The translations under genes were made by a program, and so were the position numbers. Shown in pieces: positions 1 to 64,000 of a stretch of DNA of 64,000 nucleotides. Position 1 is the stretch's first letter. Each line of letters begins with the position of its first letter. The DNA is taken from contig NZ_JASAMB010000005.1 in NCBI RefSeq assembly GCF_029948125.1, forward strand, positions 62,001 through 126,000, written 5' to 3'. This DNA is from Catellatospora sp. KI3 (GTDB taxonomy: Bacteria > Actinomycetota > Actinomycetes > Mycobacteriales > Micromonosporaceae). The notes beneath the pieces were generated by a model. The model saw only the letters and a list, made by a program, of their open reading frames with translations. It was not told where the DNA came from and made no database searches.

Positions 1-175
1 GCTGCGCCCCGCGCACCGCGTCGGCGCCGGTCTCGGCGGCCGGGCCGGTCAGCGGTGCGAGCACCCCCACGACCAGCGGCCGCGCCGGCGGGGTGACGGA
101 AGTGCATCCGCCGGTGGCAGCAGCGGCCGAGGCCAGGCACCAAACCAGGCACCAGGCCGGGCGCAGCCGAATCAT
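1..175 (-). CDS. ABC-type substrate-binding lipoprotein (N-terminal fragment)
   Basis: The frame is open from an ATG at 175 to the window edge, giving 58 residues. A GGAG lies nine bases before the ATG. Residues 4-23 are hydrophobic and tryptophan/cysteine-containing, and a Cys at residue 24 is followed by Thr-Ser, so I read it as a lipoprotein signal. The lipobox (TGGC) is weak at position -3. The mature start runs VVGVLAPLTGPAAETGADAV, which matches the first beta strand and ligand loop of branched-chain-amino-acid/urea-type periplasmic binding proteins. It diverges from the sensor operon at 386; such binding proteins are often found near conservon-type sensors, so it may supply its ligand signal (inference). 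The rest lies outside the window. Confidence 0.7.
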   Translation of the reverse strand, partial: MIRLRPAWCLVWCLASAAAATGGCTSVTPPARPLVVGVLAPLTGPAAETGADAVRGAQ

Positions 176-385
176 GGACGTACACTCCGAATCGATGTTC
201 TTGCACATGGACATCCGTCGCACGGACCGGGGTATCTTTTCGTGCTCGATCGAGAGTTTCAAGCCCCTGCGTCGGAAGTATTCGATTCGGTAAGTTGATC
301 CGCCGGAGAGACTTGCTGCAACATTCGTGCTGCCGGTTAGATATGACCCGACGACCGGGTCGCTCCGGTTAGGACAGATTGCAAG

Positions 386-2827
386 ATGGAAGTGGTGACG
401 CCGATGACGGCCGACGAGCCCGGCGAACGGCCCCCCAGCTGGCGGGCGGGCGGCGTCCATCGGCGACCCTCCCCCCTGCGTACGCCGCACTGGCGGGTGC
501 CGACCAAGCTCGCCGCGGTGCTCACCGTGCCGCTGCTGGGCTTCCTCGTGGTCACCGGCGTCCAGATCACCGACTCGGTGCGCGCCGCGTCCGGCCTCAA
601 CGGCTTCTCCCAGCAGGTCAAGCTGGGGGTCGAGGTGACCGGGCTGGTGCACGAGCTGCAGCGCGAGCGCGACCGCACCGTCGGCATGCTCGCCGCGCTG
701 TCGGCGCGCCGATCGCAGCAGCGCGACGTGGGCAGCCTCGCCCCGGAGTGGACCGCCGTCGACCGGGCGGTGCAGCAGCTGCGGGCCCGGACCCGGCCGC
801 TGCTGGGCAGCGACGAGGCGCTGGCCGAGGTGTTCGCGCGGGCCGACGTGCGGCTGACCGACCTGGCCCGGGTGCGCGAGGGCGTCACGCAGGGCTGGCT
901 GCGTACGCAGGCGGTGTTCGACCTGTACAGCAGCACCATCGCCGACCTGCAGGCGCTGCTGCCCGCGGGCGACCCCGGCGGCGACGCCGAACTCGGGCGG
1001 CAGGTGCGCGGCTTCACCGACCTGGCCCGGGCCAAGGAGCTCGCCGCCCAGATCCGCGGCCAGCTCTACCTGCTGTGCCGCAGCTACGGCACGCCGACCG
1101 AGAACGGCTGGGACAGCCGCATCGCCGACCTGCGCGCCCAGCGTACCGCCGCGCTGGCGCGGTTCCGGGCCGACGCGGTGCCCGCACAGGTCGCCCGCTT
1201 CGACGACACCGTCGCCGGCCAGGCCGTGCGCAACGCCGACCGGCTGGAGCAGCTGATCGCGGAGGAGGGCGCGGCCGCCGAGCGCGGCGTCGACGCCCAG
1301 CAGTGGTGGATGGCCAGCACGACCGAGCTGCAGCTGCTGCGTACCGTGGAGCAGATCCTGGTCGACGACGCGGTCGCCGCCGTCGGCGGCGCCAGCGGCG
1401 ACCTGTGGCGCACCACCCTGATCCGGTCGCTCACCGCCATCGGCCTGCTGCTGGCGGCGCTGATGCTGTCCGTCGTGATCGGCCGGAACATGGCCTTCAC
1501 GCTGCGGTCGCTGCGGGAGCAGGCCCTGGTCGTGGCCGAGGTGCGGCTGCCGCGCGTGATCGAGCAGCTGCGCGCCTCCACGAGCGCGTCCGCGCCGATC
1601 CGGGTCGATCCGATCCGGGTGGGGTCGCGCGACGAGGTCGCCGAGGTGGCCGACGCGTTCACCGCCGTGCACCGCAGCGCGGTGCGGCTGGCCACCGAGC
1701 AGGCCGCGATGCGCCGCAACGTCAACGAGATCTTCATCAAGCTCGCGCTGCGCAGCCAGAGCCTGGTCGACCGGCAGCTGCAGCTGCTCGACGACATGGA
1801 GCACGCCGAGGTCGACCCGGACAAGCTGGGCAACCTGTTCCGGCTCGACCACCTCGCCGCGCGCCTGCGCCGCAACGACGAGAACCTGCTGGTGCTCGCG
1901 GGCGGCGACACCGCCCGGCACTGGAGCCGCCCCCGCGACCTCAACGAGATCGTGCTGGCCGCGGCGGGCGAGGTCGAGCACTACGAGCGCGTCGACCACG
2001 AGATCGCCGACCGGGTGCACCTCGTCGGCCATGCCGTCGCCGACGTGATCAACCTGGTGGCGGAGCTGCTCGACAACGGTCTGTCGTTCTCGCCGCCGGA
2101 CACCCGGGTCGAGGTGCACGGCCACGCCCGCCCCGACGGCACCGCCGAGCTGATCATCACCGACGACGGCATCGGCATGACCGCCTTCGCCCTGGCGGAG
2201 GCGAACGAGCAGCTGGGCACCCCGGTGGGCATCGACAGCTCGGCCGCCGAGCGGATGGGCCTGGTCGTCGTCGGGCACCTGGCCCGCCGCCACGGCATCG
2301 GCGTCGGCCTGCACTCCACCGGCCGCGGCGTCACCGTACGCGTGACCCTGCCCGCGAGCCTGCTGGTGCCCGCGCCCGACCCGGCCGACGAGCCGGCACC
2401 CCGGCGCCCGGAACCGGCGCGGGCCGCGGCCGCCGAGCCGGTCGCGGTGCCCGCCGAGCGGGTGCCCGACGGGCACCGCCTGGTGCAGGTCCCGCGGCAG
2501 GCGCAGCCGCGCGGCGAGGTCGCGGCCGAGCCCGACCCGGCGGCGAGCGTGTGGTGGTCGCGGGACGCCCCCGCGCCGACCGCAACGAGCACCGTGCTGA
2601 CGCCGGCGCCGCAGGTGACCGCGCTGACCGAGGCCGGGCTGCCGATCCGGGTCCGCTCCGGCGCCCCGGCCGCGGTCAAGCCCGCGCCGCTGGCCGACGA
2701 GGTCGATCCGGACACGCTGGGCGACACCCTGACCCGTCTGGCGGGCGGCATCCGCCGCGCCGAAGCCGAGGACGAGGCACTGGAGGCGACGCTGGCCGAG
2801 GCCGTGTCCGCGCCGCCGGCCGGATAG
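386..2827 (+). CDS. Conservon-type sensor ATPase (nitrate/nitrite-sensing family)
   Basis: An 813-residue membrane sensor. A first transmembrane helix at about 41-60 and a second at about 348-367 flank a large, mostly helical extracytoplasmic domain of the nitrate/nitrite-sensing (NIT) type. A HAMP-like linker follows. A GHKL ATPase domain shows an N box (ELLDNG, about residue 562), a G1 box (DDGIGM, about 593) and a G2-like GLVVVGHLARRHG stretch. The last 150 residues are a Pro/Ala/Arg-rich tail. This is the CvnA-like layout, in which the dimerisation segment (RLDHLAARLRR) replaces a classical H box. An alternative ATG lies six codons downstream at 404. The roadblock gene follows after 33 bases, but the DUF742 and small-GTPase partners of a full conservon do not. 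Confidence 0.88.
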   Translation: MEVVTPMTADEPGERPPSWRAGGVHRRPSPLRTPHWRVPTKLAAVLTVPLLGFLVVTGVQITDSVRAASGLNGFSQQVKLGVEVTGLVHELQRERDRTVGMLAALSARRSQQRDVGSLAPEWTAVDRAVQQLRARTRPLLGSDEALAEVFARADVRLTDLARVREGVTQGWLRTQAVFDLYSSTIADLQALLPAGDPGGDAELGRQVRGFTDLARAKELAAQIRGQLYLLCRSYGTPTENGWDSRIADLRAQRTAALARFRADAVPAQVARFDDTVAGQAVRNADRLEQLIAEEGAAAERGVDAQQWWMASTTELQLLRTVEQILVDDAVAAVGGASGDLWRTTLIRSLTAIGLLLAALMLSVVIGRNMAFTLRSLREQALVVAEVRLPRVIEQLRASTSASAPIRVDPIRVGSRDEVAEVADAFTAVHRSAVRLATEQAAMRRNVNEIFIKLALRSQSLVDRQLQLLDDMEHAEVDPDKLGNLFRLDHLAARLRRNDENLLVLAGGDTARHWSRPRDLNEIVLAAAGEVEHYERVDHEIADRVHLVGHAVADVINLVAELLDNGLSFSPPDTRVEVHGHARPDGTAELIITDDGIGMTAFALAEANEQLGTPVGIDSSAAERMGLVVVGHLARRHGIGVGLHSTGRGVTVRVTLPASLLVPAPDPADEPAPRRPEPARAAAAEPVAVPAERVPDGHRLVQVPRQAQPRGEVAAEPDPAASVWWSRDAPAPTATSTVLTPAPQVTALTEAGLPIRVRSGAPAAVKPAPLADEVDPDTLGDTLTRLAGGIRRAEAEDEALEATLAEAVSAPPAG

Positions 2828-2860
2828 CTCCACAAGGTGCGAAATTGAGGAAGGTAAGCG

Positions 2861-3286
2861 ATGGCGATCAGCACTGCTGCTCGTGACTTCAACTGGCTGA
2901 TCAACGGATTCACCGAGCGCGTGGCGGGCGTGGTGCACACTGTCGTGGTCTCCGCCGACGGGCTGCTCGTGGCGGCGTCGGACCGGCTGCCGCGCGACAG
3001 CGCCGACCAGCTGGCCGCGGTGACCTCCAGCCTGGTCAGCGTCACCAAGACCGCGGCGCACATCTTCGAGGGGGACGCCGTGCGCCAGGCGGTCGTGGAG
3101 ATGGGCCGGGGCTTCCTGCTGGTCATGCCGATCCGGGACGGGTCCAGCCTGGCCACCCTGGCGGCGGGCTCGGCGGACGTGGGGGTGGTCGGCTACGAGA
3201 TGGCCAAGCTCAGCAAGCAGGCGGGCGACGCGCTGACCCCGGCGGTGCGCGCGGAGCTGCAGCAGACGCTGCCGCAGCCGGTGTAG
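2861..3286 (+). CDS. Roadblock/LC7 domain protein (CvnB-like)
   Basis: A 141-residue single-domain protein with the roadblock/LC7 pattern: an N-terminal helix, a VVVSADGLLVAAS strand pair, a central helix and a GRGFLLVMPI strand. In conservons this protein binds the sensor ATPase and a small GTPase and acts at the membrane face. A GAGGAAGG stands before the ATG. It is co-directional with the sensor gene, 33 bases downstream, and probably in the same transcript. The next gene is a DUF1349 protein rather than the expected DUF742 protein, so the operon looks shortened. Confidence 0.88.
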   Translation: MAISTAARDFNWLINGFTERVAGVVHTVVVSADGLLVAASDRLPRDSADQLAAVTSSLVSVTKTAAHIFEGDAVRQAVVEMGRGFLLVMPIRDGSSLATLAAGSADVGVVGYEMAKLSKQAGDALTPAVRAELQQTLPQPV

Positions 3287-3321
3287 CCGCGGCCCAGCCG
3301 GGTCTGACATCATCGCCCGCC

Positions 3322-3915
3322 ATGGGCATCATGGATGAGTTGGGCTTGAGCTGGGACGTCGAGCCGGAGTCGTGGTCGGAGGCCGACGGCGTGCTGGGGG
3401 TGTACGCCGCGGGGCAGACCGACATCTTCGCCAGCCCGTTCGGGGACGTGGTCAAGGGCAGTGCCGCCCGGGCCCTGACCGGCGCGGCGGGGGCGCAGTG
3501 GCAGCTGGCAGCGCGGGTTCGGGTCGGCTTCGGTGGTGACTGGGACGCCGGCGGACTGCTGGTGTGGTCCGATGCGGGCTGCTGGGCCAAGCTCACCTAC
3601 GAGCAGGGCACCGACGGGCGGCCTGCGGTCTTCTCCGTGGTCACCCGGGACGGCCGGTCCGACGACGCGGTCGGCTGGCCGCTCGGCGGCGACGGGCTGT
3701 GGCTGCGGATCAGCGCGCTGGACGGCGGCTACGCCTTCCACGCCGGTGCCGACGGGCAGACGTGGCAGCTGGTGCGGCAGTTCGCGCTCGGCGAGACCGG
3801 GCCGGTGCGGGTGGGACTGGTCGCGCAGTCACCGGTCGGCACCGGCTGCGCGGTCCACTTCGACCAGGTGACGCTGGCCCCGACCCGGCTGGCGCACCTG
3901 TTCGACGGCCGCTGA
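3322..3915 (+). CDS. DUF1349 concanavalin-like domain protein
   Basis: 197 residues with no signal peptide. It has the DUF1349 (regulation of enolase 1-like) jelly-roll pattern: alternating Trp/Gly strands with DWDAGGLLVWSD, WAKLTYEQGTDGRPAVFSVVTRDGRSDD, LWLRISALDGGYAFHAGADGQTW and VRVGLVAQSP. The family is thought to bind carbohydrate-like ligands, but no activity is assigned. The ATG follows the roadblock stop by 35 bases without a strong ribosome-binding site, so it may be transcribed with the conservon genes. Its last codons already form the first unit of the tandem repeat at 3901-4013. Confidence 0.75.
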   Translation: MGIMDELGLSWDVEPESWSEADGVLGVYAAGQTDIFASPFGDVVKGSAARALTGAAGAQWQLAARVRVGFGGDWDAGGLLVWSDAGCWAKLTYEQGTDGRPAVFSVVTRDGRSDDAVGWPLGGDGLWLRISALDGGYAFHAGADGQTWQLVRQFALGETGPVRVGLVAQSPVGTGCAVHFDQVTLAPTRLAHLFDGR

Positions 3916-4013
3916 CGCCTTCGAAGGGCGCTGCCTGCTCGACCGTCGCTGGCGCCTTCGGCCTGTGCCGGCGGCTTCGACCGGCGCTGGCGGCTTCGAC
4001 GGGTGCTGACGAC
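3901..4013. repeat. Six imperfect 19-bp tandem repeats across a stop codon
   Basis: Six head-to-tail units start at 3901, 3920, 3939, 3957, 3976 and 3995. Each is 18-19 bp, close to TTCGACSGGCGCTGGCGSC. The first unit contains the end of the DUF1349 gene, including its stop; the others are non-coding and lead into the hairpin at 4019-4054. The period is not a multiple of three bases overall (one unit is 18), which argues against coding. Confidence 0.85.
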
Positions 4014-4018
4014 GAGAA

Positions 4019-4054
4019 CGCGGCACGTTCCGGCTGCCCCCGGAACGTGCCGCG
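4019..4054. terminator. Bidirectional hairpin terminator
   Basis: Perfect 15-bp arms at 4019-4033 and 4040-4054 enclose a six-base loop (ctgccc). It sits between the convergent DUF1349 gene and xylA, so it can end both transcripts. There is no U-tract, as is usual in high-GC actinomycetes. Confidence 0.85.
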
Positions 4055-4071
4055 CCTGTCTCGCGCCGCGG

Positions 4072-5217
4072 TCAGCGAGCGCCCATCAGGTGCTCGATGG
4101 CGAGCTGGTCGAGGCGGGTGTAGTGGTAGCCGCGCGCCGCGGCCGCGTCGAGGTCGAACGCCTCGCCGCGCAGCGACTCGTACGACTCGCCCGGCGCCAC
4201 CGTCGGCACGGCGAGCTCGTCGACGCGGGAGGCCCGGATCGCCTCCTGCACGTCCGGGTCGGCCCGGAACGCCTTGGCCCGCTCCTTGAGCAGCAGGTAC
4301 GTGCGCATGTTGGCCGCCGCCGACTCCCACACGTCGGCTGCGTCCTCGGTGCGGGTCGGCTTGTAGTCGAAGTGGCGCGGGCCCTCGTAGCCGCCGTGCT
4401 CCAGCAGGTCGACCAGGAAGAACGCGCTCTTCACGTCGCCGTGGCCGAAGACCAGGTCCTGGTCGTACTTCGGGCCGTGCTGGCCGTTGAGGTCGATGTG
4501 GAACAGCTTGCCCTGCCACAGCGCCTGCGCGATGCCGTGCACGAAGTTCATGCCCGCCATCTGCTCGTGCCCGACCTCGGGGTTGAGGCCGACCATCTCG
4601 TGGTGCTCCAGCGTGGAGATGAAGCCCAGCGCGTGGCCGATGGTCGGCAGCAGGATGTCGCCGCGCGGCTCGTTGGGCTTGGGCTCCAGCGCGAACCGGA
4701 TGTCGTAGCCGCGGTCCTTCACGTAGCCGGCGAGGTAGTCCAGACCCTCGCGGAAGCGGTCCAGCGCGACCCGCACGTCCTTGGCCGCGTCGGTCTCGGC
4801 GCCCTCGCGGCCGCCCCAGAACACGTACGTGCTCGCGCCCAGCTCGGCGGCCAGGTCGAGGTTGCGCATCACCTTGCGCAGCGCGTAGCGCCGGATGTCG
4901 CGGTCGTTGGAGGTGAACGCGCCGTCCTTGAACACCGGGTGGGTGAACAGGTTCGTGGTGGCCATCGGCACGACCATGCCGGTGGCGTCCAGGGCCTTGC
5001 GGAACGCGGCGACCGCCTTGTCGCGGTCGGGCTCGACGGCCAGCAGGTCGTCGTCGTGGAACGTCACGCCCCAGGCGCCGAGCTCGGCCAGCTTGTGGAC
5101 CGTCTCCACCGGGTCGAGCGGGGCGCGGGTGGCGTCACCGAAGGGGTCGCGTGCCTGCCAGCCGACCGTCCACAGCCCGAAGCTGAACCGGTCGGCCGGG
5201 GTGGGAGTAAGACTCAC
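4072..5217 (-). CDS. xylA: Xylose isomerase
   Basis: 381 residues converting D-xylose to D-xylulose with two divalent metals in the cytoplasm. Family motifs are present: FGLWTVGW near the N-terminus, TFHDDDL (catalytic His/Asp), [21 protein letters not shown] and [11 protein letters not shown] near the C-terminus. Length fits actinobacterial XylA (about 385-390). I chose the GTG at 5217 because GAGGAG stands seven bases upstream; an in-frame ATG eight codons earlier (about 5241) has no better site. It diverges from a ROK repressor, and the palindrome at 5249-5273 lies just upstream of the start, suggesting xylose-relieved repression. No xylulokinase lies in the window. Confidence 0.96.
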
Positions 5218-5248
5218 CTGAGTTCTCCTCGACGTCTTCATCAACTGC

Positions 5249-5273
5249 GTTTCGTCAACTGCCTTGACGAAAC
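5249..5273. promoter_or_regulatory. Probable ROK/XylR operator
   Basis: Perfect 10-bp inverted repeat GTTTCGTCAA / TTGACGAAAC around a five-base centre (CTGCC), in the divergent xylA-ROK intergenic region and 32 bases upstream of the xylA start. The 8-mer TCAACTGC also occurs immediately before it. Position and symmetry fit a dimeric ROK repressor site; binding is inferred. Confidence 0.75.
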
Positions 5274-5352
5274 CATGAAAGCACCTGGGACAGCAAAAGC
5301 CAAGCCGGTCGCCCGGATCCGGCGCGCCGGTCGTACCCATTAGTCTTGTGTC

Positions 5353-6564
5353 ATGACGAATAGCGGCGGCGGACCCATGCGGCCCGGCACGATGCGCGAA
5401 CGCAACCTCGCCATGCTGCTCGGCGAGGTCTTCGCGCACGAGCCGGTCACCCGGGCCAGGCTGGCCGCGCTCACCGGCTTCACCAAGACCACCGTGTCGA
5501 ACCTGGTCGCCGTGCTGGCCGAGGCGGGCCTGGTCCGCGACGGCGAGCTGGTGCACGAGGGCGAGCGCGGCCGGCCCGGCGTGGCGGTGGCCGTCAACCG
5601 CGACCGCGCCGCCGGGCTGGGCCTGGAGGTGAACGTCGACTACCTGGCCGCGTGCGTACTGGACCTGGGGCGGCGGGTGCGGTACCGCCATCTGGTCGCG
5701 GCCGACAACCGCGACCAGCAGCCGGAGCGGATCGTCACCGCGCTGGCCCGCCTGGCCGAGCAGGCCGTCGCCTCGGCCGCCGCGCAGGGGCTGGACGTGG
5801 TCGGGGCGTCGGTGGCGCTGCCCGGCGTCTTCGACCGCGCCGACGCGCTGCACGCACCCAACCTGGGCTGGTCGAACGTGCCGATGGCCGGGCTGCTCGG
5901 CGAAGGGCTGCCGACGCTGCGCCTGGCCGCCGAGCACGACAACGAGGCCAACCTGGCCGCGCTCGGGGAGCTGTGGTTCGGCGCGGGCCGGACCCTGGGC
6001 GACTACCTGCACGTCTCCGGCGAGATCGGCATCGGCGCGGGCATCATCGTCGGCGGCCAGGTGTTCCGGGGCGCGCGCGGGTTCGCGGGCGAACTCGGCC
6101 ACGTCGCGGTCGCACCCGGCGGACCGCCGTGCCCGTGCGGCGGGCGCGGCTGCCTGGAGCGCGTCGCCGGGCAGGAGGCGATCCTGGCGGCGGCCGGGCT
6201 GACCGGCGTCACCGCCGGGTCGGCGGCCGGGCCGCGCGAGTCGATCTCGGCGCTGGTCGGGCTGCTGGAGTCCGGCGACCGGCGGGCGCTGGAGGCGGTC
6301 CTGGCGGCCGGACGGTCGCTGGGCGCCGCGCTGGCGGCGGCGGTGAAGGTGCTCGACCCGGACACGGTCGTGCTAGGTGGCATCTTCTCGCCGCTGGCCC
6401 CCTGGGTGCGGCCCGAGGTCGAGGCGGCGCTGTCGGCCGGCGCGCTCTACGGCGCGGTGCCCGCGGTCGTGGTGTCGCCGCTGGCCGGCGACGCGGCGGT
6501 GCTCGGCGCGGCCGGATCGGTGATCGAGCGCGTCCACGCCAACCCGGCGCTGCTGCTGCACTGA
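5353..6564 (+). CDS. ROK-family repressor (XylR-like)
   Basis: 403 residues. A MarR-like winged helix-turn-helix (about 15-80: [20 protein letters not shown]) is followed by a ROK sugar-kinase-like domain. The zinc-binding signature [18 protein letters not shown] and the glycine-rich [13 protein letters not shown] segment are intact. Its divergent position next to xylA and the shared palindrome make it the likely xylose-responsive repressor of xylA and perhaps of itself. The ATG lacks a strong ribosome-binding site; a second ATG 11 codons on (5386) is possible. Confidence 0.9.
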
Positions 6565-6582
6565 GCCGACCCGGCCGGCTCG

Positions 6583-6653
6583 CGCCGCCGCCTCATCGCG
6601 CCGCCGCCTCGCGTGCGGTCGCCCTCTCGCGCGCGGTCGCCTCTCGTGCGGGT
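6583..6653. repeat. Imperfect 16-21 bp tandem repeat after the ROK gene
   Basis: Four units begin at 6583, 6599, 6620 and 6638. Each starts CGCC and continues with a CCTC/CTCG core and most end in GCGGT or GCGGGT. The tract begins 18 bases past the ROK stop and ends seven bases before the long hairpin at 6661-6726. It is the least regular of the three repeat-plus-hairpin arrangements in this part of the window. Confidence 0.55.
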
Positions 6654-6660
6654 CGGCGCG

Positions 6661-6726
6661 ATGATCCGCGATCGTGGACGCTGGATGTCGCCATAGCAGC
6701 ATCCAGCGTCCACGATTCCGGATCAT
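6661..6726. terminator. Long 26-bp-arm hairpin
   Basis: Arms at 6661-6686 and 6701-6726 pair at 24 of 26 positions around a 14-base loop. The arms contain TGGACGCTGG. It lies between the ROK stop and the next gene on the same strand, so it can act as a terminator, but the arms are longer than most here. A related core recurs in the hairpin at 7849-7907, raising the possibility of a small dispersed element. Confidence 0.75.
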
Positions 6727-6836
6727 GCCGGGGGCGGTGGGGCGTTCCCCGGTTATTTGCCCGTTTTGTACCGCATAATCGGCGGGACGGGTGCGGTGTC
6801 GGGAGGCCGCGGCCGCGCGAGGGTCGGAGCGAGCCA

Positions 6837-7742
6837 TTGGACACGCTGAAGTTGCTGTTCAACGCGGTCACCGTCGTGTTCATCTCGACCACGATGTTCG
6901 CGGCCGGCCTCGGCGCGACCCTGCCCGCGCTGCGGGCCGCGCTGACGAACCTGCCGCTGCTCGGGCTCACCCTGCTGGCGAACCTGGTCGTCGTGCCGCT
7001 GCTCGGCTGGGGGCTCGCCGTACTGTTCGGGCTGGCCACCGCCCCGTTCATCGCGCTGGTGCTGGCGGCGTCGTCGCCGGGCGGCCCGTTCGGGGCGAAG
7101 CTCGGCATGGTGCAGCGCGGCGACGTCACCACCGGCGCCGCGACGCAGGTGGTACTCGCGGCGCTGGGCAGTATCACGTTCGGGTTCACGGCCAACGCGA
7201 TCCTGCGCGCCTCCGATGTCGGGGGCGGCATCTCGCTGGATGTCGGCGTGCTGGTGCGTACGGTCGCGCTGCTGCAGCTGGTGCCGTTCGCGATCGGGCT
7301 GCTGATGCGCCACTACGGACCGGAGACCGCGCTGGCCTGGCACCCGAATGCCGTCAAGGTCTCCAACGTGACGTTCCTGATCGTGCTGATCGGGATGCTG
7401 CTGGGCAACTGGCAGGACGTGGTGAACCTGCTGGGCTCGCGTACGCTGCTGGCCGGATTCCTGTTCGGGGCGGGCGCGTACGGGGTGGGCACCCTGCTGG
7501 CCACCGGGTCGAAGGTGCGGCGCACGACCATGGGCGGGGTCGCGGCGGTACGCAACGCGGGGCCGATCCTGGCCGCGGTCGGCATCGCGTTCGGTGACGA
7601 TCCGGCCATCCTCGGCGCGGTGGCGGCGCTGCTGCTCAGCGGGCTGGCGGCGGCGATCCCGATCTCAGTGGCGCTGGGCCGCCGCCGCGTACCGACGCAG
7701 CCCCTCCCGGCCGAGCCGGCCCCCGCTGAGCCGACCCGCTGA
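6837..7742 (+). CDS. Bile acid:sodium symporter-type membrane transporter
   Basis: 301 residues with nine or ten hydrophobic helices beginning almost at the N-terminus (LLFNAVTVVFISTTMFAAGL). The pattern of short helices, the SSPGGPFGAKL segment and the late GGVAAVRNAGPILAAVGIAFGDDP segment fit the BASS (SBF) transporter family; substrate unknown. I use a TTG start at 6837 with GGAG upstream because no ATG or GTG lies suitably in frame. The C-terminus ends in a Pro/Ala/Glu tail whose codons merge into the tandem repeat at 7728-7819. Confidence 0.75.
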   Translation: MDTLKLLFNAVTVVFISTTMFAAGLGATLPALRAALTNLPLLGLTLLANLVVVPLLGWGLAVLFGLATAPFIALVLAASSPGGPFGAKLGMVQRGDVTTGAATQVVLAALGSITFGFTANAILRASDVGGGISLDVGVLVRTVALLQLVPFAIGLLMRHYGPETALAWHPNAVKVSNVTFLIVLIGMLLGNWQDVVNLLGSRTLLAGFLFGAGAYGVGTLLATGSKVRRTTMGGVAAVRNAGPILAAVGIAFGDDPAILGAVAALLLSGLAAAIPISVALGRRRVPTQPLPAEPAPAEPTR

Positions 7743-7819
7743 GCCGGCATCCGGTTGAGCCGGGGTCCCGCTGAGCTGGCACCCGGCTGAGCCGGAGTCC
7801 CGCTGACCCGGCACCCGCT
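7728..7819. repeat. 16-bp tandem repeats across a stop codon
   Basis: Units close to GAGCCGGNRTCCCGCT start at 7728 (short, 13 bp), 7741, 7757, 7773, 7789 and 7805. Four are exactly 16 bp. The tract begins inside the last codons of the transporter gene and includes its stop at 7740-7742. A long hairpin follows at 7849-7907. Confidence 0.85.
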
Positions 7820-7848
7820 GGGCTGCACTCCACGCCCCGCTTTACATG

Positions 7849-7907
7849 GACGCTGGCCTATCTGGGAGACGATTTCGGGCGAGTCGTCTTCTAGATAGGC
7901 CAGCGTC
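7849..7907. terminator. Two-tier hairpin between convergent genes
   Basis: Outer arms at 7849-7863 and 7893-7907 are a perfect 15-bp match (GACGCTGGCCTATCT). Within the loop, AGACGA at 7867-7872 can pair with TCGTCT at 7884-7889. It lies between the transporter (plus) and the PPOX-type gene (minus), fitting a bidirectional terminator. It shares GGACGCTGG with the arms at 6661-6726. Confidence 0.8.
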
Positions 7908-7932
7908 ACTGCTAAGTGCGGTGCGGGGGAGT

Positions 7933-8478
7933 TCAGGCGGGGTGGCGGCGCCAGAACTGGCGCGGGGCGTAGCCGTCGCGGCGCAGCCAGTGCTCGGTGT
8001 AGACGATGCGCTCGGCTTCGATCACGACCAGTGGTCCGGTGGGGGGCTCGTCGAGTGGCCGGGACCGCTCCACGTGATCGGACTGCCAGCGGAAGGCGGG
8101 CCAGTTGTGCGCGAAGTCGGTGTCTGACTCGGTCAGTAGCCGCGCCCGGCCGAACAACTGGGCGCCCCGGCTGCTGGCCTGGCCGACCAGTGGTGCGAAC
8201 ACGCCCACCGAGATGCGCGGGTCGGTGGCGAGGTTGCGCATCTTCGGCGAGGTCGCCAGTGCGGTGAACATGACCGTGAAGTCGAGGTGGTAGTAGCGCA
8301 CGGGGGTGGCGAGCGGTCCGTCGGGTCCGCTTGTGGCCAGTACGCACATGTTCTGCGAGGAGAGCAGGTTGAGGATGCGCTCCTCGAGCCGGGCGCGGGG
8401 CAGGCGGCGGGTCGGGGTGGGTCCGGCCAGCCAGGGGTTGGTCACGGGCATGATCGAGTCTCGCACGAGATCCGGCAC
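7933..8478 (-). CDS. Pyridoxamine 5'-phosphate oxidase-type flavoprotein
   Basis: 181 residues. The split-barrel PPOX pattern is visible: ERILNLLSSQNMCVLATSGPDGPLATPVRYYHLDFTVMF, then MRNLATDPRISVGVF and SRGAQLFGRARLL, and a C-terminal segment rich in aromatic and basic residues. Such proteins bind FMN or F420 and reduce small molecules; the substrate is unknown. An internal ATG nine codons in (about 8451) could be the true start. It stands alone, convergent with the transporter gene. Confidence 0.75.
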   Translation of the reverse strand: MPDLVRDSIMPVTNPWLAGPTPTRRLPRARLEERILNLLSSQNMCVLATSGPDGPLATPVRYYHLDFTVMFTALATSPKMRNLATDPRISVGVFAPLVGQASSRGAQLFGRARLLTESDTDFAHNWPAFRWQSDHVERSRPLDEPPTGPLVVIEAERIVYTEHWLRRDGYAPRQFWRRHPA

Positions 8479-9352
<874 letters not shown>

Positions 9353-10678
9353 ATGCTCACATCGCTGCGCCCTGCCATGAAACGGTGGCTGGCCGCACTC
9401 GTCGCCTGCTGCGCCGCCGTCGCGGCCGCGTTCGCGGTAACCCCGGGAACAGCGCAGGCCGCCCCGGCGTTCAAGGTGCTCGCCTTCTACAACGGCACCT
9501 GGGACGCCGCCCACATCGACTTCGACAAGGAGGCCAGGGTCTGGTTCCCCCAGATCGCGGCGCAGTACAACTTCTCGTGGGAGGCGACCACCGACTGGAG
9601 CCTGCTCAACACCGGCAACCTGGCCCAGTACAAGGTGATCATGTTCCTGGACGACGCGCCGCCGACCGCGCAGCGGGCCGCGTTCCAGACGTACATGGGC
9701 AACGGCGGGGCCTGGATGGGCTTCCATGTCACCGCGTTCAACACCGACCCGAACTCGTGGAGCTGGTACTACAACACGTTCCTGGGCACGGGCGCGTTCG
9801 TCTCCAACACCTGGGGCCCGACCAGCGTCACGCTGAAGACCGAGGACCGGGCGCACCCGTCGACGCTGCGGCTGCCCGCGACGTTCACCTCGGCCGTCAG
9901 CGAGTGGTACTCCTGGCAGCGCGACCTGCGCACCAATCCGGCCATCGACATCCTGGCCTCGATCGACCCGTCCAGCTTCCCGGTCGGCACCGATCCGAAC
10001 CAGTCCTGGTACAGCGGCTACTACCCGATCATGTGGACGAACCGCAACTACCGGATGCTGTACGCGAACTTCGGCCACAACGCGATGAACTACGACACGA
10101 ACACCCGGCTGTCGTCGACCTTCGCCAGTGAGGTGCAGAACCGCTGGCTGATCGACGGCCTGCTGTGGCTGGGCGGGGTCACCACCGGCCCCAGCCCGAG
10201 CGGCAACCCGTCGCCGTCGGCGTCGGCGTCGCCCGGCCCGATCTCGCCGACCGCCTGGTACAGCGTGGTGAACAAGGGCAACGGCAAGTGCGTGGACGCG
10301 CGCGGTGCCGCCTCGGCCAACGGGACGGCGATCCAGCAGTACACCTGCAACAGCACCAACGCGCAGTCGTTCCGGTTCACCCCGTCCAGCGGCGGCTACG
10401 CGCACGTCGACATCCGGCTGAACGCGGCCCAGTCGTGGGACGTGACCAACGTGTCCACGGCCGACAACGCGCCGATCCAGCTGTGGGCGTACGGCGGCGG
10501 CAACAACCAGCAGTGGCTGCCGGTGGCCGAGGGCGGCGGCTACTACCACTTCGTCAACCGCAACAGCGGCAAGTGCCTGGACGTGCCGGCGGCCTCGACC
10601 GCCAACAGCGTCCAGCTGGTGCAGTACGCCTGCAACGGCACCGGTGCCCAGTCGTTCCGGCTGGTGCAGCAGCCCTGA
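9353..10678 (+). CDS. Secreted ThuA-like protein with ricin-type lectin domain
   Basis: 441 residues. The ATG at 9353 follows GGAGGG. A Sec signal (KRW, hydrophobic stretch, AQA/APAF) precedes a ThuA/glutamine-amidotransferase-like domain (about 35-265) beginning FKVLAFYNGTWDAAH and containing GNGGAWMGFHVTAFN. A Pro/Ser linker (about 285-305) leads to a C-terminal ricin-B lectin domain with repeated GKCVD/GKCLDV and QSFR/QQW motifs. ThuA domains occur in trehalose-utilisation proteins and secreted glycoside-active proteins; the lectin suggests polysaccharide binding outside the cell. The exact substrate is unknown. Confidence 0.88.
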   Translation: MLTSLRPAMKRWLAALVACCAAVAAAFAVTPGTAQAAPAFKVLAFYNGTWDAAHIDFDKEARVWFPQIAAQYNFSWEATTDWSLLNTGNLAQYKVIMFLDDAPPTAQRAAFQTYMGNGGAWMGFHVTAFNTDPNSWSWYYNTFLGTGAFVSNTWGPTSVTLKTEDRAHPSTLRLPATFTSAVSEWYSWQRDLRTNPAIDILASIDPSSFPVGTDPNQSWYSGYYPIMWTNRNYRMLYANFGHNAMNYDTNTRLSSTFASEVQNRWLIDGLLWLGGVTTGPSPSGNPSPSASASPGPISPTAWYSVVNKGNGKCVDARGAASANGTAIQQYTCNSTNAQSFRFTPSSGGYAHVDIRLNAAQSWDVTNVSTADNAPIQLWAYGGGNNQQWLPVAEGGGYYHFVNRNSGKCLDVPAASTANSVQLVQYACNGTGAQSFRLVQQP

Positions 10679-10687
10679 TCCAGCCCC

Positions 10688-10715
10688 GGCCCGGGCACCC
10701 TGGGGTGTCCGGGCC
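10688..10715 (+). terminator. Hairpin after the ThuA-ricin gene
   Basis: Arms at 10688-10700 and 10703-10715 (GGCCCGGGCACCC paired with GGGTGTCCGGGCC, one G-T pair) begin ten bases past the stop and are followed by CTCTTCG. The apex must open a few pairs to form a loop. Confidence 0.75.
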
Positions 10716-10739
10716 TCTTCGTGCCCGCCGACCTGCCCG

Positions 10740-10903
10740 ATCGTTTGTGGACGGTGCGCAAGCATGCAAGTGTTTGGTAGATTTTTGCGACCAGACTGCA
10801 AAATCTCTATTAAACCTTGTCTGATGTCTGATGCCAGGGTGCTTGGTGTGACGGACGCGAGCGCCGCATCGGCTTGGAAAACGGGTGCCGACGGGGAGTA
10901 CGC
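10740..10903 (+). promoter_or_regulatory. AT-rich upstream region of the SARP gene with inverted repeat
   Basis: This segment is clearly AT-richer than its surroundings. AGATTTTTGC at 10779-10788 and GCAAAATCT at 10798-10806 form an inverted repeat around nine bases, and GCGCAAGCATGCAAG lies just before it. It probably contains the promoter and a regulator site, or a short leader hairpin, for the SARP gene at 10904. Which one cannot be told from sequence. Confidence 0.5.
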
Positions 10904-12547
10904 GTGAGGTTTCAGCTGCTTGGACCGGTCGTGGTGCGCCGCGACGACGAAGAGTTGCCGCTGGGGCCGGGCAAGCAGCGTGCGCTGCTGGCGGCCCTGC
11001 TGCTCGACCGGGGCCGGGTGGTCTCCACCGCCCGCCTCACCGAGGCGCTGTGGGACGGCGACCCGCCCAGCTCCGCCACCTCGAACATGCGGACCTACGC
11101 CTCGGGGCTGCGCTCGGTGCTGACCGACCGGCGCGGGCCCCGCATCACCAGCCGCAGCCCCGGCTATGTGCTGACCCTCGACGACGACGAACTCGACACC
11201 GACACCTTCACCGAGCTGTCGGCCACCGGCTACGCCGAGCTCGCGGCCGGGCAGCCCGCCCGCGCGGCGCAGGCGTTCGCGCGGGCGCTGGCGCTGTGGC
11301 TCGGGTCGGCCGGCGAGGACCTCGTCCGCTCGCCGTACCTGGACCAGCGGCTGGCCGCGCTGGAGGAGCAGCGGCTGGCCGTCACCGAGGAGTGGATCGG
11401 GGCCCGCCAGCAGCTCGGCGAGCATGCCGACCTGGTGCCGGAGCTGCGGCGGCTGACCTCTGGCCACCCGCTGCGCGAACGGCTGTGGTGCCAGCTCATG
11501 CTGTCGCTGTACCACACCGGGGACGTCGGCGGCGCGCTCGCGGCATACCGGCGGGCGCACGAGATCTGCGTCGAGGACCTGGGCGTGGACCCGGGGCCGG
11601 AGCTGGTGCGGCTGCACAAGGCGATCCTGTCGCGCGATCCGGTCCTGGGCGGCACGGCGCCGACGCGGTTCCCCGCGCCGCGGCCGGCGCTGGTGGTCGA
11701 GTCGCAGCGGACCCGTGAGGTGCCCCGGGAGCTGCCGGTCGCCGCTCCCGTCTTCGTCGGCCGGGACCGGGAACTGGCCGAGGTGGTCGAGGACGTGCTG
11801 GCCGGACTGGCCCGCCCGGCGCCGGGCGGCAGCCCGACCGTGGTGGCGGTGCACGGGCGGCCGGGCGCGGGCAAGTCGGCGCTGGTCCTGCACGCGGCGG
11901 CCCGCCTGGCGGCCCGCTTCCCCGACGGCCAGCTGTACGTGGACCTGCGGGCCGGGGGTGCCGACACGATCACGGTGCTGGGTCGGCTGCTGCGCGCGCT
12001 GGGGGTGCGCGACACGCGCGTGCCGGCGGGCGTGGACGAGGCGGCGGCGCGGTTCCGGTCGGTCGCCGCGGACCGGCGGCTGCTCGTCGTACTCGACAAC
12101 GCCGAGGATGAGGCGCAGGTCCGCCCGCTGCTCGCGCCCGCCAGCCAGAGCGCGGTGCTGGTCACCAGCGCCAGCAAGCTCACCGCGCTGGACTGCACCG
12201 CGCACCTCGAGCTCGGGGTGTTGGCGCCCGGACCGGCCGGGCGGCTGGTCGCGGAGCTGGCCGGGCTGGCGGCGGCGTCGATCGGGCGGCCGCTGGTGGA
12301 GCTGTGCGGCGGGCTGCCGCTGGCGCTGCGGTTCGTGGCGGCGCGGCTGGCGCTGACGCCGTACCGCGCGCCGGTGGAGCTGGCCCGCCAGCTGCTGGAG
12401 GAGTGCGCCCAGAGCGACGTGCTGGTCTGCGGCGACCTGCGCGTCCCGGCGGGCCTGCTGACCGGTGCCGGCTCCGTGGACCCGGCGGATCCGCCGGGGC
12501 CGGCACGTCTCACGCCGCCGCACGCCGTGGACGCCGGGCGTCCTTAG
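10904..12547 (+). CDS. SARP-family regulator with partial NB-ARC domain
   Basis: 547 residues from a GTG with GGGGAG five bases upstream. An OmpR-type winged helix (1-90, VRFQLLGPVVVRRDDEELPLG) and a bacterial transcriptional activator domain (about 95-240, ending GVDPGPELVRLHKAIL) are followed by a P-loop NTPase with GRPGAGKSA (about 319-327), a Walker-B-like LLVVLDNA and GGLPLALRF. The protein stops after the NB-ARC-like region with a Pro-rich tail and no TPR array, shorter than AfsR. It converges on the cysteine-rich peptide gene (24 bases between stops) and is 472 bases from the export operon, so it is a candidate regulator of that locus (inference). Confidence 0.9.
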   Translation: MRFQLLGPVVVRRDDEELPLGPGKQRALLAALLLDRGRVVSTARLTEALWDGDPPSSATSNMRTYASGLRSVLTDRRGPRITSRSPGYVLTLDDDELDTDTFTELSATGYAELAAGQPARAAQAFARALALWLGSAGEDLVRSPYLDQRLAALEEQRLAVTEEWIGARQQLGEHADLVPELRRLTSGHPLRERLWCQLMLSLYHTGDVGGALAAYRRAHEICVEDLGVDPGPELVRLHKAILSRDPVLGGTAPTRFPAPRPALVVESQRTREVPRELPVAAPVFVGRDRELAEVVEDVLAGLARPAPGGSPTVVAVHGRPGAGKSALVLHAAARLAARFPDGQLYVDLRAGGADTITVLGRLLRALGVRDTRVPAGVDEAAARFRSVAADRRLLVVLDNAEDEAQVRPLLAPASQSAVLVTSASKLTALDCTAHLELGVLAPGPAGRLVAELAGLAAASIGRPLVELCGGLPLALRFVAARLALTPYRAPVELARQLLEECAQSDVLVCGDLRVPAGLLTGAGSVDPADPPGPARLTPPHAVDAGRP

Positions 12548-12570
12548 CGGTCGTCAGGTGAGCGGGTCTG

Positions 12571-12774
12571 CTACGGGCAGTTGTTGACCGAGCAGTACCA
12601 CGCCGGTCCGCCCGGCATGGTGTAGCACCCGCAGAAGTTCTTGGGCGCGCAGCCCGCGCAGGTGACGCTGCCCAGGTTCGAGCAGGGCTGCCCGGTCTTG
12701 ATGCATGCCGAGGCCGTGGCCTGCGGCACGAACCGGCTCACGAGCCGGTCGGCGAGCATGCCGAGTTGGCGCAT
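12571..12774 (-). CDS. Cysteine-rich precursor-like peptide (67 aa)
   Basis: A short gene with a strong GGAGG five bases before its ATG. Residues 1-23 (MRQLGMLADRLVSRFVPQAT, then ASA) form an amphipathic, basic leader without a Sec-type hydrophobic core. They end in Ala-Ser-Ala, a typical signal-peptidase -3/-1 pattern. The remaining 44 residues start at Cys24 and hold eight cysteines (24, 31, 39, 42, 48, 50, 61, 66) with many Gly, Pro and Asn, enough for four disulfides. It diverges from the thioredoxin/ABC/peptidase/MauE operon. I infer a secreted, disulfide-rich peptide matured by that operon; I do not recognise a named family. A metal-binding peptide is the main alternative. Confidence 0.78.
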   Translation of the reverse strand: MRQLGMLADRLVSRFVPQATASACIKTGQPCSNLGSVTCAGCAPKNFCGCYTMPGGPAWYCSVNNCP

Positions 12775-13019
12775 GTGTCCTCCAGAAAGGTAGGGCGCGG
12801 CCCGGGTGGGCCGTGCGCCGCCACGCTATGGGCGCGGCCTACCGTCCCCGCCCACCGCGCGCACACCGCGGGGGTTCGAGGATCGGCACACCTCGGGGTT
12901 CCCGCGCAGGCTGCGGCGTCGTGCGCTGAATGTGCCGCCCGTGTACGCGCACCGCTCGGCGGGTGTACCGCCGCCGCCTAGCGTTCGCCCGTCGCTGCTG
13001 CGCAACACGAGGAGATGTC
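12775..13019. promoter_or_regulatory. Divergent promoter region of the Cys-rich peptide locus
   Basis: A 245-bp intergenic region serves the peptide gene (minus) and the export operon (plus). The same TAGCGT hexamer, fitting an actinobacterial -10 (TANNNT), occurs on both strands: 12979-12984 on plus, 36 bases before the ATG at 13020, and 12828-12823 on minus, 49 bases before the ATG at 12774. Both sit in similar GC-rich contexts (CGCC..TAGCGT..CG), suggesting that the two transcripts are made by the same RNA polymerase form. Confidence 0.5.
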
Positions 13020-13580
13020 ATGGCGTACGTCGTCGCCGCGGTCGTGGTCTTCGGCCTGATCGCGCTGCTGAACCTGCTGCTGACCTTCGGGGTGATCCGC
13101 CGGCTGCGCGAGCACACCGCGACGCTGGAGCTGCTGGAGAGCGGCACGGAGCTGGAGATCCGGGCCAAGCCGGGCGAGCCGGTGCTCGACTTCACCGCGG
13201 TCGCCACCACCGGCGAGACGGTGTCGCGGGTGGACCTGATGCCCGACACCGTCGTCGCGATGCTGTCGGCCACGTGCCCGCCCTGCCACGACGTGGCCGA
13301 CAAGTTCGTGCCGTACGCCGCGCAGCTGCCGCGCGAGCGGGTGCTGGCCGTGGTCTACGGCACCGAGGAGGAGACCGCCGAGCTGCGGGCGCGGCTGGAG
13401 CCGGTCGCCCGGGTGGTGGTCGAGGAGCAGGTCGACGGCGCCGTGACCAAGGCCTTCCGTAATAAGATCTACCCGTCGACGTTCGTGGTCGACGGCGACC
13501 GGAAGGTCTCGGCGAGCGGGTTCGACGTCGACGCGATCCGGTTGACCGTGCCCGTGCTGCGCCTGCCCGCCGCGGTCTGA
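13020..13580 (+). CDS. Membrane-anchored thioredoxin-like protein (MauD/TlpA type)
   Basis: 186 residues. An N-terminal transmembrane helix (about 2-24) anchors a thioredoxin-like domain outside the membrane. The redox motif is Cys86-Pro-Pro-Cys89 (SATCPPCHD). A cis-Pro region (KIYPSTFVVDGD) follows about 75 residues later, as in TlpA/MauD proteins. The start is the ATG at 13020 after GAGGAG. It is first in a four-gene operon and its stop overlaps the ABC start (TGATG). Likely role: forming or shuffling disulfides in the neighbouring eight-cysteine peptide (inference). Confidence 0.85.
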   Translation: MAYVVAAVVVFGLIALLNLLLTFGVIRRLREHTATLELLESGTELEIRAKPGEPVLDFTAVATTGETVSRVDLMPDTVVAMLSATCPPCHDVADKFVPYAAQLPRERVLAVVYGTEEETAELRARLEPVARVVVEEQVDGAVTKAFRNKIYPSTFVVDGDRKVSASGFDVDAIRLTVPVLRLPAAV

Positions 13581-15409
13581 TGCCGCCCGCTCCGCTGCCG
13601 CCCGTCCCGACGCGACGCGCGCTGGCGCTGTCGGCCGGGCTGATCCGGCGGGCGGCGCCGGGCCTGGCCGCGTCCTACCTGCTGGTGACCGCCGTGGTCG
13701 CGCTGCTGCCGGTGGCGGCCGCCAGCCTGACCAGGGCGGTCTTCGACGAGGTCGCCGCGGCGGCGCCGGTCGCGGTGATCGTCCGGTACGCGGGCCTGCT
13801 CGCGCTGACCGGGTTCCTGCTCGTGGTGGGGCAGCAGGTGCTGCGCTACCAGGGCGCCGAACTCGGTCGGCGGGTCGCCCGCACGGGGGTGGCCGACCTG
13901 TACACGGCGCTGGACCGCTTCGTGGGGCTGGCCCCGTTCGAGTCGCCGCGCACGGCCGACCGGATCATGCAGGCGCGGCAGGCGTCGTACGCGGCGGGCC
14001 AGACCGTGTCCGATGTGTCCACGCTGGTCGCGAGCGGGCTCACACTGCTGGGGTTCGTCGCGGCGCTGTGGGCGGTCAGCCCCGTCGCGACGGCGGTGGT
14101 GGTGGCCGCGGCGGCGCCGACCGTGCTGGCGGAGGCACGGCTGGCGCGGCGCCGCGCCGACCTGATCGGACGGATGACGCCGCACGACCGCCGCGAGCTG
14201 TTCTACCAGGCCCTGCTCGGCGACCCGGACGCCGCCAAGGAGATCCGGATGTTCGGACTCGGCGGCTTCCTGCGCGGCCGGATGCTGGCCGAGCGCGCCG
14301 CCGCCGACGACGGCCGCCGCCGCCTGGACCTGCGCGACGCGTCGGTGCAGGGTGCGCTGGGCCTGGCCGGGGCGGTGACGTCCGGGGCCGGGCTGGTGTG
14401 GGCGGTGCTCGCGGCCGGGCGCGGCGAGCTGAGCCTGGGCGACGTGGCGATGTTCGTCGCCGCCGTGGCCGGAGCGCAGGCGGCCACGGCCGGGCTGGCC
14501 CAGGGCGCCGCCGCCCTCCAGCTGCGGCTGGCCGGGCTGGCGCACCTGGCGGCCGTACTGGACGCCGGTCCGGAGCTGCCGGTGGGCGAGCGCCCGGCGC
14601 CGCCGCTGCGGCACGGCATCGAGCTGCGCGACGTGTGGTTCCGGTACGGCGAGGACCATCCGTGGGTGCTGCGCGGCGTCGACCTGGCCATTCCGGCGGG
14701 CACCGCGCTGGCCCTGGTCGGCCGCAACGGCAGCGGTAAGAGCACCCTGGTCAAACTGCTGTGCCGGCTGTACGACCCGACCCGCGGCGCGATCCTGTGG
14801 GACGGCGTCGACCTGCGCGAACTCGACCCGGCGTCGCTGCGCGCCCGGCTCAGCGGCGTGTTCCAGGACCACGTGCACTACGAGCTGAGCGCCGCCGACA
14901 ACATCGGCCTCGGGGACCTGGCCGTCTTCGCCGACCGGGCCGCGCTGCGCGACGCGGCGGGCCGGGCCGGGATCGCGCCGGTGCTGGCGGCGCTGCCCGA
15001 CGGCTACGACACCATGCTGACCCGTACCTTCACCTCCAACGCCGACCGCGACGACCCGAGCACCGGGGTGAACCTGTCCGGCGGCCAATGGCAGCGGCTG
15101 GCGCTGGCGCGGGCGTTCCTGCGTACCGTGCCGGATCTGATGGTTCTGGACGAGCCCAGCTCGGGCCTGGACCCGGAGGCCGAGCACGACGTGCACACCC
15201 GCGTGCTGGCGTACCGGCAGGGGCAGACCAGCCTGCTGATCTCGCACCGCCTCAACGCGGTCCGCGACGCCGACGTGATCGCGGTGCTCGACGGCGGCCG
15301 CGTCGCCGAGCGGGGCGGCCACGACGAGCTGCTGGCCGCGGGCGGGGTCTACGCCAGGCTGTTCCGGCTCCAGGCCAGCGGCTACCAGCAGCCGGTGGAG
15401 GTGCCGTGA
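13580..15409 (+). CDS. ABC transporter, fused membrane and ATPase domains
   Basis: 609 residues: a six-helix exporter-type membrane domain (about 20-310), then an ATPase with Walker A GRNGSGKST (about 381-389), signature LSGGQWQR (about 500), Walker B LMVLDEP (about 519) and switch SHRLNAV. There is no C39 peptidase domain at the N-terminus, so leader removal would need another enzyme; the next gene encodes an S26 peptidase. It overlaps the genes on both sides by 1 and 4 bases. Probable cargo is the cysteine-rich peptide. Its half-transporter architecture implies a homodimer. Confidence 0.9.
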   Translation: MPPAPLPPVPTRRALALSAGLIRRAAPGLAASYLLVTAVVALLPVAAASLTRAVFDEVAAAAPVAVIVRYAGLLALTGFLLVVGQQVLRYQGAELGRRVARTGVADLYTALDRFVGLAPFESPRTADRIMQARQASYAAGQTVSDVSTLVASGLTLLGFVAALWAVSPVATAVVVAAAAPTVLAEARLARRRADLIGRMTPHDRRELFYQALLGDPDAAKEIRMFGLGGFLRGRMLAERAAADDGRRRLDLRDASVQGALGLAGAVTSGAGLVWAVLAAGRGELSLGDVAMFVAAVAGAQAATAGLAQGAAALQLRLAGLAHLAAVLDAGPELPVGERPAPPLRHGIELRDVWFRYGEDHPWVLRGVDLAIPAGTALALVGRNGSGKSTLVKLLCRLYDPTRGAILWDGVDLRELDPASLRARLSGVFQDHVHYELSAADNIGLGDLAVFADRAALRDAAGRAGIAPVLAALPDGYDTMLTRTFTSNADRDDPSTGVNLSGGQWQRLALARAFLRTVPDLMVLDEPSSGLDPEAEHDVHTRVLAYRQGQTSLLISHRLNAVRDADVIAVLDGGRVAERGGHDELLAAGGVYARLFRLQASGYQQPVEVP

Positions 15410-15840
15410 TCGCGCTGTCCGCCGTGGCGCTGGTGCTGCTGCCGCTGCTGGCGGCCTGGTACGCGCGGGCGCGCCTGATCGCGGTGACCGTCGAGGGGAC
15501 GAGCATGGAGCCGACGTACGCCGAGGGGGACCGGGTGCTGGTGCGCCGGGTCCGGCCGGGCCGGGTGCGCCGCGGCGACGTGGTGGTGCTGGACAACCCG
15601 TTCGGGCGCGGCACGGTCTCGCAGTGGGTGATCAAGCGGGCCGCCGCGCTGCCGGGCGACCCGGTGCCGCGCGCGGAGTACCCGGCCCTGGCCGGCGTCG
15701 CCGAGCAGCGGATCCCGGCAAGGCGGATCGTGCTGCGGGCCGACAACCCGCACGGCGGTGACTCGCGCACGCTCGGCTGGGTCGACTCGGCGACCGTGGT
15801 CGGCATCGTGATGGGACGGCTGCCCCGAGGCGGCCGCTGA
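15406..15840 (+). CDS. Small S26 signal peptidase
   Basis: 144 residues from a GTG overlapping the ABC stop, with GGAGG upstream. One N-terminal transmembrane helix (2-20) is followed by the S26 boxes: the Ser33 nucleophile in GTSMEPT, the general-base Lys77 in VIKRAAALPGD, and a GGDSRTLGWV box. It is much shorter than housekeeping LepB and resembles IMP-type or specialised processing peptidases. Translational coupling to the ABC exporter suggests it removes the Ala-Ser-Ala leader of the eight-cysteine peptide at the outer membrane face (inference). Confidence 0.88.
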   Translation: MIALSAVALVLLPLLAAWYARARLIAVTVEGTSMEPTYAEGDRVLVRRVRPGRVRRGDVVVLDNPFGRGTVSQWVIKRAAALPGDPVPRAEYPALAGVAEQRIPARRIVLRADNPHGGDSRTLGWVDSATVVGIVMGRLPRGGR

Positions 15841-15855
15841 GCTGTGGAGGCGACA

Positions 15856-16404
15856 ATGACTGAGCTGCTGGGCGCCGTGGACGCCGCGAGCCGGGTCGCG
15901 ACGGGGCTGGTGTTCCTGGTCGCCGCCGTGGCCAAGCTGCGCGACCTCGGTGCGTTCACCCGGTCGCTGCACCCGTTCCTGACCGTGCCCGCGCCGGTGT
16001 ACCGGGTGCTGGCCGCGACCGTGGTCGCGGCGGAACTGGCGGCGGCCGCGCTGGTCGCCGTGCCGGCGACCGCGGTCTGGGGGTTCGCGCTGGCGCTGGC
16101 GCTCACCGCCGCCTTCGCGGTCGGGATCGGGCGGGTGCTGCGGCGCGGAGTGCAGGCCGTCTGCAACTGCTTCGGCGTCGCCGACAGCCGGCTCAGCCGC
16201 CGCCACCTCGTCCGCGACCTGCTGCTGGCGGTGCCGGCGCTGGCCGGGCTGGCCGCGGCGGCCGCCGGTACGCGACCGCAGTCGCCGGTCCAGTGGCTGG
16301 CCGGTACCGCGGTGGGTGCGCTCTGCGCGCTGCTGGTGATCCGGTTCGAGGACCTCGCCGACCTGTTCGCGCCCGCCCGCAAGGGGGCACCGGTACGTCG
16401 TTGA
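15856..16404 (+). CDS. MauE/DoxX-like redox membrane protein
   Basis: 182 residues with four hydrophobic helices. It has Cys103-Asn-Cys105 in AVCNCFGVAD, equivalent to the conserved CxCFG of MauE proteins, which are needed for disulfide formation in methylamine dehydrogenase light chain. I use the ATG at 15856 after TGGAGG, although a GTG 12 bases earlier is in frame. It ends the operon and probably recycles the CPPC thioredoxin-like protein by passing electrons into the membrane. No methylamine dehydrogenase gene is present, so the pathway has been put to another use here. Confidence 0.85.
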   Translation: MTELLGAVDAASRVATGLVFLVAAVAKLRDLGAFTRSLHPFLTVPAPVYRVLAATVVAAELAAAALVAVPATAVWGFALALALTAAFAVGIGRVLRRGVQAVCNCFGVADSRLSRRHLVRDLLLAVPALAGLAAAAAGTRPQSPVQWLAGTAVGALCALLVIRFEDLADLFAPARKGAPVRR

Positions 16405-16454
16405 CGGCAGCGCGGACGTCCACGGGTGCCCGGCGGGCCCTCGCCCGAACTACG

Positions 16455-18035
16455 ATGCCCAGCGTGACCCAGACGCCGACGGTGCCCCGGCAGGTGCGGA
16501 CCCGCCCCGCGCCCATGCATGCCCACCTGCGGGAAGCCGCCCGGCGCAGACTCGCGCCGCTGGACCGGGTGCTGGACCCCTACGCGTGGTACGCCGCGCT
16601 CGCGGTCACCCTGATCGCGGGCGTGCTGCGGCTGAGCAACCTGGCCCAGCCGCCCGGCAAGATCTTCGACGAGACCTACTACGCCACGGACGCGCACTGG
16701 CTGTGGGAGAAGGGCTTCGAGTGGAACGAGGCGGAGAACGGCCCCGGCTACGTCGTCCACCCGCCGCTCGGAAAGTGGATCATCGGGCTCGGTGAGCAGC
16801 TGTTCGGGTACAACGAGACCGGCTGGCGGTTCACCGCCGCGATCTTCGGCACCGCGTCCGTGCTCATGCTCGTCCGCATCGCCCAGCGCCTGTTCGGGTC
16901 CACGGTGCTGGCGGTCGCGGCCGGGCTGCTGCTGGCCTTCGACGGCATGCACTTCGTGCTGTCGCGCACCGCGCTGCTCGACATCTACCTGATGTTCTTC
17001 GTGCTGGCCGCGTTCGGCGCGGTGGTGCTGGACCGCGACGCCAGGCGCCGCCGCTGGGCGGCGTTCCTCGACGGCGGCGGCAACCCCGCCGGATCGGGCC
17101 GGTCGAGCCGCCCGCCGCGCGCCGTGCCGTGGTGGCGGCTGGCCGCCGCCGTCCTGATGGGCTGCGCGCTGGCCGTGAAGTGGAGCGCGCTGGCGTTCCT
17201 GCCGGTGCTGGTCCTGCTGATCCTGTGGTGGGAGGTCGGCGCCCGGCGCACGGCCGGGGTGCGCCACCCGGTCCGCGACGCCATCCTCGACGAGACCGGC
17301 TGGCTGCTGGCCTGCGTGCCGATCGTGCTCGGCGTCTACCTGGCCTCGTGGAGCGGCTGGCTGCTCACCGACGGCGGCTTCTACCGGCACTGGCTGCGCG
17401 ACAGCGGCCAGCCCGAGCCGCCGGTCTGGGGCGCGCTGCGCAACCTGTGGTACTACCACCAGCAGGCGTACGGGTTCCACAGCGGACTGCAGACCCCGCA
17501 CGCGTACCAGTCGGCGCACGGCTGGGGTCCGATCCAGTGGCTGCTGCAGGGCCGGCCGGTGCTGTTCTACCGCACCGGCGACCTCGCCTGCGGCGCGCCC
17601 AGCTGCATGGCGTACGTGCTGATGCTGGGTACCCCCGTGCTGTGGTGGAGCTTCATCCCCGCGCTGCTCGCGGCGGTCTGGTTCGGCGTCGCCCGCCGCG
17701 ACTGGCGTGCCGCCGCGGTGCTGGCCATGGTCGGCGCGGCGCTGCTGCCCTGGTTCGCGTACCCGGACCGCACCATGTTCAGCTTCTACGCCCTGCCCGC
17801 GCTGCCGTTCCTGATCCTGGCGGTGGTGTTCGTGCTCGGCTCGATCATGACGGCGCCGCCGGGGCGGCCCCGGGACGAGGACCGGGTCATGATCGGCGCG
17901 ATCGTCGCCGGGACGTACGTGGTGCTGGTCGTGCTCGCCTTCACCTGGTTCCATCCGCTCTACGTCGGGCAGTCCATCCCGTTCGAGGACTGGTCGCGCC
18001 ACATGCTGCTCGGTGACCTGTGGGGCAAGGACTGA
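16455..18035 (+). CDS. Dolichyl-phosphate-mannose-protein mannosyltransferase (Pmt, GT39)
   Basis: 526 residues. Polyprenyl-phosphomannose-dependent protein O-mannosyltransferase with about 10-11 transmembrane helices. The family signature is in the first loop: the IFDETYYATDAHW segment with the catalytic Asp-Glu pair, then VVHPPLGKW. It also has GMHFVLSRTALLDIYLMFF and a late PWFAYPDRTMFSFY. The enzyme glycosylates Ser/Thr of secreted proteins as they cross the membrane. The ATG at 16455 or a GTG three codons on could be used. It lies 50 bases after the MauE-like gene; a link to the secreted peptide is possible but Pmt is common in actinobacteria on its own. Confidence 0.93.
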   Translation: MPSVTQTPTVPRQVRTRPAPMHAHLREAARRRLAPLDRVLDPYAWYAALAVTLIAGVLRLSNLAQPPGKIFDETYYATDAHWLWEKGFEWNEAENGPGYVVHPPLGKWIIGLGEQLFGYNETGWRFTAAIFGTASVLMLVRIAQRLFGSTVLAVAAGLLLAFDGMHFVLSRTALLDIYLMFFVLAAFGAVVLDRDARRRRWAAFLDGGGNPAGSGRSSRPPRAVPWWRLAAAVLMGCALAVKWSALAFLPVLVLLILWWEVGARRTAGVRHPVRDAILDETGWLLACVPIVLGVYLASWSGWLLTDGGFYRHWLRDSGQPEPPVWGALRNLWYYHQQAYGFHSGLQTPHAYQSAHGWGPIQWLLQGRPVLFYRTGDLACGAPSCMAYVLMLGTPVLWWSFIPALLAAVWFGVARRDWRAAAVLAMVGAALLPWFAYPDRTMFSFYALPALPFLILAVVFVLGSIMTAPPGRPRDEDRVMIGAIVAGTYVVLVVLAFTWFHPLYVGQSIPFEDWSRHMLLGDLWGKD

Positions 18036-18084
18036 GCCGGTAAACGCGGTGACGGCCGGTCACCGGCGCGGCTAACGTGGCCCG

Positions 18085-18627
18085 ATGACCGGCACCGCCA
18101 CCCGGCCCCTGCTGTTCCTGGACGTCGACGGCCCGCTGAACCCGTACGCGGCCAAGCCCACCCGGCGGCCCGACGGCTACCAGACGCACCGGATACTCAC
18201 GCCGTCCATGGCGGGGCAGCCGCTGCCGATGCCGGGGCGCCGCAAGCCGCTGCGGGTGTGGCTGAACCCCGACCACGGCCCGAGCCTGCTGGCGCTGCCG
18301 TACGACCTGGTCTGGGCGACGACCTGGACCGACGAGGCCAACGAGTGGATCGCGCCCCGGATCGGGCTGCCCGAGCTGCCGGTGGTCCAGTGGCCCCGGC
18401 CGCGCCAGGACGGGCCCGGCGGCGTCTTCTGGAAGACCGCGACGCTGGTCGAGTGGGCCGCCGGACGGCCGTTCGCCTGGGTCGACGACGAGGTCACGGA
18501 CCTGGACGTCGCCTGGGTGTCGGTGCGCCACCGGGCCCCGGCCCTGCTGCACCGGGTCGACCCCAGGCACGGCCTGCGCGCCGACGACTTCACCGCGCTG
18601 GCGTCCTGGGCCGTCGCGATGATCTAG
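18085..18627 (+). CDS. HAD-like hydrolase domain protein
   Basis: 180 residues. The N-terminal FLDVDGPLNPY is a HAD motif I (DxD), followed later by ATTWTDEANEW and a WVDDEV acidic motif, fitting the small HAD proteins annotated as hypothetical or RNA-repair-associated in actinobacteria. It probably acts as a phosphatase in the cytoplasm. It follows the mannosyltransferase after 49 bases that contain a short hairpin (18048-18064). Confidence 0.72.
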   Translation: MTGTATRPLLFLDVDGPLNPYAAKPTRRPDGYQTHRILTPSMAGQPLPMPGRRKPLRVWLNPDHGPSLLALPYDLVWATTWTDEANEWIAPRIGLPELPVVQWPRPRQDGPGGVFWKTATLVEWAAGRPFAWVDDEVTDLDVAWVSVRHRAPALLHRVDPRHGLRADDFTALASWAVAMI

Positions 18628-18655
18628 GGCCAGGTGAATCGGGAGACCTGACGGC

Positions 18656-19231
18656 TCACGGCTCGGCCGGGCGGTCGGGGCGCAGGCCGTCGCGGACGAC
18701 CGCCAGGACCGGGCCCAGCGCGGCCGCGCCGCGGTAGCGCTGCATCGCCTGGCAGCCGACCATCAGGGTCTTCACGTCGGCGGCGGTGAGGTCGGCGCGG
18801 ACGACCCCGGCGGCCTGGGCGCGGGCCAGCAGCGTGGCGATCGCGTCCATGAAGGCGCGCTCGGCGCCGGGCGCGGCGGTCTCGATGTCGAACCCGGCCC
18901 CGGCCAGGGCCTCGGCCAAGCCCTTGTCGGTGGCGCCCTCGTCGGTCATGAACGTGAAGAAGCCGTAGAACGCCTCGGCCGGGTCGGCGACGGCGGCGAG
19001 GTCGCGGGCGCGGCCGACCAGGCGGTCGACCCGGTCCAGCACGATCGCCTCGTACAGCGCCTCCTTGGTGGGGAAGTGGCGGTAGACGGTGCCCGCCCCG
19101 ACCCCGGCGCGCCGGGCGATCTCGTCGACGGGCACGGACAGGCCCTCGGCGGCGAACACCTCGTACGCCACGGCGAGCACCCGCTCGCGGTTGCGGCGGG
19201 CGTCGGCGCGCAGCGGTCGATCGCCACTCAT
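18656..19231 (-). CDS. TetR-family regulator
   Basis: 191 residues. The N-terminal helix-turn-helix is typical: RERVLAVAYEVFAAEGLSVPVDEIARRAGVGAGTVYRHFPTK. A C-terminal ligand-binding domain (TetR_C type with FTFMTDEG and QAMQRYRG segments) follows. It diverges from the MBL-fold gene at 19395, which it probably controls through sites in 19300-19350. Confidence 0.93.
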   Translation of the reverse strand: MSGDRPLRADARRNRERVLAVAYEVFAAEGLSVPVDEIARRAGVGAGTVYRHFPTKEALYEAIVLDRVDRLVGRARDLAAVADPAEAFYGFFTFMTDEGATDKGLAEALAGAGFDIETAAPGAERAFMDAIATLLARAQAAGVVRADLTAADVKTLMVGCQAMQRYRGAAALGPVLAVVRDGLRPDRPAEP

Positions 19232-19310
19232 GGTTGAACCCGTACGCCCTGAGCTGCGCGCCGGGTGGCGGAGGCGCGTATCACGCCGACGGCCGATGGC
19301 AACCGGGGCG

Positions 19311-19351
19311 AGCGTTCCGTATAGTAAGTGGGGCGCACGTTCCGATTATAC
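19311..19351. promoter_or_regulatory. Candidate TetR operator and promoter
   Basis: This AT-richer island lies between the TetR and MBL genes. CGTTCCG occurs twice (19313 and 19338), each followed by a TATA-like stretch, and CGTATA / TATACG form an inverted pair about 22 bases apart. It fits an autoregulated TetR site; exact half-sites are uncertain. Confidence 0.45.
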
Positions 19352-19394
19352 GTACGCCCGGCGCGCCGGCGGACCCCTGGACGAAGGACTGATC

Positions 19395-20426
19395 ATGCGT
19401 GGCATCCTCGCGGCGCTCGGCGCCCGCCCCGACGGCGCGCGCGGCGAGCGCGTGCGGCGCTCCCCGCACTTCCACGACGGGACGTTCCACAACACCGCGC
19501 CCACCCGCACCGTCACCCCGGGCGGCAGCACGCTGCGCGAATACCTCTTCGGCAAGCAGCGGCGCACCCCGCGCGGCGAAGTCCCGCTGGTGACCCCGGG
19601 TGCGCCGGTCACCGACCGGGGCCTGCACCTCACCTGGTACGGCCACGCCACCGCGCTGGTCGAGATCGAGGGCCGCCGGGTGCTCGTCGACCCGCTCTGG
19701 AGCGACCGCTGCTCCCCCGCCCCGTTCGCGGGTCCCAAGCGGCTGCACCCGATGCCGGTGGCGCTGTCCGACGTGCCCGCCGTCGACGCGGTCGTCATCT
19801 CGCACGACCACTACGACCACCTCGACATGCCCACGATCCAGCACCTGACCCGAACCCAGAGCGCGCCGTTCCTGGTGCCGCTGGGCGTCGGCGCGCACCT
19901 GGACCGCTGGGGCGTGCCCGCCGACCGGGTCATCGAGCTGGACTGGGAGGAGAGCGCCCAGGTCGGCGGCCTGACCCTGACCGCGACGGAGGCGCAGCAC
20001 TTCTCCGGCCGGGGCCTGTCGCGCAACCACACGCTGTGGAGCTCGTGGGTGATCGCGGGGGAGCAGCGGCGCGTCTTCTACACCGGCGACTCCGGCTACT
20101 TCGGCGGCTACGCCGAGATCGGGCACCGGCACGGCCCGTTCGACGCCACGCTCATGCAGATCGGGGCGTACGACCACGCCTGGCCGCAGATCCACATGTT
20201 CCCCGAGGAGGCCGTCGAGGCCCACCGCGACCTCGGCGGCGGCCTGCTCATCCCGGTGCACTGGGCCACCTTCAACCTCGCCCTGCACGCCTGGTCCGAG
20301 CCGGTCGAGCGGGTGTGGCGCGAGGCCAAGGCCCACGACGTCGCCCTGGCCGTGCCCCGGCCGGGGGAGCGGGTCGACGTCGACGCCCCGCCCGCGATCG
20401 ACCCCTGGTGGCAGCCGCTGGCCTGA
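19395..20426 (+). CDS. MBL-fold metallohydrolase (UlaG/NAPE-PLD-like)
   Basis: 343 residues. The metal-binding motif SHDHYDHLD (HxHxDH type) is intact, with the preceding LTWYGHATALVEIEG, VLVDPLW strands and later GDSGYFGGYAEIG and PVHWATFNLALH. This fits the beta-lactamase-fold family that includes NAPE-phospholipase D and UlaG. It probably hydrolyses a phosphodiester or lactone in the cytoplasm. The ATG at 19395 is chosen because codons upstream are in the regulatory region. It is divergent from its probable TetR regulator. Confidence 0.88.
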   Translation: MRGILAALGARPDGARGERVRRSPHFHDGTFHNTAPTRTVTPGGSTLREYLFGKQRRTPRGEVPLVTPGAPVTDRGLHLTWYGHATALVEIEGRRVLVDPLWSDRCSPAPFAGPKRLHPMPVALSDVPAVDAVVISHDHYDHLDMPTIQHLTRTQSAPFLVPLGVGAHLDRWGVPADRVIELDWEESAQVGGLTLTATEAQHFSGRGLSRNHTLWSSWVIAGEQRRVFYTGDSGYFGGYAEIGHRHGPFDATLMQIGAYDHAWPQIHMFPEEAVEAHRDLGGGLLIPVHWATFNLALHAWSEPVERVWREAKAHDVALAVPRPGERVDVDAPPAIDPWWQPLA

Positions 20427-20490
20427 GCGGCCGCGGCCCGGGTGGATAGCATGCGCAGGACCTGATCGGCACCGAGGCACGGAGGACCGC

Positions 20491-21189
20491 GTGAGCGGCG
20501 ACAGGATCGGCAGTGACCTGCTGGACAACGTGGCGTGGGCCGCGCTGTCCGGTCCGCTCGCGGACCTCGGCCGCCGAACCGGTCAGGCGGCCGTGTTCGA
20601 CCCCGACGTGTCGCCGTTCGGCGCGGTCGCCCCGGACGCCGGCGCGCAGGGCTGGAACGACTTCGCCGAGCTGCTCGGACCCGGTGGGGCCGCGCTGCTC
20701 ACCGGCGACTTCGCGGTCCCCGAGGGGTGGACGGTGCGGTTCGGCCTGGACGGCGTGCAGCTGATCGACGTCGCCGGCGTGGTGGACGAGGAGGAGCCGG
20801 AGGCGGTGCTCCTGGGCGCCGCCGACGTGCCGGAGATGCTGGACCTGGTCGCCCGGACCAAGCCCGGCCCGTTCGGGCCGCGCACCATCGAGATGGGCAC
20901 CTACCTGGGCATCCGCCGCGAGGGCGTGCTGGTGGCGATGGCGGGCGAGCGGCTGCGGCTGCCCGGGTACACCGAGATCAGCGCGGTCTGCACCGACCCG
21001 GCGGCGCGCGGGCGGGGACTGGCCGGGCGGCTGGTCCGTGCCGTGGGCGCGGTCGTGCACGCCCGCGGCGACACGCCGTTCCTGCACGCGGCGGTGACCA
21101 ACACCGACGCGATCCGGCTCTACCAGGCGCTCGGCTTCGAGCTGCGGCGCCAGACCCCGTTCGCGGTGGTCGAGGTGCCGCAGCCCTGA
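20491..21189 (+). CDS. GNAT-family N-acetyltransferase
   Basis: 232 residues from a GTG with GGAGGA upstream. The C-terminal half has the GNAT/FR47 signature: EISAVCTDPAARGRGLAGRLVRAV (acetyl-CoA loop) and FLHAAVTNTDAIRLYQALGFEL. The N-terminal half is a variable substrate-side domain. The substrate is unknown. It converges on the HEAT-repeat gene, with two 21-22 bp repeats between and across the two gene ends. Confidence 0.9.
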   Translation: MSGDRIGSDLLDNVAWAALSGPLADLGRRTGQAAVFDPDVSPFGAVAPDAGAQGWNDFAELLGPGGAALLTGDFAVPEGWTVRFGLDGVQLIDVAGVVDEEEPEAVLLGAADVPEMLDLVARTKPGPFGPRTIEMGTYLGIRREGVLVAMAGERLRLPGYTEISAVCTDPAARGRGLAGRLVRAVGAVVHARGDTPFLHAAVTNTDAIRLYQALGFELRRQTPFAVVEVPQP

Positions 21190-21194
21190 ACGGT

Positions 21195-21237
21195 CCGGCG
21201 GGCTGGCCGAGTCGGCCCGGCGGGTCAGCCGAGTCGG
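21195..21237. repeat. Two-copy 21-bp direct repeat between convergent genes
   Basis: Two adjacent copies (21195-21215 and 21216-21237) of CCGGCGGGYYRGCCGAGTCGG. The second overlaps the last codons of the HEAT-repeat gene. It resembles, on a small scale, the repeat tracts at gene ends in the left part of the window. Confidence 0.6.
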
Positions 21238-23087
21238 CGTAGCGCCGTCGCGGCCGCGTTGCGCACACGCAGGTCGGGGTCGTCCAGCAGCGGGCGTACG
21301 TGCTCGGCACCGGCAGGATCGCCCAGCCGCCCGAACGCCTCCGCCGCGCGCGCCCGCATGATCGCGTCGTCGTCGGCGGCAGCGGTCTTGAGCTGGTACT
21401 CCGGCTTCCACTCGGGCTTGTGGCCCAGCAGCCACACGTAGGCGCGGCGCACCCGCAGGTCCCGGGTGTGGTGCACGTACTGCTGCGGGCCCGCGATCGC
21501 GGCCAGGCCCCGCCCGGCGGTGTGCCGCACCGCCCGGTCGGCGGCGGCGTCGCCGAACAGGTGCCACAGCGTGGGCAGCGCGCGCGGGTCGCCGAGGCGG
21601 ACCAGGGCACGCAGGGCGACCAGGGCGTACGCCGTGTCGCAGGCCCGGATCAGCTGCGGCACCGCCCGCTCGTCGCCGTGCCGCGCCAGCACCCGCACCG
21701 CCCGTTCCCGCACCCGCGGCTCCGGGTCGTCGCACGCGCCGATCGCGGCGTCGACCACACGGGGGTCGCCGATGCGGCTGAGCGCCCGCAGCGCCAGGTC
21801 GCGCACCTCGGGACGGTCGTCGCGCAGGCACTCCAGCAGCGCGGGTACGGCCGTCGTCGATCCGATCTTGCCCAGCGCGTCGATCGCCGCGAAGTGCGGG
21901 ACCGGCTCGCGCAGCATCGCGCACAGGGCGGGCACCGCCTCGACCGCGCGCAGCTCGCCGAGCGCGAACGGGCCCTCGTGCACCCACGCGTACTCGTCCA
22001 GGTAGGCCACCAGGGTATCGACCAGGTCGGCGCCGTGCGCGGCGAGCCAGGTCGGGTCGGCGTGCCAGGGCGGATCGGTCGGGTCGAGGGGCCGTCCGCG
22101 CAGTACCGCGGCCGCCTCCGGGCTGCCGATCTCGACCAGCCGGGCCACCGCCGCCCGCCGGGCCCAGCGCCAGCGCGGGTCGTCGCGCTCCACCACCGTG
22201 CGCAGCAGCTCGACCTCGCGCGCGCAGCCCGGCCCGACCAGCCCCGGGATGGCCGAGGACACCGTGCCCGGCTCGTTGGCGGCCGCCTTGGCCAGCAGGG
22301 CGTCGCGGTGGGCCCGGTCGCGGGCCACCGCCCGGCCCCACACCGCCACCCGCTGCTCCCAGCCGTTCTCGGCGTTCCACCACTGCTCGATCAGCGCGTC
22401 GACCGGGGCGGTGGCGGCGTTCTCGGGCCGGGTGACGATGGTGTGGATGGCGGCCTGCACCGCGACCAGGCAGCAGAACCTGCCGTCGGGCACGTTCTCG
22501 GCGTGGTAGCCCTCCACCAGGTAGGGCAGCGCCTCGGCGTCGCGCAGCTCGCCCATCGCCCGCGCGACCGGGCCCCAGTGGCCGCCCGGGGCCGGCCGGG
22601 CCGCGATCAGCGCGGCGAGGTCCTGGCCCGCCAGCGGGTTCTTCGGGTTCAGCGACGGGCGGGGCAGGCCGAGCGCGTCGGCGAGGTGGACGTGCTCCTT
22701 GCGCAGGTCCTCGTACGCGGACTCGTCGGCGCGGTGGCGGTACAGATCGGTCAGCACCGCGTAGCGGACCAGGGCCGCGTCCGGGGTGCGCAGCAGCCGC
22801 TCGGCGTAGTGGTGCGGCGGGACCGGCAGCTCGTCGGGCCGCCGCTGCAGCGTCTCGACCAGGCGCACGGTGTTCGGGGCGATGCCGAGGCGGTGCAGGT
22901 CGGCCGCGCCCACCCCGGCGTCGGGTACGGCGTACAGCCAGGCGGCCTGGGCGGCGGCCGGGTTGCGGGTCAGCCCGGTGACCGCGGCGGCGGCGCGCTC
23001 GAGGTGGGCGAGGAAGTCGCCGTCGCGCCCGAACGTCTGCCCGCGGTGGGTACGGGCGGCCAGCCGCCTGATCTTCGCCGTCGTCAT
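21225..23087 (-). CDS. HEAT-repeat protein with degenerate RelA/SpoT-like N-terminus
   Basis: 620 residues. The C-terminal 350 residues are HEAT/PBS-lyase-like repeats (repeated A(V/L)PxLxxxL and DPxVRxxAxxALxxLG units). The N-terminal 150 residues resemble the ppGpp-hydrolase HD domain of RelA/SpoT (AARTHRGQTFGRDGDFLAHL, then AAWLYAVPDAG, then VRLVETLQRR), but the HD dyad itself is replaced (YAVPDAG where HDxxED is usual). I infer a protein-interaction or nucleotide-binding role, not hydrolysis. The ATG at 23087 is the first plausible start. The gene is monocistronic. Confidence 0.75.
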   Translation of the reverse strand: MTTAKIRRLAARTHRGQTFGRDGDFLAHLERAAAAVTGLTRNPAAAQAAWLYAVPDAGVGAADLHRLGIAPNTVRLVETLQRRPDELPVPPHHYAERLLRTPDAALVRYAVLTDLYRHRADESAYEDLRKEHVHLADALGLPRPSLNPKNPLAGQDLAALIAARPAPGGHWGPVARAMGELRDAEALPYLVEGYHAENVPDGRFCCLVAVQAAIHTIVTRPENAATAPVDALIEQWWNAENGWEQRVAVWGRAVARDRAHRDALLAKAAANEPGTVSSAIPGLVGPGCAREVELLRTVVERDDPRWRWARRAAVARLVEIGSPEAAAVLRGRPLDPTDPPWHADPTWLAAHGADLVDTLVAYLDEYAWVHEGPFALGELRAVEAVPALCAMLREPVPHFAAIDALGKIGSTTAVPALLECLRDDRPEVRDLALRALSRIGDPRVVDAAIGACDDPEPRVRERAVRVLARHGDERAVPQLIRACDTAYALVALRALVRLGDPRALPTLWHLFGDAAADRAVRHTAGRGLAAIAGPQQYVHHTRDLRVRRAYVWLLGHKPEWKPEYQLKTAAADDDAIMRARAAEAFGRLGDPAGAEHVRPLLDDPDLRVRNAAATALRRLG

Positions 23088-23127
23088 GGGTGTGATTGAA
23101 CCGCACCGGCACCGGACGGTGAAAATC

Positions 23128-23169
23128 GGTGCGCCCGCGTCCCGCAGCTCAGGCGGGCACGGGCGCACC
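23128..23169. terminator. Hairpin downstream of the aryl ligase gene
   Basis: Outer arms GGTGCGCCCG (23128-23137) and CGGGCGCACC (23160-23169) with an inner GTCCCGC-type pairing and a short loop. It begins 11 bases beyond the ligase stop on the minus strand and marks the left edge of the cluster. Confidence 0.75.
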
Positions 23170-23179
23170 GGTCGGCCGC

Positions 23180-24856
23180 CTAGGCCGCTTCGGCGGCGAT
23201 CCGCTGGGCGATGTCGGACCGCAGCGCCTTCTTGTCGATCTTTCCCACGTTGGTGACCGGCAGCTCCCCGACCAGCACCAGGCGCTCCGGCAGCTTGAAC
23301 CGGGCCAGCCCCACCGTCTCCATCGCGTTGCGCACGTCGTCGAGCGTCACCTGGTGCCCGGTGTGCGCGACGGCGTAGAGGCAGATCCGCTCGCCGAGCT
23401 CGGCGTCGGGCATCGCCACCGCCGCCGCCATCCGGACGCCGGGCAGCTGGTGCGCGACGTTCTCGATCTCCTCGGCGGGGATCTTCTCGCCGCCGCGGTT
23501 GATGACGTCCTTGTCCCGGCCCTCGACCACGACGTTGCCGTCCGGCCGGATCCGCACGATGTCGCCGGTGCGGTACCAGCCTCCGGCGTGGGAGTGCGCG
23601 TTGAGGCCCTCGGCCCGGTAGTAGCCGCGCGGCGTGTACGGGCCCCTGGTCAGCAGCACCCCCGGCGCCCCGGCCGGGGCCGGCTCGCCGTCCTCGTCGA
23701 CGAGGACCAGCTCGTCGTCGACGCAGATCGGGCGCCCCTGGGTGTGCCACACCACCTCGTCGGGGTCGTCGGGGCGGGTCAGGCACAGCAGGCCCTCGGA
23801 CATGCCGTACACCTGCTGCAGGCGGCAGCCCAGGACCGGCTCGACGCCCCGGGTCACATGCTCGGGCAGCCGTGCGCCGCCGGACTGGATGGCGAGCAGC
23901 GAGCTGAGGTCGGTGTCCGGATCGGACTCGCGATACTCCAGCCAGCGCTGGATGATCGCGGGCACCAGCGAGGTGAGGGTCACCCGCTCGCGGGCGATCA
24001 GCGGGAAGGCCCGCTCCGGTGCGGGCGTGGCCGCGATCACGGCCCGCCCCCCGGCCATCAGCGTGCCCAGCACGCCCGGGCCCGACATGGGGAAGCCGTG
24101 CCCCAGCGGCAGCGCCGCCAGGTACACGCTGCCCGGACCGACCTGGCAGATCTCCGCGGCGCGCCGGGCCATGAAGCCGAAGTCGTCATGCGTGCGGGCG
24201 ACCAGTTTCGGCATGCCGGTGGTGCCGCCGGTCATCAGGAACAGGGCCACGTCCTGGCCGGCGGGCGGCGTCGCGTCCAGCCGCGCCCGCGCGGCGGCCG
24301 GATCCTCGGCCGGGGCCAGCAGCGCGGTCACGTCGACGTGCCCCGGCAGCACCTTGTCGCCGAGCACCAGCACGTGCGCGATGCCGTCCTGCTCGGCGGC
24401 GATCTCGGCGGCCATCGCCTGCAGGTCGAAGTCCCTGGTGCTGGTGGGCACGATCAGCGCCACGGCCTGCACGTGGGCGGCCACCGCGGCGATCTCCTGG
24501 CGCCGGTTGGCCGGCAGCGCCATCACCGGGACCACCCCCAGCCGCAGGCAGGCCACCGTCATCGCGACGAACTCCCAGCAGTTGGCGAGCTGGAGGATCA
24601 CCCGGTCGTCGGCGCGCAGCCCGAGGGCGCGCAGCCGCAGGGCCGCCCCGTCGGCGCGCGCCATCAACTGCGCGAACGTCAGCCGCACGTCACCGTCCAC
24701 GAGGCACACCGTGTCGGGGCGCAGATCGGCCGCGGCGTACAGGTGCTCGCCCAGCGAGCGCCCGTCCCAGTACCCGGCCGCCGTGTACCGCGCGGCGAAC
24801 TCGTCCGGCCACGGGGGCGTGCCGGACCGGGTCGGCTGTCTGGGCGTCTCGGCCAC
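23180..24856 (-). CDS. Aryl-AMP ligase (DhbE/EntE-like)
   Basis: 558 residues of the adenylate-forming superfamily, closest in layout to 2,3-dihydroxybenzoate/salicylate-AMP ligases. Core motifs: A3 MTGGTTGMPKLVARTHDDF, A5 QVYGMSEGLLCLT, GWYRTGDIVRIRPDGNVVVEGRDKDVINRGGEKI and a final Lys in PVTNVGKIDKKALR. I chose the GTG at 24856 because AGGAGG stands six bases upstream; an ATG seven codons earlier (24877) is possible. It diverges from the aromatic PKS, so it most likely activates the aromatic acid that PKS releases, as AMP ester or CoA thioester, for transfer to the sugar or core. The DhbE-like A3 suggests a salicylate-type substrate (inference). Confidence 0.9.
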   Translation of the reverse strand: MAETPRQPTRSGTPPWPDEFAARYTAAGYWDGRSLGEHLYAAADLRPDTVCLVDGDVRLTFAQLMARADGAALRLRALGLRADDRVILQLANCWEFVAMTVACLRLGVVPVMALPANRRQEIAAVAAHVQAVALIVPTSTRDFDLQAMAAEIAAEQDGIAHVLVLGDKVLPGHVDVTALLAPAEDPAAARARLDATPPAGQDVALFLMTGGTTGMPKLVARTHDDFGFMARRAAEICQVGPGSVYLAALPLGHGFPMSGPGVLGTLMAGGRAVIAATPAPERAFPLIARERVTLTSLVPAIIQRWLEYRESDPDTDLSSLLAIQSGGARLPEHVTRGVEPVLGCRLQQVYGMSEGLLCLTRPDDPDEVVWHTQGRPICVDDELVLVDEDGEPAPAGAPGVLLTRGPYTPRGYYRAEGLNAHSHAGGWYRTGDIVRIRPDGNVVVEGRDKDVINRGGEKIPAEEIENVAHQLPGVRMAAAVAMPDAELGERICLYAVAHTGHQVTLDDVRNAMETVGLARFKLPERLVLVGELPVTNVGKIDKKALRSDIAQRIAAEAA

Positions 24857-24966
24857 GGCGGGCCTCCTGTCTCGCATGGCGGGAGGTGCTACCTGCCGAG
24901 AAGGATCCCAGTAACAACTCATTCGCGCTTCTCTTGGAATGCGCTGTTGTCCGGCATGGATACCCG

Positions 24967-24996
24967 CGCTGTCTGCGCACTTAGAGAGATGCCGCC
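24967..24996 (+). promoter_or_regulatory. Conserved 30-bp cluster element, copy 1 (PKS/ligase)
   Basis: CGCTGTCTGCGCA, five variable bases, then AGAGATGCCGCC. The same two blocks with identical spacing recur at 60066-60095 (24 of 25 fixed positions identical), and a weaker copy lies at 39570-39599. It is 100 bases upstream of the PKS start in a divergent intergenic region, so it is probably a promoter or regulator site for the cluster. Confidence 0.65.
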
Positions 24997-25096
24997 TGTG
25001 TCGCGGAAAGGTGAGGATGTCCGAAACCGACAGCCCCGATAGCTGGGCAGATGCGCCTAGGGGCGTCATTGATCGGCCCATGAAAGGAGCCGGAAC

Positions 25097-28000
25097 ATGA
25101 GCCAGGATGGGGTATTTGCGGATGCCGTGGCAGTCATTGGTATGAGCTGCCGGTTCGCCCCCGACCTCGATTCGCTCGACAAGTTCTGGGCGTTCATCAG
25201 CGCGGGCTCGACCGCGATCAGCGACATGCCCGACAAGCGCTGGGACCCGTACGGCGCGACCAGCCCGCAGGCCACCGCGATCCTCCGCAAGACCACGCGC
25301 AAGGGGTCGTACCTGACCGACATCGAGGGGTTCGACGCCGACTTCTTCGGCATCTCCCCGCGTGAGGCGGACTACCTCGACCCGCAGCAGCGAATCGTGC
25401 TCGAACTCGCGTGGGAGGCGCTGGAGAACGCCGGTGTCCCGCCGCTGTCGCTGCGCGGCACCGACGCGGGCGTGTTCGTCGCCGCGAACTCCAACGACTA
25501 CGGTCGCCGACTCCTGGAGGACATCACCCGCACCGGCGCCTGGGCCGTCAACGGCACCACCTACTACGGCATCGCCAACCGCATCTCCTACTTCCTGGAC
25601 CTGCGGGGGCCGAGCATCGCCGTCGACACCGCGTGCGCCGGCTCGCTGACCGCGCTGCACGTGGCGTGCCAGAGCCTGCGTACCGGTGAGTCGCCGGTGG
25701 CGATCGTGGGCGGCATCAACATCATCGCCACGCCGGCGCTGAACGTGGCGCTGGACGCGGCCGGGGCCACCACGGCCGACGGCTGGAGCAAGGCCTTCGA
25801 CGCCGCCGCCGACGGCTACGGCCGCGGTGAGGGCGCCGGCGTGGTCGTGCTCAAGCGGCTGGCCGACGCCCAGCGCGACGGCGACCCGGTCCTGGCGGTC
25901 ATCCGCGGCAGCGGCGTGTTCCAGGACGGACGCTCCGAGGGCATGATGGCGCCCAACGGATCGGCGCAGGAGCACATGCTCCGCCGGGCGTACGAGCGGG
26001 CCGGCATCTCCCCGGCCGAGGTCGACTACGTCGAGGCGCACGGCACCGGTACCCCCGTCGGCGACCGCGAGGAGGCGCAGGCCCTGTCGGCCGTGTTCGG
26101 CGCCGACCGCCCGGCCGACAAGCCGTGCCTCATCGGCTCGGTCAAGCCCAACATCGGCCACACCGAGGCGGGCTCCGGCATCGCCGGCGTCATCAAGACG
26201 GTGCTGGCGCTGCGGCACGAAGAGGTGCCGCCGAGCCTGCACGAGCAGCCCAACCCGCAGTTCGACTGGGCCTCCTCCGGCCTGAAGCTGGTCGACGGCC
26301 GTACCCCATGGAAGGCCAACGGCCGCCCGCGCATCGCCGGCGTCTCCAGCTACGGCGTGGGCGGCTCGATCGCGCACGTCATCCTGCAGGACGCGGCCGC
26401 GGTGGCCGGTACGCAGGACACCGTCGCGGCGGGCGCGGCGAACGCGCCGCTGGTCTACCCGGTGTCGGCGATGTCGGAGAACGGCCTCAAGGCCGTGGCC
26501 GCCGAGACCGCCGACTGGCTGACCGACAACGCCGGGGCCTCCCTGGCCGGGGTCGGGCAGACGCTGTCGCGGCGGCGCTCGCACCTGTCGCAGCGCGCGG
26601 CCGTGGTCGCGAGCACCACCGGTGAGCTGGCCGCCAAGCTGCGCGTCGTCGCCGAGGGCGGACGCGGCGCCGGCATCGCCAAGGGCCGGGCCGCGGCCGG
26701 CCAGGCCACCGGTCCGGTGTGGGTGTTCTCCGGCCACGGCTCGCAGTGGGCCGGGATGGGCCGGCAGCTGCTGATCGAGGAGCCGGTGTTCGCGCAGGCG
26801 ATCGACTCGCTGGCCCAGGTGTTCGACGAGGAGCTGGGCTGGACCCCGCGCGAGGCGCTCGAGTCCGGCGGCCCCTGGTCCAGCTACCAGGTGCAGGCGC
26901 TCACCTTCGCCATGCAGATCGGCCTGGCCCACGTGTGGCACCGGTACGGGGTGAAGCCCGGCGCGATCATCGGCCACTCGGTCGGTGAGATCGCCGCGGC
27001 CGCGGTCGCCGGAGCGCTCGACGTGGCGGAGGCGGCACGGTTCGCCTGCAAGCGGGCCAAGGCGCTGCAGCAGCTGCAGGGCGCGGGCGGCATGGTGCTC
27101 GTCGGCCTGCCGTTCGAGCAGGTCGAGCAGCAGCTCGCCGGGCGGACCGACCTGGTGGCGGGTATCGCCGCCAGCCCCACCTCCACCGTCGTCTCCGGCG
27201 ACCGCGAGGTCGTCGAGCAGGCGGGGGCGCAGTGGGCGGCGGAGGGGCTCACGGTCTACACCGTGGACACCGACATCGCCTTCCACAGCCCGCACACCGA
27301 CGCCGTGGTGGCGGAGGTGGCCGCGGCGGCGGCGCAGCTCAATCCGCGTCCGGCCCGGGTGCCGCTGTACAGCACGGCCCTGACCGACCCGCGCTCGGCC
27401 GACCTGCGCGACAGCTCCTACTGGACGACCAACCTGCGCCAGCCGGTCCGCTTCGCCGCCGCGACCGCGGCCGCGATCGAGGACGGGCACCGGCTCTTCC
27501 TGGAGATCTCGTCGCACCCCGTGGTGACGCACTCGATCAAGGAGTCGCTGTCGGCCGTCGACGTCGAGGACGCCACCGTGGTGCCGTCGCTGCGGCGCGA
27601 CTCCGACGAGGTGGGCATCCTGCTCGGCAGCCTCGCCGAGCTGCACGCCAACGGCGCGGCCGTGGACTGGACGGCGCTGCACCCCGGCGAGGACCTGGTC
27701 ACGCTGCCCACGATGGCGTGGCAGCACCGGCCGTACTGGATCTTCCCCGCGGAGGGGGAGAGCGGGTCGACCGGCGGCGGGCACAACCCCGACGACCACA
27801 CCCTGCTCGGCGGCCAGATGAGCGTCAGCGGCGCCCCCGCCCGCCAGGTCTGGCAGACCTACCTGGACATGGACTGCCGGCCCTACCCGCAGGACCACGA
27901 GGTGGTCGACGTCGAGATCACCCCGGCGGCGGTCATCATCAACAGCTTCACCGCCGCGGCGCAGCAGGACGGTCGCCTGCCGGGCCTGTCCGACATGGTG

Positions 28001-30373
28001 CTGCGTACGCCGCTGGCGGTGATGCCGTCGCGCACCGTGCAGATCGTGCTGTCGGAGAGCACCCTGCGCCTGTCCACCCGGATCGCCGACGCCGCGGTGG
28101 CCGACGACGACCACGAGTGGATCACCCACTCGACCGCGAACGTCGACTGGAGCCTCAGCGTGCCCGACGCGACGGTCGACGCCGCCGCGCTGCGGGCCCG
28201 CACCTCCGACGAGTGGACCTGGCGCCGGGTCGACGACATGTTCCGGCGGATGGGCGTCGGCGGGTACGCGTTCCACTGGGACGTGGAGGAGATCCGCCGC
28301 AACGACGTGGAGCAGATGGCGATCATCGACATCGCCCCGCCCCCGGCGAAGTACGCGCACAGCTGGGCGCAGGTCATCGACGGCGCGCTGACCATCAGCG
28401 CGGTGCTGGTGACCCCCGAGTACGCCAAGCACCAGTGGATGTCGTCGCACATCGACTCGGTGGCGTACACGGGTCTGCCCCCGGCCCGTATCACGGTGCA
28501 CTCGCGGCGCAACGCGAAGTCGCCTTCGGACACGGTGGACGTGCTGGTCGCCGACGAGACCGGCAAGGTCGTGGCCGAGGTGGTCGGGCTGCGCTTCTCG
28601 GCCATCCAGGACGAGGCCGGCAGCGTCGCCCCGCCGCGTGAGCTGGCGCACGAGATGGTCTGGCGCGAGCTGGACCTGTCGATCGGCACCGAGACCCGCC
28701 TGGCCAAGGCGGTCCTGGTCGGCGACGGCGCCACGGCGAGCTGGGTGGCCAGCCAGCTGCAGCAGGCCGGCGTCGAGGTCGCCCGGGTGTTCTCGCCCGA
28801 GGACCTGGAGCCGGTGACGCTCAGCCAGTACGGCGCGGTGCTGGTGGCGCCGGCGGCGCTGGTGGACGGCGAGGGTCCGGAGGCGGCCGCGGAGCGGTGC
28901 GCGTGGACGCTGATCCGCACCATGCAGCGGCTCATCGACGCGCAGACGGCCAACGAGCTTAACCCGGTGCCGCTGCCGCGGCTGTGGGCGGTCACCGACG
29001 GCGTCCGCGCCGCGGGCGAGGTCGAGGCGCTGGCCCACGGTCCGATCTGGGGCGTCGGGCGCATCATCGCCGGCGAGCACCCCGAGCTGTGGGGCGGCAC
29101 GCTGGACCTGGCCGGACGCGACGCGGTCACGGCCGCGTGGCTGCTGCCGGCGATCCAGCGCCTGGCCGGTCAGGAGGACGTCATCTCCGTCACCTCGACG
29201 GGGGTGGCCGGGGCGCGCCTGAACTCGTTCGAGCGCCCGGCCGACGGCACTGCGCTGCAGTGCCGGGCGACCGACACGTACCTGATCACGGGTGGTCTGG
29301 GTGCGCTCGGCCTGCTCGTGGCCCGCTGGCTGGCCGACCGGGGCGCCCGGCGCCTGCTGCTGGCCGGCCGCAAGGGCCTGCCGGCGCGCGCCGAGTGGGC
29401 CGGCATCACCGACCCGCGCACCCGCCGCCAGATCGACAGCGTGCTGGAGCTGGAGGCGCTTGGCGTCACGGTGAAGATCCTCTCGCTGGACATCACCAAC
29501 GAGGCCGAGGTCGCCGCGGCGGTGGACCCGTCCACGCACGGGCTGCCGCCGGTCCGGGGCATCGTGCACGCGGCGGGTGTCGTCCGCGACGCCATGGTGG
29601 ACAAGATGGACCTGGAAGGCCTGCAGGACGCCATGGCGCCCAAGGTGCTCGGCGCGATGGCCCTGCACCGGATCTTCCCGCCGGGGTCGCTGGACTTCTT
29701 CGTCCTGTTCTCCTCGTGCGGCCAGTTCGCCCGACTGACCGGTCAGGCGAGCTACGCGGCGGCCAACTCGTTCCTGGACACGCTGGCGGCGCACCGCACC
29801 GCCACCGGCCACCGCGAGACCACCAGCATCGGCTGGACCTCGTGGCGGGGTGTGGGCATGTCGGAGTCCATCGGCACCACCATGATGGAGGCCAACAGCC
29901 GCGGCCTGGAGGCCGTGTCGGCGGCCGAGGCGTTCCGCGCCTGGGCCTTCGCCGACCGGTTCCACGCGCCGTACCAGGCGATCCTGCGGGTCCTGCCCAC
30001 GCCGCCGAACCAGCCCCGGCTGCCGATGCTGCGTGAGCTCACCGCCACCAGCGACTCGGCCGGCGACGGCGACAGCCAGGGCTTCAGCCTGGACTGGAGC
30101 CTGTCGGACGACGAGCTGCGGGCCCAGGCGACCGCCGACGTGCGGGAGCAGGTGGCGATCGAGCTCAACCTGGGCGCCGAGGACGTCGACGCGCGCCGCC
30201 CGCTGGTCGAGCTCGGGTTCGACTCGGTGATGACGGTCGCGCTGCGGGTGCGCCTGACCCGCCGCTACGGCCTGGACCTGCCCCCGAACATCCTGTGGAG
30301 CAAGCCCACCGTCACCGCGCTGGCCCTGCACATCCTCGAGGGCCTGCGCGCGCAGGAACTCGCCGCGGTCTGA
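25097..30373 (+). CDS. Iterative type I aromatic polyketide synthase (6-MSAS-like)
   Basis: 1758 residues, ATG after AAGGAG. Domain order: KS (10-430; Cys180, His315, His355), AT (about 540-850; GHSVGE with Ser628, and AFHS, indicating malonyl specificity), a DH/thioester-hydrolase-like domain (about 890-1150; His934 in [11 protein letters not shown]), a core segment, KR (about 1390-1570; TGGLGALG and a catalytic Tyr at about 1552) and one ACP (Ser1710 in LGFDSV). There is no methyltransferase and no thioesterase. Length and order match bacterial synthases of 6-methylsalicylate and methylnaphthoates (ChlB1, PokM1, NcsB, AziB types). The intact KR argues against plain orsellinate. Chain length (tetraketide or hexaketide) cannot be told by eye. 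Confidence 0.95.
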
Positions 30374-30383
30374 CGCCGCAGCA

Positions 30384-30420
30384 CCGGGCCGCTCCCGTCC
30401 ACCGGACGGGGGCGGCCCGG
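30384..30420 (+). terminator. Hairpin between PKS and thioesterase genes
   Basis: Arms 30384-30400 and 30404-30420 pair over 17 bp with one mismatch/wobble and a three-base loop. Lying between two genes of the same strand, it may end or attenuate the PKS transcript, or stabilise its 3' end. Confidence 0.7.
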
Positions 30421-30467
30421 CCGCGTCCACCATCATCCGCGCCGACGGGCGGCACCAGGAGGAACCC

Positions 30468-31157
30468 ATGGACACCGTCTACTGCTTCCACCACGCGGGG
30501 GGCAGCGAGTTCGACTTCGTCGGCTGGCCGAGGCTGAGCCTGCGCCCGCAGATCGTCGCGCTGTCGCTGCCCGGTCACGGCTCCCGGCTGAGCGAGCCCG
30601 CACTGTTCGACGTCGGCGCGATCGCGAACCGGATGGCCGACGAGATCGACACCGAGCGGCCGTACGGGCTGTTCGGCCACAGCTTCGGCGCGCTGGTCGC
30701 GTTCGAGGTCGCCCGTACGCTGCGCCGCCGGGGCCGGCCGCTGCCGGAGCGGTTGTGGCTGTCGAGCTTCCCCGCCCCCGGGGCCTTCCCGGTCCTGCCC
30801 CCGATCAGCCACCTGTCCGACCTCCAGCTGCTGGTGGCGCTGCAGGACCGCTACGGCGGCCTGCCGCCGGAGCTGTTCGAGTACGACGAGATGATCGCCC
30901 TGTACGCCGGCGTGCTGCGGGCGGACTTCACCGCGCTGGAGTACTACCGCCATGCGCCGGAGCCGCCGCTGCCGTGCTCGGCGGTGGTGCTCGACGGCAG
31001 CGTCCGGACCGTCGAGGACTGGCGGCTGGCCGCGTGGGCACGCCACTTCGAGGCCCCGCCGCCGGTCTTCCGGCTCACCGGCGACCACTTCTACCTGCGC
31101 GACCAGGTCAACGCCGCGACGATCGTGGCGATGCTGGTCCAGGCCGCCGAACGCTAG
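30468..31157 (+). CDS. Type II thioesterase (GrsT/RifR-like)
   Basis: 229 residues, alpha/beta hydrolase. Nucleophile Ser72 lies in GHSFGA; LPGHGSR and a C-terminal GDHFYL (catalytic His) are present, as in editing thioesterases of PKS/NRPS systems. CCAGGAGG precedes the ATG. It follows the PKS by 94 bases. Because the PKS has no releasing domain, it may help product release besides removing aberrant acyl groups from the ACP. It is a little shorter than typical (about 250). Confidence 0.92.
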   Translation: MDTVYCFHHAGGSEFDFVGWPRLSLRPQIVALSLPGHGSRLSEPALFDVGAIANRMADEIDTERPYGLFGHSFGALVAFEVARTLRRRGRPLPERLWLSSFPAPGAFPVLPPISHLSDLQLLVALQDRYGGLPPELFEYDEMIALYAGVLRADFTALEYYRHAPEPPLPCSAVVLDGSVRTVEDWRLAAWARHFEAPPPVFRLTGDHFYLRDQVNAATIVAMLVQAAER

Positions 31158-31254
31158 GCGGTTTACCGCCGGGGCTCCCGAACGTCCGGATCGCGCGGGC
31201 GCCGATTTGCCGGAACGCTCGGTGCGCCCGGCGGCGGCGCGCCAGAGTCGAACT

Positions 31255-31554
31255 ATGCAGAACCAGGATTGGGCGCAGATGCAGCAGGCACTGCGCGACA
31301 TCGACTTCCCGGCGGACAAGGACGCGATCCTCGCGCACGTGCTGGAGTACACCAGTGACGGCGGCGTGGTGAAACTGGCTCGGACGCTGCCGCCCGAGCT
31401 GTACCGGAACATGTCGGAGGTGCGCAGCTCGGTGCGGCTCGACCCGGCGGTCGAGGAGGGCACGACCAGCTGGCAGAAGGCCGCTCAGGCCCGCTCGCAC
31501 AACCGGCGGGTCGCGGCGTACCTGCGCAGCGTCCCGGACACCCGGCTCAGCTGA
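31255..31554 (+). CDS. DUF2795 small protein
   Basis: 99 residues. The N-terminal half (WAQMQQALRDIDFPADKDAILAHVLE) has the DUF2795 pattern of a short alpha-helical fold, and the C-terminus is basic. Its function is unknown. It sits 97 bases after the thioesterase and before a bidirectional terminator, and may be a chromosomal passenger. Confidence 0.78.
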   Translation: MQNQDWAQMQQALRDIDFPADKDAILAHVLEYTSDGGVVKLARTLPPELYRNMSEVRSSVRLDPAVEEGTTSWQKAAQARSHNRRVAAYLRSVPDTRLS

Positions 31555-31557
31555 TCC

Positions 31558-31587
31558 GGGCGCCGACGGCAAGGTCCGTCGGCGCCC
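31558..31587. terminator. Bidirectional hairpin terminator
   Basis: Perfect 12-bp arms GGGCGCCGACGG (31558-31569) and its complement (31576-31587) around CAAGGT, between the convergent DUF2795 and rmlB genes. Confidence 0.85.
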
Positions 31588-31596
31588 GCTGCGTCC

Positions 31597-32580
31597 TCAG
31601 AGGGCGGCGCGCGCCTTGAGCGGCTCCCACCAGTCCCGGTTCGCCCGGTACCAGTCCACCGTCGCGGCGAGGCCGTCCTCGAGCGAGACCTGCGGCTCGT
31701 AGCCCAGCTCCGCCCGGCTCTTGTCGATGTTCAGCGAGTAGCGGCGGTCGTGCCCCTTGCGGTCCTCGACGTATCGCACCGCGTCGTCCCAGTCGCGGCC
31801 GGTGGCGGCCAGCAGCCGCTCGGTGAGCTCCCGGTTGGTCAGCTCGGTGCCGCCGCCGATGTGGTAGACCTGCCCGGCGCGGCCCTTGGTCAGCGCGGCC
31901 TGGATGCCGCGGCAGTGGTCGGTGACGTGCAGCCAGTCCCGGATGTTGAGGCCGTCGCCGTACAGCGGCACGGTGCCCCCGTCGAGCAGGCTGGTCACGA
32001 AGAGCGGGATGACCTTCTCCGGGAACTGGTAGTGCCCGTAGTTGTTGGAGCAGCGGGTCACCACGACGTCGCAGCCGTGGGTGGTGTAGCTGGCCAGCGC
32101 GAGCAGGTCCGAGCCCGCCTTGGCGGCGGAGTAGGCCGACCGGGGCGCGAGCGGCTGCTGCTCGGTCCAGGATCCTTCTTCGATCGTGCCGTATACCTCG
32201 TCGGTGGAGACGTGTACGAACCTGCCCACCTTGCTGTGCCGGGCCGCGTCGAGCAGCACCTGGGTGCCCACGACATTGGTCTGCACGAATTGGGCCGGCC
32301 CGGTCAGGGCCCGGTCGACATGCGTCTCGGCGGCGAAGTGAATAACCGCGTCATGGCCCGGCATCAGCTCTTCCACCAGGGACACATCGCAGATGTCGCC
32401 CTTGACGAATGTCATTCTGGGGTCGTCGGAAACGGCATCCAGATTAGCGAGGTTACCTGAATAGGTCAGCTTGTCGAGAACGGTCGCGCGAACGTCGGAA
32501 TACCCGAGTTTTCCCTGCAAGAGGGCGCGGACGTATTCCGATCCGATGAATCCGGCGCCACCTGTGATTAGAAGTTTCAC
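31597..32580 (-). CDS. rmlB: dTDP-glucose 4,6-dehydratase
   Basis: 327 residues, extended SDR. The NAD motif GGAGFIG starts at residue 7; the catalytic STDEVYG and YSAAKAG (Tyr-x3-Lys) are intact, with CSNNYGHYQFPEKVIP typical of the family. It converts dTDP-glucose to dTDP-4-keto-6-deoxyglucose. It diverges from rmlA with only 48 bases between the starts, so the two are co-controlled. It supplies the RfbH/SpnQ-like enzyme at 36945-38249. Confidence 0.95.
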   Translation of the reverse strand: MKLLITGGAGFIGSEYVRALLQGKLGYSDVRATVLDKLTYSGNLANLDAVSDDPRMTFVKGDICDVSLVEELMPGHDAVIHFAAETHVDRALTGPAQFVQTNVVGTQVLLDAARHSKVGRFVHVSTDEVYGTIEEGSWTEQQPLAPRSAYSAAKAGSDLLALASYTTHGCDVVVTRCSNNYGHYQFPEKVIPLFVTSLLDGGTVPLYGDGLNIRDWLHVTDHCRGIQAALTKGRAGQVYHIGGGTELTNRELTERLLAATGRDWDDAVRYVEDRKGHDRRYSLNIDKSRAELGYEPQVSLEDGLAATVDWYRANRDWWEPLKARAAL

Positions 32581-32628
32581 AGCTCCGGAATATAGCCGAG
32601 AACTCGCTTTTTAGATAGAGTGCCGCCT

Positions 32629-33498
32629 ATGCGTGGCATAATTCTCGCCGGGGGGACCGGATCGCGGCTCTGGCCGATCACGAAAGCCGTTTCCAAGCAA
32701 CTCATGCCGGTATTCGACAAGCCCATGATCTATTACCCGCTCACGACCCTCATCGTGGCGGGCATACGCGAGGTGCTCATCGTCACCACGCCCGAGGAGG
32801 CCGACCAGTTCATCCGCCTGCTGGGTGACGGGTCGCAGTGGGGCATGGAGATCTCCTACGCCGTCCAGCCGCGGCCCGAGGGCATCGCCCAGGCGTTCCT
32901 GATCGGCGCCGACTTCATCGGCTCCGACACGGTCGCCCTGATCCTGGGGGACAACATCTTCCACGGGGTGGGCCTGGGCCGCCAGCTCGCGGCCTACCGC
33001 ACGCTCAGCGGCGGGCGCATCTTCGCCTACCCCGTCTCCAACCCGAAGGAGTACGGCGTGGTCGAGTTCGCCGACGACGGCCGGGTGCTGTCGATCACCG
33101 AGAAGCCCCAGGTGCCCAAGTCGCAGTACGCGGTGCCCGGCCTCTACTTCTACGACAACCGCGTGGTGGACATCGCGCGCGAGCTGAAGCCGAGCGACCG
33201 GGGCGAGCTGGAGATCACCGGGGTGAACGAGGCATACCTGGCCCTGGGTGAACTCTCGGTGACCAAGCTGGAGCGCGGCACGGTGTGGCTGGACACCGGC
33301 TCCTTCAACTCGCTGGTGCAGGCCTCGGAGTTCGTCCGGGTGGTCGAGCAGCGCCAGGCACTCAAGATCGGCTGTGTCGAGGAGGCGGCCTGGCGGGCCG
33401 GCTTCATCGACGACGACAGACTGCGGGAACTGGCCGTCCCGCTGTTCAAGAGCGGCTACGGCGACTACCTGCTGGACATCCTGGCCTACGCCCGCTGA
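32629..33498 (+). CDS. rmlA: Glucose-1-phosphate thymidylyltransferase
   Basis: 289 residues. The nucleotidyl-transfer motif [20 protein letters not shown] is at the N-terminus; [20 protein letters not shown] and [10 protein letters not shown] are also conserved. It makes dTDP-glucose from glucose-1-phosphate and dTTP. The ATG at 32629 starts MRGIILAGG, the family's usual beginning. It is the first committed step of the cluster's deoxysugar route and is divergent from rmlB. Confidence 0.95.
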
Positions 33499-33514
33499 CC
33501 GGACCCGGGCCGGG

Positions 33515-33546
33515 ATCGGCGCGCCGCCCGACGGCGGTGCGCCGAT
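33515..33546. terminator. Bidirectional hairpin terminator
   Basis: Arms 33515-33528 and 33533-33546 (14 bp, one wobble) with loop CGAC, between the convergent rmlA and ECF sigma genes. Confidence 0.8.
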
Positions 33547-33576
33547 ACCGGCCGGCAGCTGTGGGATGCGCATCGG

Positions 33577-34784
<1,208 letters not shown>

Positions 34785-34788
<4 letters not shown>

Positions 34789-35153
34789 ATGTCCGCGCCG
34801 GAGGCGCCGAGCACCGGGCGCACCTCGACCAGGCCGAACGCGGCCTCAGGGATCCGGGCCGCGTACTCGACGGCACGCTCGACGTTCTCGACGTCGATGA
34901 GGTAGATGCCGGCCAGGTGCTCGCTCTGGTCGAACGGCCCGTCGGTGGTGCTGACGCTGCCGGCGCTGACCAGCACGCGCTTGGCGTTCGACGGGTCGGC
35001 CAGCGCCTCGGCCGCGACCATCTCGCCGGAGTTCTCGAGATCGTCGTGCAGCGACTGGTGCGCGGCGTAGCCCTCGCTGCGCTGAGCAGCGGAGAAGCTC
35101 TGCCAGGCGTCGCGGGCTTCCTTGTTGTGGTTGATCAGAATCGCGTACTTCAC
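34785..35153 (-). CDS. DGPF/YCII-domain protein paired with ECF42
   Basis: 122 residues from a GTG with GAGGAGG upstream. The YCII-related fold ends with a TTDGPFDQ motif, and LAGIYLIDVENVERAVEYAARIPEAAFGLVEVRPV is strongly conserved. DGPF proteins are the genomic partners and targets of ECF42 sigma factors; their biochemical role is unsettled. It is translationally coupled to the sigma gene. A second homologue lies at 58125-58505. Confidence 0.92.
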
Positions 35154-35190
35154 GGTTTCCTCCTCGGAATCCCGGTGGGGTCTTTCACGT

Positions 35191-35224
35191 GTATGTCGAA
35201 ACCGGGTCGGCGGTTTCGACATAC
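35191..35224. promoter_or_regulatory. Palindromic bidirectional ECF42-type promoter
   Basis: Perfect 13-bp arms at 35191-35203 and 35212-35224 around GGGTCGGC. Read on either strand they give TGTCGA, 17 bases, CGAC, matching the ECF42 promoter pattern (TGTCGA -35, CGAC-like -10) as I recall it. One direction leads to the DGPF-sigma operon (start 42 bases past the -10), the other to the MFS exporter at 35322. The symmetry suggests that one site fires both ways. Confidence 0.75.
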
Positions 35225-35321
35225 GGGTGAGCGGCGCCGCGGAAATTCGCGAGAACTCTGACCGAGTCTCCTCGCTCCCACCGATATGAGCGACCGCGTC
35301 TGACATAGAGAGGAACACCCC

Positions 35322-36848
35322 GTGAACACTCCCACCTCCCCTGGGGCGGCGGCGACGGCTCCCGACCCGCTGCGCTGGAAAGCGCTGGCGGTGCTGGGCC
35401 TGATCCAGTTCATATTCGTCGTCGACGCCACGGTGGTCAACGTGGCGCTGCCGCGCATCCAGGACGACCTGGGCTTCTCCGCGCCCGGTCTGGCCTGGGT
35501 GGTCAACGGCTACACCGTCATGGCGGCCGGCCTGCTGCTGCTGGGCGGCCGACTGGCCGACATCCTCGGCCGGCGGCGCATGTTCCTGATCGCCGCGATC
35601 ATCTTCGGCCTGGCCTCCGCCGCCTCCGGCGCGGCCAGCAGCGCGGAGATGCTGGTGGTCAGCCGCTTCGTCCAGGGTCTGGGTGAGGCGTTCGGCGTGC
35701 CCGCGGCGCTGGGCATCGTCTTCGTGCTCTTCAGCGAGCCCAAGGAGCGGATGAAGGCGGTCGGCATCTGGGGCGGCCTGTCCGGCATCGCCGGCACCCT
35801 CGGCGTGGTGCTCTCGGGTGTGCTCACGGACCTGGCCTCGTGGCGGGTGCTGTTCTACATCAACGTGCCCATCGTGCTGTTCGCGCTGATCGTCGTGCCG
35901 CGCCTGATCAAGGAGAGCCGGATGGTGCGCGACGGCAACCGGTTCGACTTCCTGGGCGCCATCACCGCCACCCTCGGCCTGGTCTCGGTGGTCTACGCGC
36001 TGCTGCAGGGCGTGCAGCACGAGTGGGGCTCCAGCGAGGTGCTGGTGCCGCTGATCGTCGGCGTGGCGCTGCTCATCGGCCTGGTCGGGATCGAGGCCCG
36101 CTCGCGGGCGCCGCTGATCCCGCTGTGGTTCTTCGGTGACCGCACCCGGGCCATCAGCTACGTGGCCATCGTCTTCACCGGCTGCGCCTTCTTCACGTAC
36201 GTCTTCCTGCTGACCCTGTTCCAGCAGGAGCTGCTGCACTTCTCGCCGCTGCAGGGCGGCCTGGCCAACCTGCCGCTCGGCCTGGCGATCGGCATCGGCG
36301 TCGGCCTGTCGACCGGCATGATGCCCAAGATGGGCGCCAAGCCGGTGATGGTGGTCGGCCTGATCGGCGCGGCCGTCGGCCTGTTCCTGACCAGCTTCAT
36401 CAGCCTGCAGACGTCCTACGTGACCGGCGTGCTGCCGGGCATGCTGCTGTTCGGCATCTTCTTCGGCCTGGTCACCTCGGCCTCGGCCAACACCGCGCTG
36501 CACCGGGTCACCGGCCAGGAGTCGGGCATCGCCTCGGCCGTGCTCAACGTCATGATGCAGATCGGCGGCGCGATCGGCCTGGCCGGCGCGGCGACCATCG
36601 CCCTGCGCTTCGCGGCCGGTGAGATCAGTGAGGGCGTGGCGCCCGACGTGGCCACCGCCAGCGGCTACGCGCTCGCGTTCCGGATCGCGGCGGCGCTGCT
36701 GCTGCTCGGCGGCCTCGCCACGATCGTGTTCATGCAGAACATGATGCCGTCGTTCCCGGGCGCCGCACCGGCGGACGGGGCGATCCCGGAGCAGGTCTCC
36801 GACGACAGCGACGCTCCCGCGACCACGACGCCCGAGCGCGTCGTCTGA
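35322..36848 (+). CDS. DHA2-family MFS drug exporter
   Basis: 508 residues with about 14 transmembrane helices. Antiporter motifs are present: FVVDATVVNVALPRIQDDL (motif D1), GRLADILGRRR (motif A) and a GIAGTLGVVLSGVLTD motif-C region. It resembles EmrB/QacA/Pur8-type proton antiporters and probably exports the cluster product or gives self-resistance. It starts with GTG at 35322. Its upstream region holds the ECF42-type palindrome, so export may be coupled to the sigma factor. There is a strong terminator after it. Confidence 0.93.
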   Translation: MNTPTSPGAAATAPDPLRWKALAVLGLIQFIFVVDATVVNVALPRIQDDLGFSAPGLAWVVNGYTVMAAGLLLLGGRLADILGRRRMFLIAAIIFGLASAASGAASSAEMLVVSRFVQGLGEAFGVPAALGIVFVLFSEPKERMKAVGIWGGLSGIAGTLGVVLSGVLTDLASWRVLFYINVPIVLFALIVVPRLIKESRMVRDGNRFDFLGAITATLGLVSVVYALLQGVQHEWGSSEVLVPLIVGVALLIGLVGIEARSRAPLIPLWFFGDRTRAISYVAIVFTGCAFFTYVFLLTLFQQELLHFSPLQGGLANLPLGLAIGIGVGLSTGMMPKMGAKPVMVVGLIGAAVGLFLTSFISLQTSYVTGVLPGMLLFGIFFGLVTSASANTALHRVTGQESGIASAVLNVMMQIGGAIGLAGAATIALRFAAGEISEGVAPDVATASGYALAFRIAAALLLLGGLATIVFMQNMMPSFPGAAPADGAIPEQVSDDSDAPATTTPERVV

Positions 36849-36890
36849 GCGGACCCGATCGGGCCGCACCCGAGCCGGGTCGAATATGGC

Positions 36891-36924
36891 GAGGCCGCCG
36901 GAGTCGAATGGCTCCGGCGGCCTC
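36891..36924. terminator. Bidirectional hairpin terminator
   Basis: Perfect 13-bp arms GAGGCCGCCGGAG (36891-36903) and CTCCGGCGGCCTC (36912-36924) around TCGAATGG, between the convergent MFS and dehydratase genes. Confidence 0.88.
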
Positions 36925-36944
36925 GTCGCGTGTGGCCGTAGCGG

Positions 36945-38249
36945 TCAGGCCTTGCCGGTGGCGAGCAGCCGGATCGAGTCCGCCACGTAGCTCAGCATCT
37001 CGTCGGTGAGCGCCGGGTAGACGCCGACCCAGAACGTCTGCTCGGTGATGATGTCGCTGTTGGTCAGGTCGCCCACCACGCGGCAGTCGATCCCCTGGTA
37101 CGCGGGCTGGCGCAGCAGGTTGCCGCCGAACAGCAGCCGGGTGCCGATCTTGCGGTTCTCCAGGTGCTCGATCATCTGGGTCCGCTTGAACGGCGCCTTC
37201 GGATCGATGGTGATGACGAAGCCGAACCAGCTCGGGTCGCTGTCCGGGGTCGGCTCCGGCAGGATCAGGTGCGGCACGCCCTCCAGCTGCTCGCGCAGCC
37301 GCAGCCAGTTGCGCTTGCGCGCGGCCGTGAACATGTCGAGCTTGGCCAGCTGGGTCAGCCCGAGCGCGGCCTGCAGGTCGGTCGTCTTCAGGTTGTAGCC
37401 GATGTGGGAGTACGTGTACTTGTGGTCGTAGCCGGCCGGCAGCGACCCCAGCTGGTATTCGAACCGCTTCATGCACGTGTTGTGCTTGCCGGGCAGGCAC
37501 CAGCAGTCGCGGCCCCAGTCGCGGACCGACTCCACGATCTTGGCCACCTTGAGGTTCGAGGTCAGCACGCAGCCGCCCTCGCCCATGGTCAGGTGGTGCG
37601 CGGGGTAGAAGCTGACCGTGGACAGGTCCCCGAACGTGCCGGTGGGTTCCCCGCGGTAGGTGGAACCCACCGCGTCGCAGTTGTCCTCGATCAGCCAGAG
37701 GTCGTGCGCCTCGGCGAGCTGCGCCATCTCGGCGACGGCGTACGGATTGCCGAGGGTGTGGGCCAGGACGATGGCCTTGGTCTTCGGCCCGATCGCGGCG
37801 GCGACCCGCTCCACCGACGTGTTGTAGGTGCGCAGGTCGACGTCGACGAAGACCGGCTTGAGGTTGTTCTGCAGGATCGGGTTGACCGTGGTGGGGAAGC
37901 CCGCGGCGACCGTCACCACCTCGTCGCCCGGCCGGAGCCGGTCCTCCAGCTGCGGTGAGGTCAGCGCCGTCACCGCGACCAGGTTGGCCGACGAGCCGGA
38001 GTTGACCAGATGCGCCTTGCGCCGCTTCATCCGGCGGGCGAACTCCGACTCGAACCTGGTGGAACTCGCCCCCGCCGCGATGCGCATGTCGAGGGCGGCC
38101 TCCACCAGCGCGACGCGGTCGTCGGCGTCCAGGTAGGCGCCGGAGGGCCAGATCTCGGTCTCCCCGGGGATGAAGGGGCGGTCGGTCTGGACCTCCTGAT
38201 GGTATTTGCGTACGCCCTCCAGCAGCAGCGCCTTCTGGTCGTCGGTCAT
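36945..38249 (-). CDS. NDP-4-keto-6-deoxyhexose 3-dehydratase (RfbH/SpnQ-like)
   Basis: 434 residues of the DegT/DnrJ aminotransferase fold turned dehydratase. In [14 protein letters not shown] the PLP-anchoring Lys of aminotransferases is replaced by His (218/219), the hallmark of E1/ColD/SpnQ enzymes. Cys191, Cys249, Cys251 and Cys259 give exactly C-x57-C-x1-C-x7-C, the [2Fe-2S] site of E1/SpnQ. With PMP and an electron donor it removes the C3 hydroxyl of an NDP-4-keto-6-deoxy sugar. The ferredoxin at 43961 is a possible donor. ATG at 38249 after AAAGGA. It is probably co-transcribed with the upstream glycosyltransferase (gap 23 bases). Confidence 0.93.
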
Positions 38250-38272
38250 TCGGTTTCCTTTGGTTAGTAGGT

Positions 38273-39421
38273 TCAGTGGACGCCGCCGCCGTCGGGCCGG
38301 GCGGCCGGCGGAAGCCCCAGTAGGCGGGCGGCGACGTCCACGGGTGAGGGCTGGGCCGCGACCTCGTCGGCGAGGACTGCGGCGGCCCGGTGGAACGACT
38401 CTTCCTCGAGCACCTGCCGACAGGCCTCGACGAGGGAGAGCGGGGTCATGGAGTGCAGCGGCACGGCCAGTCCGGCGCCGGCCCGGACCACCGCGCCGGC
38501 GTTGTCGAACATGTCGTCGAACTTCGGCAGCAGCACCTGCGGGCAGCCGGCCGCCACGGCGGTCAGCGCGCTGCCCTGGCCGCCGTGGTTGACGAAGACG
38601 CGGCAGGTGCGCAGCAGCAGGGACAGCGGCACCCGGCCGGCGAAGCTGACCGCCTCGGGCAGCGGGCCGAGCCGCGCGGCGAAGGCGTCGTCGACGGCGA
38701 AGACGACATCGACGCCGAGGCCGGCCAGGCTCTCCAGGATGTCGAGCACGACCGCGCGGGTGTCCTGCTGCTCCAGCGCCGGGATCAGGGTGCCCAGGGT
38801 GAGGCACAGCCGAGGCTTGTCCGGTGGGCACGCCAGCCACTCCGGCAGCCGCGAGACGCCGTCGTAGGGCACGTGGCGCAGGCTGGTGTGCCCGCCCGCG
38901 TGCGCCTGGCGCATGCTCGGCGGCCACGGGTTGAGGATCGTCGCCGGTTCGGGCAGCGCGGCCAGCCCGAGCCGGTCGAGCTCGGGGCGCATCGTCGCCT
39001 CGGTCGCGGCCCGGTATTCGGGCATCTCGGGGGTGCCCCAGCGGACCTCTACATGGGGGATGCCCCGGGCGGCGGCGGCCACCGGTCCGGCCAGTTCGGC
39101 GCGCTCGGCCACGACGAGGTCCGGGCGCCATGAGTCCACGATGGACAATGTACCGGCCAGGTTGCGCTGCGAGGTCAGGCCGAAGGCCAGGCCGTGGGCG
39201 TACCGCGCGTCGGCCTGCTGGGTGTCCGGAGTGGCCAGTGATTCCAGGCCCGCACCGGGGCCGCTGGCGATCACGGGCAGGCCGGTGTGCAGCGCGACCG
39301 GAGTGAAGTGGTCCGAACACGCCACCAGCACCTCGTGCCCCAGTGTTCGGAAGGCCCAGGCGAGCGGGACCAGGGGGTAGAGGTGACCGTGTAACGGGGC
39401 AGTCGTGAACAGGACACGCAT
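38273..39421 (-). CDS. GT1-family glycosyltransferase (first)
   Basis: 382 residues, GT-B fold of antibiotic macroglycoside type. N-terminus [22 protein letters not shown] (acceptor domain) and C-terminal donor motif [32 protein letters not shown] with the expected His-Gly-Gly and Pro-x-x-x-Asp pattern. It probably transfers the dTDP-deoxysugar made by RmlA, RmlB and the 3-dehydratase. There is no EryCII-type auxiliary P450-like partner next to it. It diverges from the PspA-like gene. Confidence 0.92.
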
Positions 39422-39549
39422 GTAGAGGCTCCCGGGATCGAGGGATGCCGGGGGCCTGCGCTTCCCGCCACCTCCGGCTTTCGCCGTCCAGGCTGGGAAG
39501 ACGGGTGGCGAACCCTGCTGACGCTACTCAGGGTGAGTGTTGCTTTCTT

Positions 39550-39599
39550 CTTCCATATTGCTTTGATCTCGCCAACTGCGCACGAATGAAGATGTGCCA
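39550..39599. promoter_or_regulatory. Regulatory motifs upstream of the PspA-like gene
   Basis: Two recurring elements lie here. CTTCCATATTGCTTTG (39550-39565) matches CTTCCAAATTGCTCTG at 52649-52664 in 14 of 16 positions. CGCCAACTGCGCA, five bases, then GAAGATG (39570-39599) is a weaker copy of the 30-bp element found before the PKS and before the gene at 60150. Both sit in a divergent intergenic region (GT on minus, PspA-like on plus). Confidence 0.5.
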
Positions 39600-39671
39600 C
39601 GCCGGGGACTCGCAGAGGATGACCAGGTAGAACGTCGCCCGAGCGGGGGCGGACACGGCTGGAGGATCATC

Positions 39672-40490
39672 ATGGCGAACGCGCTCGTCCGGGGCTGGCG
39701 CTACCTGATGGCCGCCGCAGAGTCCAAACTGGATGAGAACGCCGACCCCAAGGTGCTGATCCAGCAGGCTGTCGCCGAGATCGAACGGCGGCACCACTTC
39801 CTCACCCAGCAGGCCGCGGCCGTCATCGGCAACCAGCGGCAACTGGAGATGAAGCTTTCCCGCAGCCTCGCCGAGGGTGAGCGGATGCAGTCGATGGCCC
39901 GGCAGGCGCTGGTGCTGGCCGATACGGCCCGCGCGGCGGGCGACCCCGTGAAAGCGGAGGAGTACCTCCAGAGCGCGCAGGCGTTCGCCACCCAACTCGT
40001 CACCGTCGAGCGGTCCGTCGCCGACATGAGGGTGCTGCACGAGCAGGCGGTCCACTCGGCTGAGCAGGCGCGTCAGGCGGTCACGGAGAACGCGCTGCTG
40101 CTGCAGGAGCGGCTGGCGGAGCGGGCGTGGCTGCTGTCGCAGCTGGAGCAGGCGAAGATGCAGGAGGCGGTGGCCGACTCGCTGGAGTCGATGAATTCGC
40201 TCACCGCGCCCTCCGCCGCGGCGCCGAGTTTCGAGCAGGTGCGCGACCGCATCGAGAGCCGGTACGCCACGGCGCTGGGCCGGGCTGAGCTGGCGGCCGG
40301 GTCGGTCGAGGGCCGGGGTCTGAAGCTGCGGCACTCCGTGCTCGAAATGGACGGTGCCGCGCGCCTGGCGCAGATCCGGGCGGGCCTCGGGGCGCCGGAT
40401 CCGGTGACTCCGGCGGTGCCCGGACTGGCCGGGCCGAAACACCAGGAACTCGCGTCCGGGTCGGATGACGAGGGTCCCGCTCGCGGCTGA
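39672..40490 (+). CDS. PspA/IM30-family membrane-associated protein
   Basis: 272 residues, almost all alpha-helical. The start MANALVRGWRYLMAAAESKLDENADPKVLIQQAV is the amphipathic helix and first hairpin of PspA/IM30 proteins, followed by long coiled-coil helices and an unstructured, acidic C-terminus. These proteins form membrane-bound oligomers that protect against membrane stress. GGAGG stands before the ATG. Inside a biosynthetic cluster it may help cells tolerate a membrane-active product (inference). Confidence 0.85.
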   Translation: MANALVRGWRYLMAAAESKLDENADPKVLIQQAVAEIERRHHFLTQQAAAVIGNQRQLEMKLSRSLAEGERMQSMARQALVLADTARAAGDPVKAEEYLQSAQAFATQLVTVERSVADMRVLHEQAVHSAEQARQAVTENALLLQERLAERAWLLSQLEQAKMQEAVADSLESMNSLTAPSAAAPSFEQVRDRIESRYATALGRAELAAGSVEGRGLKLRHSVLEMDGAARLAQIRAGLGAPDPVTPAVPGLAGPKHQELASGSDDEGPARG

Positions 40491-40597
40491 GCCGCGCATA
40501 CGCGGCGCGCCGGTCGGGCGGACGGCGCCGCTGAATCAAACCGCCCATCACATCACCTGGCGATCGTGACTGATCGTCGCCAAGCAGGGAGTTTCGG

Positions 40598-41860
40598 ATG
40601 AGGGTTTTGTTCGTTCCGCACGCCAACAAGGCGCATCTGCACATCATGACGCCACTGGCGTGGGCGCTACGAACGGCCGGCCACGAGGTCAGGGTCGCGA
40701 GCAAGCCGGAGGTGGCGAACGACATCGCTGCTGTCGGTTTTGGTCCGATCACGGTCGGTGAGCCTCTCAATCCTAACCCCGGATTCGCCCCCGGCGCCAC
40801 CCCACCCGAGCCTGTGATAATGGCGCCCGGTGAGCGCCAGGAGATGCCGCTGCAGCAGGAGTTCTCCAATGACAACCCGCTGGTGCGGCTCACCCGCGCC
40901 ACCTGGGGATTCAAGCTCTTCTCCACCGACCAGATGATCGACGACCTGATCGCCTTCATGCGCGACTGGGAGCCGGACCTGGTCATCTGGGACCAGATGG
41001 TCTATGCCGCGCCGGTCGCCGCGCAGGTCGTCGGCGCGGCGCACGCGCGCATGATGATGGGCCCGGACGGCATCACCCAGCTGCGCGGAGCCATCGGCGA
41101 CGAGCCGGACCCGCTGCGCGAGTGGCTGGCTCCCGTGCTCGCCCGCTACGGCCACGAGTTCACCGAGCACACCGCGTCCGGGCACTGGACCATCGAGCCG
41201 ATGCCGCCGTGGCAGTGGCGCCCGGCCGGCCCGCACTACCTGCCGCTGCGGCACATCCCCTTCAACCCGCCGGCCGCGCTGCCCGGCTGGCTGAGCGAGC
41301 CGCAGACCCGCCAGCGCATCTGCCTCACCCTGGGCTCCTCGCACCGCGACGGCCGGGGCCGCGAGGCACCCGCCGCCGAACTGCTGGCCGCTGTGGCGGA
41401 AGTGGATGCCGAGGTCATCGCGACGTTCAACGCCAAGCAGCTCGAGTCCGTCCCGTCCATCCCCGACAACGTCCGCATCGTCGACTTCGTGCCGCTGGGC
41501 GCGCTGCTGCCCAGCTGCGCGGCGATCGTGCACCACGGTGGTGCGGGCACCTTCGCCACGGCCGTCGAGTGCGGCACCCCGCAGCTGATCATCCCGGGCA
41601 CCCACTGGGGCTTCCAGTGGTGGGGGCCGCTGGCCCACGCCAACGGGCTGCAGCAGCAGGGCGCCGGCCTGTTCGTGGCGGACGCAGACCACCTCACCCC
41701 CGAGGCACTGACCCAGGACCTGAACCGCGTGCTGACCGACCAGTCGTTCCGCGACAACGCGCTGCGGCTGCGTACCGAGGTGATGGGCCTGCCCACACCC
41801 AACGACGTGGTGCCGGCCCTGGAGCGGCTCACCCGCGAATACCGAGGACTGAAGCAATGA
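40598..41860 (+). CDS. GT1-family glycosyltransferase (second)
   Basis: 420 residues. N-terminus MRVLFVPHANKAHLHIMTPLAWALRTAGHEV; C-terminal IVHHGGAGTFATAVECGTPQLIIPGTHWGFQWWG donor loop. The layout resembles EryCIII/DesVII-like enzymes with a longer acceptor domain. Two glycosyltransferases imply two sugars, or one sugar plus an alternative acceptor. Its stop overlaps the next start (ATGA), beginning a five-gene coupled operon (glycosyltransferase, hydrolase, P450, ferredoxin, SDR). Confidence 0.92.
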   Translation: MRVLFVPHANKAHLHIMTPLAWALRTAGHEVRVASKPEVANDIAAVGFGPITVGEPLNPNPGFAPGATPPEPVIMAPGERQEMPLQQEFSNDNPLVRLTRATWGFKLFSTDQMIDDLIAFMRDWEPDLVIWDQMVYAAPVAAQVVGAAHARMMMGPDGITQLRGAIGDEPDPLREWLAPVLARYGHEFTEHTASGHWTIEPMPPWQWRPAGPHYLPLRHIPFNPPAALPGWLSEPQTRQRICLTLGSSHRDGRGREAPAAELLAAVAEVDAEVIATFNAKQLESVPSIPDNVRIVDFVPLGALLPSCAAIVHHGGAGTFATAVECGTPQLIIPGTHWGFQWWGPLAHANGLQQQGAGLFVADADHLTPEALTQDLNRVLTDQSFRDNALRLRTEVMGLPTPNDVVPALERLTREYRGLKQ

Positions 41861-42723
41861 TCGAGAAACTGACCCTGTCGACCGGGGCGGGCGACTTCGA
41901 CGCGCTCGCCGCCGGACCCGCCGACGGGCGGCCGGTGCTGCTGCTGCACGGCTTCCCCCAGGGCGCCGCCGAGTGGGAGCACCAGCTCACCGCGCTCGGC
42001 GCGGCCGGTTTCCGCGCGGTCGCGCCCGACCAGCGCGGCTACAGCGCCGCGGTGCGGCCGGACGACGTGGCCGCGTACCGGATGGACGAGCTGGTGGCCG
42101 ACGTGCTCCGGTTCGCCGACGCGCTGGGCTGGACGACGTTCGACCTGGTCGGCCACGACTGGGGCGCCGCCATCGGCTGGCTGGTCGCCGACCGGCACCC
42201 CGGCCGGGTCACCACCTTCACCGCGGTCTCCGTGCCGCATCCGCAGGCCTTCGCCGACGCGCTGCGCGACGACGCCGACCAGCAGCAGCGCTCGGCGTAC
42301 CTGGGCATGTTCCGCCAGCCCGGCGCCGCCGAGCAGATGATGCTCGCCGAGGACGCGGCGGGCCTGCGCCGGATGCTCGGACCGATCGGCGACCCGGCCC
42401 GGATCGCGGTCTACGTCGAGCGGATGCAGGCGCCCGGGGCCTTCACCGCCGCCCTCAACTGGTACCGCGCGACCCGCCCCGAGGACGTCGAGGCCGCCCC
42501 CACCACCGTGCCGACCCTGTACGTGTGGGGCGCGCGCGACATCGGCGTCGGCGCCGTCGCGGCGAAGGCGACCGGCAACTGGGTCTCGGCCCCTTACCGC
42601 TTCGAGATTCTCGAAGAGACGGCGCACTGGGTGCCGGAGGAAGCACCCAGCCGCCTGTCCGCAGTGCTCCTGGATCACCTGCGTGAACACGCGGCAGACG
42701 CCGCCCGAGAGGAAAACAAGTGA
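41857..42723 (+). CDS. Epoxide hydrolase-like alpha/beta hydrolase
   Basis: 288 residues. HGFPQ (oxyanion) and GHDWGAAIGW, with Asp as nucleophile, place it with epoxide hydrolases and haloalkane dehalogenases rather than serine esterases; ETAHWVPEEAP carries the catalytic His. It overlaps the glycosyltransferase stop and the P450 start by four bases each. It may open an epoxide made by the P450 next to it (inference). Related proteins occur in enediyne and aromatic polyketide clusters. Confidence 0.88.
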   Translation: MIEKLTLSTGAGDFDALAAGPADGRPVLLLHGFPQGAAEWEHQLTALGAAGFRAVAPDQRGYSAAVRPDDVAAYRMDELVADVLRFADALGWTTFDLVGHDWGAAIGWLVADRHPGRVTTFTAVSVPHPQAFADALRDDADQQQRSAYLGMFRQPGAAEQMMLAEDAAGLRRMLGPIGDPARIAVYVERMQAPGAFTAALNWYRATRPEDVEAAPTTVPTLYVWGARDIGVGAVAAKATGNWVSAPYRFEILEETAHWVPEEAPSRLSAVLLDHLREHAADAAREENK

Positions 42724-43934
42724 TCGACGCCCTTCACATCCCCGACTTCCCGATGCAGCGCACGTGCCCCTTCGATCCGCCGCAGGAGTACGCCAAGCTG
42801 CGCGTGGAGCACCCGGTCAGCCAGGTGCGGGCGCCAACCGGCCAGATCGCCTGGCTGGTGACGCGGTACGAGGACATCCGGATGCTGCTCAACGATCCGC
42901 GGGTCAGCGCCGACCGCCGCCACCCGAACATGCCGCTGACCGAGGAGGTCACCCCGCAGACGCGGCGCAACATCGCCGAGGTCGGCCGCTCCCTGATCGG
43001 GCTCGACCGGCCCGAGCACGGCCCGCGGCGCAAGATGCTGATGGCGGAGTTCACGGTGCGGCGGATGGCCGCGATGCGCCCGCACATCCAGCACACCGCC
43101 GATGAGCTGATCGACGCCATGCTGGCCGGCCCGCGCGAGGTGGACCTGCTCACCGCCCTGGCGCTGCCCACCCCCACCCGTACGCTGTGCGAGCTGCTGG
43201 GGCTGTCCTACGACGCGCGCGACATCATCCAGCGCAGCGCCAACGCGCAGCTGCGCCGCTCGGTCTCGGCCGAGGAGCGCCAGCAGACCAGCGCGGAGCT
43301 GCGCGCCTACGTCGACCAGGTGGTGCGGGAGAAGACCGCCGCCCCGACCGACGAGGACCTGCTCGGGCGACTGGTGCTCAGCAACCGCGAGACCGGGCTC
43401 TACGACCACGAACTGATGGTCGGCCTGACCATGCTGCTGCTGGTCGCGGGGCACGAGACCACCGCCAGCATGATCGCGCTCGGCGTCACCGGGCTGCTCC
43501 AGCAGCCGGAGAAGATCCCCGGCATCGTGGCCGACCCCGCCGCGGCCGCGGCGGCGGTGGAGGAGCTGCTGCGCTACTTCACCGTCGTCGACGCCCTGCC
43601 GCGGGTCGCCGTCGGCGACATCGAGGTCGGCGGCGTGACCATCCGCGCCGACGAGGGCATCCTGCTGTCGTTCGCCTCGGCGAACTGGGACGACGAGGCC
43701 TTCCCCGACGCGGCCACGCTGGACCTGGCCCGCCCGGCGCGCAAGCACCTGGCCTTCGGCTACGGCATCCACCAGTGCATCGGCCAGAACCTGGCCCGCG
43801 AGGAGCTGCACATCGTGTTCCGCACGCTGTTCTCCCGCATTCCCACCCTCCGGCTCGGCGCCGACCTCGACGACCTGCCGTTCAAGAAGGACTCCAACAT
43901 CTACGGGATCGACGCGCTGCCGGTCACCTGGTGA
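42720..43934 (+). CDS. Cytochrome P450
   Basis: 404 residues, soluble bacterial class. I-helix LLVAGHETTAS (oxygen activation), K-helix EELLRY (ExxR) and heme loop FGYGIHQCIGQNLAREEL with Cys353 ligand are intact. The GTG start overlaps the hydrolase stop. A ferredoxin gene follows after 26 bases, giving it a dedicated electron donor; no reductase is present. It may hydroxylate or epoxidise the polyketide, the aromatic acid or a sugar. Confidence 0.96.
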   Translation: MIDALHIPDFPMQRTCPFDPPQEYAKLRVEHPVSQVRAPTGQIAWLVTRYEDIRMLLNDPRVSADRRHPNMPLTEEVTPQTRRNIAEVGRSLIGLDRPEHGPRRKMLMAEFTVRRMAAMRPHIQHTADELIDAMLAGPREVDLLTALALPTPTRTLCELLGLSYDARDIIQRSANAQLRRSVSAEERQQTSAELRAYVDQVVREKTAAPTDEDLLGRLVLSNRETGLYDHELMVGLTMLLLVAGHETTASMIALGVTGLLQQPEKIPGIVADPAAAAAAVEELLRYFTVVDALPRVAVGDIEVGGVTIRADEGILLSFASANWDDEAFPDAATLDLARPARKHLAFGYGIHQCIGQNLAREELHIVFRTLFSRIPTLRLGADLDDLPFKKDSNIYGIDALPVTW

Positions 43935-43960
43935 CCGGCACCGTCAGGAAGGCAGAACCA

Positions 43961-44164
43961 ATGCACGTGATCGTCGACCGCGAGCTCTGCGTCGGGGCCG
44001 GACTGTGCGTCCTGTCCGCCGCCGACCTCTTCGACCAGAACGAGGAGGACGGCCAGGTCGTGCTGCGCGACGCCGCGGCGCAGCTCAGCACCGAGCGCGC
44101 GTTGGCCGCGGCGCAGTTGTGCCCGTCGGGTGCGCTGTCGGCGGTCGAGGGGACGGCTCGGTGA
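43961..44164 (+). CDS. Ferredoxin ([3Fe-4S]/[4Fe-4S] type)
   Basis: 67 residues. Cysteines in ELCVGAGLCVL and QLCPSGAL follow the C-x5-C ... C-P pattern of P450-associated actinobacterial ferredoxins. It lies just after the P450 gene and overlaps the SDR start by four bases. It is the likely electron donor to the P450 and possibly also to the [2Fe-2S] 3-dehydratase, for which no separate partner is seen. Confidence 0.93.
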   Translation: MHVIVDRELCVGAGLCVLSAADLFDQNEEDGQVVLRDAAAQLSTERALAAAQLCPSGALSAVEGTAR

Positions 44165-44901
44165 CCGGCGCCCGGGTGGCCGTGGTCACCGGCGCGGCGC
44201 GCGGCATCGGCCAGGCCGTATGCGTGGGCCTGGCCGAGCGCGGGGTCGACGTCGTCGCCGTCGACCTCGTCGAGCCGTTCGAGACGGTGGGCCTGGTGCA
44301 GGCGCGGGGGCGCAAGGCTCTCGGCCTCACCGGTGACGTCGCCGATCCGGAGCAGGTGGCCCGGCTCGGCGAGGAGATCACGGCGGGGATGGGGCGCTGC
44401 GACATCCTGGTCAACAACGCCGGGATCTACCCGATGGCCAACATCTGGAAGCTCGAGTTCGACGCGTGGCGCAAGGTGCTGTCGGTCAACCTCGACTCGC
44501 AGTTCCTCATGGCCAAGGCCGTGCTGCACCACATGCGCGACGCGCAGTGGGGGCGGATCGTCAACATCACCAGCAACTCGATCGGCCTCGGCCTGCCCGC
44601 GCAGGCGCACTACCTGGCCAGCAAGATGGGCGTGATCGGCTTCACCCGGGGGCTGGCCAATGACGTGGCCAGGTTCGGGATCACGGTCAACGCGGTCGGG
44701 CCGACCCTGTCCCGCACGCCCGGCGTGGCCGAGAGCCCGATCGACGAGCAGGCGCTGGCGCATGTCGCGCAGCTCCAGGCGATCAAGCGGCCGGGGGAGG
44801 CGACCGACGTCGTCGGCATGATCTGCTTCCTGGCCTCCGACGAGGCGGCCTTCATCACGGGGCAGACGATCATGGCGGACGGCGGTCTCGTCCGGCTGTG
44901 A
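44161..44901 (+). CDS. Short-chain dehydrogenase/reductase
   Basis: 246 residues, classical SDR. TGAARGIG coenzyme motif, NNAG, catalytic Ser...Tyr-x3-Lys (TSNSIG, HYLASK) and a C-terminal TGQTIMADGG, as in FabG-like enzymes. The GTG at 44161 overlaps the ferredoxin stop. Possible roles are oxidation or reduction of a P450-derived alcohol or reduction of a sugar ketone (the 4-keto group after 3-deoxygenation). Sequence alone does not decide. A 40-bp palindrome terminates the operon. Confidence 0.92.
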   Translation: MTGARVAVVTGAARGIGQAVCVGLAERGVDVVAVDLVEPFETVGLVQARGRKALGLTGDVADPEQVARLGEEITAGMGRCDILVNNAGIYPMANIWKLEFDAWRKVLSVNLDSQFLMAKAVLHHMRDAQWGRIVNITSNSIGLGLPAQAHYLASKMGVIGFTRGLANDVARFGITVNAVGPTLSRTPGVAESPIDEQALAHVAQLQAIKRPGEATDVVGMICFLASDEAAFITGQTIMADGGLVRL

Positions 44902-44905
44902 CGCC

Positions 44906-44945
44906 GACGTCGTGGGCCGGCGGCGCGCCGCCGGCCCACGACGTC
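44906..44945. terminator. Perfect 40-bp palindromic terminator
   Basis: Positions 44906-44925 and 44926-44945 are perfectly complementary, with no spacer, so the hairpin has a tetraloop-sized apex. It follows the SDR stop by four bases. It is one of the longest perfect palindromes in the window. Confidence 0.88.
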
Positions 44946-45041
44946 ACCCGTCCGGTGCCCGGACCGGGTGTCGCAGACGCATGATCTGCGGATACGTGGG
45001 TAGATTGAATCCTATGAGGACCTTCTACCAGGGTGGGTGTC

Positions 45042-45884
45042 ATGCCTAGGCTCAAGAAGTACGTCACCGGGGTGCTCGGCGAGTCGCCTCGGTGGCACGA
45101 CGGCAGGCTGTGGTTCTCCAACTGGGCCGCACAGGAGATCGTGGCGGCCACGCTGGACGGCAAGACCGAGGTCGTGGCCAAGGTGCCGTCGTTCCCGTTC
45201 TGCTTCGACTGGCTGCCCGACGGCCGGATGCTGATCGTCTCCGGCGGTGACGCGCAGGTGCTGCGCCTGGAGCCCGACGGCACGCTCGCCGTCCACGCCG
45301 AGCTGGGCCACCTGTCCGAGCACCCGTTCAAGGACATCGTGGTCGACGCGAACGGCAACGCCTACGTCGGCAACATCGGGTTCGACTTCCCCGAGGGCGA
45401 CTTCAAACCCGGCTTCCTGGTGCTGGTGCGGCCGGACGGGACCGCCGAGCGCGTCGGTTCGAAGGTGGCCTTCCCGCACGGCCTGGCGCTGGCCGGGGAC
45501 GGCGCGCTGCTGGTGGTCGCCGAGGCGTACGCCAACAAGCTGACCGCCTTCCCGGTCGCGGCCGACGGCACCCTCGGCAAGGCCCGGACCTGGGCGAAGC
45601 TGGCGTACGGGGTGCCGCACGGCATCACCGTCGACGGTGAGGGCGCGATCTGGTACTCCGACGTGCCCAACGGCGAGGTGGTCCGGGTGGCTGAGGGTGG
45701 CGAGGAGCTCGACAGCGTCGAGATCGGCGCCAGCGCCTTCGCCTGCACCCTGGGCGGGCGCGCGGGCAAGACGCTGTTCGTGATGGCCGCGGACTGGTCG
45801 GGCGAGGAGAGCATGGCCGAGGGCGCGGAGACCGGCCGGATCGTCGGCTTCACCGCACCCGCGGCGCGGGCGGGACGTCCGTGA
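45042..45884 (+). CDS. SMP-30/gluconolactonase-family protein
   Basis: 280 residues, six-bladed beta-propeller. It has the LGESPRWHDGRLWFSNW start (metal Glu), DWLPDGRMLIVSGGD, DIVVDANGNAYVGNIGFDF, FPHGLALAGDG and GVPHGITVDGEGAIWYSDV. These enzymes hydrolyse lactones or related esters in a metal-dependent way. In this cluster it might open a lactone or act on a sugar acid; it may also be unrelated. An in-frame GTG nine bases upstream (45033) is an alternative start. Confidence 0.9.
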   Translation: MPRLKKYVTGVLGESPRWHDGRLWFSNWAAQEIVAATLDGKTEVVAKVPSFPFCFDWLPDGRMLIVSGGDAQVLRLEPDGTLAVHAELGHLSEHPFKDIVVDANGNAYVGNIGFDFPEGDFKPGFLVLVRPDGTAERVGSKVAFPHGLALAGDGALLVVAEAYANKLTAFPVAADGTLGKARTWAKLAYGVPHGITVDGEGAIWYSDVPNGEVVRVAEGGEELDSVEIGASAFACTLGGRAGKTLFVMAADWSGEESMAEGAETGRIVGFTAPAARAGRP

Positions 45885-45886
45885 AG

Positions 45887-45921
45887 CCGGGGTCGGCCGG
45901 CTGATGGGCGGCCGACCCCGG
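45887..45921. terminator. Bidirectional hairpin terminator
   Basis: Perfect 13-bp arms CCGGGGTCGGCCG (45887-45899) and its complement (45909-45921) around a nine-base loop, between the convergent SMP-30 and substrate-binding-protein genes. Confidence 0.88.
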
Positions 45922-45926
45922 ACAGC

Positions 45927-47477
45927 TCAGCCCTTGGGGCGCAGCGTCGTCACGTTCGGCAGGCCGTAGTCGGCGGTCTGCTCGTACCCGCCGATGCGCG
46001 GGCCGGTCACGGCCAGGCCCTGCAGCCGGATCACCGGCGCCAGCCAGGCCAGCTCGATCATCTGGCCCGCCGCCTGCTGGAACAGGGCGGTCTGCTTGGC
46101 CTGGTCCGGCTCGGCCGCCGCCGCGGTCAGCAGCTGGCTCAGCTTGGCGTCACCGCTGGCGAACGGGTTGAACGGGCCCGGCCGCGGCAGCATGAAGTCC
46201 AGCGAGGTCAGGTACGTGGGCAGGTTGCCGTAGGCGAAGCCCATCACCGGGAACTTCTTCGAGGTGACGTTGGTGAGCCACTGGGCGGTCTGCGTGTCGG
46301 TGGTGAGCTCCACCTCGACGCCGATCTTCTTCCACTGCGCGACCACGGCCTGGGCCACGATGCTGATGCCGAAACCCTGCTGGGTCTCCACCTTGAGGGT
46401 GAACCCGTTGGGGAAGCCGGCCTCGGCGAGCAGGCTCTTGGCCTTCTCCGGGTCGTACGGGTACCGGTCGTCGAGCTCCTTGCTGTACCCGTCGAAGCCC
46501 GGGGCCGCCATCTGGCTGGTCGGCACCGCGAACGTCCCGAAGATCGCCTTCGTGATCGCGGCCCGGTCGATGGCGTAGTTGAGCGCCTGGCGCACCCGCA
46601 CGTCCTTGAGCTGCGGAGCGACCGCGCCGTCGCGGTCGGCCAGCTCCATGCCGACCACGGCGATGCCGGCCGTCGCGTACGGCAGCCCGGTCGCCTTGAC
46701 CGCGGGGCCCGCGTCGGAGGTCAGCGAGACGAAGTCGACCTGGCCCGACTGGATCGCCTGGACCCGGGCGTTGGTGTCCGGGATCACCCGGACCACGACC
46801 TTCTGCCAGTACTGGGCGGACTTGTTCCAGAACTTGGGGTTGGGCAGGTAGGTGTAGTGGTCGTTGGGCACGGTCTGGGCCGCGTCCAGGACGTACGGCC
46901 CCGCGCCGAAGGTCTGCTTGGCCAGGGCGGTCGGGTCGGCCAGGCCCTTGGGCGAGATCACCGAACCGGACAGCACCGCCTGGCTGAAGATCTGGCGCAT
47001 CACCGGGTTGGGCGCGCTGTTGGTGACGACCACGGTCTGCGCGTCCGCGGCGGTGATGTCGGTGATGGTGCCGGTCCAGGTCTGCGCCTTCGGGCTGACC
47101 TTGAGCAGGTACTTCAGCGACGCCACGACCGCGGCGGCGTCCAGCGGCGTGCCGTCGGCGAAGGTAAGCCCCGACCGCAGCTTCATCTGGAAGATCTTGT
47201 TCTGCTTGTCGGTGTAGCCGAAGGACTCGGCCAGGTCCGGGCTGAACGAGCGGTCGGCGTTGAGTCGGATCAGCGACGCGTACGCCAGCTGGACCGTGGA
47301 GATGTTGTTGGGGTCGATGTTCGCCTTGTACGGGTCGAGCGTCGGCGGCCCGGAGATGGCGATGGTGAGCGTCTTGGCCGCCGGGTCGGTGCTCGGCTGC
47401 GGTTCGCTCGAGCAGGCCGCGGCCGCGGCCAGCACGGTCAGGCAGCCCAGGGCGGCCAGTGTCCTACGTATGCGCAC
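45927..47477 (-). CDS. Peptide/nickel-type ABC substrate-binding lipoprotein (SBP_bac_5)
   Basis: 516 residues. Lipoprotein signal MRIRRTLAALGCLTVLAAAA with the lipobox Cys at 22. The mature protein has family-5 binding-protein features: TLDPYKANID, SFSPDLAESF, FKLRSGLTFADGTP-like (MKLRSGLTFADGTPLDA) and VRQALNYAIDRAAI. It captures oligopeptides or other ligands outside the cell for the Opp/Dpp transporter encoded upstream (47522-51314). It is last in that minus-strand operon, 44 bases after the ATPase gene. Confidence 0.93.
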   Translation of the reverse strand: MRIRRTLAALGCLTVLAAAAACSSEPQPSTDPAAKTLTIAISGPPTLDPYKANIDPNNISTVQLAYASLIRLNADRSFSPDLAESFGYTDKQNKIFQMKLRSGLTFADGTPLDAAAVVASLKYLLKVSPKAQTWTGTITDITAADAQTVVVTNSAPNPVMRQIFSQAVLSGSVISPKGLADPTALAKQTFGAGPYVLDAAQTVPNDHYTYLPNPKFWNKSAQYWQKVVVRVIPDTNARVQAIQSGQVDFVSLTSDAGPAVKATGLPYATAGIAVVGMELADRDGAVAPQLKDVRVRQALNYAIDRAAITKAIFGTFAVPTSQMAAPGFDGYSKELDDRYPYDPEKAKSLLAEAGFPNGFTLKVETQQGFGISIVAQAVVAQWKKIGVEVELTTDTQTAQWLTNVTSKKFPVMGFAYGNLPTYLTSLDFMLPRPGPFNPFASGDAKLSQLLTAAAAEPDQAKQTALFQQAAGQMIELAWLAPVIRLQGLAVTGPRIGGYEQTADYGLPNVTTLRPKG

Positions 47478-47521
47478 AGGAGATCCCTTTCTGAAATGGA
47501 GGTGTTGTCGTGCGGGTGAGG

Positions 47522-48493
47522 TCAGCGGGCAGGAAGTTCGTCCTGGCGCAGGCAGGCGACCACGGTGCCGTCCGGGGTGGGGGTCGGCACGGGGCGCTCG
47601 ACGCGGCAGCGGGCCTCAGCGAAGGCGCAGCGGTGCGCGTACGCGCAGCCGCCGGCGGACTCGGGCGGGGCGGAGCCCACCGTCGTGCTGAAGACCGCCT
47701 CGCGGGCGGCCGCCGCCGCGCGCGCCGCGACCGGGTCGGTCACCGGCGCGGCCGCGAGCAGGGCCCGGGTGTACGGGTGGGCCGGCCGGGTCCACACCAC
47801 GTCCGTCGGTCCCGACTCCACCACCCGGCCCCGGTGCAGCACCACGACCCGGTGGGCCAGGTGCCGCACGACGGCCAGGTCGTGCGCGGTGAGCAGGTAG
47901 CTGAGGCCCAGTTCGGACTGCAGTTCGGCGAGCAGATTGATGATCTGCGCCTGCACCGACAGGTCGAGGGCGGTGACCGGCTCGTCGCAGATCACCAGCC
48001 GGGGCGAGCCCACCAGCGCGCGGGCGATCGCGATCCGCTGCCGCTGCCCGCCGGAGAAGTGCGCGGGGAAGCGCTGCGCGGCGTCGCCGGGCAGCCCGAC
48101 CCGGCGCAGCGACTCCTCGACCAGGCGGGTGCGGTCGGCCCGGCTGAGGTCGCGCCGGTGCAGCAGCGGCTCGGCCAGGGCGTCGCCGATGCGCCGCGCC
48201 GGGTTGAGGGAGCTGTACGGGTCCTGGAACACCATCTGCAGGGACGAGCTGAGCAGCCTGCGGCCGCGCCGGCCCGCCCGGGTGATGTCCTGGCCGTCGA
48301 AGACGATCCGCCCGGCGCTCGGCCGGGCCAGTCCCAGCACCGCCCAGGCCAGCGTGGACTTGCCGGCGCCGGACTCGCCGACCAGGCCGACGGTCTCGCC
48401 CGGCGCGATGGTCAGGTCGATGCCGTCGAGCACCGGGCGTCCCTGGTACGCCACCGACAGGCTGCTGATCTCGAGAAGGTCGTGGCTGCTCAT
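47522..48493 (-). CDS. Oligopeptide ABC transporter ATPase (OppF-like)
   Basis: 323 residues. Walker [11 protein letters not shown]-loop [11 protein letters not shown], signature [15 protein letters not shown], Walker B LVICDEP, and a C-terminal oligopeptide-transporter extension with cysteines ([16 protein letters not shown]) that in the family can bind an iron-sulfur cluster. The ATG at 48493 overlaps the stop of the fused permease-ATPase gene (ATGA). Confidence 0.93.
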
Positions 48494-50376
48494 GACACCG
48501 GCACCGCGTCCTGCCGCTCGGCCACCCGGATGCATCTGGCGACCGACCCGTGGGCGTACTCCAGTAGGGGGACCTCGGCCGCCCGGCACTGGTCGGTGAC
48601 CAGCGAGCAGCGGTCGGCCATCCGGCAGCCGCGCGGCCACGCCCCGGGCACGGGCGCGGTGCCCGCGATGACCGGCAGCGGCTGGCCGAAGCGGGCCCGC
48701 GACGGGTCCGCCGCCAGCAGCGCGGCCGAGTACGGGTGCCGGGGCCCGGTGAACAGCTCGTCGGTGGTGCACCGCTCGACCACCTGGCCGGCGTACATCA
48801 CCACGACCCGGTCGCAGAGCTGCGCGACCACGCCCAGATCGTGGGTGACCAGCAGCACCGCCATCGAGCGGTCCCGGCTGAGCCGCCGCAGCAGGGCCAG
48901 GATCGAGGCCTGGACCGTCATGTCCAGGGCCGTGGTCGGCTCGTCGGCGATGAGCAGCCGGGGCGAGCCCGCCAGCGCGTACGCGATCGCGGCGCGCTGG
49001 GCCATGCCGCCCGACAGCTGGTGCGGGTAGCGGCGGGCCACCGCCGGGTCGGTGAGCTCGACCGCGGCCAGCAGTTCGGCGGCGCGGCTGCGGGCGACGC
49101 GGCGGTTCACGCCGGTGTGGCGGCGCACCGCGGCGGCCAGCTGCGCGCCGACCCGCAGGCTCGGGTCCAGGCTCAGCGCCGAGTCCTGGGCGACGTAGCC
49201 GATGCCGCGGCCGCGCACGTCCCGCCACTGGCGGGCGGTCGCCCGCACCAGGTCCAGGCCCTCGAACATGCAGGACCCGCCCGTGACGGTGCCGCCGCCG
49301 GGGGTGAGGCCGAGCACGCTCAGCGCGGTCACGGTCTTCCCGCTGCCCGACTCGCCGACCAGCCCGACGATCTCGCCGGGGTCGATCTCGAAGGAGGCGT
49401 CGGTGACCACGGTCCGGGGCGCGAAGGTGACCCGGTCCGGGATCGCGGCGCTGAGTCCGCGCACCTTCAGCACGGCGGGGCTGGCCGACACGTCGGCCTC
49501 GCCCGAGGCGATCCGGCTGCGCCGCCGGTTCGGCCGGGCCAGCTTCGAGGTCGACCACGCACCCGTGGTGCGGTCGCGGACCGCGTCGCCGATGAGCAGG
49601 AAGGCGAGCACCGTCAGGGCGACCGCCGCGCCGGGCGGCAGCAGCGGCCAGGCGCTCTGCGCCATCACCGCGCGGCCCTCGTCCATGAGGCCGCCCCAGG
49701 TGGGCGCGGGCGGCGGCGGTCCGAAGCCGAGGAACGCCAGGCCCGCCTGGGTGACCACGGTGACCGCCGCGATCAGCGAGGCCTGCACGATGACCAGGCC
49801 GAGCAGCCGCGGCAGCGCGTGGCGCCAGAGGATCTGCGCGTCCGACAGCCCGGCCACCTTCGCCGCGGCGATGAACTGCTCGGCCCGCAGCGACCTGGTG
49901 GCGCCGCGTACGACGCGGATCAGGCCGGATGCCATGATCACCCCGAACGCGGTCATCGCGATGGTCACGTCGTTGGGGAAGGTCGACGCCACGACCAGCA
50001 GCAGGATGATGCCGGGCACGGCGAAGAGCAGGTCGGACAGGCGCATCACGGCGGCGTCGAGCAGGCCGCCGAAGTATCCGGCGATCAGGCCCAGCACGGT
50101 GCCGAGCACCACCGCCACGACGACGGCCACCGCCACGCCCCACAGGACCGTGCCGGTGCCGTGCACCAGCCGGCTGAGCAGGTCGCGGCCGAGCCGGTCG
50201 GTGCCGAGCAGATGCTCGCCGGTGGCGGTCTGCAGCGACGCGGTGAGGTCCTGCTCCAGCGGGTCGCGGCCGGTGAGCAGGCCCGGCGCGAGCACCGCGA
50301 CGGCCAGCACGCCGAGCCAGAGCGTCGCGAGCACGGTCAGCGATGTGCGCGCGAGCTGTCGGGGCGCGCGCGTCAC
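48490..50376 (-). CDS. Fused Dpp-type permease (DppC) and ATPase (DppD)
   Basis: 628 residues. Residues about 1-285 form a BPD_transp_1 permease of the DppC type ([15 protein letters not shown]-like loop [22 protein letters not shown]). From about 315 an ATPase begins, with Walker A GESGSGKT, signature [15 protein letters not shown], Walker B LLIADEP and the C-terminal cysteine-bearing extension. Normally these are separate genes; no stop or start signal separates them here. GTG at 50376 overlaps the upstream permease stop. OppF follows with a four-base overlap. Confidence 0.9.
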
Positions 50377-51314
50377 CGCAGCCGCACCTTGGGGTCGAGC
50401 CATGCCTGCACCAGGTCCACCAGCAGTCCGATGACGATGACGATGAGGGTGAAGTAGACGACCGCGCCCTGGAGCACGGGCAGGTCGTGCTGGGACGCGG
50501 CCACCGCCGCGGCCGAGCCGAGGCCGGGCAGCGCGAAGACGTTCTCGATCAGCACCGCGGCCCCGAGCAGGCTGGCGCTGACGACTCCGAGCAGCGAGAC
50601 GACCGGACCGGCCGCGTTGCGCAGCACGTGCCGGTAGATGATCGTGCGCCGGGGCACCCCGTTGGCCTGCATGACCCGTACGAACTCGCGGTCGAGCACG
50701 TCGAGGGTCGCGTCGCGGGCCTGCTTGGCCACGGCCGTCGCGGCCCCGGGGCAGGCGGCTGCCACCGGCAGCACCAGGGCGTGCAGCCACTGCCCGGGCG
50801 AGCTGGCGAAGTCGACGTAGCCGGTGGCCGGGAACAGCGGCCAGCGCACCGCGAACACGGCCACGAGCAGCAGCGCCAGGGCGAAGCCGGGCACCGCGAG
50901 CCCGCTCATCGAGGCCAGGTCGACCAGTCGGCCAAGCCGCCCGCCGCGCACGGCGCTCTGCACGCCGAGCGTCACGCCGATGACGCCGGCGCTGAGGGTG
51001 GCCAGCGTGATGAGGCTCAGGGTCGGGGCGAGCCGGGCGTTGACCAGTTGGCTGACGTCGACGCCGGTGAGCAGCGAAGAGCCCAGGTCGCCGCGGATGG
51101 CGCGCCCGAGCCAGGAGAGGTACTGCTGCAGCAGGGGCTGGTCGAGGCCGAGCTGCGCCCGTACCGCGTCGATCTGTTCGGGCGCGGCGGACGGGCCGAG
51201 GATCGCCCGTGCCGTGTCGCCGGGGATCAGCGACACGAGCACGAACGACAGCAGCGTGATGACGAGGAGCATCGGGACGGACCAGGCCAGACGCCTGAGC
51301 ACCAGCCTGGTCAC
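50373..51314 (-). CDS. Dpp-type permease (DppB)
   Basis: 313 residues, six transmembrane helices. N-terminus LVLRRLAWSVPMLLVITLLSFVLVSLIPGD and the cytoplasmic EAA-like loop REFVRVMQANGVPRRTIIYRHVLRNA are typical of DppB. It pairs with the permease half of the following fusion. It starts with GTG at 51314 and lies 34 bases after the acyltransferase gene, so the transporter and acyltransferase may share a transcript. Confidence 0.92.
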   Translation of the reverse strand: MTRLVLRRLAWSVPMLLVITLLSFVLVSLIPGDTARAILGPSAAPEQIDAVRAQLGLDQPLLQQYLSWLGRAIRGDLGSSLLTGVDVSQLVNARLAPTLSLITLATLSAGVIGVTLGVQSAVRGGRLGRLVDLASMSGLAVPGFALALLLVAVFAVRWPLFPATGYVDFASSPGQWLHALVLPVAAACPGAATAVAKQARDATLDVLDREFVRVMQANGVPRRTIIYRHVLRNAAGPVVSLLGVVSASLLGAAVLIENVFALPGLGSAAAVAASQHDLPVLQGAVVYFTLIVIVIGLLVDLVQAWLDPKVRLR

Positions 51315-51348
51315 GATCGTGTCCCCCCGTCCTTGCGGCGGGGGTCCC

Positions 51349-52584
51349 TCATTCCGCCGCGGCGAGGGCGACGGCCTCGACGGGCTTGGCGGCCGCCCGC
51401 TCCCGGTGCCGGCGGCGGCCGTTGAGCAGCCGGCCGAGGAACGTGTAGCGGACCAGGTACTCGTAGCTGAGCAGCAGCACCGGGAAGGCGATGAGCAGGA
51501 TCAGCGGGTACTTCACCGCCCAGGGCAGCGGCACCCGCATGAACGCGGCCTGCAGCGCCATGATCAGCGGCAGGTGCAGGATGTAGATCCAGTACGAGCC
51601 GTCGGCGACGTACCGGACGGCCTTGCGCTCGGTGGTGAGCAGCGCCAGCGCGGCGCCGATGAGCCCCATCGCCCAGGTCCAGATCGCCAGCACGTAGGTG
51701 ACGGCGTAGATCCACCGCGCGCTGCCCGTCGGGCTGAGCGCCGGGTCGGCCTGGGTGCCGATCTGGTACAGCGCGTAGCCGGTCAGCAGCACCGCCAGGA
51801 CCAGGTTGCGCACGTACCGCCCGGCCCAGACCTGCAGCAGGTCGGGCTGGCGCTGCAGCACCCAGCCGAAGCCGAACGCGATCGTGTAGGCCAGCAGCGC
51901 GCCGATGTTGGGGATGACCCCGTTCTCGGCGGCCGGGACGCCGAACCAGGCCTTCCAGTCCGAGGAGAGCACCAGCGTCAGCACCAGCGGCGCGCCGAGC
52001 ACGATCGGGGCCAGGTCCGTGCGGACCAGGCCGCGCACGATCGGGTCGAGCACCCGGGCCCGCAGCCCGCCCTGGCGGTCGACCAGGTGCAGCACGCCCC
52101 GCACGATCAGCGCGAACACGTAGAAGACGAGCAGGTAGTACAGGAACCACAGGTGGGTCAGCGGGAAGTTGAACGGCGTGAAGGGCGGCGGCGGGGGCTG
52201 CTCCTGGCCGGACTGGGCCGCGGCCCAGAAGATGACCAGCACCGTGGACACCATCATGACCGGCCAGAAGATGAGGAACGGCGCGAGGATGCGCTTGGCC
52301 CGGTTGCGGACGAAGCCGCCGGTGCCGCGCTTGTGCAGCATCATCCGCGCGAAGAATCCGGCAATGATGAAGAACACCGTCATGCGGAAGATGTGCAGGA
52401 TGAAGTAGACGCTGCTCATCACCGGGCTGGTCGACTCGTCGACCACCACCCACAGCGGCGGCTCCATGAAGGACAGCACGGCGTGGAACACCACGCCCAG
52501 CATCAGCGCGCCGGCTCTCACCGCGTCGAGGGCGTGCAGCCGTTCGGGCTCGGCGGGCACGCCGGTGGTCAGGTCATTCGTCAT
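51349..52584 (-). CDS. Membrane acyltransferase (acyltransferase-3/OpgC-like)
   Basis: 411 residues with about ten transmembrane helices. The start LHALDAVRAGALMLGVVFHAVLSF carries the conserved Arg/His region of acyltransferase-3 proteins; later FFIIAGFFARMMLHKRG and YILHLPLIMALQ are typical. The family moves acyl groups onto sugars or polysaccharides at the membrane. In this cluster it could acylate a sugar hydroxyl of the product (inference). I use the ATG at 52584, after GGAAGTGACAC. Upstream is a divergent promoter region with the CTTCCAAATTGCTCTG motif. Confidence 0.85.
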   Translation of the reverse strand: MTNDLTTGVPAEPERLHALDAVRAGALMLGVVFHAVLSFMEPPLWVVVDESTSPVMSSVYFILHIFRMTVFFIIAGFFARMMLHKRGTGGFVRNRAKRILAPFLIFWPVMMVSTVLVIFWAAAQSGQEQPPPPPFTPFNFPLTHLWFLYYLLVFYVFALIVRGVLHLVDRQGGLRARVLDPIVRGLVRTDLAPIVLGAPLVLTLVLSSDWKAWFGVPAAENGVIPNIGALLAYTIAFGFGWVLQRQPDLLQVWAGRYVRNLVLAVLLTGYALYQIGTQADPALSPTGSARWIYAVTYVLAIWTWAMGLIGAALALLTTERKAVRYVADGSYWIYILHLPLIMALQAAFMRVPLPWAVKYPLILLIAFPVLLLSYEYLVRYTFLGRLLNGRRRHRERAAAKPVEAVALAAAE

Positions 52585-52648
52585 ATGGGGTGTCACTTCC
52601 AGTCGGCCGAGGAGACTTGACGGTGACACGGCGAACCCGGTTCGGCAT

Positions 52649-52664
52649 CTTCCAAATTGCTCTG
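52649..52664. promoter_or_regulatory. CTTCCAAATTGCTCTG motif (second copy)
   Basis: A 16-mer identical in 14 positions to 39550-39565. Both copies are in divergent intergenic regions of the cluster, AT-richer than the flanks. It probably marks a promoter or a shared regulator site. Confidence 0.45.
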
Positions 52665-52809
52665 TCCAAGTTGGCACGAAAACCCGACAGCATTCTCAGA
52701 GGTGCAGGTCGTAGGCGCCTCACACAGGATTGTGGCGAAGCGGCAGGGGCGTGCGCGCACGCCTTCCGCTTCACACCAGTTCGGTGACCGCACAGATTGG
52801 AGTGCAGGC

Positions 52810-53289
52810 ATGACAACGACGGTCGCGCCGGACATCGAGTCGAGCGCTGGCGGACTCGACGCCTACTACGGCAAGTTCACCAGCGACAAGGAGAAGGAGG
52901 CCCTCAGCGTTCCCGTTCGCCTGGTCTCCGCCTGGTCGCGCAACGACGCCTCCGGCGTCGCGGACAGCTTCACCGAGGACGGGATCCTCATCCTCCCCGG
53001 TGACGTGTACAAGCGGGGCCGTGAGGAGATCCGCTCCTTCATGGCGGCGGCCTACTCCGGGCCGTTCAAGGGCACCGGCGTCACCGGCGCTCCGGTCGAC
53101 GTCCGCTTCGTCTCCGACGACGTGGTGCTGATCCGTACCCACGGCGGCATCCTCGCGCCGGGGGAGACGGAGATCGCTCCCGAGCTCGCCGTCCGCTCCA
53201 CGTGGGTCTGCGTGAAGCAGAACGGTGAGTGGCTGCTCGCCAGCTACCAGAACAGCCCGCGCGGCGAGGGCGCCACCCTGCGCTGGTAA
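52810..53289 (+). CDS. SgcJ/EcaC-like SnoaL-fold protein (first of three)
   Basis: 159 residues, cystatin/NTF2-like fold: VRLVSAWSRNDASGVADSFTEDGILILPG, then EEIRSFMAAAYSGPFKG, then WVCVKQNGEWLLASYQNSP. It belongs to the SgcJ/EcaC family known from enediyne and other aromatic polyketide clusters, where the function is not fully settled. It opens a plus-strand run with two paralogues, a GMC oxidoreductase and an acyl-CoA-dehydrogenase-like monooxygenase. Conserved DAS/DAD-type acidic residues line the presumed cavity. Confidence 0.88.
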   Translation: MTTTVAPDIESSAGGLDAYYGKFTSDKEKEALSVPVRLVSAWSRNDASGVADSFTEDGILILPGDVYKRGREEIRSFMAAAYSGPFKGTGVTGAPVDVRFVSDDVVLIRTHGGILAPGETEIAPELAVRSTWVCVKQNGEWLLASYQNSPRGEGATLRW

Positions 53290-53326
53290 TCCACCGCACC
53301 ACCCAACTTCCGCAGGAGGAGTCGCA

Positions 53327-53770
53327 ATGACGAACAAAGCCGCGATGCTGGTCGAAGGTGCCAAGGAGTGGGCCGCCAACTACGGTGACTTCTCCAACGG
53401 CAGCGAGGGTGCCGTGCTCACGGCGCCGCTTCGGGTCCGAGCGGCCTGGGGGGCCAACGACGCCGACGCGTTCGCCGACATGTTCATCGACAACGGCAGC
53501 GCCCTCTTCGGTGACCGCCAGCTGACCAGCCGCGAGGAGATCCGCCAGTACATGGCGGAGGCCTTCGCCGCCGGCTGGAAGGGCACCCGCCTCATCGAGG
53601 AGCCGCGTGAGATCAAGCTGCTGACCGAGACCTCCGCCGTGGTCATCGCGGACGGCGGGGTGGCGCGCGACAGCGAGGAGAACTTCACGTTCCGGACCGT
53701 CTGGGTCGTGGTCAAGCGCGACGGGGACTGGCGTATCGCCTCGTACCAGACCAGCCCGGTCAAGAACTGA
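53327..53770 (+). CDS. SgcJ/EcaC-like SnoaL-fold protein (second)
   Basis: 147 residues, clear paralogue of both neighbours (VRAAWGANDADAFADMFIDNGSALFGD, EEIRQYMAEAFAAGWKGTRL, WRIASYQTSPVKN). GCAGGAGGAG stands before the ATG. It lies 37 bases after the first copy and 13 bases before the third. The three together may form a hetero-oligomer or act on successive intermediates (inference). Confidence 0.88.
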   Translation: MTNKAAMLVEGAKEWAANYGDFSNGSEGAVLTAPLRVRAAWGANDADAFADMFIDNGSALFGDRQLTSREEIRQYMAEAFAAGWKGTRLIEEPREIKLLTETSAVVIADGGVARDSEENFTFRTVWVVVKRDGDWRIASYQTSPVKN

Positions 53771-53783
53771 TCGGGCGGAAGCG

Positions 53784-54257
53784 ATGACCGAGTCCTGGGG
53801 CACGGCCTCCGATCTGCTCGCCAAGGCGGGCGTGGTGGAGAACCACGCCTTCTACCGCGAGTTCACCAGCGCCGACCAGATGGCGGTGCTGACGATCCCG
53901 CAGCGTATCCAAGCGGCCTGGGAGACCAACGACGCCGACGCGTTCGCCGAGGTCTTCACGGACAACGGCAGCCTGCTGATGCGCGACCACCAGCTGACCA
54001 GCAAGGAAGACATCCGCTCCTACATGAGCGCCGGTTTCGGCGGGCCCCTCAAGGGCGCGCGCGTGACCGGCTGGCCGATCGAGGTCAAGTTCCTGTCCGA
54101 GAACGCCGCGATGGTGGTCACGGAGGGCGGAATCATCATGCCGGGCCAGTCCGAGATCGCCGCGGAGAACTTCATCCGCGCGACCTGGGTCGTCACCCGG
54201 CAGCCCGATGGGGAACTGAACCTGGTTTCCCACCAGAGCAGCCCCGTCAAGGGCTGA
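53784..54257 (+). CDS. SgcJ/EcaC-like SnoaL-fold protein (third)
   Basis: 157 residues, paralogue closest to the second copy (IQAAWETNDADAFAEVFTDNGSLLMRD, EDIRSYMSAGFGGPLKGARV, C-terminal SSPVKG). It has an extra N-terminal segment. A 9-bp hairpin (54319-54343) separates it from the GMC oxidoreductase gene. Confidence 0.88.
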   Translation: MTESWGTASDLLAKAGVVENHAFYREFTSADQMAVLTIPQRIQAAWETNDADAFAEVFTDNGSLLMRDHQLTSKEDIRSYMSAGFGGPLKGARVTGWPIEVKFLSENAAMVVTEGGIIMPGQSEIAAENFIRATWVVTRQPDGELNLVSHQSSPVKG

Positions 54258-54318
54258 CCAGCAACAAGCAGGCGTGCGTGCTCGCCGCGGCCCCGGTTCG
54301 CCGGGTCGTGGCAGGCAC

Positions 54319-54343
54319 GCATGCCGTGCTGAGTACGGCATGC
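54319..54343 (+). terminator. Intra-operon hairpin
   Basis: GCATGCCGT (54319-54327) and ACGGCATGC (54335-54343) around a seven-base loop, in the 113-base gap between the third SgcJ-like gene and the GMC gene. It may be an attenuator, a processing site or an operator. The arms contain GCATGC. Confidence 0.55.
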
Positions 54344-54370
54344 GGCGAATTCTCTACTAAAGGAGGAAAT

Positions 54371-55945
54371 GTGTACGACTATGTCATCGTCGGGGCCGGC
54401 TCGGCGGGCTGTGTGCTGGCCGCCAGGTTGTCGGAGGATCCCGACGTGAAGGTGTGTCTGGTCGAGGCCGGTCCGCCGGACACCGATCCCAACATCCACG
54501 TGCCGGTCGCCTTCGGCAAGCTGTTCCGCTCCCAGTACGACTGGGACCTGGCCACCCACGAGGAGCCGCAGCTCGGCCGCCGCCGCATCTACCTGCCCCG
54601 GGGCCGGGTGGTCGGCGGTACGAGCTCGATCAACACGATGGTCTACATCCGGGGCAACCGCCTGGACTTCGACGAGTGGAAGCAGACCGGCTGGAGCTTC
54701 GACGAGCTGCTGCCGTACTTCAAGCGCGCCGAGGACAACGAGCGCGGCGCGTCGGCGTACCACGGGGTGGGCGGCCCGCTGCGGGTCTCCGACGGCCGGG
54801 CGCTCAACCCGATGGCGGCGGCCTTCGTCGAGGCCGGCGTGCAGGCCGGGTACGAGTTCAACGAGGACTTCAACGCGGCCAGCCAGGACGGCTTCGGCTT
54901 CTTCCAGGTGACCCAGAAGGACGGCTACCGCGTCAGCTCCGCCACGGCGTACCTGCACCCCGCGCTGAACCGCCCGAACCTGACCCTGGAGCCCAACCTC
55001 CAGGTGCACCGCGTGCTGATCGAGAACGGCCGCGCGGTCGGCATCGTCGGCGCGCGCATGGGCGAGGAGATCACGCTGCGGGCCGACCGCGAGGTCGTGC
55101 TGAGCGCCGGCGCGTACCACTCGCCGCACCTGCTGATGCTGTCCGGCGTCGGCCCCGCCGCGCTGCTCGGTGCGCTCGGCCTGCCGGTGGTGCTCGACAA
55201 CCCGCAGGTCGGCCAGAACCTGCAGGACCACGCGCTGATCCCGCTCGTATACACGCACGACGTCCCGATCAGCCTGCTGGTGGCGGGTACGCCGGAGAAC
55301 GTCGAGCTGTTCATGAAGGAGGGTCGCGGGCCGATGACGGCCAACGGCCCCGAGGCGGGCGCGTTCATCAAGACCCGCAGCGACCTGCCCGCGCCCGACG
55401 TCGAGTTCCTCGGCGCGCCGGTCATGTTCGCCGACAGCGGCCTGGGCACGCCGACGCACCACTCGTACTCGTTCGGCCCGACGATGCTCACCCCGCGCAG
55501 CCGCGGCGCCGTGGTGCTGGCCACCGACGTGCCGACGGCCAAGCCGAAGATCTTCCACAACTACTACGCGGAGAAGTCCGACCTGGACGACGCGGTGGTG
55601 GCGACGCGGATCGCGATGCACGTGGCGCGTCAGCAGGCGATGTCGCCGTACACGGTGGGCATGCACGAGCCGCCGGCCTCGGAGTCCGACGCCGACCTGC
55701 GCGACTACATCCGGCACTACACGCACTCGATCTTCCACCCGGCGGGCACCTGCTCGATGGGCACCGTCGTCGACGCCGACCTGCGGGTGCTGGGCGTGGA
55801 CGGGCTGCGGGTCGTGGACGCCTCGGTCATGCCGACGGTCATCCGGGGCAACCCGAACGCGCCGGTCATGGCCATCGCGGAGCGGGCCGCCGACCTGATC
55901 GCCGGCAAGACCCCGCTCGCGCCGCAGTCGGTCCCGGCCGCGTGA
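54371..55945 (+). CDS. GMC-family FAD oxidoreductase
   Basis: 524 residues from a GTG with AAAGGAGG upstream. FAD motif VIVGAGSAGCVLAARLSE at the N-terminus, GMC signature GRVVGGTSSINTMVYIRG, signature 2 GAYHSPHLLMLSGVGP, and the active-site HPAGTCSMG (His) and NPNAPVMAIAERAADLI (Asn). The family oxidises alcohols to aldehydes/ketones or dehydrogenates rings. No signal peptide, so it acts in the cytoplasm. It probably works on the polyketide-derived ring or a P450-made alcohol. Confidence 0.93.
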   Translation: MYDYVIVGAGSAGCVLAARLSEDPDVKVCLVEAGPPDTDPNIHVPVAFGKLFRSQYDWDLATHEEPQLGRRRIYLPRGRVVGGTSSINTMVYIRGNRLDFDEWKQTGWSFDELLPYFKRAEDNERGASAYHGVGGPLRVSDGRALNPMAAAFVEAGVQAGYEFNEDFNAASQDGFGFFQVTQKDGYRVSSATAYLHPALNRPNLTLEPNLQVHRVLIENGRAVGIVGARMGEEITLRADREVVLSAGAYHSPHLLMLSGVGPAALLGALGLPVVLDNPQVGQNLQDHALIPLVYTHDVPISLLVAGTPENVELFMKEGRGPMTANGPEAGAFIKTRSDLPAPDVEFLGAPVMFADSGLGTPTHHSYSFGPTMLTPRSRGAVVLATDVPTAKPKIFHNYYAEKSDLDDAVVATRIAMHVARQQAMSPYTVGMHEPPASESDADLRDYIRHYTHSIFHPAGTCSMGTVVDADLRVLGVDGLRVVDASVMPTVIRGNPNAPVMAIAERAADLIAGKTPLAPQSVPAA

Positions 55946-55975
55946 CCGCCGACCCCGTCAACCCTGGAGGACTAC

Positions 55976-57166
55976 ATGACCAGCAGTAACGCCAGCGTCC
56001 CCACCCGGGAGGAGCTGGTCGAGCGGGCCGCCTCCCTGATCCCGCTGCTGCGCAGGCACGGCGCCTGGACCGAGGCCAACCGCCGCCTGCACGAGGAGGT
56101 CGTCGAGGCCCTGGCCGACGCCGGCCTGCTCCGGCTGCGCGTGCCCGCCCGCTTCGGCGGGTACGAGGCCGACACGCAGACCCTGCACGAGGTGCTGGTG
56201 CAGCTCGGCCGCGGCGACGCCTCCGTCGCCTGGGTCGTGTCCGTCTGGGCCATCCCCGGCTGGATGGTCGGCATGTTCCCGGAGGAGACCCAGAAGGAGG
56301 TCTACTCCACCCCGGACGTGCGCGTCTGCGGCACGCTCAGCCCGTCGGCGATGGGCACCCCCACCGACGGCGGCCTCATCGTCAACGGCAAGTGGGGCTT
56401 CATCAGCGGCGCCCTGCACAGCCACTGGCAGGAGATCATCGTCATGGCGCCGTCGCCGGACGGGGTCAACCCGTGGCCGGTGGTGGGCCTGGTGCCGACC
56501 TCGCAGCTGCAGCTGATCGACGACTGGCACACCTCGGGCCTGCAGGGCTCGGGCAGCATCACCACCGTGGCCCAGGACCTGTTCGTGCCGAACGAGCGCC
56601 TGGTGCCCATGCCGATGGTGCTGGCGGGCCAGTCGCAGAGCCCGCTCAACGCGGAGCTGCCGATGTACCGCAACACGCTGCTCGCCGTGGCCAACGCCGC
56701 GACCGGCGGCGCGCTGATCGGCACCGCCCTGGCGGCGAAGGAGAACTTCCTGGAGCGGCTGCCCTCCCGGAAGATCACCTACACCAGCTACGAGCACGCG
56801 GCGGACGCGCCGGTGACGCACATGCAGATCGCCGAGGCGTCGATGAAGATCGACGAGGCGGACTGGCACGCCCAGCGCATCACCAAGCTGGTCGACCACA
56901 AGGGCGTCTCGGGCGAGCCGTGGACGATGGAGGAGCGGGCCCGTACCCGGGCCGACATCGGCTCGATCACGAAGCTGTCGCGGGAGGCGGTCGACATGCT
57001 GGCCAACGCCAGCGGCGGCTCCTCGATCTACACCGACGTGCCGATCCAGCGGATCCAGCGCGACATGCTCGCGATGAGCAAGCACGCGATCACGGTGCCG
57101 GAGACGAACTTCGAGCTCTACGGCCGGATCCTCGTCGGCCTGGAGCCGAACACCCCGTACGTGTGA
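55976..57166 (+). CDS. Acyl-CoA-dehydrogenase-like flavin monooxygenase
   Basis: 396 residues with the acyl-CoA dehydrogenase fold. The pattern (LRVPARFGGYEAD, GDASVAWVVSVWAIPGWMVG, GKWGFISGALHSHWQEI, C-terminal Acyl-CoA_dh_2-type helices) matches class D two-component monooxygenases such as HsaA and aromatic hydroxylases rather than true dehydrogenases; the catalytic Glu of the dehydrogenases is not apparent. It needs reduced flavin from a separate reductase, and none is seen nearby. Possible roles are ring hydroxylation or N-oxidation of an amino sugar; no sugar aminotransferase is present, so the first is more likely. Confidence 0.88.
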   Translation: MTSSNASVPTREELVERAASLIPLLRRHGAWTEANRRLHEEVVEALADAGLLRLRVPARFGGYEADTQTLHEVLVQLGRGDASVAWVVSVWAIPGWMVGMFPEETQKEVYSTPDVRVCGTLSPSAMGTPTDGGLIVNGKWGFISGALHSHWQEIIVMAPSPDGVNPWPVVGLVPTSQLQLIDDWHTSGLQGSGSITTVAQDLFVPNERLVPMPMVLAGQSQSPLNAELPMYRNTLLAVANAATGGALIGTALAAKENFLERLPSRKITYTSYEHAADAPVTHMQIAEASMKIDEADWHAQRITKLVDHKGVSGEPWTMEERARTRADIGSITKLSREAVDMLANASGGSSIYTDVPIQRIQRDMLAMSKHAITVPETNFELYGRILVGLEPNTPYV

Positions 57167-57170
57167 CAGG

Positions 57171-57202
57171 CGGAGGTGGCGCCGGTCGCGGCGCCACCTC
57201 CG
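57171..57202. terminator. Bidirectional hairpin terminator
   Basis: Perfect 13-bp arms CGGAGGTGGCGCC (57171-57183) and its complement (57190-57202) around GGTCGC, between convergent genes. Confidence 0.88.
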
Positions 57203-57213
57203 GCCGGGCGCCC

Positions 57214-57960
57214 TCAGGGGCGGTCGGTGTGCTCCAGCAGCGCGGGGACGATCTCGTCCCAGGTCTGCCGGGGTGGGGGCTCGTGCCCCACCCCGGCCAT
57301 CGGGATCAGGCGGCTGCCGGGCACCTCGCGGGCCAGCGCCTGCGCGTGTCCGAAGGGGAACAGCGGATCCTCGGTGCCCTGGATCACCAGCGTCGGCGCC
57401 GTGATCTGGCCGAGCCGGTCCCGGTAGGAGGGCCCGCCGTCGATCACCCAGTGGTTGTGCGTCGGCGTGGGCGGGGGGCCGCTGCCGAAGCGCCGCTGCA
57501 GCTCGGCCGACATCGGCGGCAGGTCCGGGTCGGGTGCCGAGTTGGGGCGCATGCCCGGACTGGACGCGGCGACGGTCAGGCTGGCCACCAGCGCCGGGTG
57601 CTCCAGCGCCAGCCGCTGCCCGATCCCGCCGCCCAGCGAGGCGCCCACGACGTGCGCCCGGTCCGCGCCCAGCGCGCGCGGCAGCGCCGCGGCGTCGGCG
57701 ATGAGGTCGGTGAAGTCGTACCCCGGCGAGCCCAGCGGGTAGGCCGTCGACTCGCCCGTGTCGCGCTGGTCGTAGCGGACGACCAGCCGGCCGCCGTCGG
57801 CCAGCCGCCGGCAGAACTCGGCGTCCCACACCCGCATCGTGGCGGTCGCGCCGCCGATCAGCAGCACCATCGGGTCGTCGGACTTGCCGAAGGTCTCGAC
57901 GTGCAGGCGCACGCCGTTCACGTCGATGAAGCGGGCGTCGCCGCCTGCCGCGTCGGTCAA
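57214..57960 (-). CDS. Alpha/beta hydrolase (RdmC-like methylesterase family)
   Basis: 248 residues. Nucleophile Ser in GASLGGGIGQRLA, acid Asp in GTEDPLFPFGHA and His in GVGHEPPP. VVRYDQRDTGEST is characteristic of aclacinomycin-methylesterase (RdmC/DnrP)-like hydrolases. A role in ester hydrolysis on the polyketide is likely. I use the TTG at 57960, preceded by GAGGAGAG. It diverges from the second DGPF gene and may respond to the same ECF42-type site on the opposite strand. Confidence 0.87.
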   Translation of the reverse strand: MTDAAGGDARFIDVNGVRLHVETFGKSDDPMVLLIGGATATMRVWDAEFCRRLADGGRLVVRYDQRDTGESTAYPLGSPGYDFTDLIADAAALPRALGADRAHVVGASLGGGIGQRLALEHPALVASLTVAASSPGMRPNSAPDPDLPPMSAELQRRFGSGPPPTPTHNHWVIDGGPSYRDRLGQITAPTLVIQGTEDPLFPFGHAQALAREVPGSRLIPMAGVGHEPPPRQTWDEIVPALLEHTDRP

Positions 57961-58055
57961 CGAACTCTCCTCACGGTCGCGCCGGATCCGGCCCGTACCA
58001 CAGGCCAGTGGCGTCGCTCAATGGTGGAAACACTCTTTCGTGCCGTTCATACACA

Positions 58056-58082
58056 TGTCGACACCGAGCGCGTAGGTTCGAC
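58056..58082 (+). promoter_or_regulatory. Second ECF42-type promoter
   Basis: TGTCGA (58056-58061), 17 bases, CGAC (58079-58082), the same elements and spacing as at 35191-35224. The flanks again form an imperfect palindrome (ACATGTCGA ... TCGACATGT). It lies 43 bases before the second DGPF gene and could also fire toward the hydrolase at 57960. Confidence 0.75.
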
Positions 58083-58124
58083 ATGTCGACGGTTGGCATC
58101 GACCAGGAGACGTTGGGAGACGCC

Positions 58125-58505
58125 GTGAAATACCTGCTTTTGATCTACCACAACCAGAAGTCCCGGGAGGCGTGGGCCGGTTACACGCAGCAGCGGCGGG
58201 CGGCGGGCGTCCGCGCGCACGTCGACCTGGTGAACGATCTGGCGGCGGCGGGCCGGCTGGTGGCATCGGAGGCGCTGGCCGAGCCCGAGGCCGGCCGCAG
58301 GGTCACCGTCCGGGACGGCCGCGTGAACACCACCGACGGACCGTACGCCGAGGTGAAGGAGTACCTGGCCGGCTTCTACCTGATCGACTGCGATGATTCG
58401 GCGCAGGCCGTCGAGTACGCGGCCCGGATCCCGGAGGCGGCGCTGGGGCTGGTGGAGGTCCGGCCAGTGCACAGCGACCGGACGGCGTCCGTGGCCGCCC
58501 GCTGA
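58125..58505 (+). CDS. DGPF/YCII-domain protein (orphan copy)
   Basis: 126 residues from a GTG with GGGAGA upstream. It is clearly homologous to the protein at 34785-35153 (VKYLLLIYHNQKSREAW, NTTDGPYAEVKEYLAGFYLIDCDD, AVEYAARIPEAALGLVEVRPV), with DGPY in place of DGPF. No sigma gene is attached to it; the preceding ECF42-type promoter suggests it belongs to the regulon of the sigma factor 23 kb away. Confidence 0.92.
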   Translation: MKYLLLIYHNQKSREAWAGYTQQRRAAGVRAHVDLVNDLAAAGRLVASEALAEPEAGRRVTVRDGRVNTTDGPYAEVKEYLAGFYLIDCDDSAQAVEYAARIPEAALGLVEVRPVHSDRTASVAAR

Positions 58506-58533
58506 GCGCATGGCGCGGCGGGCCGCCCGCGTC

Positions 58534-58567
58534 GAGGCGCCCTCGGTGTGACCACCGGGGGCGCCTC
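58534..58567. terminator. Bidirectional hairpin terminator
   Basis: Arms 58534-58548 and 58553-58567 (15 bp, one wobble) with loop TGAC, between the convergent DGPF and FAD-monooxygenase genes. Confidence 0.85.
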
Positions 58568-58596
58568 CTGCCGTTGCCGGCCCGGCCGCCGCGACG

Positions 58597-59967
58597 TCAG
58601 GCCGGCACCGGCACCGGCGTCTCGCGCCGGCTGGTGTCGAGGTCCCGGGAGAGCCACAGCACCTTGGCCACCAGGCCCGGCCGCCACAGCGCGCTCGGGC
58701 GGTCGACCAGGCCGTTGACCCGCATCAGCGCGGTCGTGGCCGCCGGGTCCTTGGTCGCCGCGTAGCGCAGGCGGGTCAGGTACGCGTTGAGGATCCGCGT
58801 CTTGAGCGGACGGTGCGTGGCCACGCCCGGGAACTCCAGGTCGCCGCTGGTGGAGATGAGCCACGGGTCTTCGATCGTCTCGGCCAGCGCCCGGTTCAGC
58901 GCGACCGGGTCGGGCGCGTGGTGCGTGGCCAGGTGCTCGCGCAGCTTCATGACCTGCATCGCGATCACGGTCATGCCCTGGCCGTAGACCGGGTTGAAGC
59001 TGCACACCGCGTCGCCGAGCACGGCCAGCCGGTCCGGGAACCGGGTCAGGCGCTCGTAGTGCCGCCATACGCTGGCCGGGAAGGTGAAGGTGGCCGCCTC
59101 GCCGATCGGGTCGGCGTCGACGATCGCCTCGTGGATGTCCGGGGCGGGCAGCGACTTGGTGAAGTCGAGGAACTGCGCGGTGTCGCCGGGCGGCGTGTCG
59201 CCCTGCATGCCGGTCAGCGAGACCCGGCAGTCGCCGGTGATCGCCTGGCCGAAGAAGGCGCCGCGGGGGAACGCGGGGGAGGAGACCGGGTTGATCGCCT
59301 GCGGCGGGCCGAACGTGCCCGGACGGCGGCGGAAGCTGCGGGTCGTGTACGCCAGACCGATCTTGATCCGCTCCTCGTCCGGCCGCTCGTAGCCCAGCTC
59401 GGCCAGCCAGGCCGGCAGGCGCGAGCCGCGTCCGGACGCCTCGACGACGAGGTCGGCGTCCAGGTCCCACTCGCGGTCGCCCTGGCGCAGGCGCACGCCC
59501 AGGACGGTGTCGCGGTCGGCGCTGGTGCGCAGCGACAGCACGTCGGTGTTCTGCTCGTAGCGCACCTGCGGCAGGGCCGCGACCCGGTTGCGCAGGTAGT
59601 TCTCCAGCACCGGGCGGGAACCGGCCACCGACAGCAGCCCCGTCTCGGCCGGCTTGACCGGGCGGCCGTCGAAGATCCAGCGCATGCCGCCGAAGTCGCG
59701 GATGGTCAGGCCGGCCAGCTGCCGGGTGTCCTCCAGCAGGCCCGGGAACAGCTCGGTCAGGATCAGGTAGCCGGCGGCGTGCAGGCCGTGCGCGTGGACG
59801 CTGTGCACGGCGCCGCGCCGGGGACCGGCCACCCCCATGATCTCGTCGCGGTCGACCACGACGACCTCGCCGTAGAACTCCGAGAGCACGCGCGCGGCGA
59901 GGGTGCCCGCGATGCTCCCTCCGATCACGACCGCGCGCGCGCCCCTCGTAGCCCCGGTGCCGTCCAT
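58597..59967 (-). CDS. FAD-dependent monooxygenase/oxidoreductase
   Basis: 456 residues. The dinucleotide motif VVIGGSIAGTLAARVLSE is followed by an FAD/ribose-binding GDAVCSFNPVYGQGMTVIAMQ and an extended substrate domain. The layout resembles group A flavin hydroxylases and geranylgeranyl-reductase-like proteins. It lacks the tryptophan-halogenase WxWxIP motif, so halogenation is unlikely. The ATG at 59967 has GGGAGG eight bases upstream; an ATG eight codons earlier is also in frame. It diverges from the small-protein gene at 60150. Likely ring hydroxylation (inference). Confidence 0.88.
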   Translation of the reverse strand: MDGTGATRGARAVVIGGSIAGTLAARVLSEFYGEVVVVDRDEIMGVAGPRRGAVHSVHAHGLHAAGYLILTELFPGLLEDTRQLAGLTIRDFGGMRWIFDGRPVKPAETGLLSVAGSRPVLENYLRNRVAALPQVRYEQNTDVLSLRTSADRDTVLGVRLRQGDREWDLDADLVVEASGRGSRLPAWLAELGYERPDEERIKIGLAYTTRSFRRRPGTFGPPQAINPVSSPAFPRGAFFGQAITGDCRVSLTGMQGDTPPGDTAQFLDFTKSLPAPDIHEAIVDADPIGEAATFTFPASVWRHYERLTRFPDRLAVLGDAVCSFNPVYGQGMTVIAMQVMKLREHLATHHAPDPVALNRALAETIEDPWLISTSGDLEFPGVATHRPLKTRILNAYLTRLRYAATKDPAATTALMRVNGLVDRPSALWRPGLVAKVLWLSRDLDTSRRETPVPVPA

Positions 59968-60065
59968 CGCGGTGACCTCCCAACTCATCGGAAATAGCAG
60001 ATGTATGCAATCACGCCCCGGCCGCCGGTGCTGCCGCATTCGTGCGCACTTCGCGCCGGTCGGGC

Positions 60066-60095
60066 CGCTGACTGCGCAACGTCAGAGATGCCGCC
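60066..60095 (+). promoter_or_regulatory. Conserved 30-bp cluster element, copy 2
   Basis: CGCTGACTGCGCA, five bases, AGAGATGCCGCC: the same two blocks and spacing as at 24967-24996. It lies 54 bases before the small-protein gene at 60150 in a divergent intergenic region. Confidence 0.65.
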
Positions 60096-60149
60096 GAGGT
60101 CAGCACGCGTGATCCTCGATCGAGACCAGTGACAATGGGAGGCTTCGCT

Positions 60150-60329
60150 ATGCCCCGGGTAACCGACAATGAGGACGGAACGCAGACCCTCAGCATCGAC
60201 TCGACCGAACTCGCGCCCATCAAGAAGATCATCGACGAGTACCTGCCCGAGCTGAAGAAGGTCGCGGACCTGGCCGGCAAGCCGGAGGTGAAGGAGACCG
60301 TCGCGTTCTTCAAGCGGGCTCTGACCTGA
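60150..60329 (+). CDS. Small conserved-looking protein, 59 aa, unknown
   Basis: 59 residues: an N-terminal strand-like segment (TDNEDGTQTLSIDS) and a charged helical remainder rich in Lys/Glu (IKKIIDEYLPELKKVADLAG). GGGAGG stands before the ATG, and the stop overlaps the acyltransferase start (TGATG), so expression is coupled. I do not recognise the family. It might be a small regulatory or docking partner of the membrane acyltransferase. In-frame GTG and ATG codons lie upstream at 60129 and 60135. Confidence 0.75.
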   Translation: MPRVTDNEDGTQTLSIDSTELAPIKKIIDEYLPELKKVADLAGKPEVKETVAFFKRALT

Positions 60330-62302
60330 TGGGCACGCCATCGGGCGCCGTGGCGCGGGACGGCGCGAAGTCACGCTCGGCGGCGGTCTACGGCATCCGG
60401 GGCATCGCCGCGATGGGCCTGCTCACCGTGCACGTGGCGATGTTCTCCGGGCTGCTGGGGACCCGGGCCTTCGGCGAGCCGCGGCCGCCGAGCAACTTCT
60501 TCGGCTCGTTCCTGGTCAGCGGCATGCCGTCCTTCATCGGCGTGATGTTCGTGCTGCCCGCGATGTACCTCTACCTGCCGCTGGCACAGGCGATCATCTC
60601 GGGTGAGCGCCGGCCGCCGCAGGGCAGGAGCTTCGTGAAGCGGCTGCTGCGGCTGCTGCCGGCCTACTACGTCATGTACCTGGTGGTGCTGCTCGCGTTC
60701 AACCGCAACGCGATCGACGGCGTGTGGTTCGTGCTGCGGCCCATCTTCCTGCTGCAGGTGTACCTGCCGACGCCGTTCAAGCCGAACTTCGTCAACGGCA
60801 TGGAGGTGACGTGGACCGTGCCGAGCATGGTCCAGTGGTACATCTTCCTGCCGCTGATCGCCTGGGCGGTGCACCGGTTCGCCGCGCGCGGCGCGACGCC
60901 CCTGGCCCGCGCCAAGCGGCTGCTGATCCCGGTGCCGATCCTGTTCGGGGTCGGGGTCGCCTGGCTGTTCGTGGTGAAGATGAACAGCCTCGACAACCGG
61001 ATGGTGTTCTGGTGGCCGCAGGGCTTCGCGCCCACCATCGGCATCGGCATGGGCATCGCGGTGCTGCTGGCCCTGTCGAAGGTGTCGCCGAAGGACACCC
61101 CGGGCATCTTCCGGCTGGCCGCGGACAAGCCGCACCTGTTCTGGCTCGGCGCGCTCGGGGTGTACCTGGTCAACTGCACCCGGCCGTTCAGCGTGATCGG
61201 CATGGACGCGATCTACTCGACGGCGGGCCTGCTGGTCACGTACCTGATGGTGGCCGCGTTCGGGCTGCTGGCGACGCTGCCGCTGGCCGTGCCCGGGGCA
61301 CGGGCGCACGCGGTCGAGCGGGTGCTGGCCCTGAAGCCGCTGGCGCACCTGGGCAAGGTGTCCTACGGCATCTACCTGTGGCACTTCGCGATGATGCACT
61401 TCTACCTGCAGGGCGGTGCCGTCCTGACCGGTGACACCCGGCCCATCCGCGAGCTGTACGGCGTGGCCGGGTTCTGGGAGCTGGAGCTGTTCGTCGGCAT
61501 CGGCAGCATCGTGGTCGCGACGCTCAGCTTCTACCTGGTGGAGCAGCCGGTGGCCCGGTGGGGCGACGCGCTGCTGCGGCGCTGGGGTGCCCGTGCGGGC
61601 GGCGGCGGGCTGCCCGCGGGCGGTGGACGGCCCGCGCTGGGCGGGTCCGGCGGTCCGGCGGGCGCGGTGGTGCTCGCCGAGGAGGTCACCCGCCGCGACG
61701 CCATCCGGGCCAACCTGATCGACCTCGAACGCAGCTTCGGGCGGCAGCTGCTGGCCCGCGGGTCGCTCACCGGGCAGACCCGGCAGCGCTGGGAGGCCGC
61801 TTCGGCGGACCTGGTGGTGCTGTGGGACCTGTTCGGCAGCTACTCCAGCGTCGTCGACGAGGCCGGCGGGGGGCGCGCCGGACGTGCCGGCGTGCCGCTG
61901 GCGGAGGCTCCGGTGCTGTTCACCGGTGCCCCGGCCCCCCTCGGGCAGCGCCACATCGCCGACAGCGGCAGCACCCGGCTGACGGTCGAGGCCGCCGTGA
62001 CCCGGATGGACGAGATGTTCACCAGGGTGGCCGAGCTGGTCACCACCGTGGAGACGGTCTGGGCCGGGGTCACCGAGCGCCTGGTGGACATCGGCGCCCG
62101 GCTCGCCCGGGTGCGCGGGCTCGACCCGGCGCTCGACGCCGCGATCGTGGCGGCGGAGGCCGGGCTGTTCCGGCTGCACGCGACGCTCAGCCGTGATCCG
62201 CTCGCCCTGTGGCGCGACGGTGCGGTGGATCTGACGGCGGTGGACGAGCTGGCTCAGGAGGTCGACGAGATAACGGCCAAGGCGCCGCTGACGGCGTCCT
62301 GA
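60329..62302 (+). CDS. Acyltransferase-3 with long C-terminal helical domain
   Basis: 657 residues. Residues about 15-420 are an acyltransferase-3 membrane domain with about ten helices (YGIRGIAAMGLLTVHVAMFSG start, GKVSYGIYLWHFAMMHFYL near its end). About 220 further residues follow, predicted soluble and helical (LIDLERSFGRQLLARGSLTG, TRMDEMFTRVAELVTTVETVWAGVTERLVDIG), with a Gly/Pro-rich linker. Most acyltransferase-3 proteins end soon after the last helix or carry an SGNH domain, so this tail is unusual. It probably acylates a sugar or the aglycone; the small protein at 60150 is coupled to it. Confidence 0.85.
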   Translation: MGTPSGAVARDGAKSRSAAVYGIRGIAAMGLLTVHVAMFSGLLGTRAFGEPRPPSNFFGSFLVSGMPSFIGVMFVLPAMYLYLPLAQAIISGERRPPQGRSFVKRLLRLLPAYYVMYLVVLLAFNRNAIDGVWFVLRPIFLLQVYLPTPFKPNFVNGMEVTWTVPSMVQWYIFLPLIAWAVHRFAARGATPLARAKRLLIPVPILFGVGVAWLFVVKMNSLDNRMVFWWPQGFAPTIGIGMGIAVLLALSKVSPKDTPGIFRLAADKPHLFWLGALGVYLVNCTRPFSVIGMDAIYSTAGLLVTYLMVAAFGLLATLPLAVPGARAHAVERVLALKPLAHLGKVSYGIYLWHFAMMHFYLQGGAVLTGDTRPIRELYGVAGFWELELFVGIGSIVVATLSFYLVEQPVARWGDALLRRWGARAGGGGLPAGGGRPALGGSGGPAGAVVLAEEVTRRDAIRANLIDLERSFGRQLLARGSLTGQTRQRWEAASADLVVLWDLFGSYSSVVDEAGGGRAGRAGVPLAEAPVLFTGAPAPLGQRHIADSGSTRLTVEAAVTRMDEMFTRVAELVTTVETVWAGVTERLVDIGARLARVRGLDPALDAAIVAAEAGLFRLHATLSRDPLALWRDGAVDLTAVDELAQEVDEITAKAPLTAS

Positions 62303-62436
62303 CCCCCGACCACACCCGGCCCGGCACGCGCGATGAGGGACGCGCGTCCGGGCCGGGTGTTTCTTCTGCCCCGGTCCGTTCGGCGTGCGTGCGCGGCCCT
62401 GTCGCGCGGGCGTACGCGAGCGCGGCCGGCGGCGGG

Positions 62437-62481
62437 CACGCGAACGCCGCCCGGCGTGAGCGGCCGGGCGGCGTTCGCGTG
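62437..62481. terminator. Bidirectional hairpin terminator
   Basis: Arms of 18 bp at 62437-62454 and 62464-62481, perfectly complementary (19 bp with the next pair), around a short loop. Lies between the acyltransferase and the convergent TIGR03084-like gene; the likely right edge of the cluster. Confidence 0.88.
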
Positions 62482-62490
62482 CGGGTGTGC

Positions 62491-63303
62491 TCAGCTCGCC
62501 GCGTCGGCGGTCGGCTTGAACTGGCCGGGGGTGCGGCCCTTCCCGCCGGGGCCGCGGTAGGCCTGCGCGATCTCCAGCCAGCGCGGCGCCTCCGGGCCCG
62601 TGGCGGTGATCGCGAGGTCGGCCGGGTGCCGTCGGCGGGTCACCAGCAGGCAGAAGTCGGTGGCGGGGCCGCTGATCCGGTCCGCGGCGTCGGCGGGGCC
62701 GAACTCCCAGACCTTGCCCGACGGCGCCGTGATCTCGAAGCGGAACTGGACCTCGGGCACGTCCAGGCCCCGGCCGGTGTAGCCGAAGTCCCAGGTGCGC
62801 ACCGCGAAGCCGACCAGGTGTCCGATCCGGTCGGTGTGCTCGCGCTCCACATCCAGGGCGTCGGCGACGTCCTGGCCGTGGCCGAACAGCTCCATCATCC
62901 CGGCGGCCGCCAGCACCGAGGCGGGCAGCGGGCGGACCAGCCACGGCACGATGTGGTCGGGGGCGAGCGCACCCAGCGCCCGCTCGGTGGCCGCGCGCTG
63001 CTCCTTCCACTTGACCAGCAGCATCTCGTTGGGCATGCCGAGGAACGGCGCCATGGCCTTGGCGACGTTGTCGTTGAAGTTGGGCCCCAGGTTCGCCGAC
63101 ATCGCGGTGAACGCCTCGGGGGCGGCGGCGGCCTTCTCGGCCATCCAGAAGATCGAGGTGAGGTGGGCGACCTGGTGCTTGACCGTCCAGCCCTCGGCGG
63201 GCGTGGGCGCGTCCCAGCCGCTGGCGCCGAGGCCGGTGACCATCCGGTCGAAAGCGTCGCCGTCGGCGGTGAGCGCGGCGACCACGTCGGGTGTCTGTGT
63301 CAC
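62491..63303 (-). CDS. TIGR03084-like DinB/mycothiol-associated protein
   Basis: 270 residues. The N-terminal four-helix metal-binding domain has the maleylpyruvate-isomerase/DinB pattern (TPAEGWTVKHQVAHLTSIFWMAEKA; His in VAHLT and GHGQD), followed by a C-terminal domain (VRTWDFGYTGRGLD, FRFEITAPSGKVWEFGP). Family members are thought to use mycothiol in isomerisation or transferase reactions. It starts with GTG at 63303. It is probably outside the cluster. Confidence 0.85.
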   Translation of the reverse strand: MTQTPDVVAALTADGDAFDRMVTGLGASGWDAPTPAEGWTVKHQVAHLTSIFWMAEKAAAAPEAFTAMSANLGPNFNDNVAKAMAPFLGMPNEMLLVKWKEQRAATERALGALAPDHIVPWLVRPLPASVLAAAGMMELFGHGQDVADALDVEREHTDRIGHLVGFAVRTWDFGYTGRGLDVPEVQFRFEITAPSGKVWEFGPADAADRISGPATDFCLLVTRRRHPADLAITATGPEAPRWLEIAQAYRGPGGKGRTPGQFKPTADAAS

Positions 63304-63475
63304 AGGATCTCCCTTGTCGAGACGTGTTCTACCTGCTCAGCCTGCCTGAGCGGGCCCCTCGGAGGCTTCTCCGCGCGTGCCCTGGTCAACATCAGCAATT
63401 CTCGATAAATAGAGGTGGTACGCCGTGTAGTGAAGCTGGAGGGAACGTGTACCGCGGCGGCCTACCGTCACCGGC

Positions 63476-64000
63476 ATGCAGACACTCATCGATGCGCCCC
63501 GCCGGCGCCCGCTCCGCTGGGGCATCGCCTGCGCGGTGGCGGCCGCGGGCCTGGTCGTCACGGCGCCGGGCACGGCGATGGCGTACGCCGCCTCCGCCCC
63601 GGGCACCATCAACACCGCCGGGACCGCGCTCAACGTCCGGTCCGCCCCGGGCACCAACTTCGACACCTGGCGCACCGTCGCCGACGGCGCGGGCGTCACG
63701 CTGCTGTGCCAGACCACCGGCGAGACGGTGACCGGCACCTACGGCACCACGAACGTGTGGGACATGCTCTCCAACGGCGGCATGGTCTCCGACGCCTACG
63801 TGTACACCGGCTCCGACGGCCAGGTCGTCAACAACTGCAGCTACGTCGGGGCGGAGCCGTCGTCGAAGACCAACCCGCGCTCGGCCAACGGCGCGATCAA
63901 CTGGGCGTTCCAGCACCACGGCTCCACCGCGTACGAGAACCTGTGCCTGGCCTTCACCGCGCAGGCGTACGGCTGGGGCGGGTCGGGCTGGAACACCGCC
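63476..64000 (+). CDS. Secreted SH3-type protein with amidase-like domain (N-terminal part)
   Basis: 175 codons are open to the window edge. The ATG starts MQTLIDAPRRRPLRWGIACAV; a Sec signal ends about AMA/YAA. A bacterial SH3-like domain follows (NTAGTALNVRSAPGTNFDTWRTVADG, WDMLSNGGMVSDAYVYTG). Then a segment NGAINWAFQHHGSTAYENLC with a Cys before LAFTAQAYGWGG resembles the start of a peptidoglycan amidohydrolase (NlpC/P60- or CHAP-like) domain. It is probably a cell-wall enzyme; the catalytic half lies outside the window. Confidence 0.85.
   Translation, partial: MQTLIDAPRRRPLRWGIACAVAAAGLVVTAPGTAMAYAASAPGTINTAGTALNVRSAPGTNFDTWRTVADGAGVTLLCQTTGETVTGTYGTTNVWDMLSNGGMVSDAYVYTGSDGQVVNNCSYVGAEPSSKTNPRSANGAINWAFQHHGSTAYENLCLAFTAQAYGWGGSGWNTA

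What the first reader, a model, noticed from the sequence alone, without database searches (positions are those of the whole stretch)
12571..16404. Eight-cysteine peptide with its own redox, export and protease operon
A 67-aa peptide with a non-Sec amphipathic leader ending in Ala-Ser-Ala and eight cysteines in the last 43 residues diverges from four overlapping or closely spaced genes: a membrane CPPC thioredoxin-like protein, an ABC exporter without a C39 domain, a 144-aa S26 peptidase and a MauE-like protein with CNCFG. MauD/MauE normally serve methylamine dehydrogenase, which is absent. The simplest reading is a dedicated pathway that exports, cleaves and oxidises a small disulfide-rich peptide (bacteriocin, signal or surface peptide). 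I do not recognise it as a named system. The SARP gene next door may regulate it.
Basis: partly seen in the sequence, partly recalled or inferred. Interest (0 to 1): 0.88.

Follow-up and report, generated by a model that had tools for sequence, protein, structure and literature searches.

The report
Cysteine-rich peptide export and folding operon
A soil actinomycete carries a small cassette that appears to export, trim and cross-link a cysteine-rich peptide, and more than a hundred very different peptides with the same kind of leader occur across actinomycetes, dozens in some genomes, which suggests a large unexplored set of natural disulfide-rich peptides.

Summary
Confirmed: a 67-aa, 8-Cys peptide gene faces a TlpA-like / ABC / S26 / MauE operon. 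It belongs to a large actinomycete family. A search with the Cys-free leader alone matched 90 of 250 genomes of the taxonomic family (E<=0.01). In the loci read, 156 of 157 leader hits run into a core with at least 4 Cys, and 122 of 127 distinct cores have an even Cys count. All 127 leaders end P-x3-A-x-A; one further leader, L075, lacks AxA. Of MauE+TlpA loci picked by MauE, 22 of 25 have a Cys-rich leader peptide; two of the three misses also lack S26. Active-site residues are nearly invariant. Actinorhabdospora filicis has 39 leader matches but one exporter of this family, beside S26. Two sister species deleted the cassette differently. Best reading: leader-guided ABC export, S26 cleavage after AxA, oxidation by TlpA/MauE, giving a bacteriocin-like arsenal; none of this is shown biochemically. 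Streptomyces candidates with mauE and precursors of at least 8 Cys were flagged before (PMC7794033, passages); my nine searches found no description of the leader, the S26 link or the arsenals.

The parts
12571..12774 (-). precursor peptide gene, 67 aa, ATG start, Shine-Dalgarno GGAGG
   Evidence: member of a leader family
12706..12774 (-). leader, residues 1-23 MRQLGMLADRLVSRFVPQATASA; amphipathic, not hydrophobic like a Sec signal; ends P-x3-A-x-A
   Evidence: alignments A1/A3; hydropathy and moment
12574..12705 (-). core, residues 24-67, 44 aa, 8 Cys (spacing 6-7-2-5-1-10-4), predicted fully oxidised monoisotopic mass 4493.80 Da
   Evidence: cleavage after ASA inferred
13020..13580 (+). membrane-anchored TlpA/MauD-like thiol oxidoreductase, CPPC (Cys86, Cys89)
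   Evidence: Cys86 and Cys89 each in 111 of 112 co-located homologs
13580..15409 (+). ABC exporter, 609 aa, MsbA-like fused half-transporter, no C39 peptidase
   Evidence: an ABC of this family within 8 kb in 113 of 151 leader loci
15406..15840 (+). S26 signal-peptidase-I type protease, 144 aa, Ser33/Lys77
   Evidence: Ser33 107 of 107, Lys77 105 of 105
15856..16404 (+). MauE-like membrane protein with CxCFG (Cys103, Cys105)
   Evidence: both Cys in 86 of 86 co-located homologs
10904..12547 (+). SARP-family regulator with BTAD and NB-ARC, probable regulator of the cassette
   Evidence: co-occurrence; wholly or partly lost together with the cassette in two sister species

Best explanation
The cassette makes one secreted disulfide-rich peptide. 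The ribosomal precursor carries a 23-residue amphipathic leader (family consensus MxxxLxxLGDRLLxxxVPxxxAxA) that does not look like a Sec signal. The leader directs the precursor to the ABC exporter. On or after export the membrane-anchored S26 protease, whose catalytic Ser/Lys face outward in this protein family (recalled), cleaves after Ala-x-Ala. The membrane-anchored TlpA-like protein (CxxC), kept in its working redox state by MauE (CxC in the membrane, perhaps linked to quinone), makes or shuffles the disulfides, so that the window peptide is released as a 44-residue, four-disulfide product. ABC plus S26 is the core machine; TlpA and MauE are commonly but not always beside it. A SARP switches the cassette on. 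Cores vary widely between and within genomes while the leader is kept, which fits an antagonistic, bacteriocin-like arsenal. Shown: gene content, conservation, co-occurrence, Cys parity, conserved active sites. Inferred: export route, cleavage site, disulfide formation, regulation, antagonism (the last step about 0.5).
For: Leader models without Cys find genes followed by short Cys-rich cores: 156 of 157 distinct hits at E<=1e-4 have at least 4 Cys (one hit, L075, was dropped before the count because its alignment ends early; it has 8 Cys). Leaving out the alignments' own leaders: 106 of 107, 103 of them even. Even parity in 122 of 127 distinct cores (binomial 1.6e-30 if independent). All 127 leaders end P-x3-A-x-A; 74 of 74 among cores not from the DNA pattern scan that fixed these codons. 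In 75 regions of at least 12 kb fetched by leader rank (2 more dropped, no leader at E<=1e-4), within 8 kb: TlpA 61, ABC 59, S26 57, MauE 46, SARP 47. TlpA just before ABC in 97 of 101 scored, S26 just after ABC in 57 of 96. Reciprocal: 22 of 25 MauE-selected loci with TlpA have a Cys-rich leader peptide; in the 15 of L385-L404, P-7 in 15, AxA in 14. Active sites nearly invariant. One ortholog group: pN/pS leader 0.12, core 0.45, all Cys fixed. Leader moment 0.57 against 0.31 shuffled. G017: 39 leader matches, one family exporter next to an S26.
Against: No activity, transcript or mass data. 22 of 151 leader loci show none of the five partner families within 8 kb and MauE is not found in 65 of 151, partly because many loci are 8-kb cuts. 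No gene family that could be immunity recurs widely: the commonest further ones are an ABC ATPase type in 12 and a large permease-like protein in 6 of 113 loci (named by eye); frames under 90 aa were not compared. The window peptide itself has no match at E<=0.01 in the 10 other genomes of its genus, though other leader peptides occur there. Three MauE-selected loci with TlpA (L068, L069, L398) have no peptide by my filters. L075 carries a leader without the AxA. No shared upstream motif among 20 G017 and 11 G035 peptides. The fold model is poor (pLDDT 56.5), so disulfide pattern and fold are unknown. In one ortholog group the gene stays in one place beside what look like pheST with only a loop free to vary, which could also fit a conserved signal. 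TlpA was not sought in the whole G017 genome.
Confidence: 0.77

Rival explanations
1. The same pathway, but the products are signalling or developmental peptides rather than antagonists: extracellular disulfide-rich cues read by the producer's own lineage.
For: No widely recurring immunity candidate (frames of 90 aa or more); in one ortholog group the gene is kept in place with fixed Cys and leader; SARP neighbours.
Against: 108 distinct Cys spacings among 127 cores and 16-39 leader matches in single genomes are hard to match with as many receptors; no recurring receptor gene seen beside the operons.
Confidence: 0.2
2. The products are cell-surface or spore/hyphal coat peptides cross-linked by disulfides.
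For: Cores are rich in Cys, Gly and Tyr and hold some Trp (17.8, 11.1, 8.8 and 3.7%); some genomes have many copies; secretion machinery is membrane-anchored.
Against: Structural proteins of this kind usually keep a common repeat or fold (recalled); these cores share no common Cys spacing; little room for an anchor after the last Cys, which is the final residue or within 5 residues of it in 127 of 127.
Confidence: 0.12
3. The cores bind metals and TlpA/MauE keep their cysteines reduced, so the peptides are exported metal chelators.
For: TlpA-like proteins can act as reductants (recalled); CC and CxC pairs occur in many cores.
Against: Even Cys parity in 122 of 127 is expected for disulfides and not required for metal sites; few His (1.4%); MauE has been speculated to help form disulfides in its classic role (PMC7794033 passage).
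Confidence: 0.06
4. Unrelated neighbours: the peptide ORF is a chance Cys-rich frame and the operon serves another substrate.
For: In G+C-rich DNA short Cys-rich frames are not rare: 431 of 13514 short frames have at least 6 Cys in the last 45 residues (real peptides included).
Against: Leader shared across 30 of 44 genera of the family at E<=0.01, purifying selection, reciprocal co-occurrence 22 of 25, Shine-Dalgarno-like sequence before most scattered copies (by eye).
Confidence: 0.02

Closest known systems
decRiPPter candidate RiPP families with mauE (one also mauD) in Streptomyces (PMC7794033; passages read)
   Same: mauE homologs beside a precursor with at least 8 Cys, no other mau genes; a role in modifying the precursor was proposed. 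S. viridosporus, one of the species named there (strain T7A), has this system in another strain (NRRL 2414, L144; the L144 core has 6 Cys).
   Different: The passages I saw name no leader consensus and no many-precursor genomes, and the paper's main text has no occurrence of S26 or signal peptidase; the mauE families were not characterised in those passages. Its precursor table is a supplement that could not be opened, so identity of the families is likely, not shown.
Sublancin / glycocin operons (recalled)
   Same: Leader peptide, ABC exporter and thiol oxidoreductases in one operon; disulfide-bonded product.
   Different: There the exporter carries a C39 protease cutting after a double-glycine leader; here ABC without C39 plus a separate S26 and leaders ending AxA; MauE in place of BdbB; no glycosyltransferase inside the operon.
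Actifensin / actinomycesin (PMC6989792; passages read)
   Same: Actinobacterial, leader of about 30 residues, short disulfide-rich core, several copies in some genomes.
   Different: 6-Cys defensin frame, leader with GA/GxE cleavage motif, subtilisin-like protease and several ABC genes; the terms thioredoxin and signal peptid do not occur in the paper's main text.
Methylamine dehydrogenase maturation (MauD/MauE; passage and recall)
   Same: MauE family membrane protein with a TlpA/MauD-like partner; substrate with many disulfides.
   Different: Here the neighbour is a small variable leader peptide with ABC and S26 genes.
Conotoxin-like gene families of animals (recalled, analogy only)
   Same: Kept leader, variable Cys-framework core, many paralogs per genome.
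   Different: No sequence relation shown, bacterial export, function unknown.

Membership tests
Peptidase S26 / signal peptidase I (operon protease) | model score over cut-off and Ser/Lys dyad | tested here: met
   TIGR02227 58.5 bits over 47; Ser33 107 of 107, Lys77 105 of 105 homologs
MauE (PF07291) | Pfam model over cut-off, Cys pair | tested here: met
   88.2 bits over 27; CxC 86 of 86
TlpA/AhpC-TSA-like thiol oxidoreductase | AhpC/TSA model and CxxC | tested here: met
   PF00578 29.5 bits over 26; CxxC in 112 of 115 sequences
C39 double-glycine bacteriocin exporters | N-terminal C39 domain and GG-type leader | tested here: not met
   no C39 hit at E<=1 in Pfam for P0003; leaders end AxA
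Sec-type secretory peptide | hydrophobic h-region | tested here: not met
   best 11-residue Kyte-Doolittle mean 0.84 in the window leader, at most 1.90 in 127 leaders; the usual Sec level is recalled, no signal predictor was run
Defensin-like bacteriocins (actifensin) | C-X5-12-C-X3-C-X9-10-C-X4-5-C-X-C | tested here: not met
   window spacing 6-7-2-5-1-10-4; frame quoted from PMC6989792
decRiPPter mauE candidate families | mauE beside a precursor with at least 8 Cys | tested here: met
   8 Cys precursor and MauE in the window; feature from passage
decRiPPter mauE candidate families | precursor homologous to those listed in their Table S2 | not testable with these tools
Known curated peptide families | NCBIfam or Pfam model hit | tested here: not met
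   40 members of A2: no family hit by more than 1 member, best E 0.061 (NCBIfam) and 0.021 (Pfam) at E<=0.1; window peptide only Toxin_34 at E 0.3
Inhibitor cystine knot | cystine-knot fold | tested here: inconclusive
   AlphaFold2 model pLDDT 56.5, three short strands in the core; fold search not run, machine busy
Bacteriocin | antibacterial activity | not testable with these tools
   needs bench work; no widely recurring immunity candidate of 90 aa or more

The most novel reading that the evidence does not exclude
Actinomycetes hold a venom-like combinatorial arsenal: one kept leader drives dozens of scattered, unrelated Cys-rich cores (39 leader matches in Actinorhabdospora filicis, 20 of the 21 read being Cys-rich) through a single central ABC-S26 machine and a shared extracellular oxidation pair, so that new disulfide-rich weapons can be gained one small gene at a time without new biosynthetic machinery.
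Probability: 0.45. Interest if true: 0.92.

Novelty: new variant of a known kind. Interest (0 to 1): 0.8.

Why it matters
It defines, by a leader that can be searched for directly, a large family of probably disulfide-rich secreted peptides that the two curated libraries searched do not name and that a search for Cys-rich frames alone would bury in noise in G+C-rich DNA. It pairs an ABC exporter with a separate signal-peptidase-type protease and a MauE-based oxidation step, a division of labour that the bacteriocin systems compared here do not have. If the single ABC-S26 pair of A. filicis really serves its 39 leader matches, the leader is a portable tag for exporting and folding Cys-rich peptides in laboratory Gram-positive hosts, and what MauE does could be tested on a tiny substrate.

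Tried and rejected
Chance Cys-rich frame: rejected. Sec secretion: leader not hydrophobic. Defensin frame: spacing differs. Spider-toxin Pfam hit Toxin_34 (E 0.3) and PDB hits to saxiphilin (E 0.18 or worse): treated as chance. Link to the downstream PMT gene: PMT occurs twice in each of the 11 genomes of the genus, and the PMT copy stays in the two sister species that lost the cassette, so taken as a neighbour. SARP binding repeats between peptide and operon: repeats found are short and GC-rich, not convincing. Shared promoter motif of scattered G017/G035 peptides: none above shuffles. Dedicated immunity or extra modification gene: no family in more than 12 of 113 loci; the 12 are an ABC ATPase type, clusters of 9-10 loci are a pheST-like neighbourhood and its shadow frames, 6 loci share a large permease-like protein (all named by eye; frames under 90 aa not compared). 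Structure: single-sequence model of low confidence; fold search could not be queued. Weak class-level leader hits: of the 33 class genomes at E<=0.01, 19 lead to a Cys-rich core, 11 do not and 3 gave no locus to look at, so that tail is partly chance. Papers: searches; only passages of PMC7794033 and PMC6989792 were read, the other papers only as search listings.
Full report
WHAT IS THERE. The peptide gene (12571-12774, minus) starts 245 bases from the TlpA-like gene on the other strand; both have Shine-Dalgarno-like sequences. TlpA stop and ABC start overlap by one base, ABC stop and S26 start by four, MauE follows 15 bases later. Family scans give AhpC/TSA for TlpA, ABC without C39, signal peptidase I for S26, MauE for the last gene, BTAD plus NB-ARC for the SARP, and PMT for the next gene. 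The peptide hits no family; the best is Toxin_34 at E 0.3.

THE PEPTIDE FAMILY. The window peptide searched in 250 genomes of its taxonomic family gave weak hits (16 genomes at E<=0.01, its own included), but several lay beside the same partner genes. They share the leader, not the core. Leader alignments without any Cys (A1, 16 rows; A3, 38 rows) have the consensus MxxxLxxLGDRLLxxxVPxxxAxA. With A1, 90 of 250 family genomes (30 of 44 genera) match at E<=0.01 (only up to 34 candidates per genome were scored, so matches per genome are lower bounds) and 33 of 394 class genomes; of these 33, 19 have a Cys-rich core, 11 do not and 3 were not seen. In the 217 sequences of at least 7 kb held by then (216 loci and part of the window), 157 distinct leader hits at E<=1e-4 gave 156 cores with at least 4 Cys; the exception, L176, has 2. 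After removing similar cores, 122 of 127 have an even number. One hit, L075, was dropped before this count because its alignment ends early; it has 8 Cys but no AxA at the usual place. Leaving out the leaders used in the alignments, 106 of 107 have at least 4 Cys and 103 are even. The first Cys follows 0-9 residues after the AxA and the last Cys is within 5 residues of the end; 108 different spacings occur in 127 cores. Bias to note: the seed leaders, and some of the loci, were first found through Cys-rich peptides, and the DNA pattern fixed the Pro and Ala codons; the 74 distinct cores from other sources still all have P-7 and AxA, though the model itself favours them.

WHERE.

THE PARTNERS. 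Of 151 loci with a leader peptide, TlpA lies within 8 kb in 111, ABC 113, S26 106, MauE 86, SARP 83; 22 have none of the five. Many of these loci are 8-kb cuts. The 66 other loci then held, some of them chosen through MauE, had 9, 9, 7, 11 and 9. Of 77 regions of at least 12 kb chosen by leader rank, two have no leader at E<=1e-4; in the other 75 the counts are 61, 59, 57, 46, 47, and leaving out nine regions of two array genomes 61, 59, 57, 46, 45 of 66. BTAD genes number 34-39 in four genomes, so about 5-7% would be expected within 8 kb of any point. S26 Ser33 and Lys77, TlpA CxxC and Pro152, and MauE CxC are invariant or nearly so.

RECIPROCAL TEST. From an independent search with MauE, I fetched the 20 best loci not already held (L385-L404). 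Four have MauE without partners. Sixteen have TlpA; 11 of these have a leader peptide by model, four more a variant-leader peptide found by inspection for Cys-rich frames (L396, L397, L402, L403), one (L398) none. P-7 holds in 15 of 15 and AxA in 14 of 15, the other being GKA. Together 22 of 25.

SELECTION. Nine orthologs of equal length, mostly from one unnamed genus that I take for Micromonospora: pN/pS 0.12 in the leader, 0.45 in the core, all ten Cys fixed; one loop, picked after seeing the alignment, 0.87. So the gene is translated and kept, and one loop is free or changing.

ARCHITECTURES. It has one exporter of this family at E<=1e-70, which sits next to an S26 gene with no TlpA, MauE, SARP or leader peptide in 7 kb; MauE-family genes lie elsewhere; TlpA was not sought genome-wide. 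Its 20 readable peptides mostly have a Shine-Dalgarno-like sequence and no common upstream motif. G035 has 25 and G090 has 16 leader matches with two such exporters each. So the range runs from about one machine per peptide to one for many; the second is inferred from counts.

LOSS IN SISTERS. Two close relatives lack the cassette by different deletions, with flanks 87-93% identical: G008 lacks window 10722-15645, G009 lacks 12025-16284. It is accessory and goes as a unit, SARP wholly (G008) or partly (G009) included.

MECHANISM. Leader: amphipathic (mean moment 0.57 against 0.31 shuffled) and not hydrophobic enough for Sec (threshold recalled). ABC without protease, so cleavage should come from another enzyme; the only protease of the set is a signal-peptidase type, and the leader ends in the AxA that such enzymes cut after (recalled). 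TlpA and MauE fit oxidation outside the membrane. These steps are inferred. Antagonism is the likeliest role given the core diversity and SARP neighbours, but no widely recurring immunity candidate was found among frames of 90 aa or more, and signalling is a live rival.

KNOWN. PMC7794033 (passages) reported three Streptomyces candidate families with mauE, one with mauD, each with a precursor of at least 8 Cys, and proposed precursor modification. Streptomyces viridosporus appears both there (T7A) and here (NRRL 2414, L144, core with 6 Cys). Nine full-text searches listed no paper that describes the leader, the S26 link or the arsenals, as far as listings and the passages read show; the library is open-access papers only. 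Hence new variant of a known kind rather than categorically new.

STRUCTURE. AlphaFold2 on the single sequence: mean pLDDT 56.5, three short strands in the core. Nothing can be concluded.

Noticed in passing
window 9353-10678 (+): ThuA-domain protein with a ricin-type beta-trefoil lectin domain just upstream of the SARP; that DNA is kept in both sister species.
   Followed up: partly
L058 (G008) and L064 (G009) against window 10722-15645 and 12025-16284: Two sister species lost the cassette through two different deletions.
   Followed up: yes
L421:2289-4660: Stand-alone ABC exporter plus S26 pair in a genome with 39 scattered leader matches.
   Followed up: partly
L385, L386, L392, L393: MauE genes similar to the window's MauE but without TlpA, ABC, S26 or leader peptide nearby; role unknown.
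   Followed up: no
L068, L069: TlpA-ABC-MauE loci without S26 and without a peptide by my filters: perhaps a different substrate for the same redox pair.
   Followed up: no
window 16455-18035 (+): Protein O-mannosyltransferase gene downstream; two PMT copies in each of the 11 genomes of the genus.
   Followed up: partly
L326-L332, L336: In one ortholog group the peptide gene lies near genes that look like pheS/pheT (by eye), a stable location.
   Followed up: no
L396, L397, L402, L403: Variant leaders (RRAMTNIAWLVAPSEKAGA, KLVQKVLPKAQGKA, LLKLVVPTADAKA) that the model misses, so leader counts are lower bounds.
   Followed up: no
L075:9002-9211: An 8-Cys leader peptide whose leader lacks the AxA end, with TlpA and ABC but no S26 or MauE found in the 17-kb locus.
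   Followed up: no
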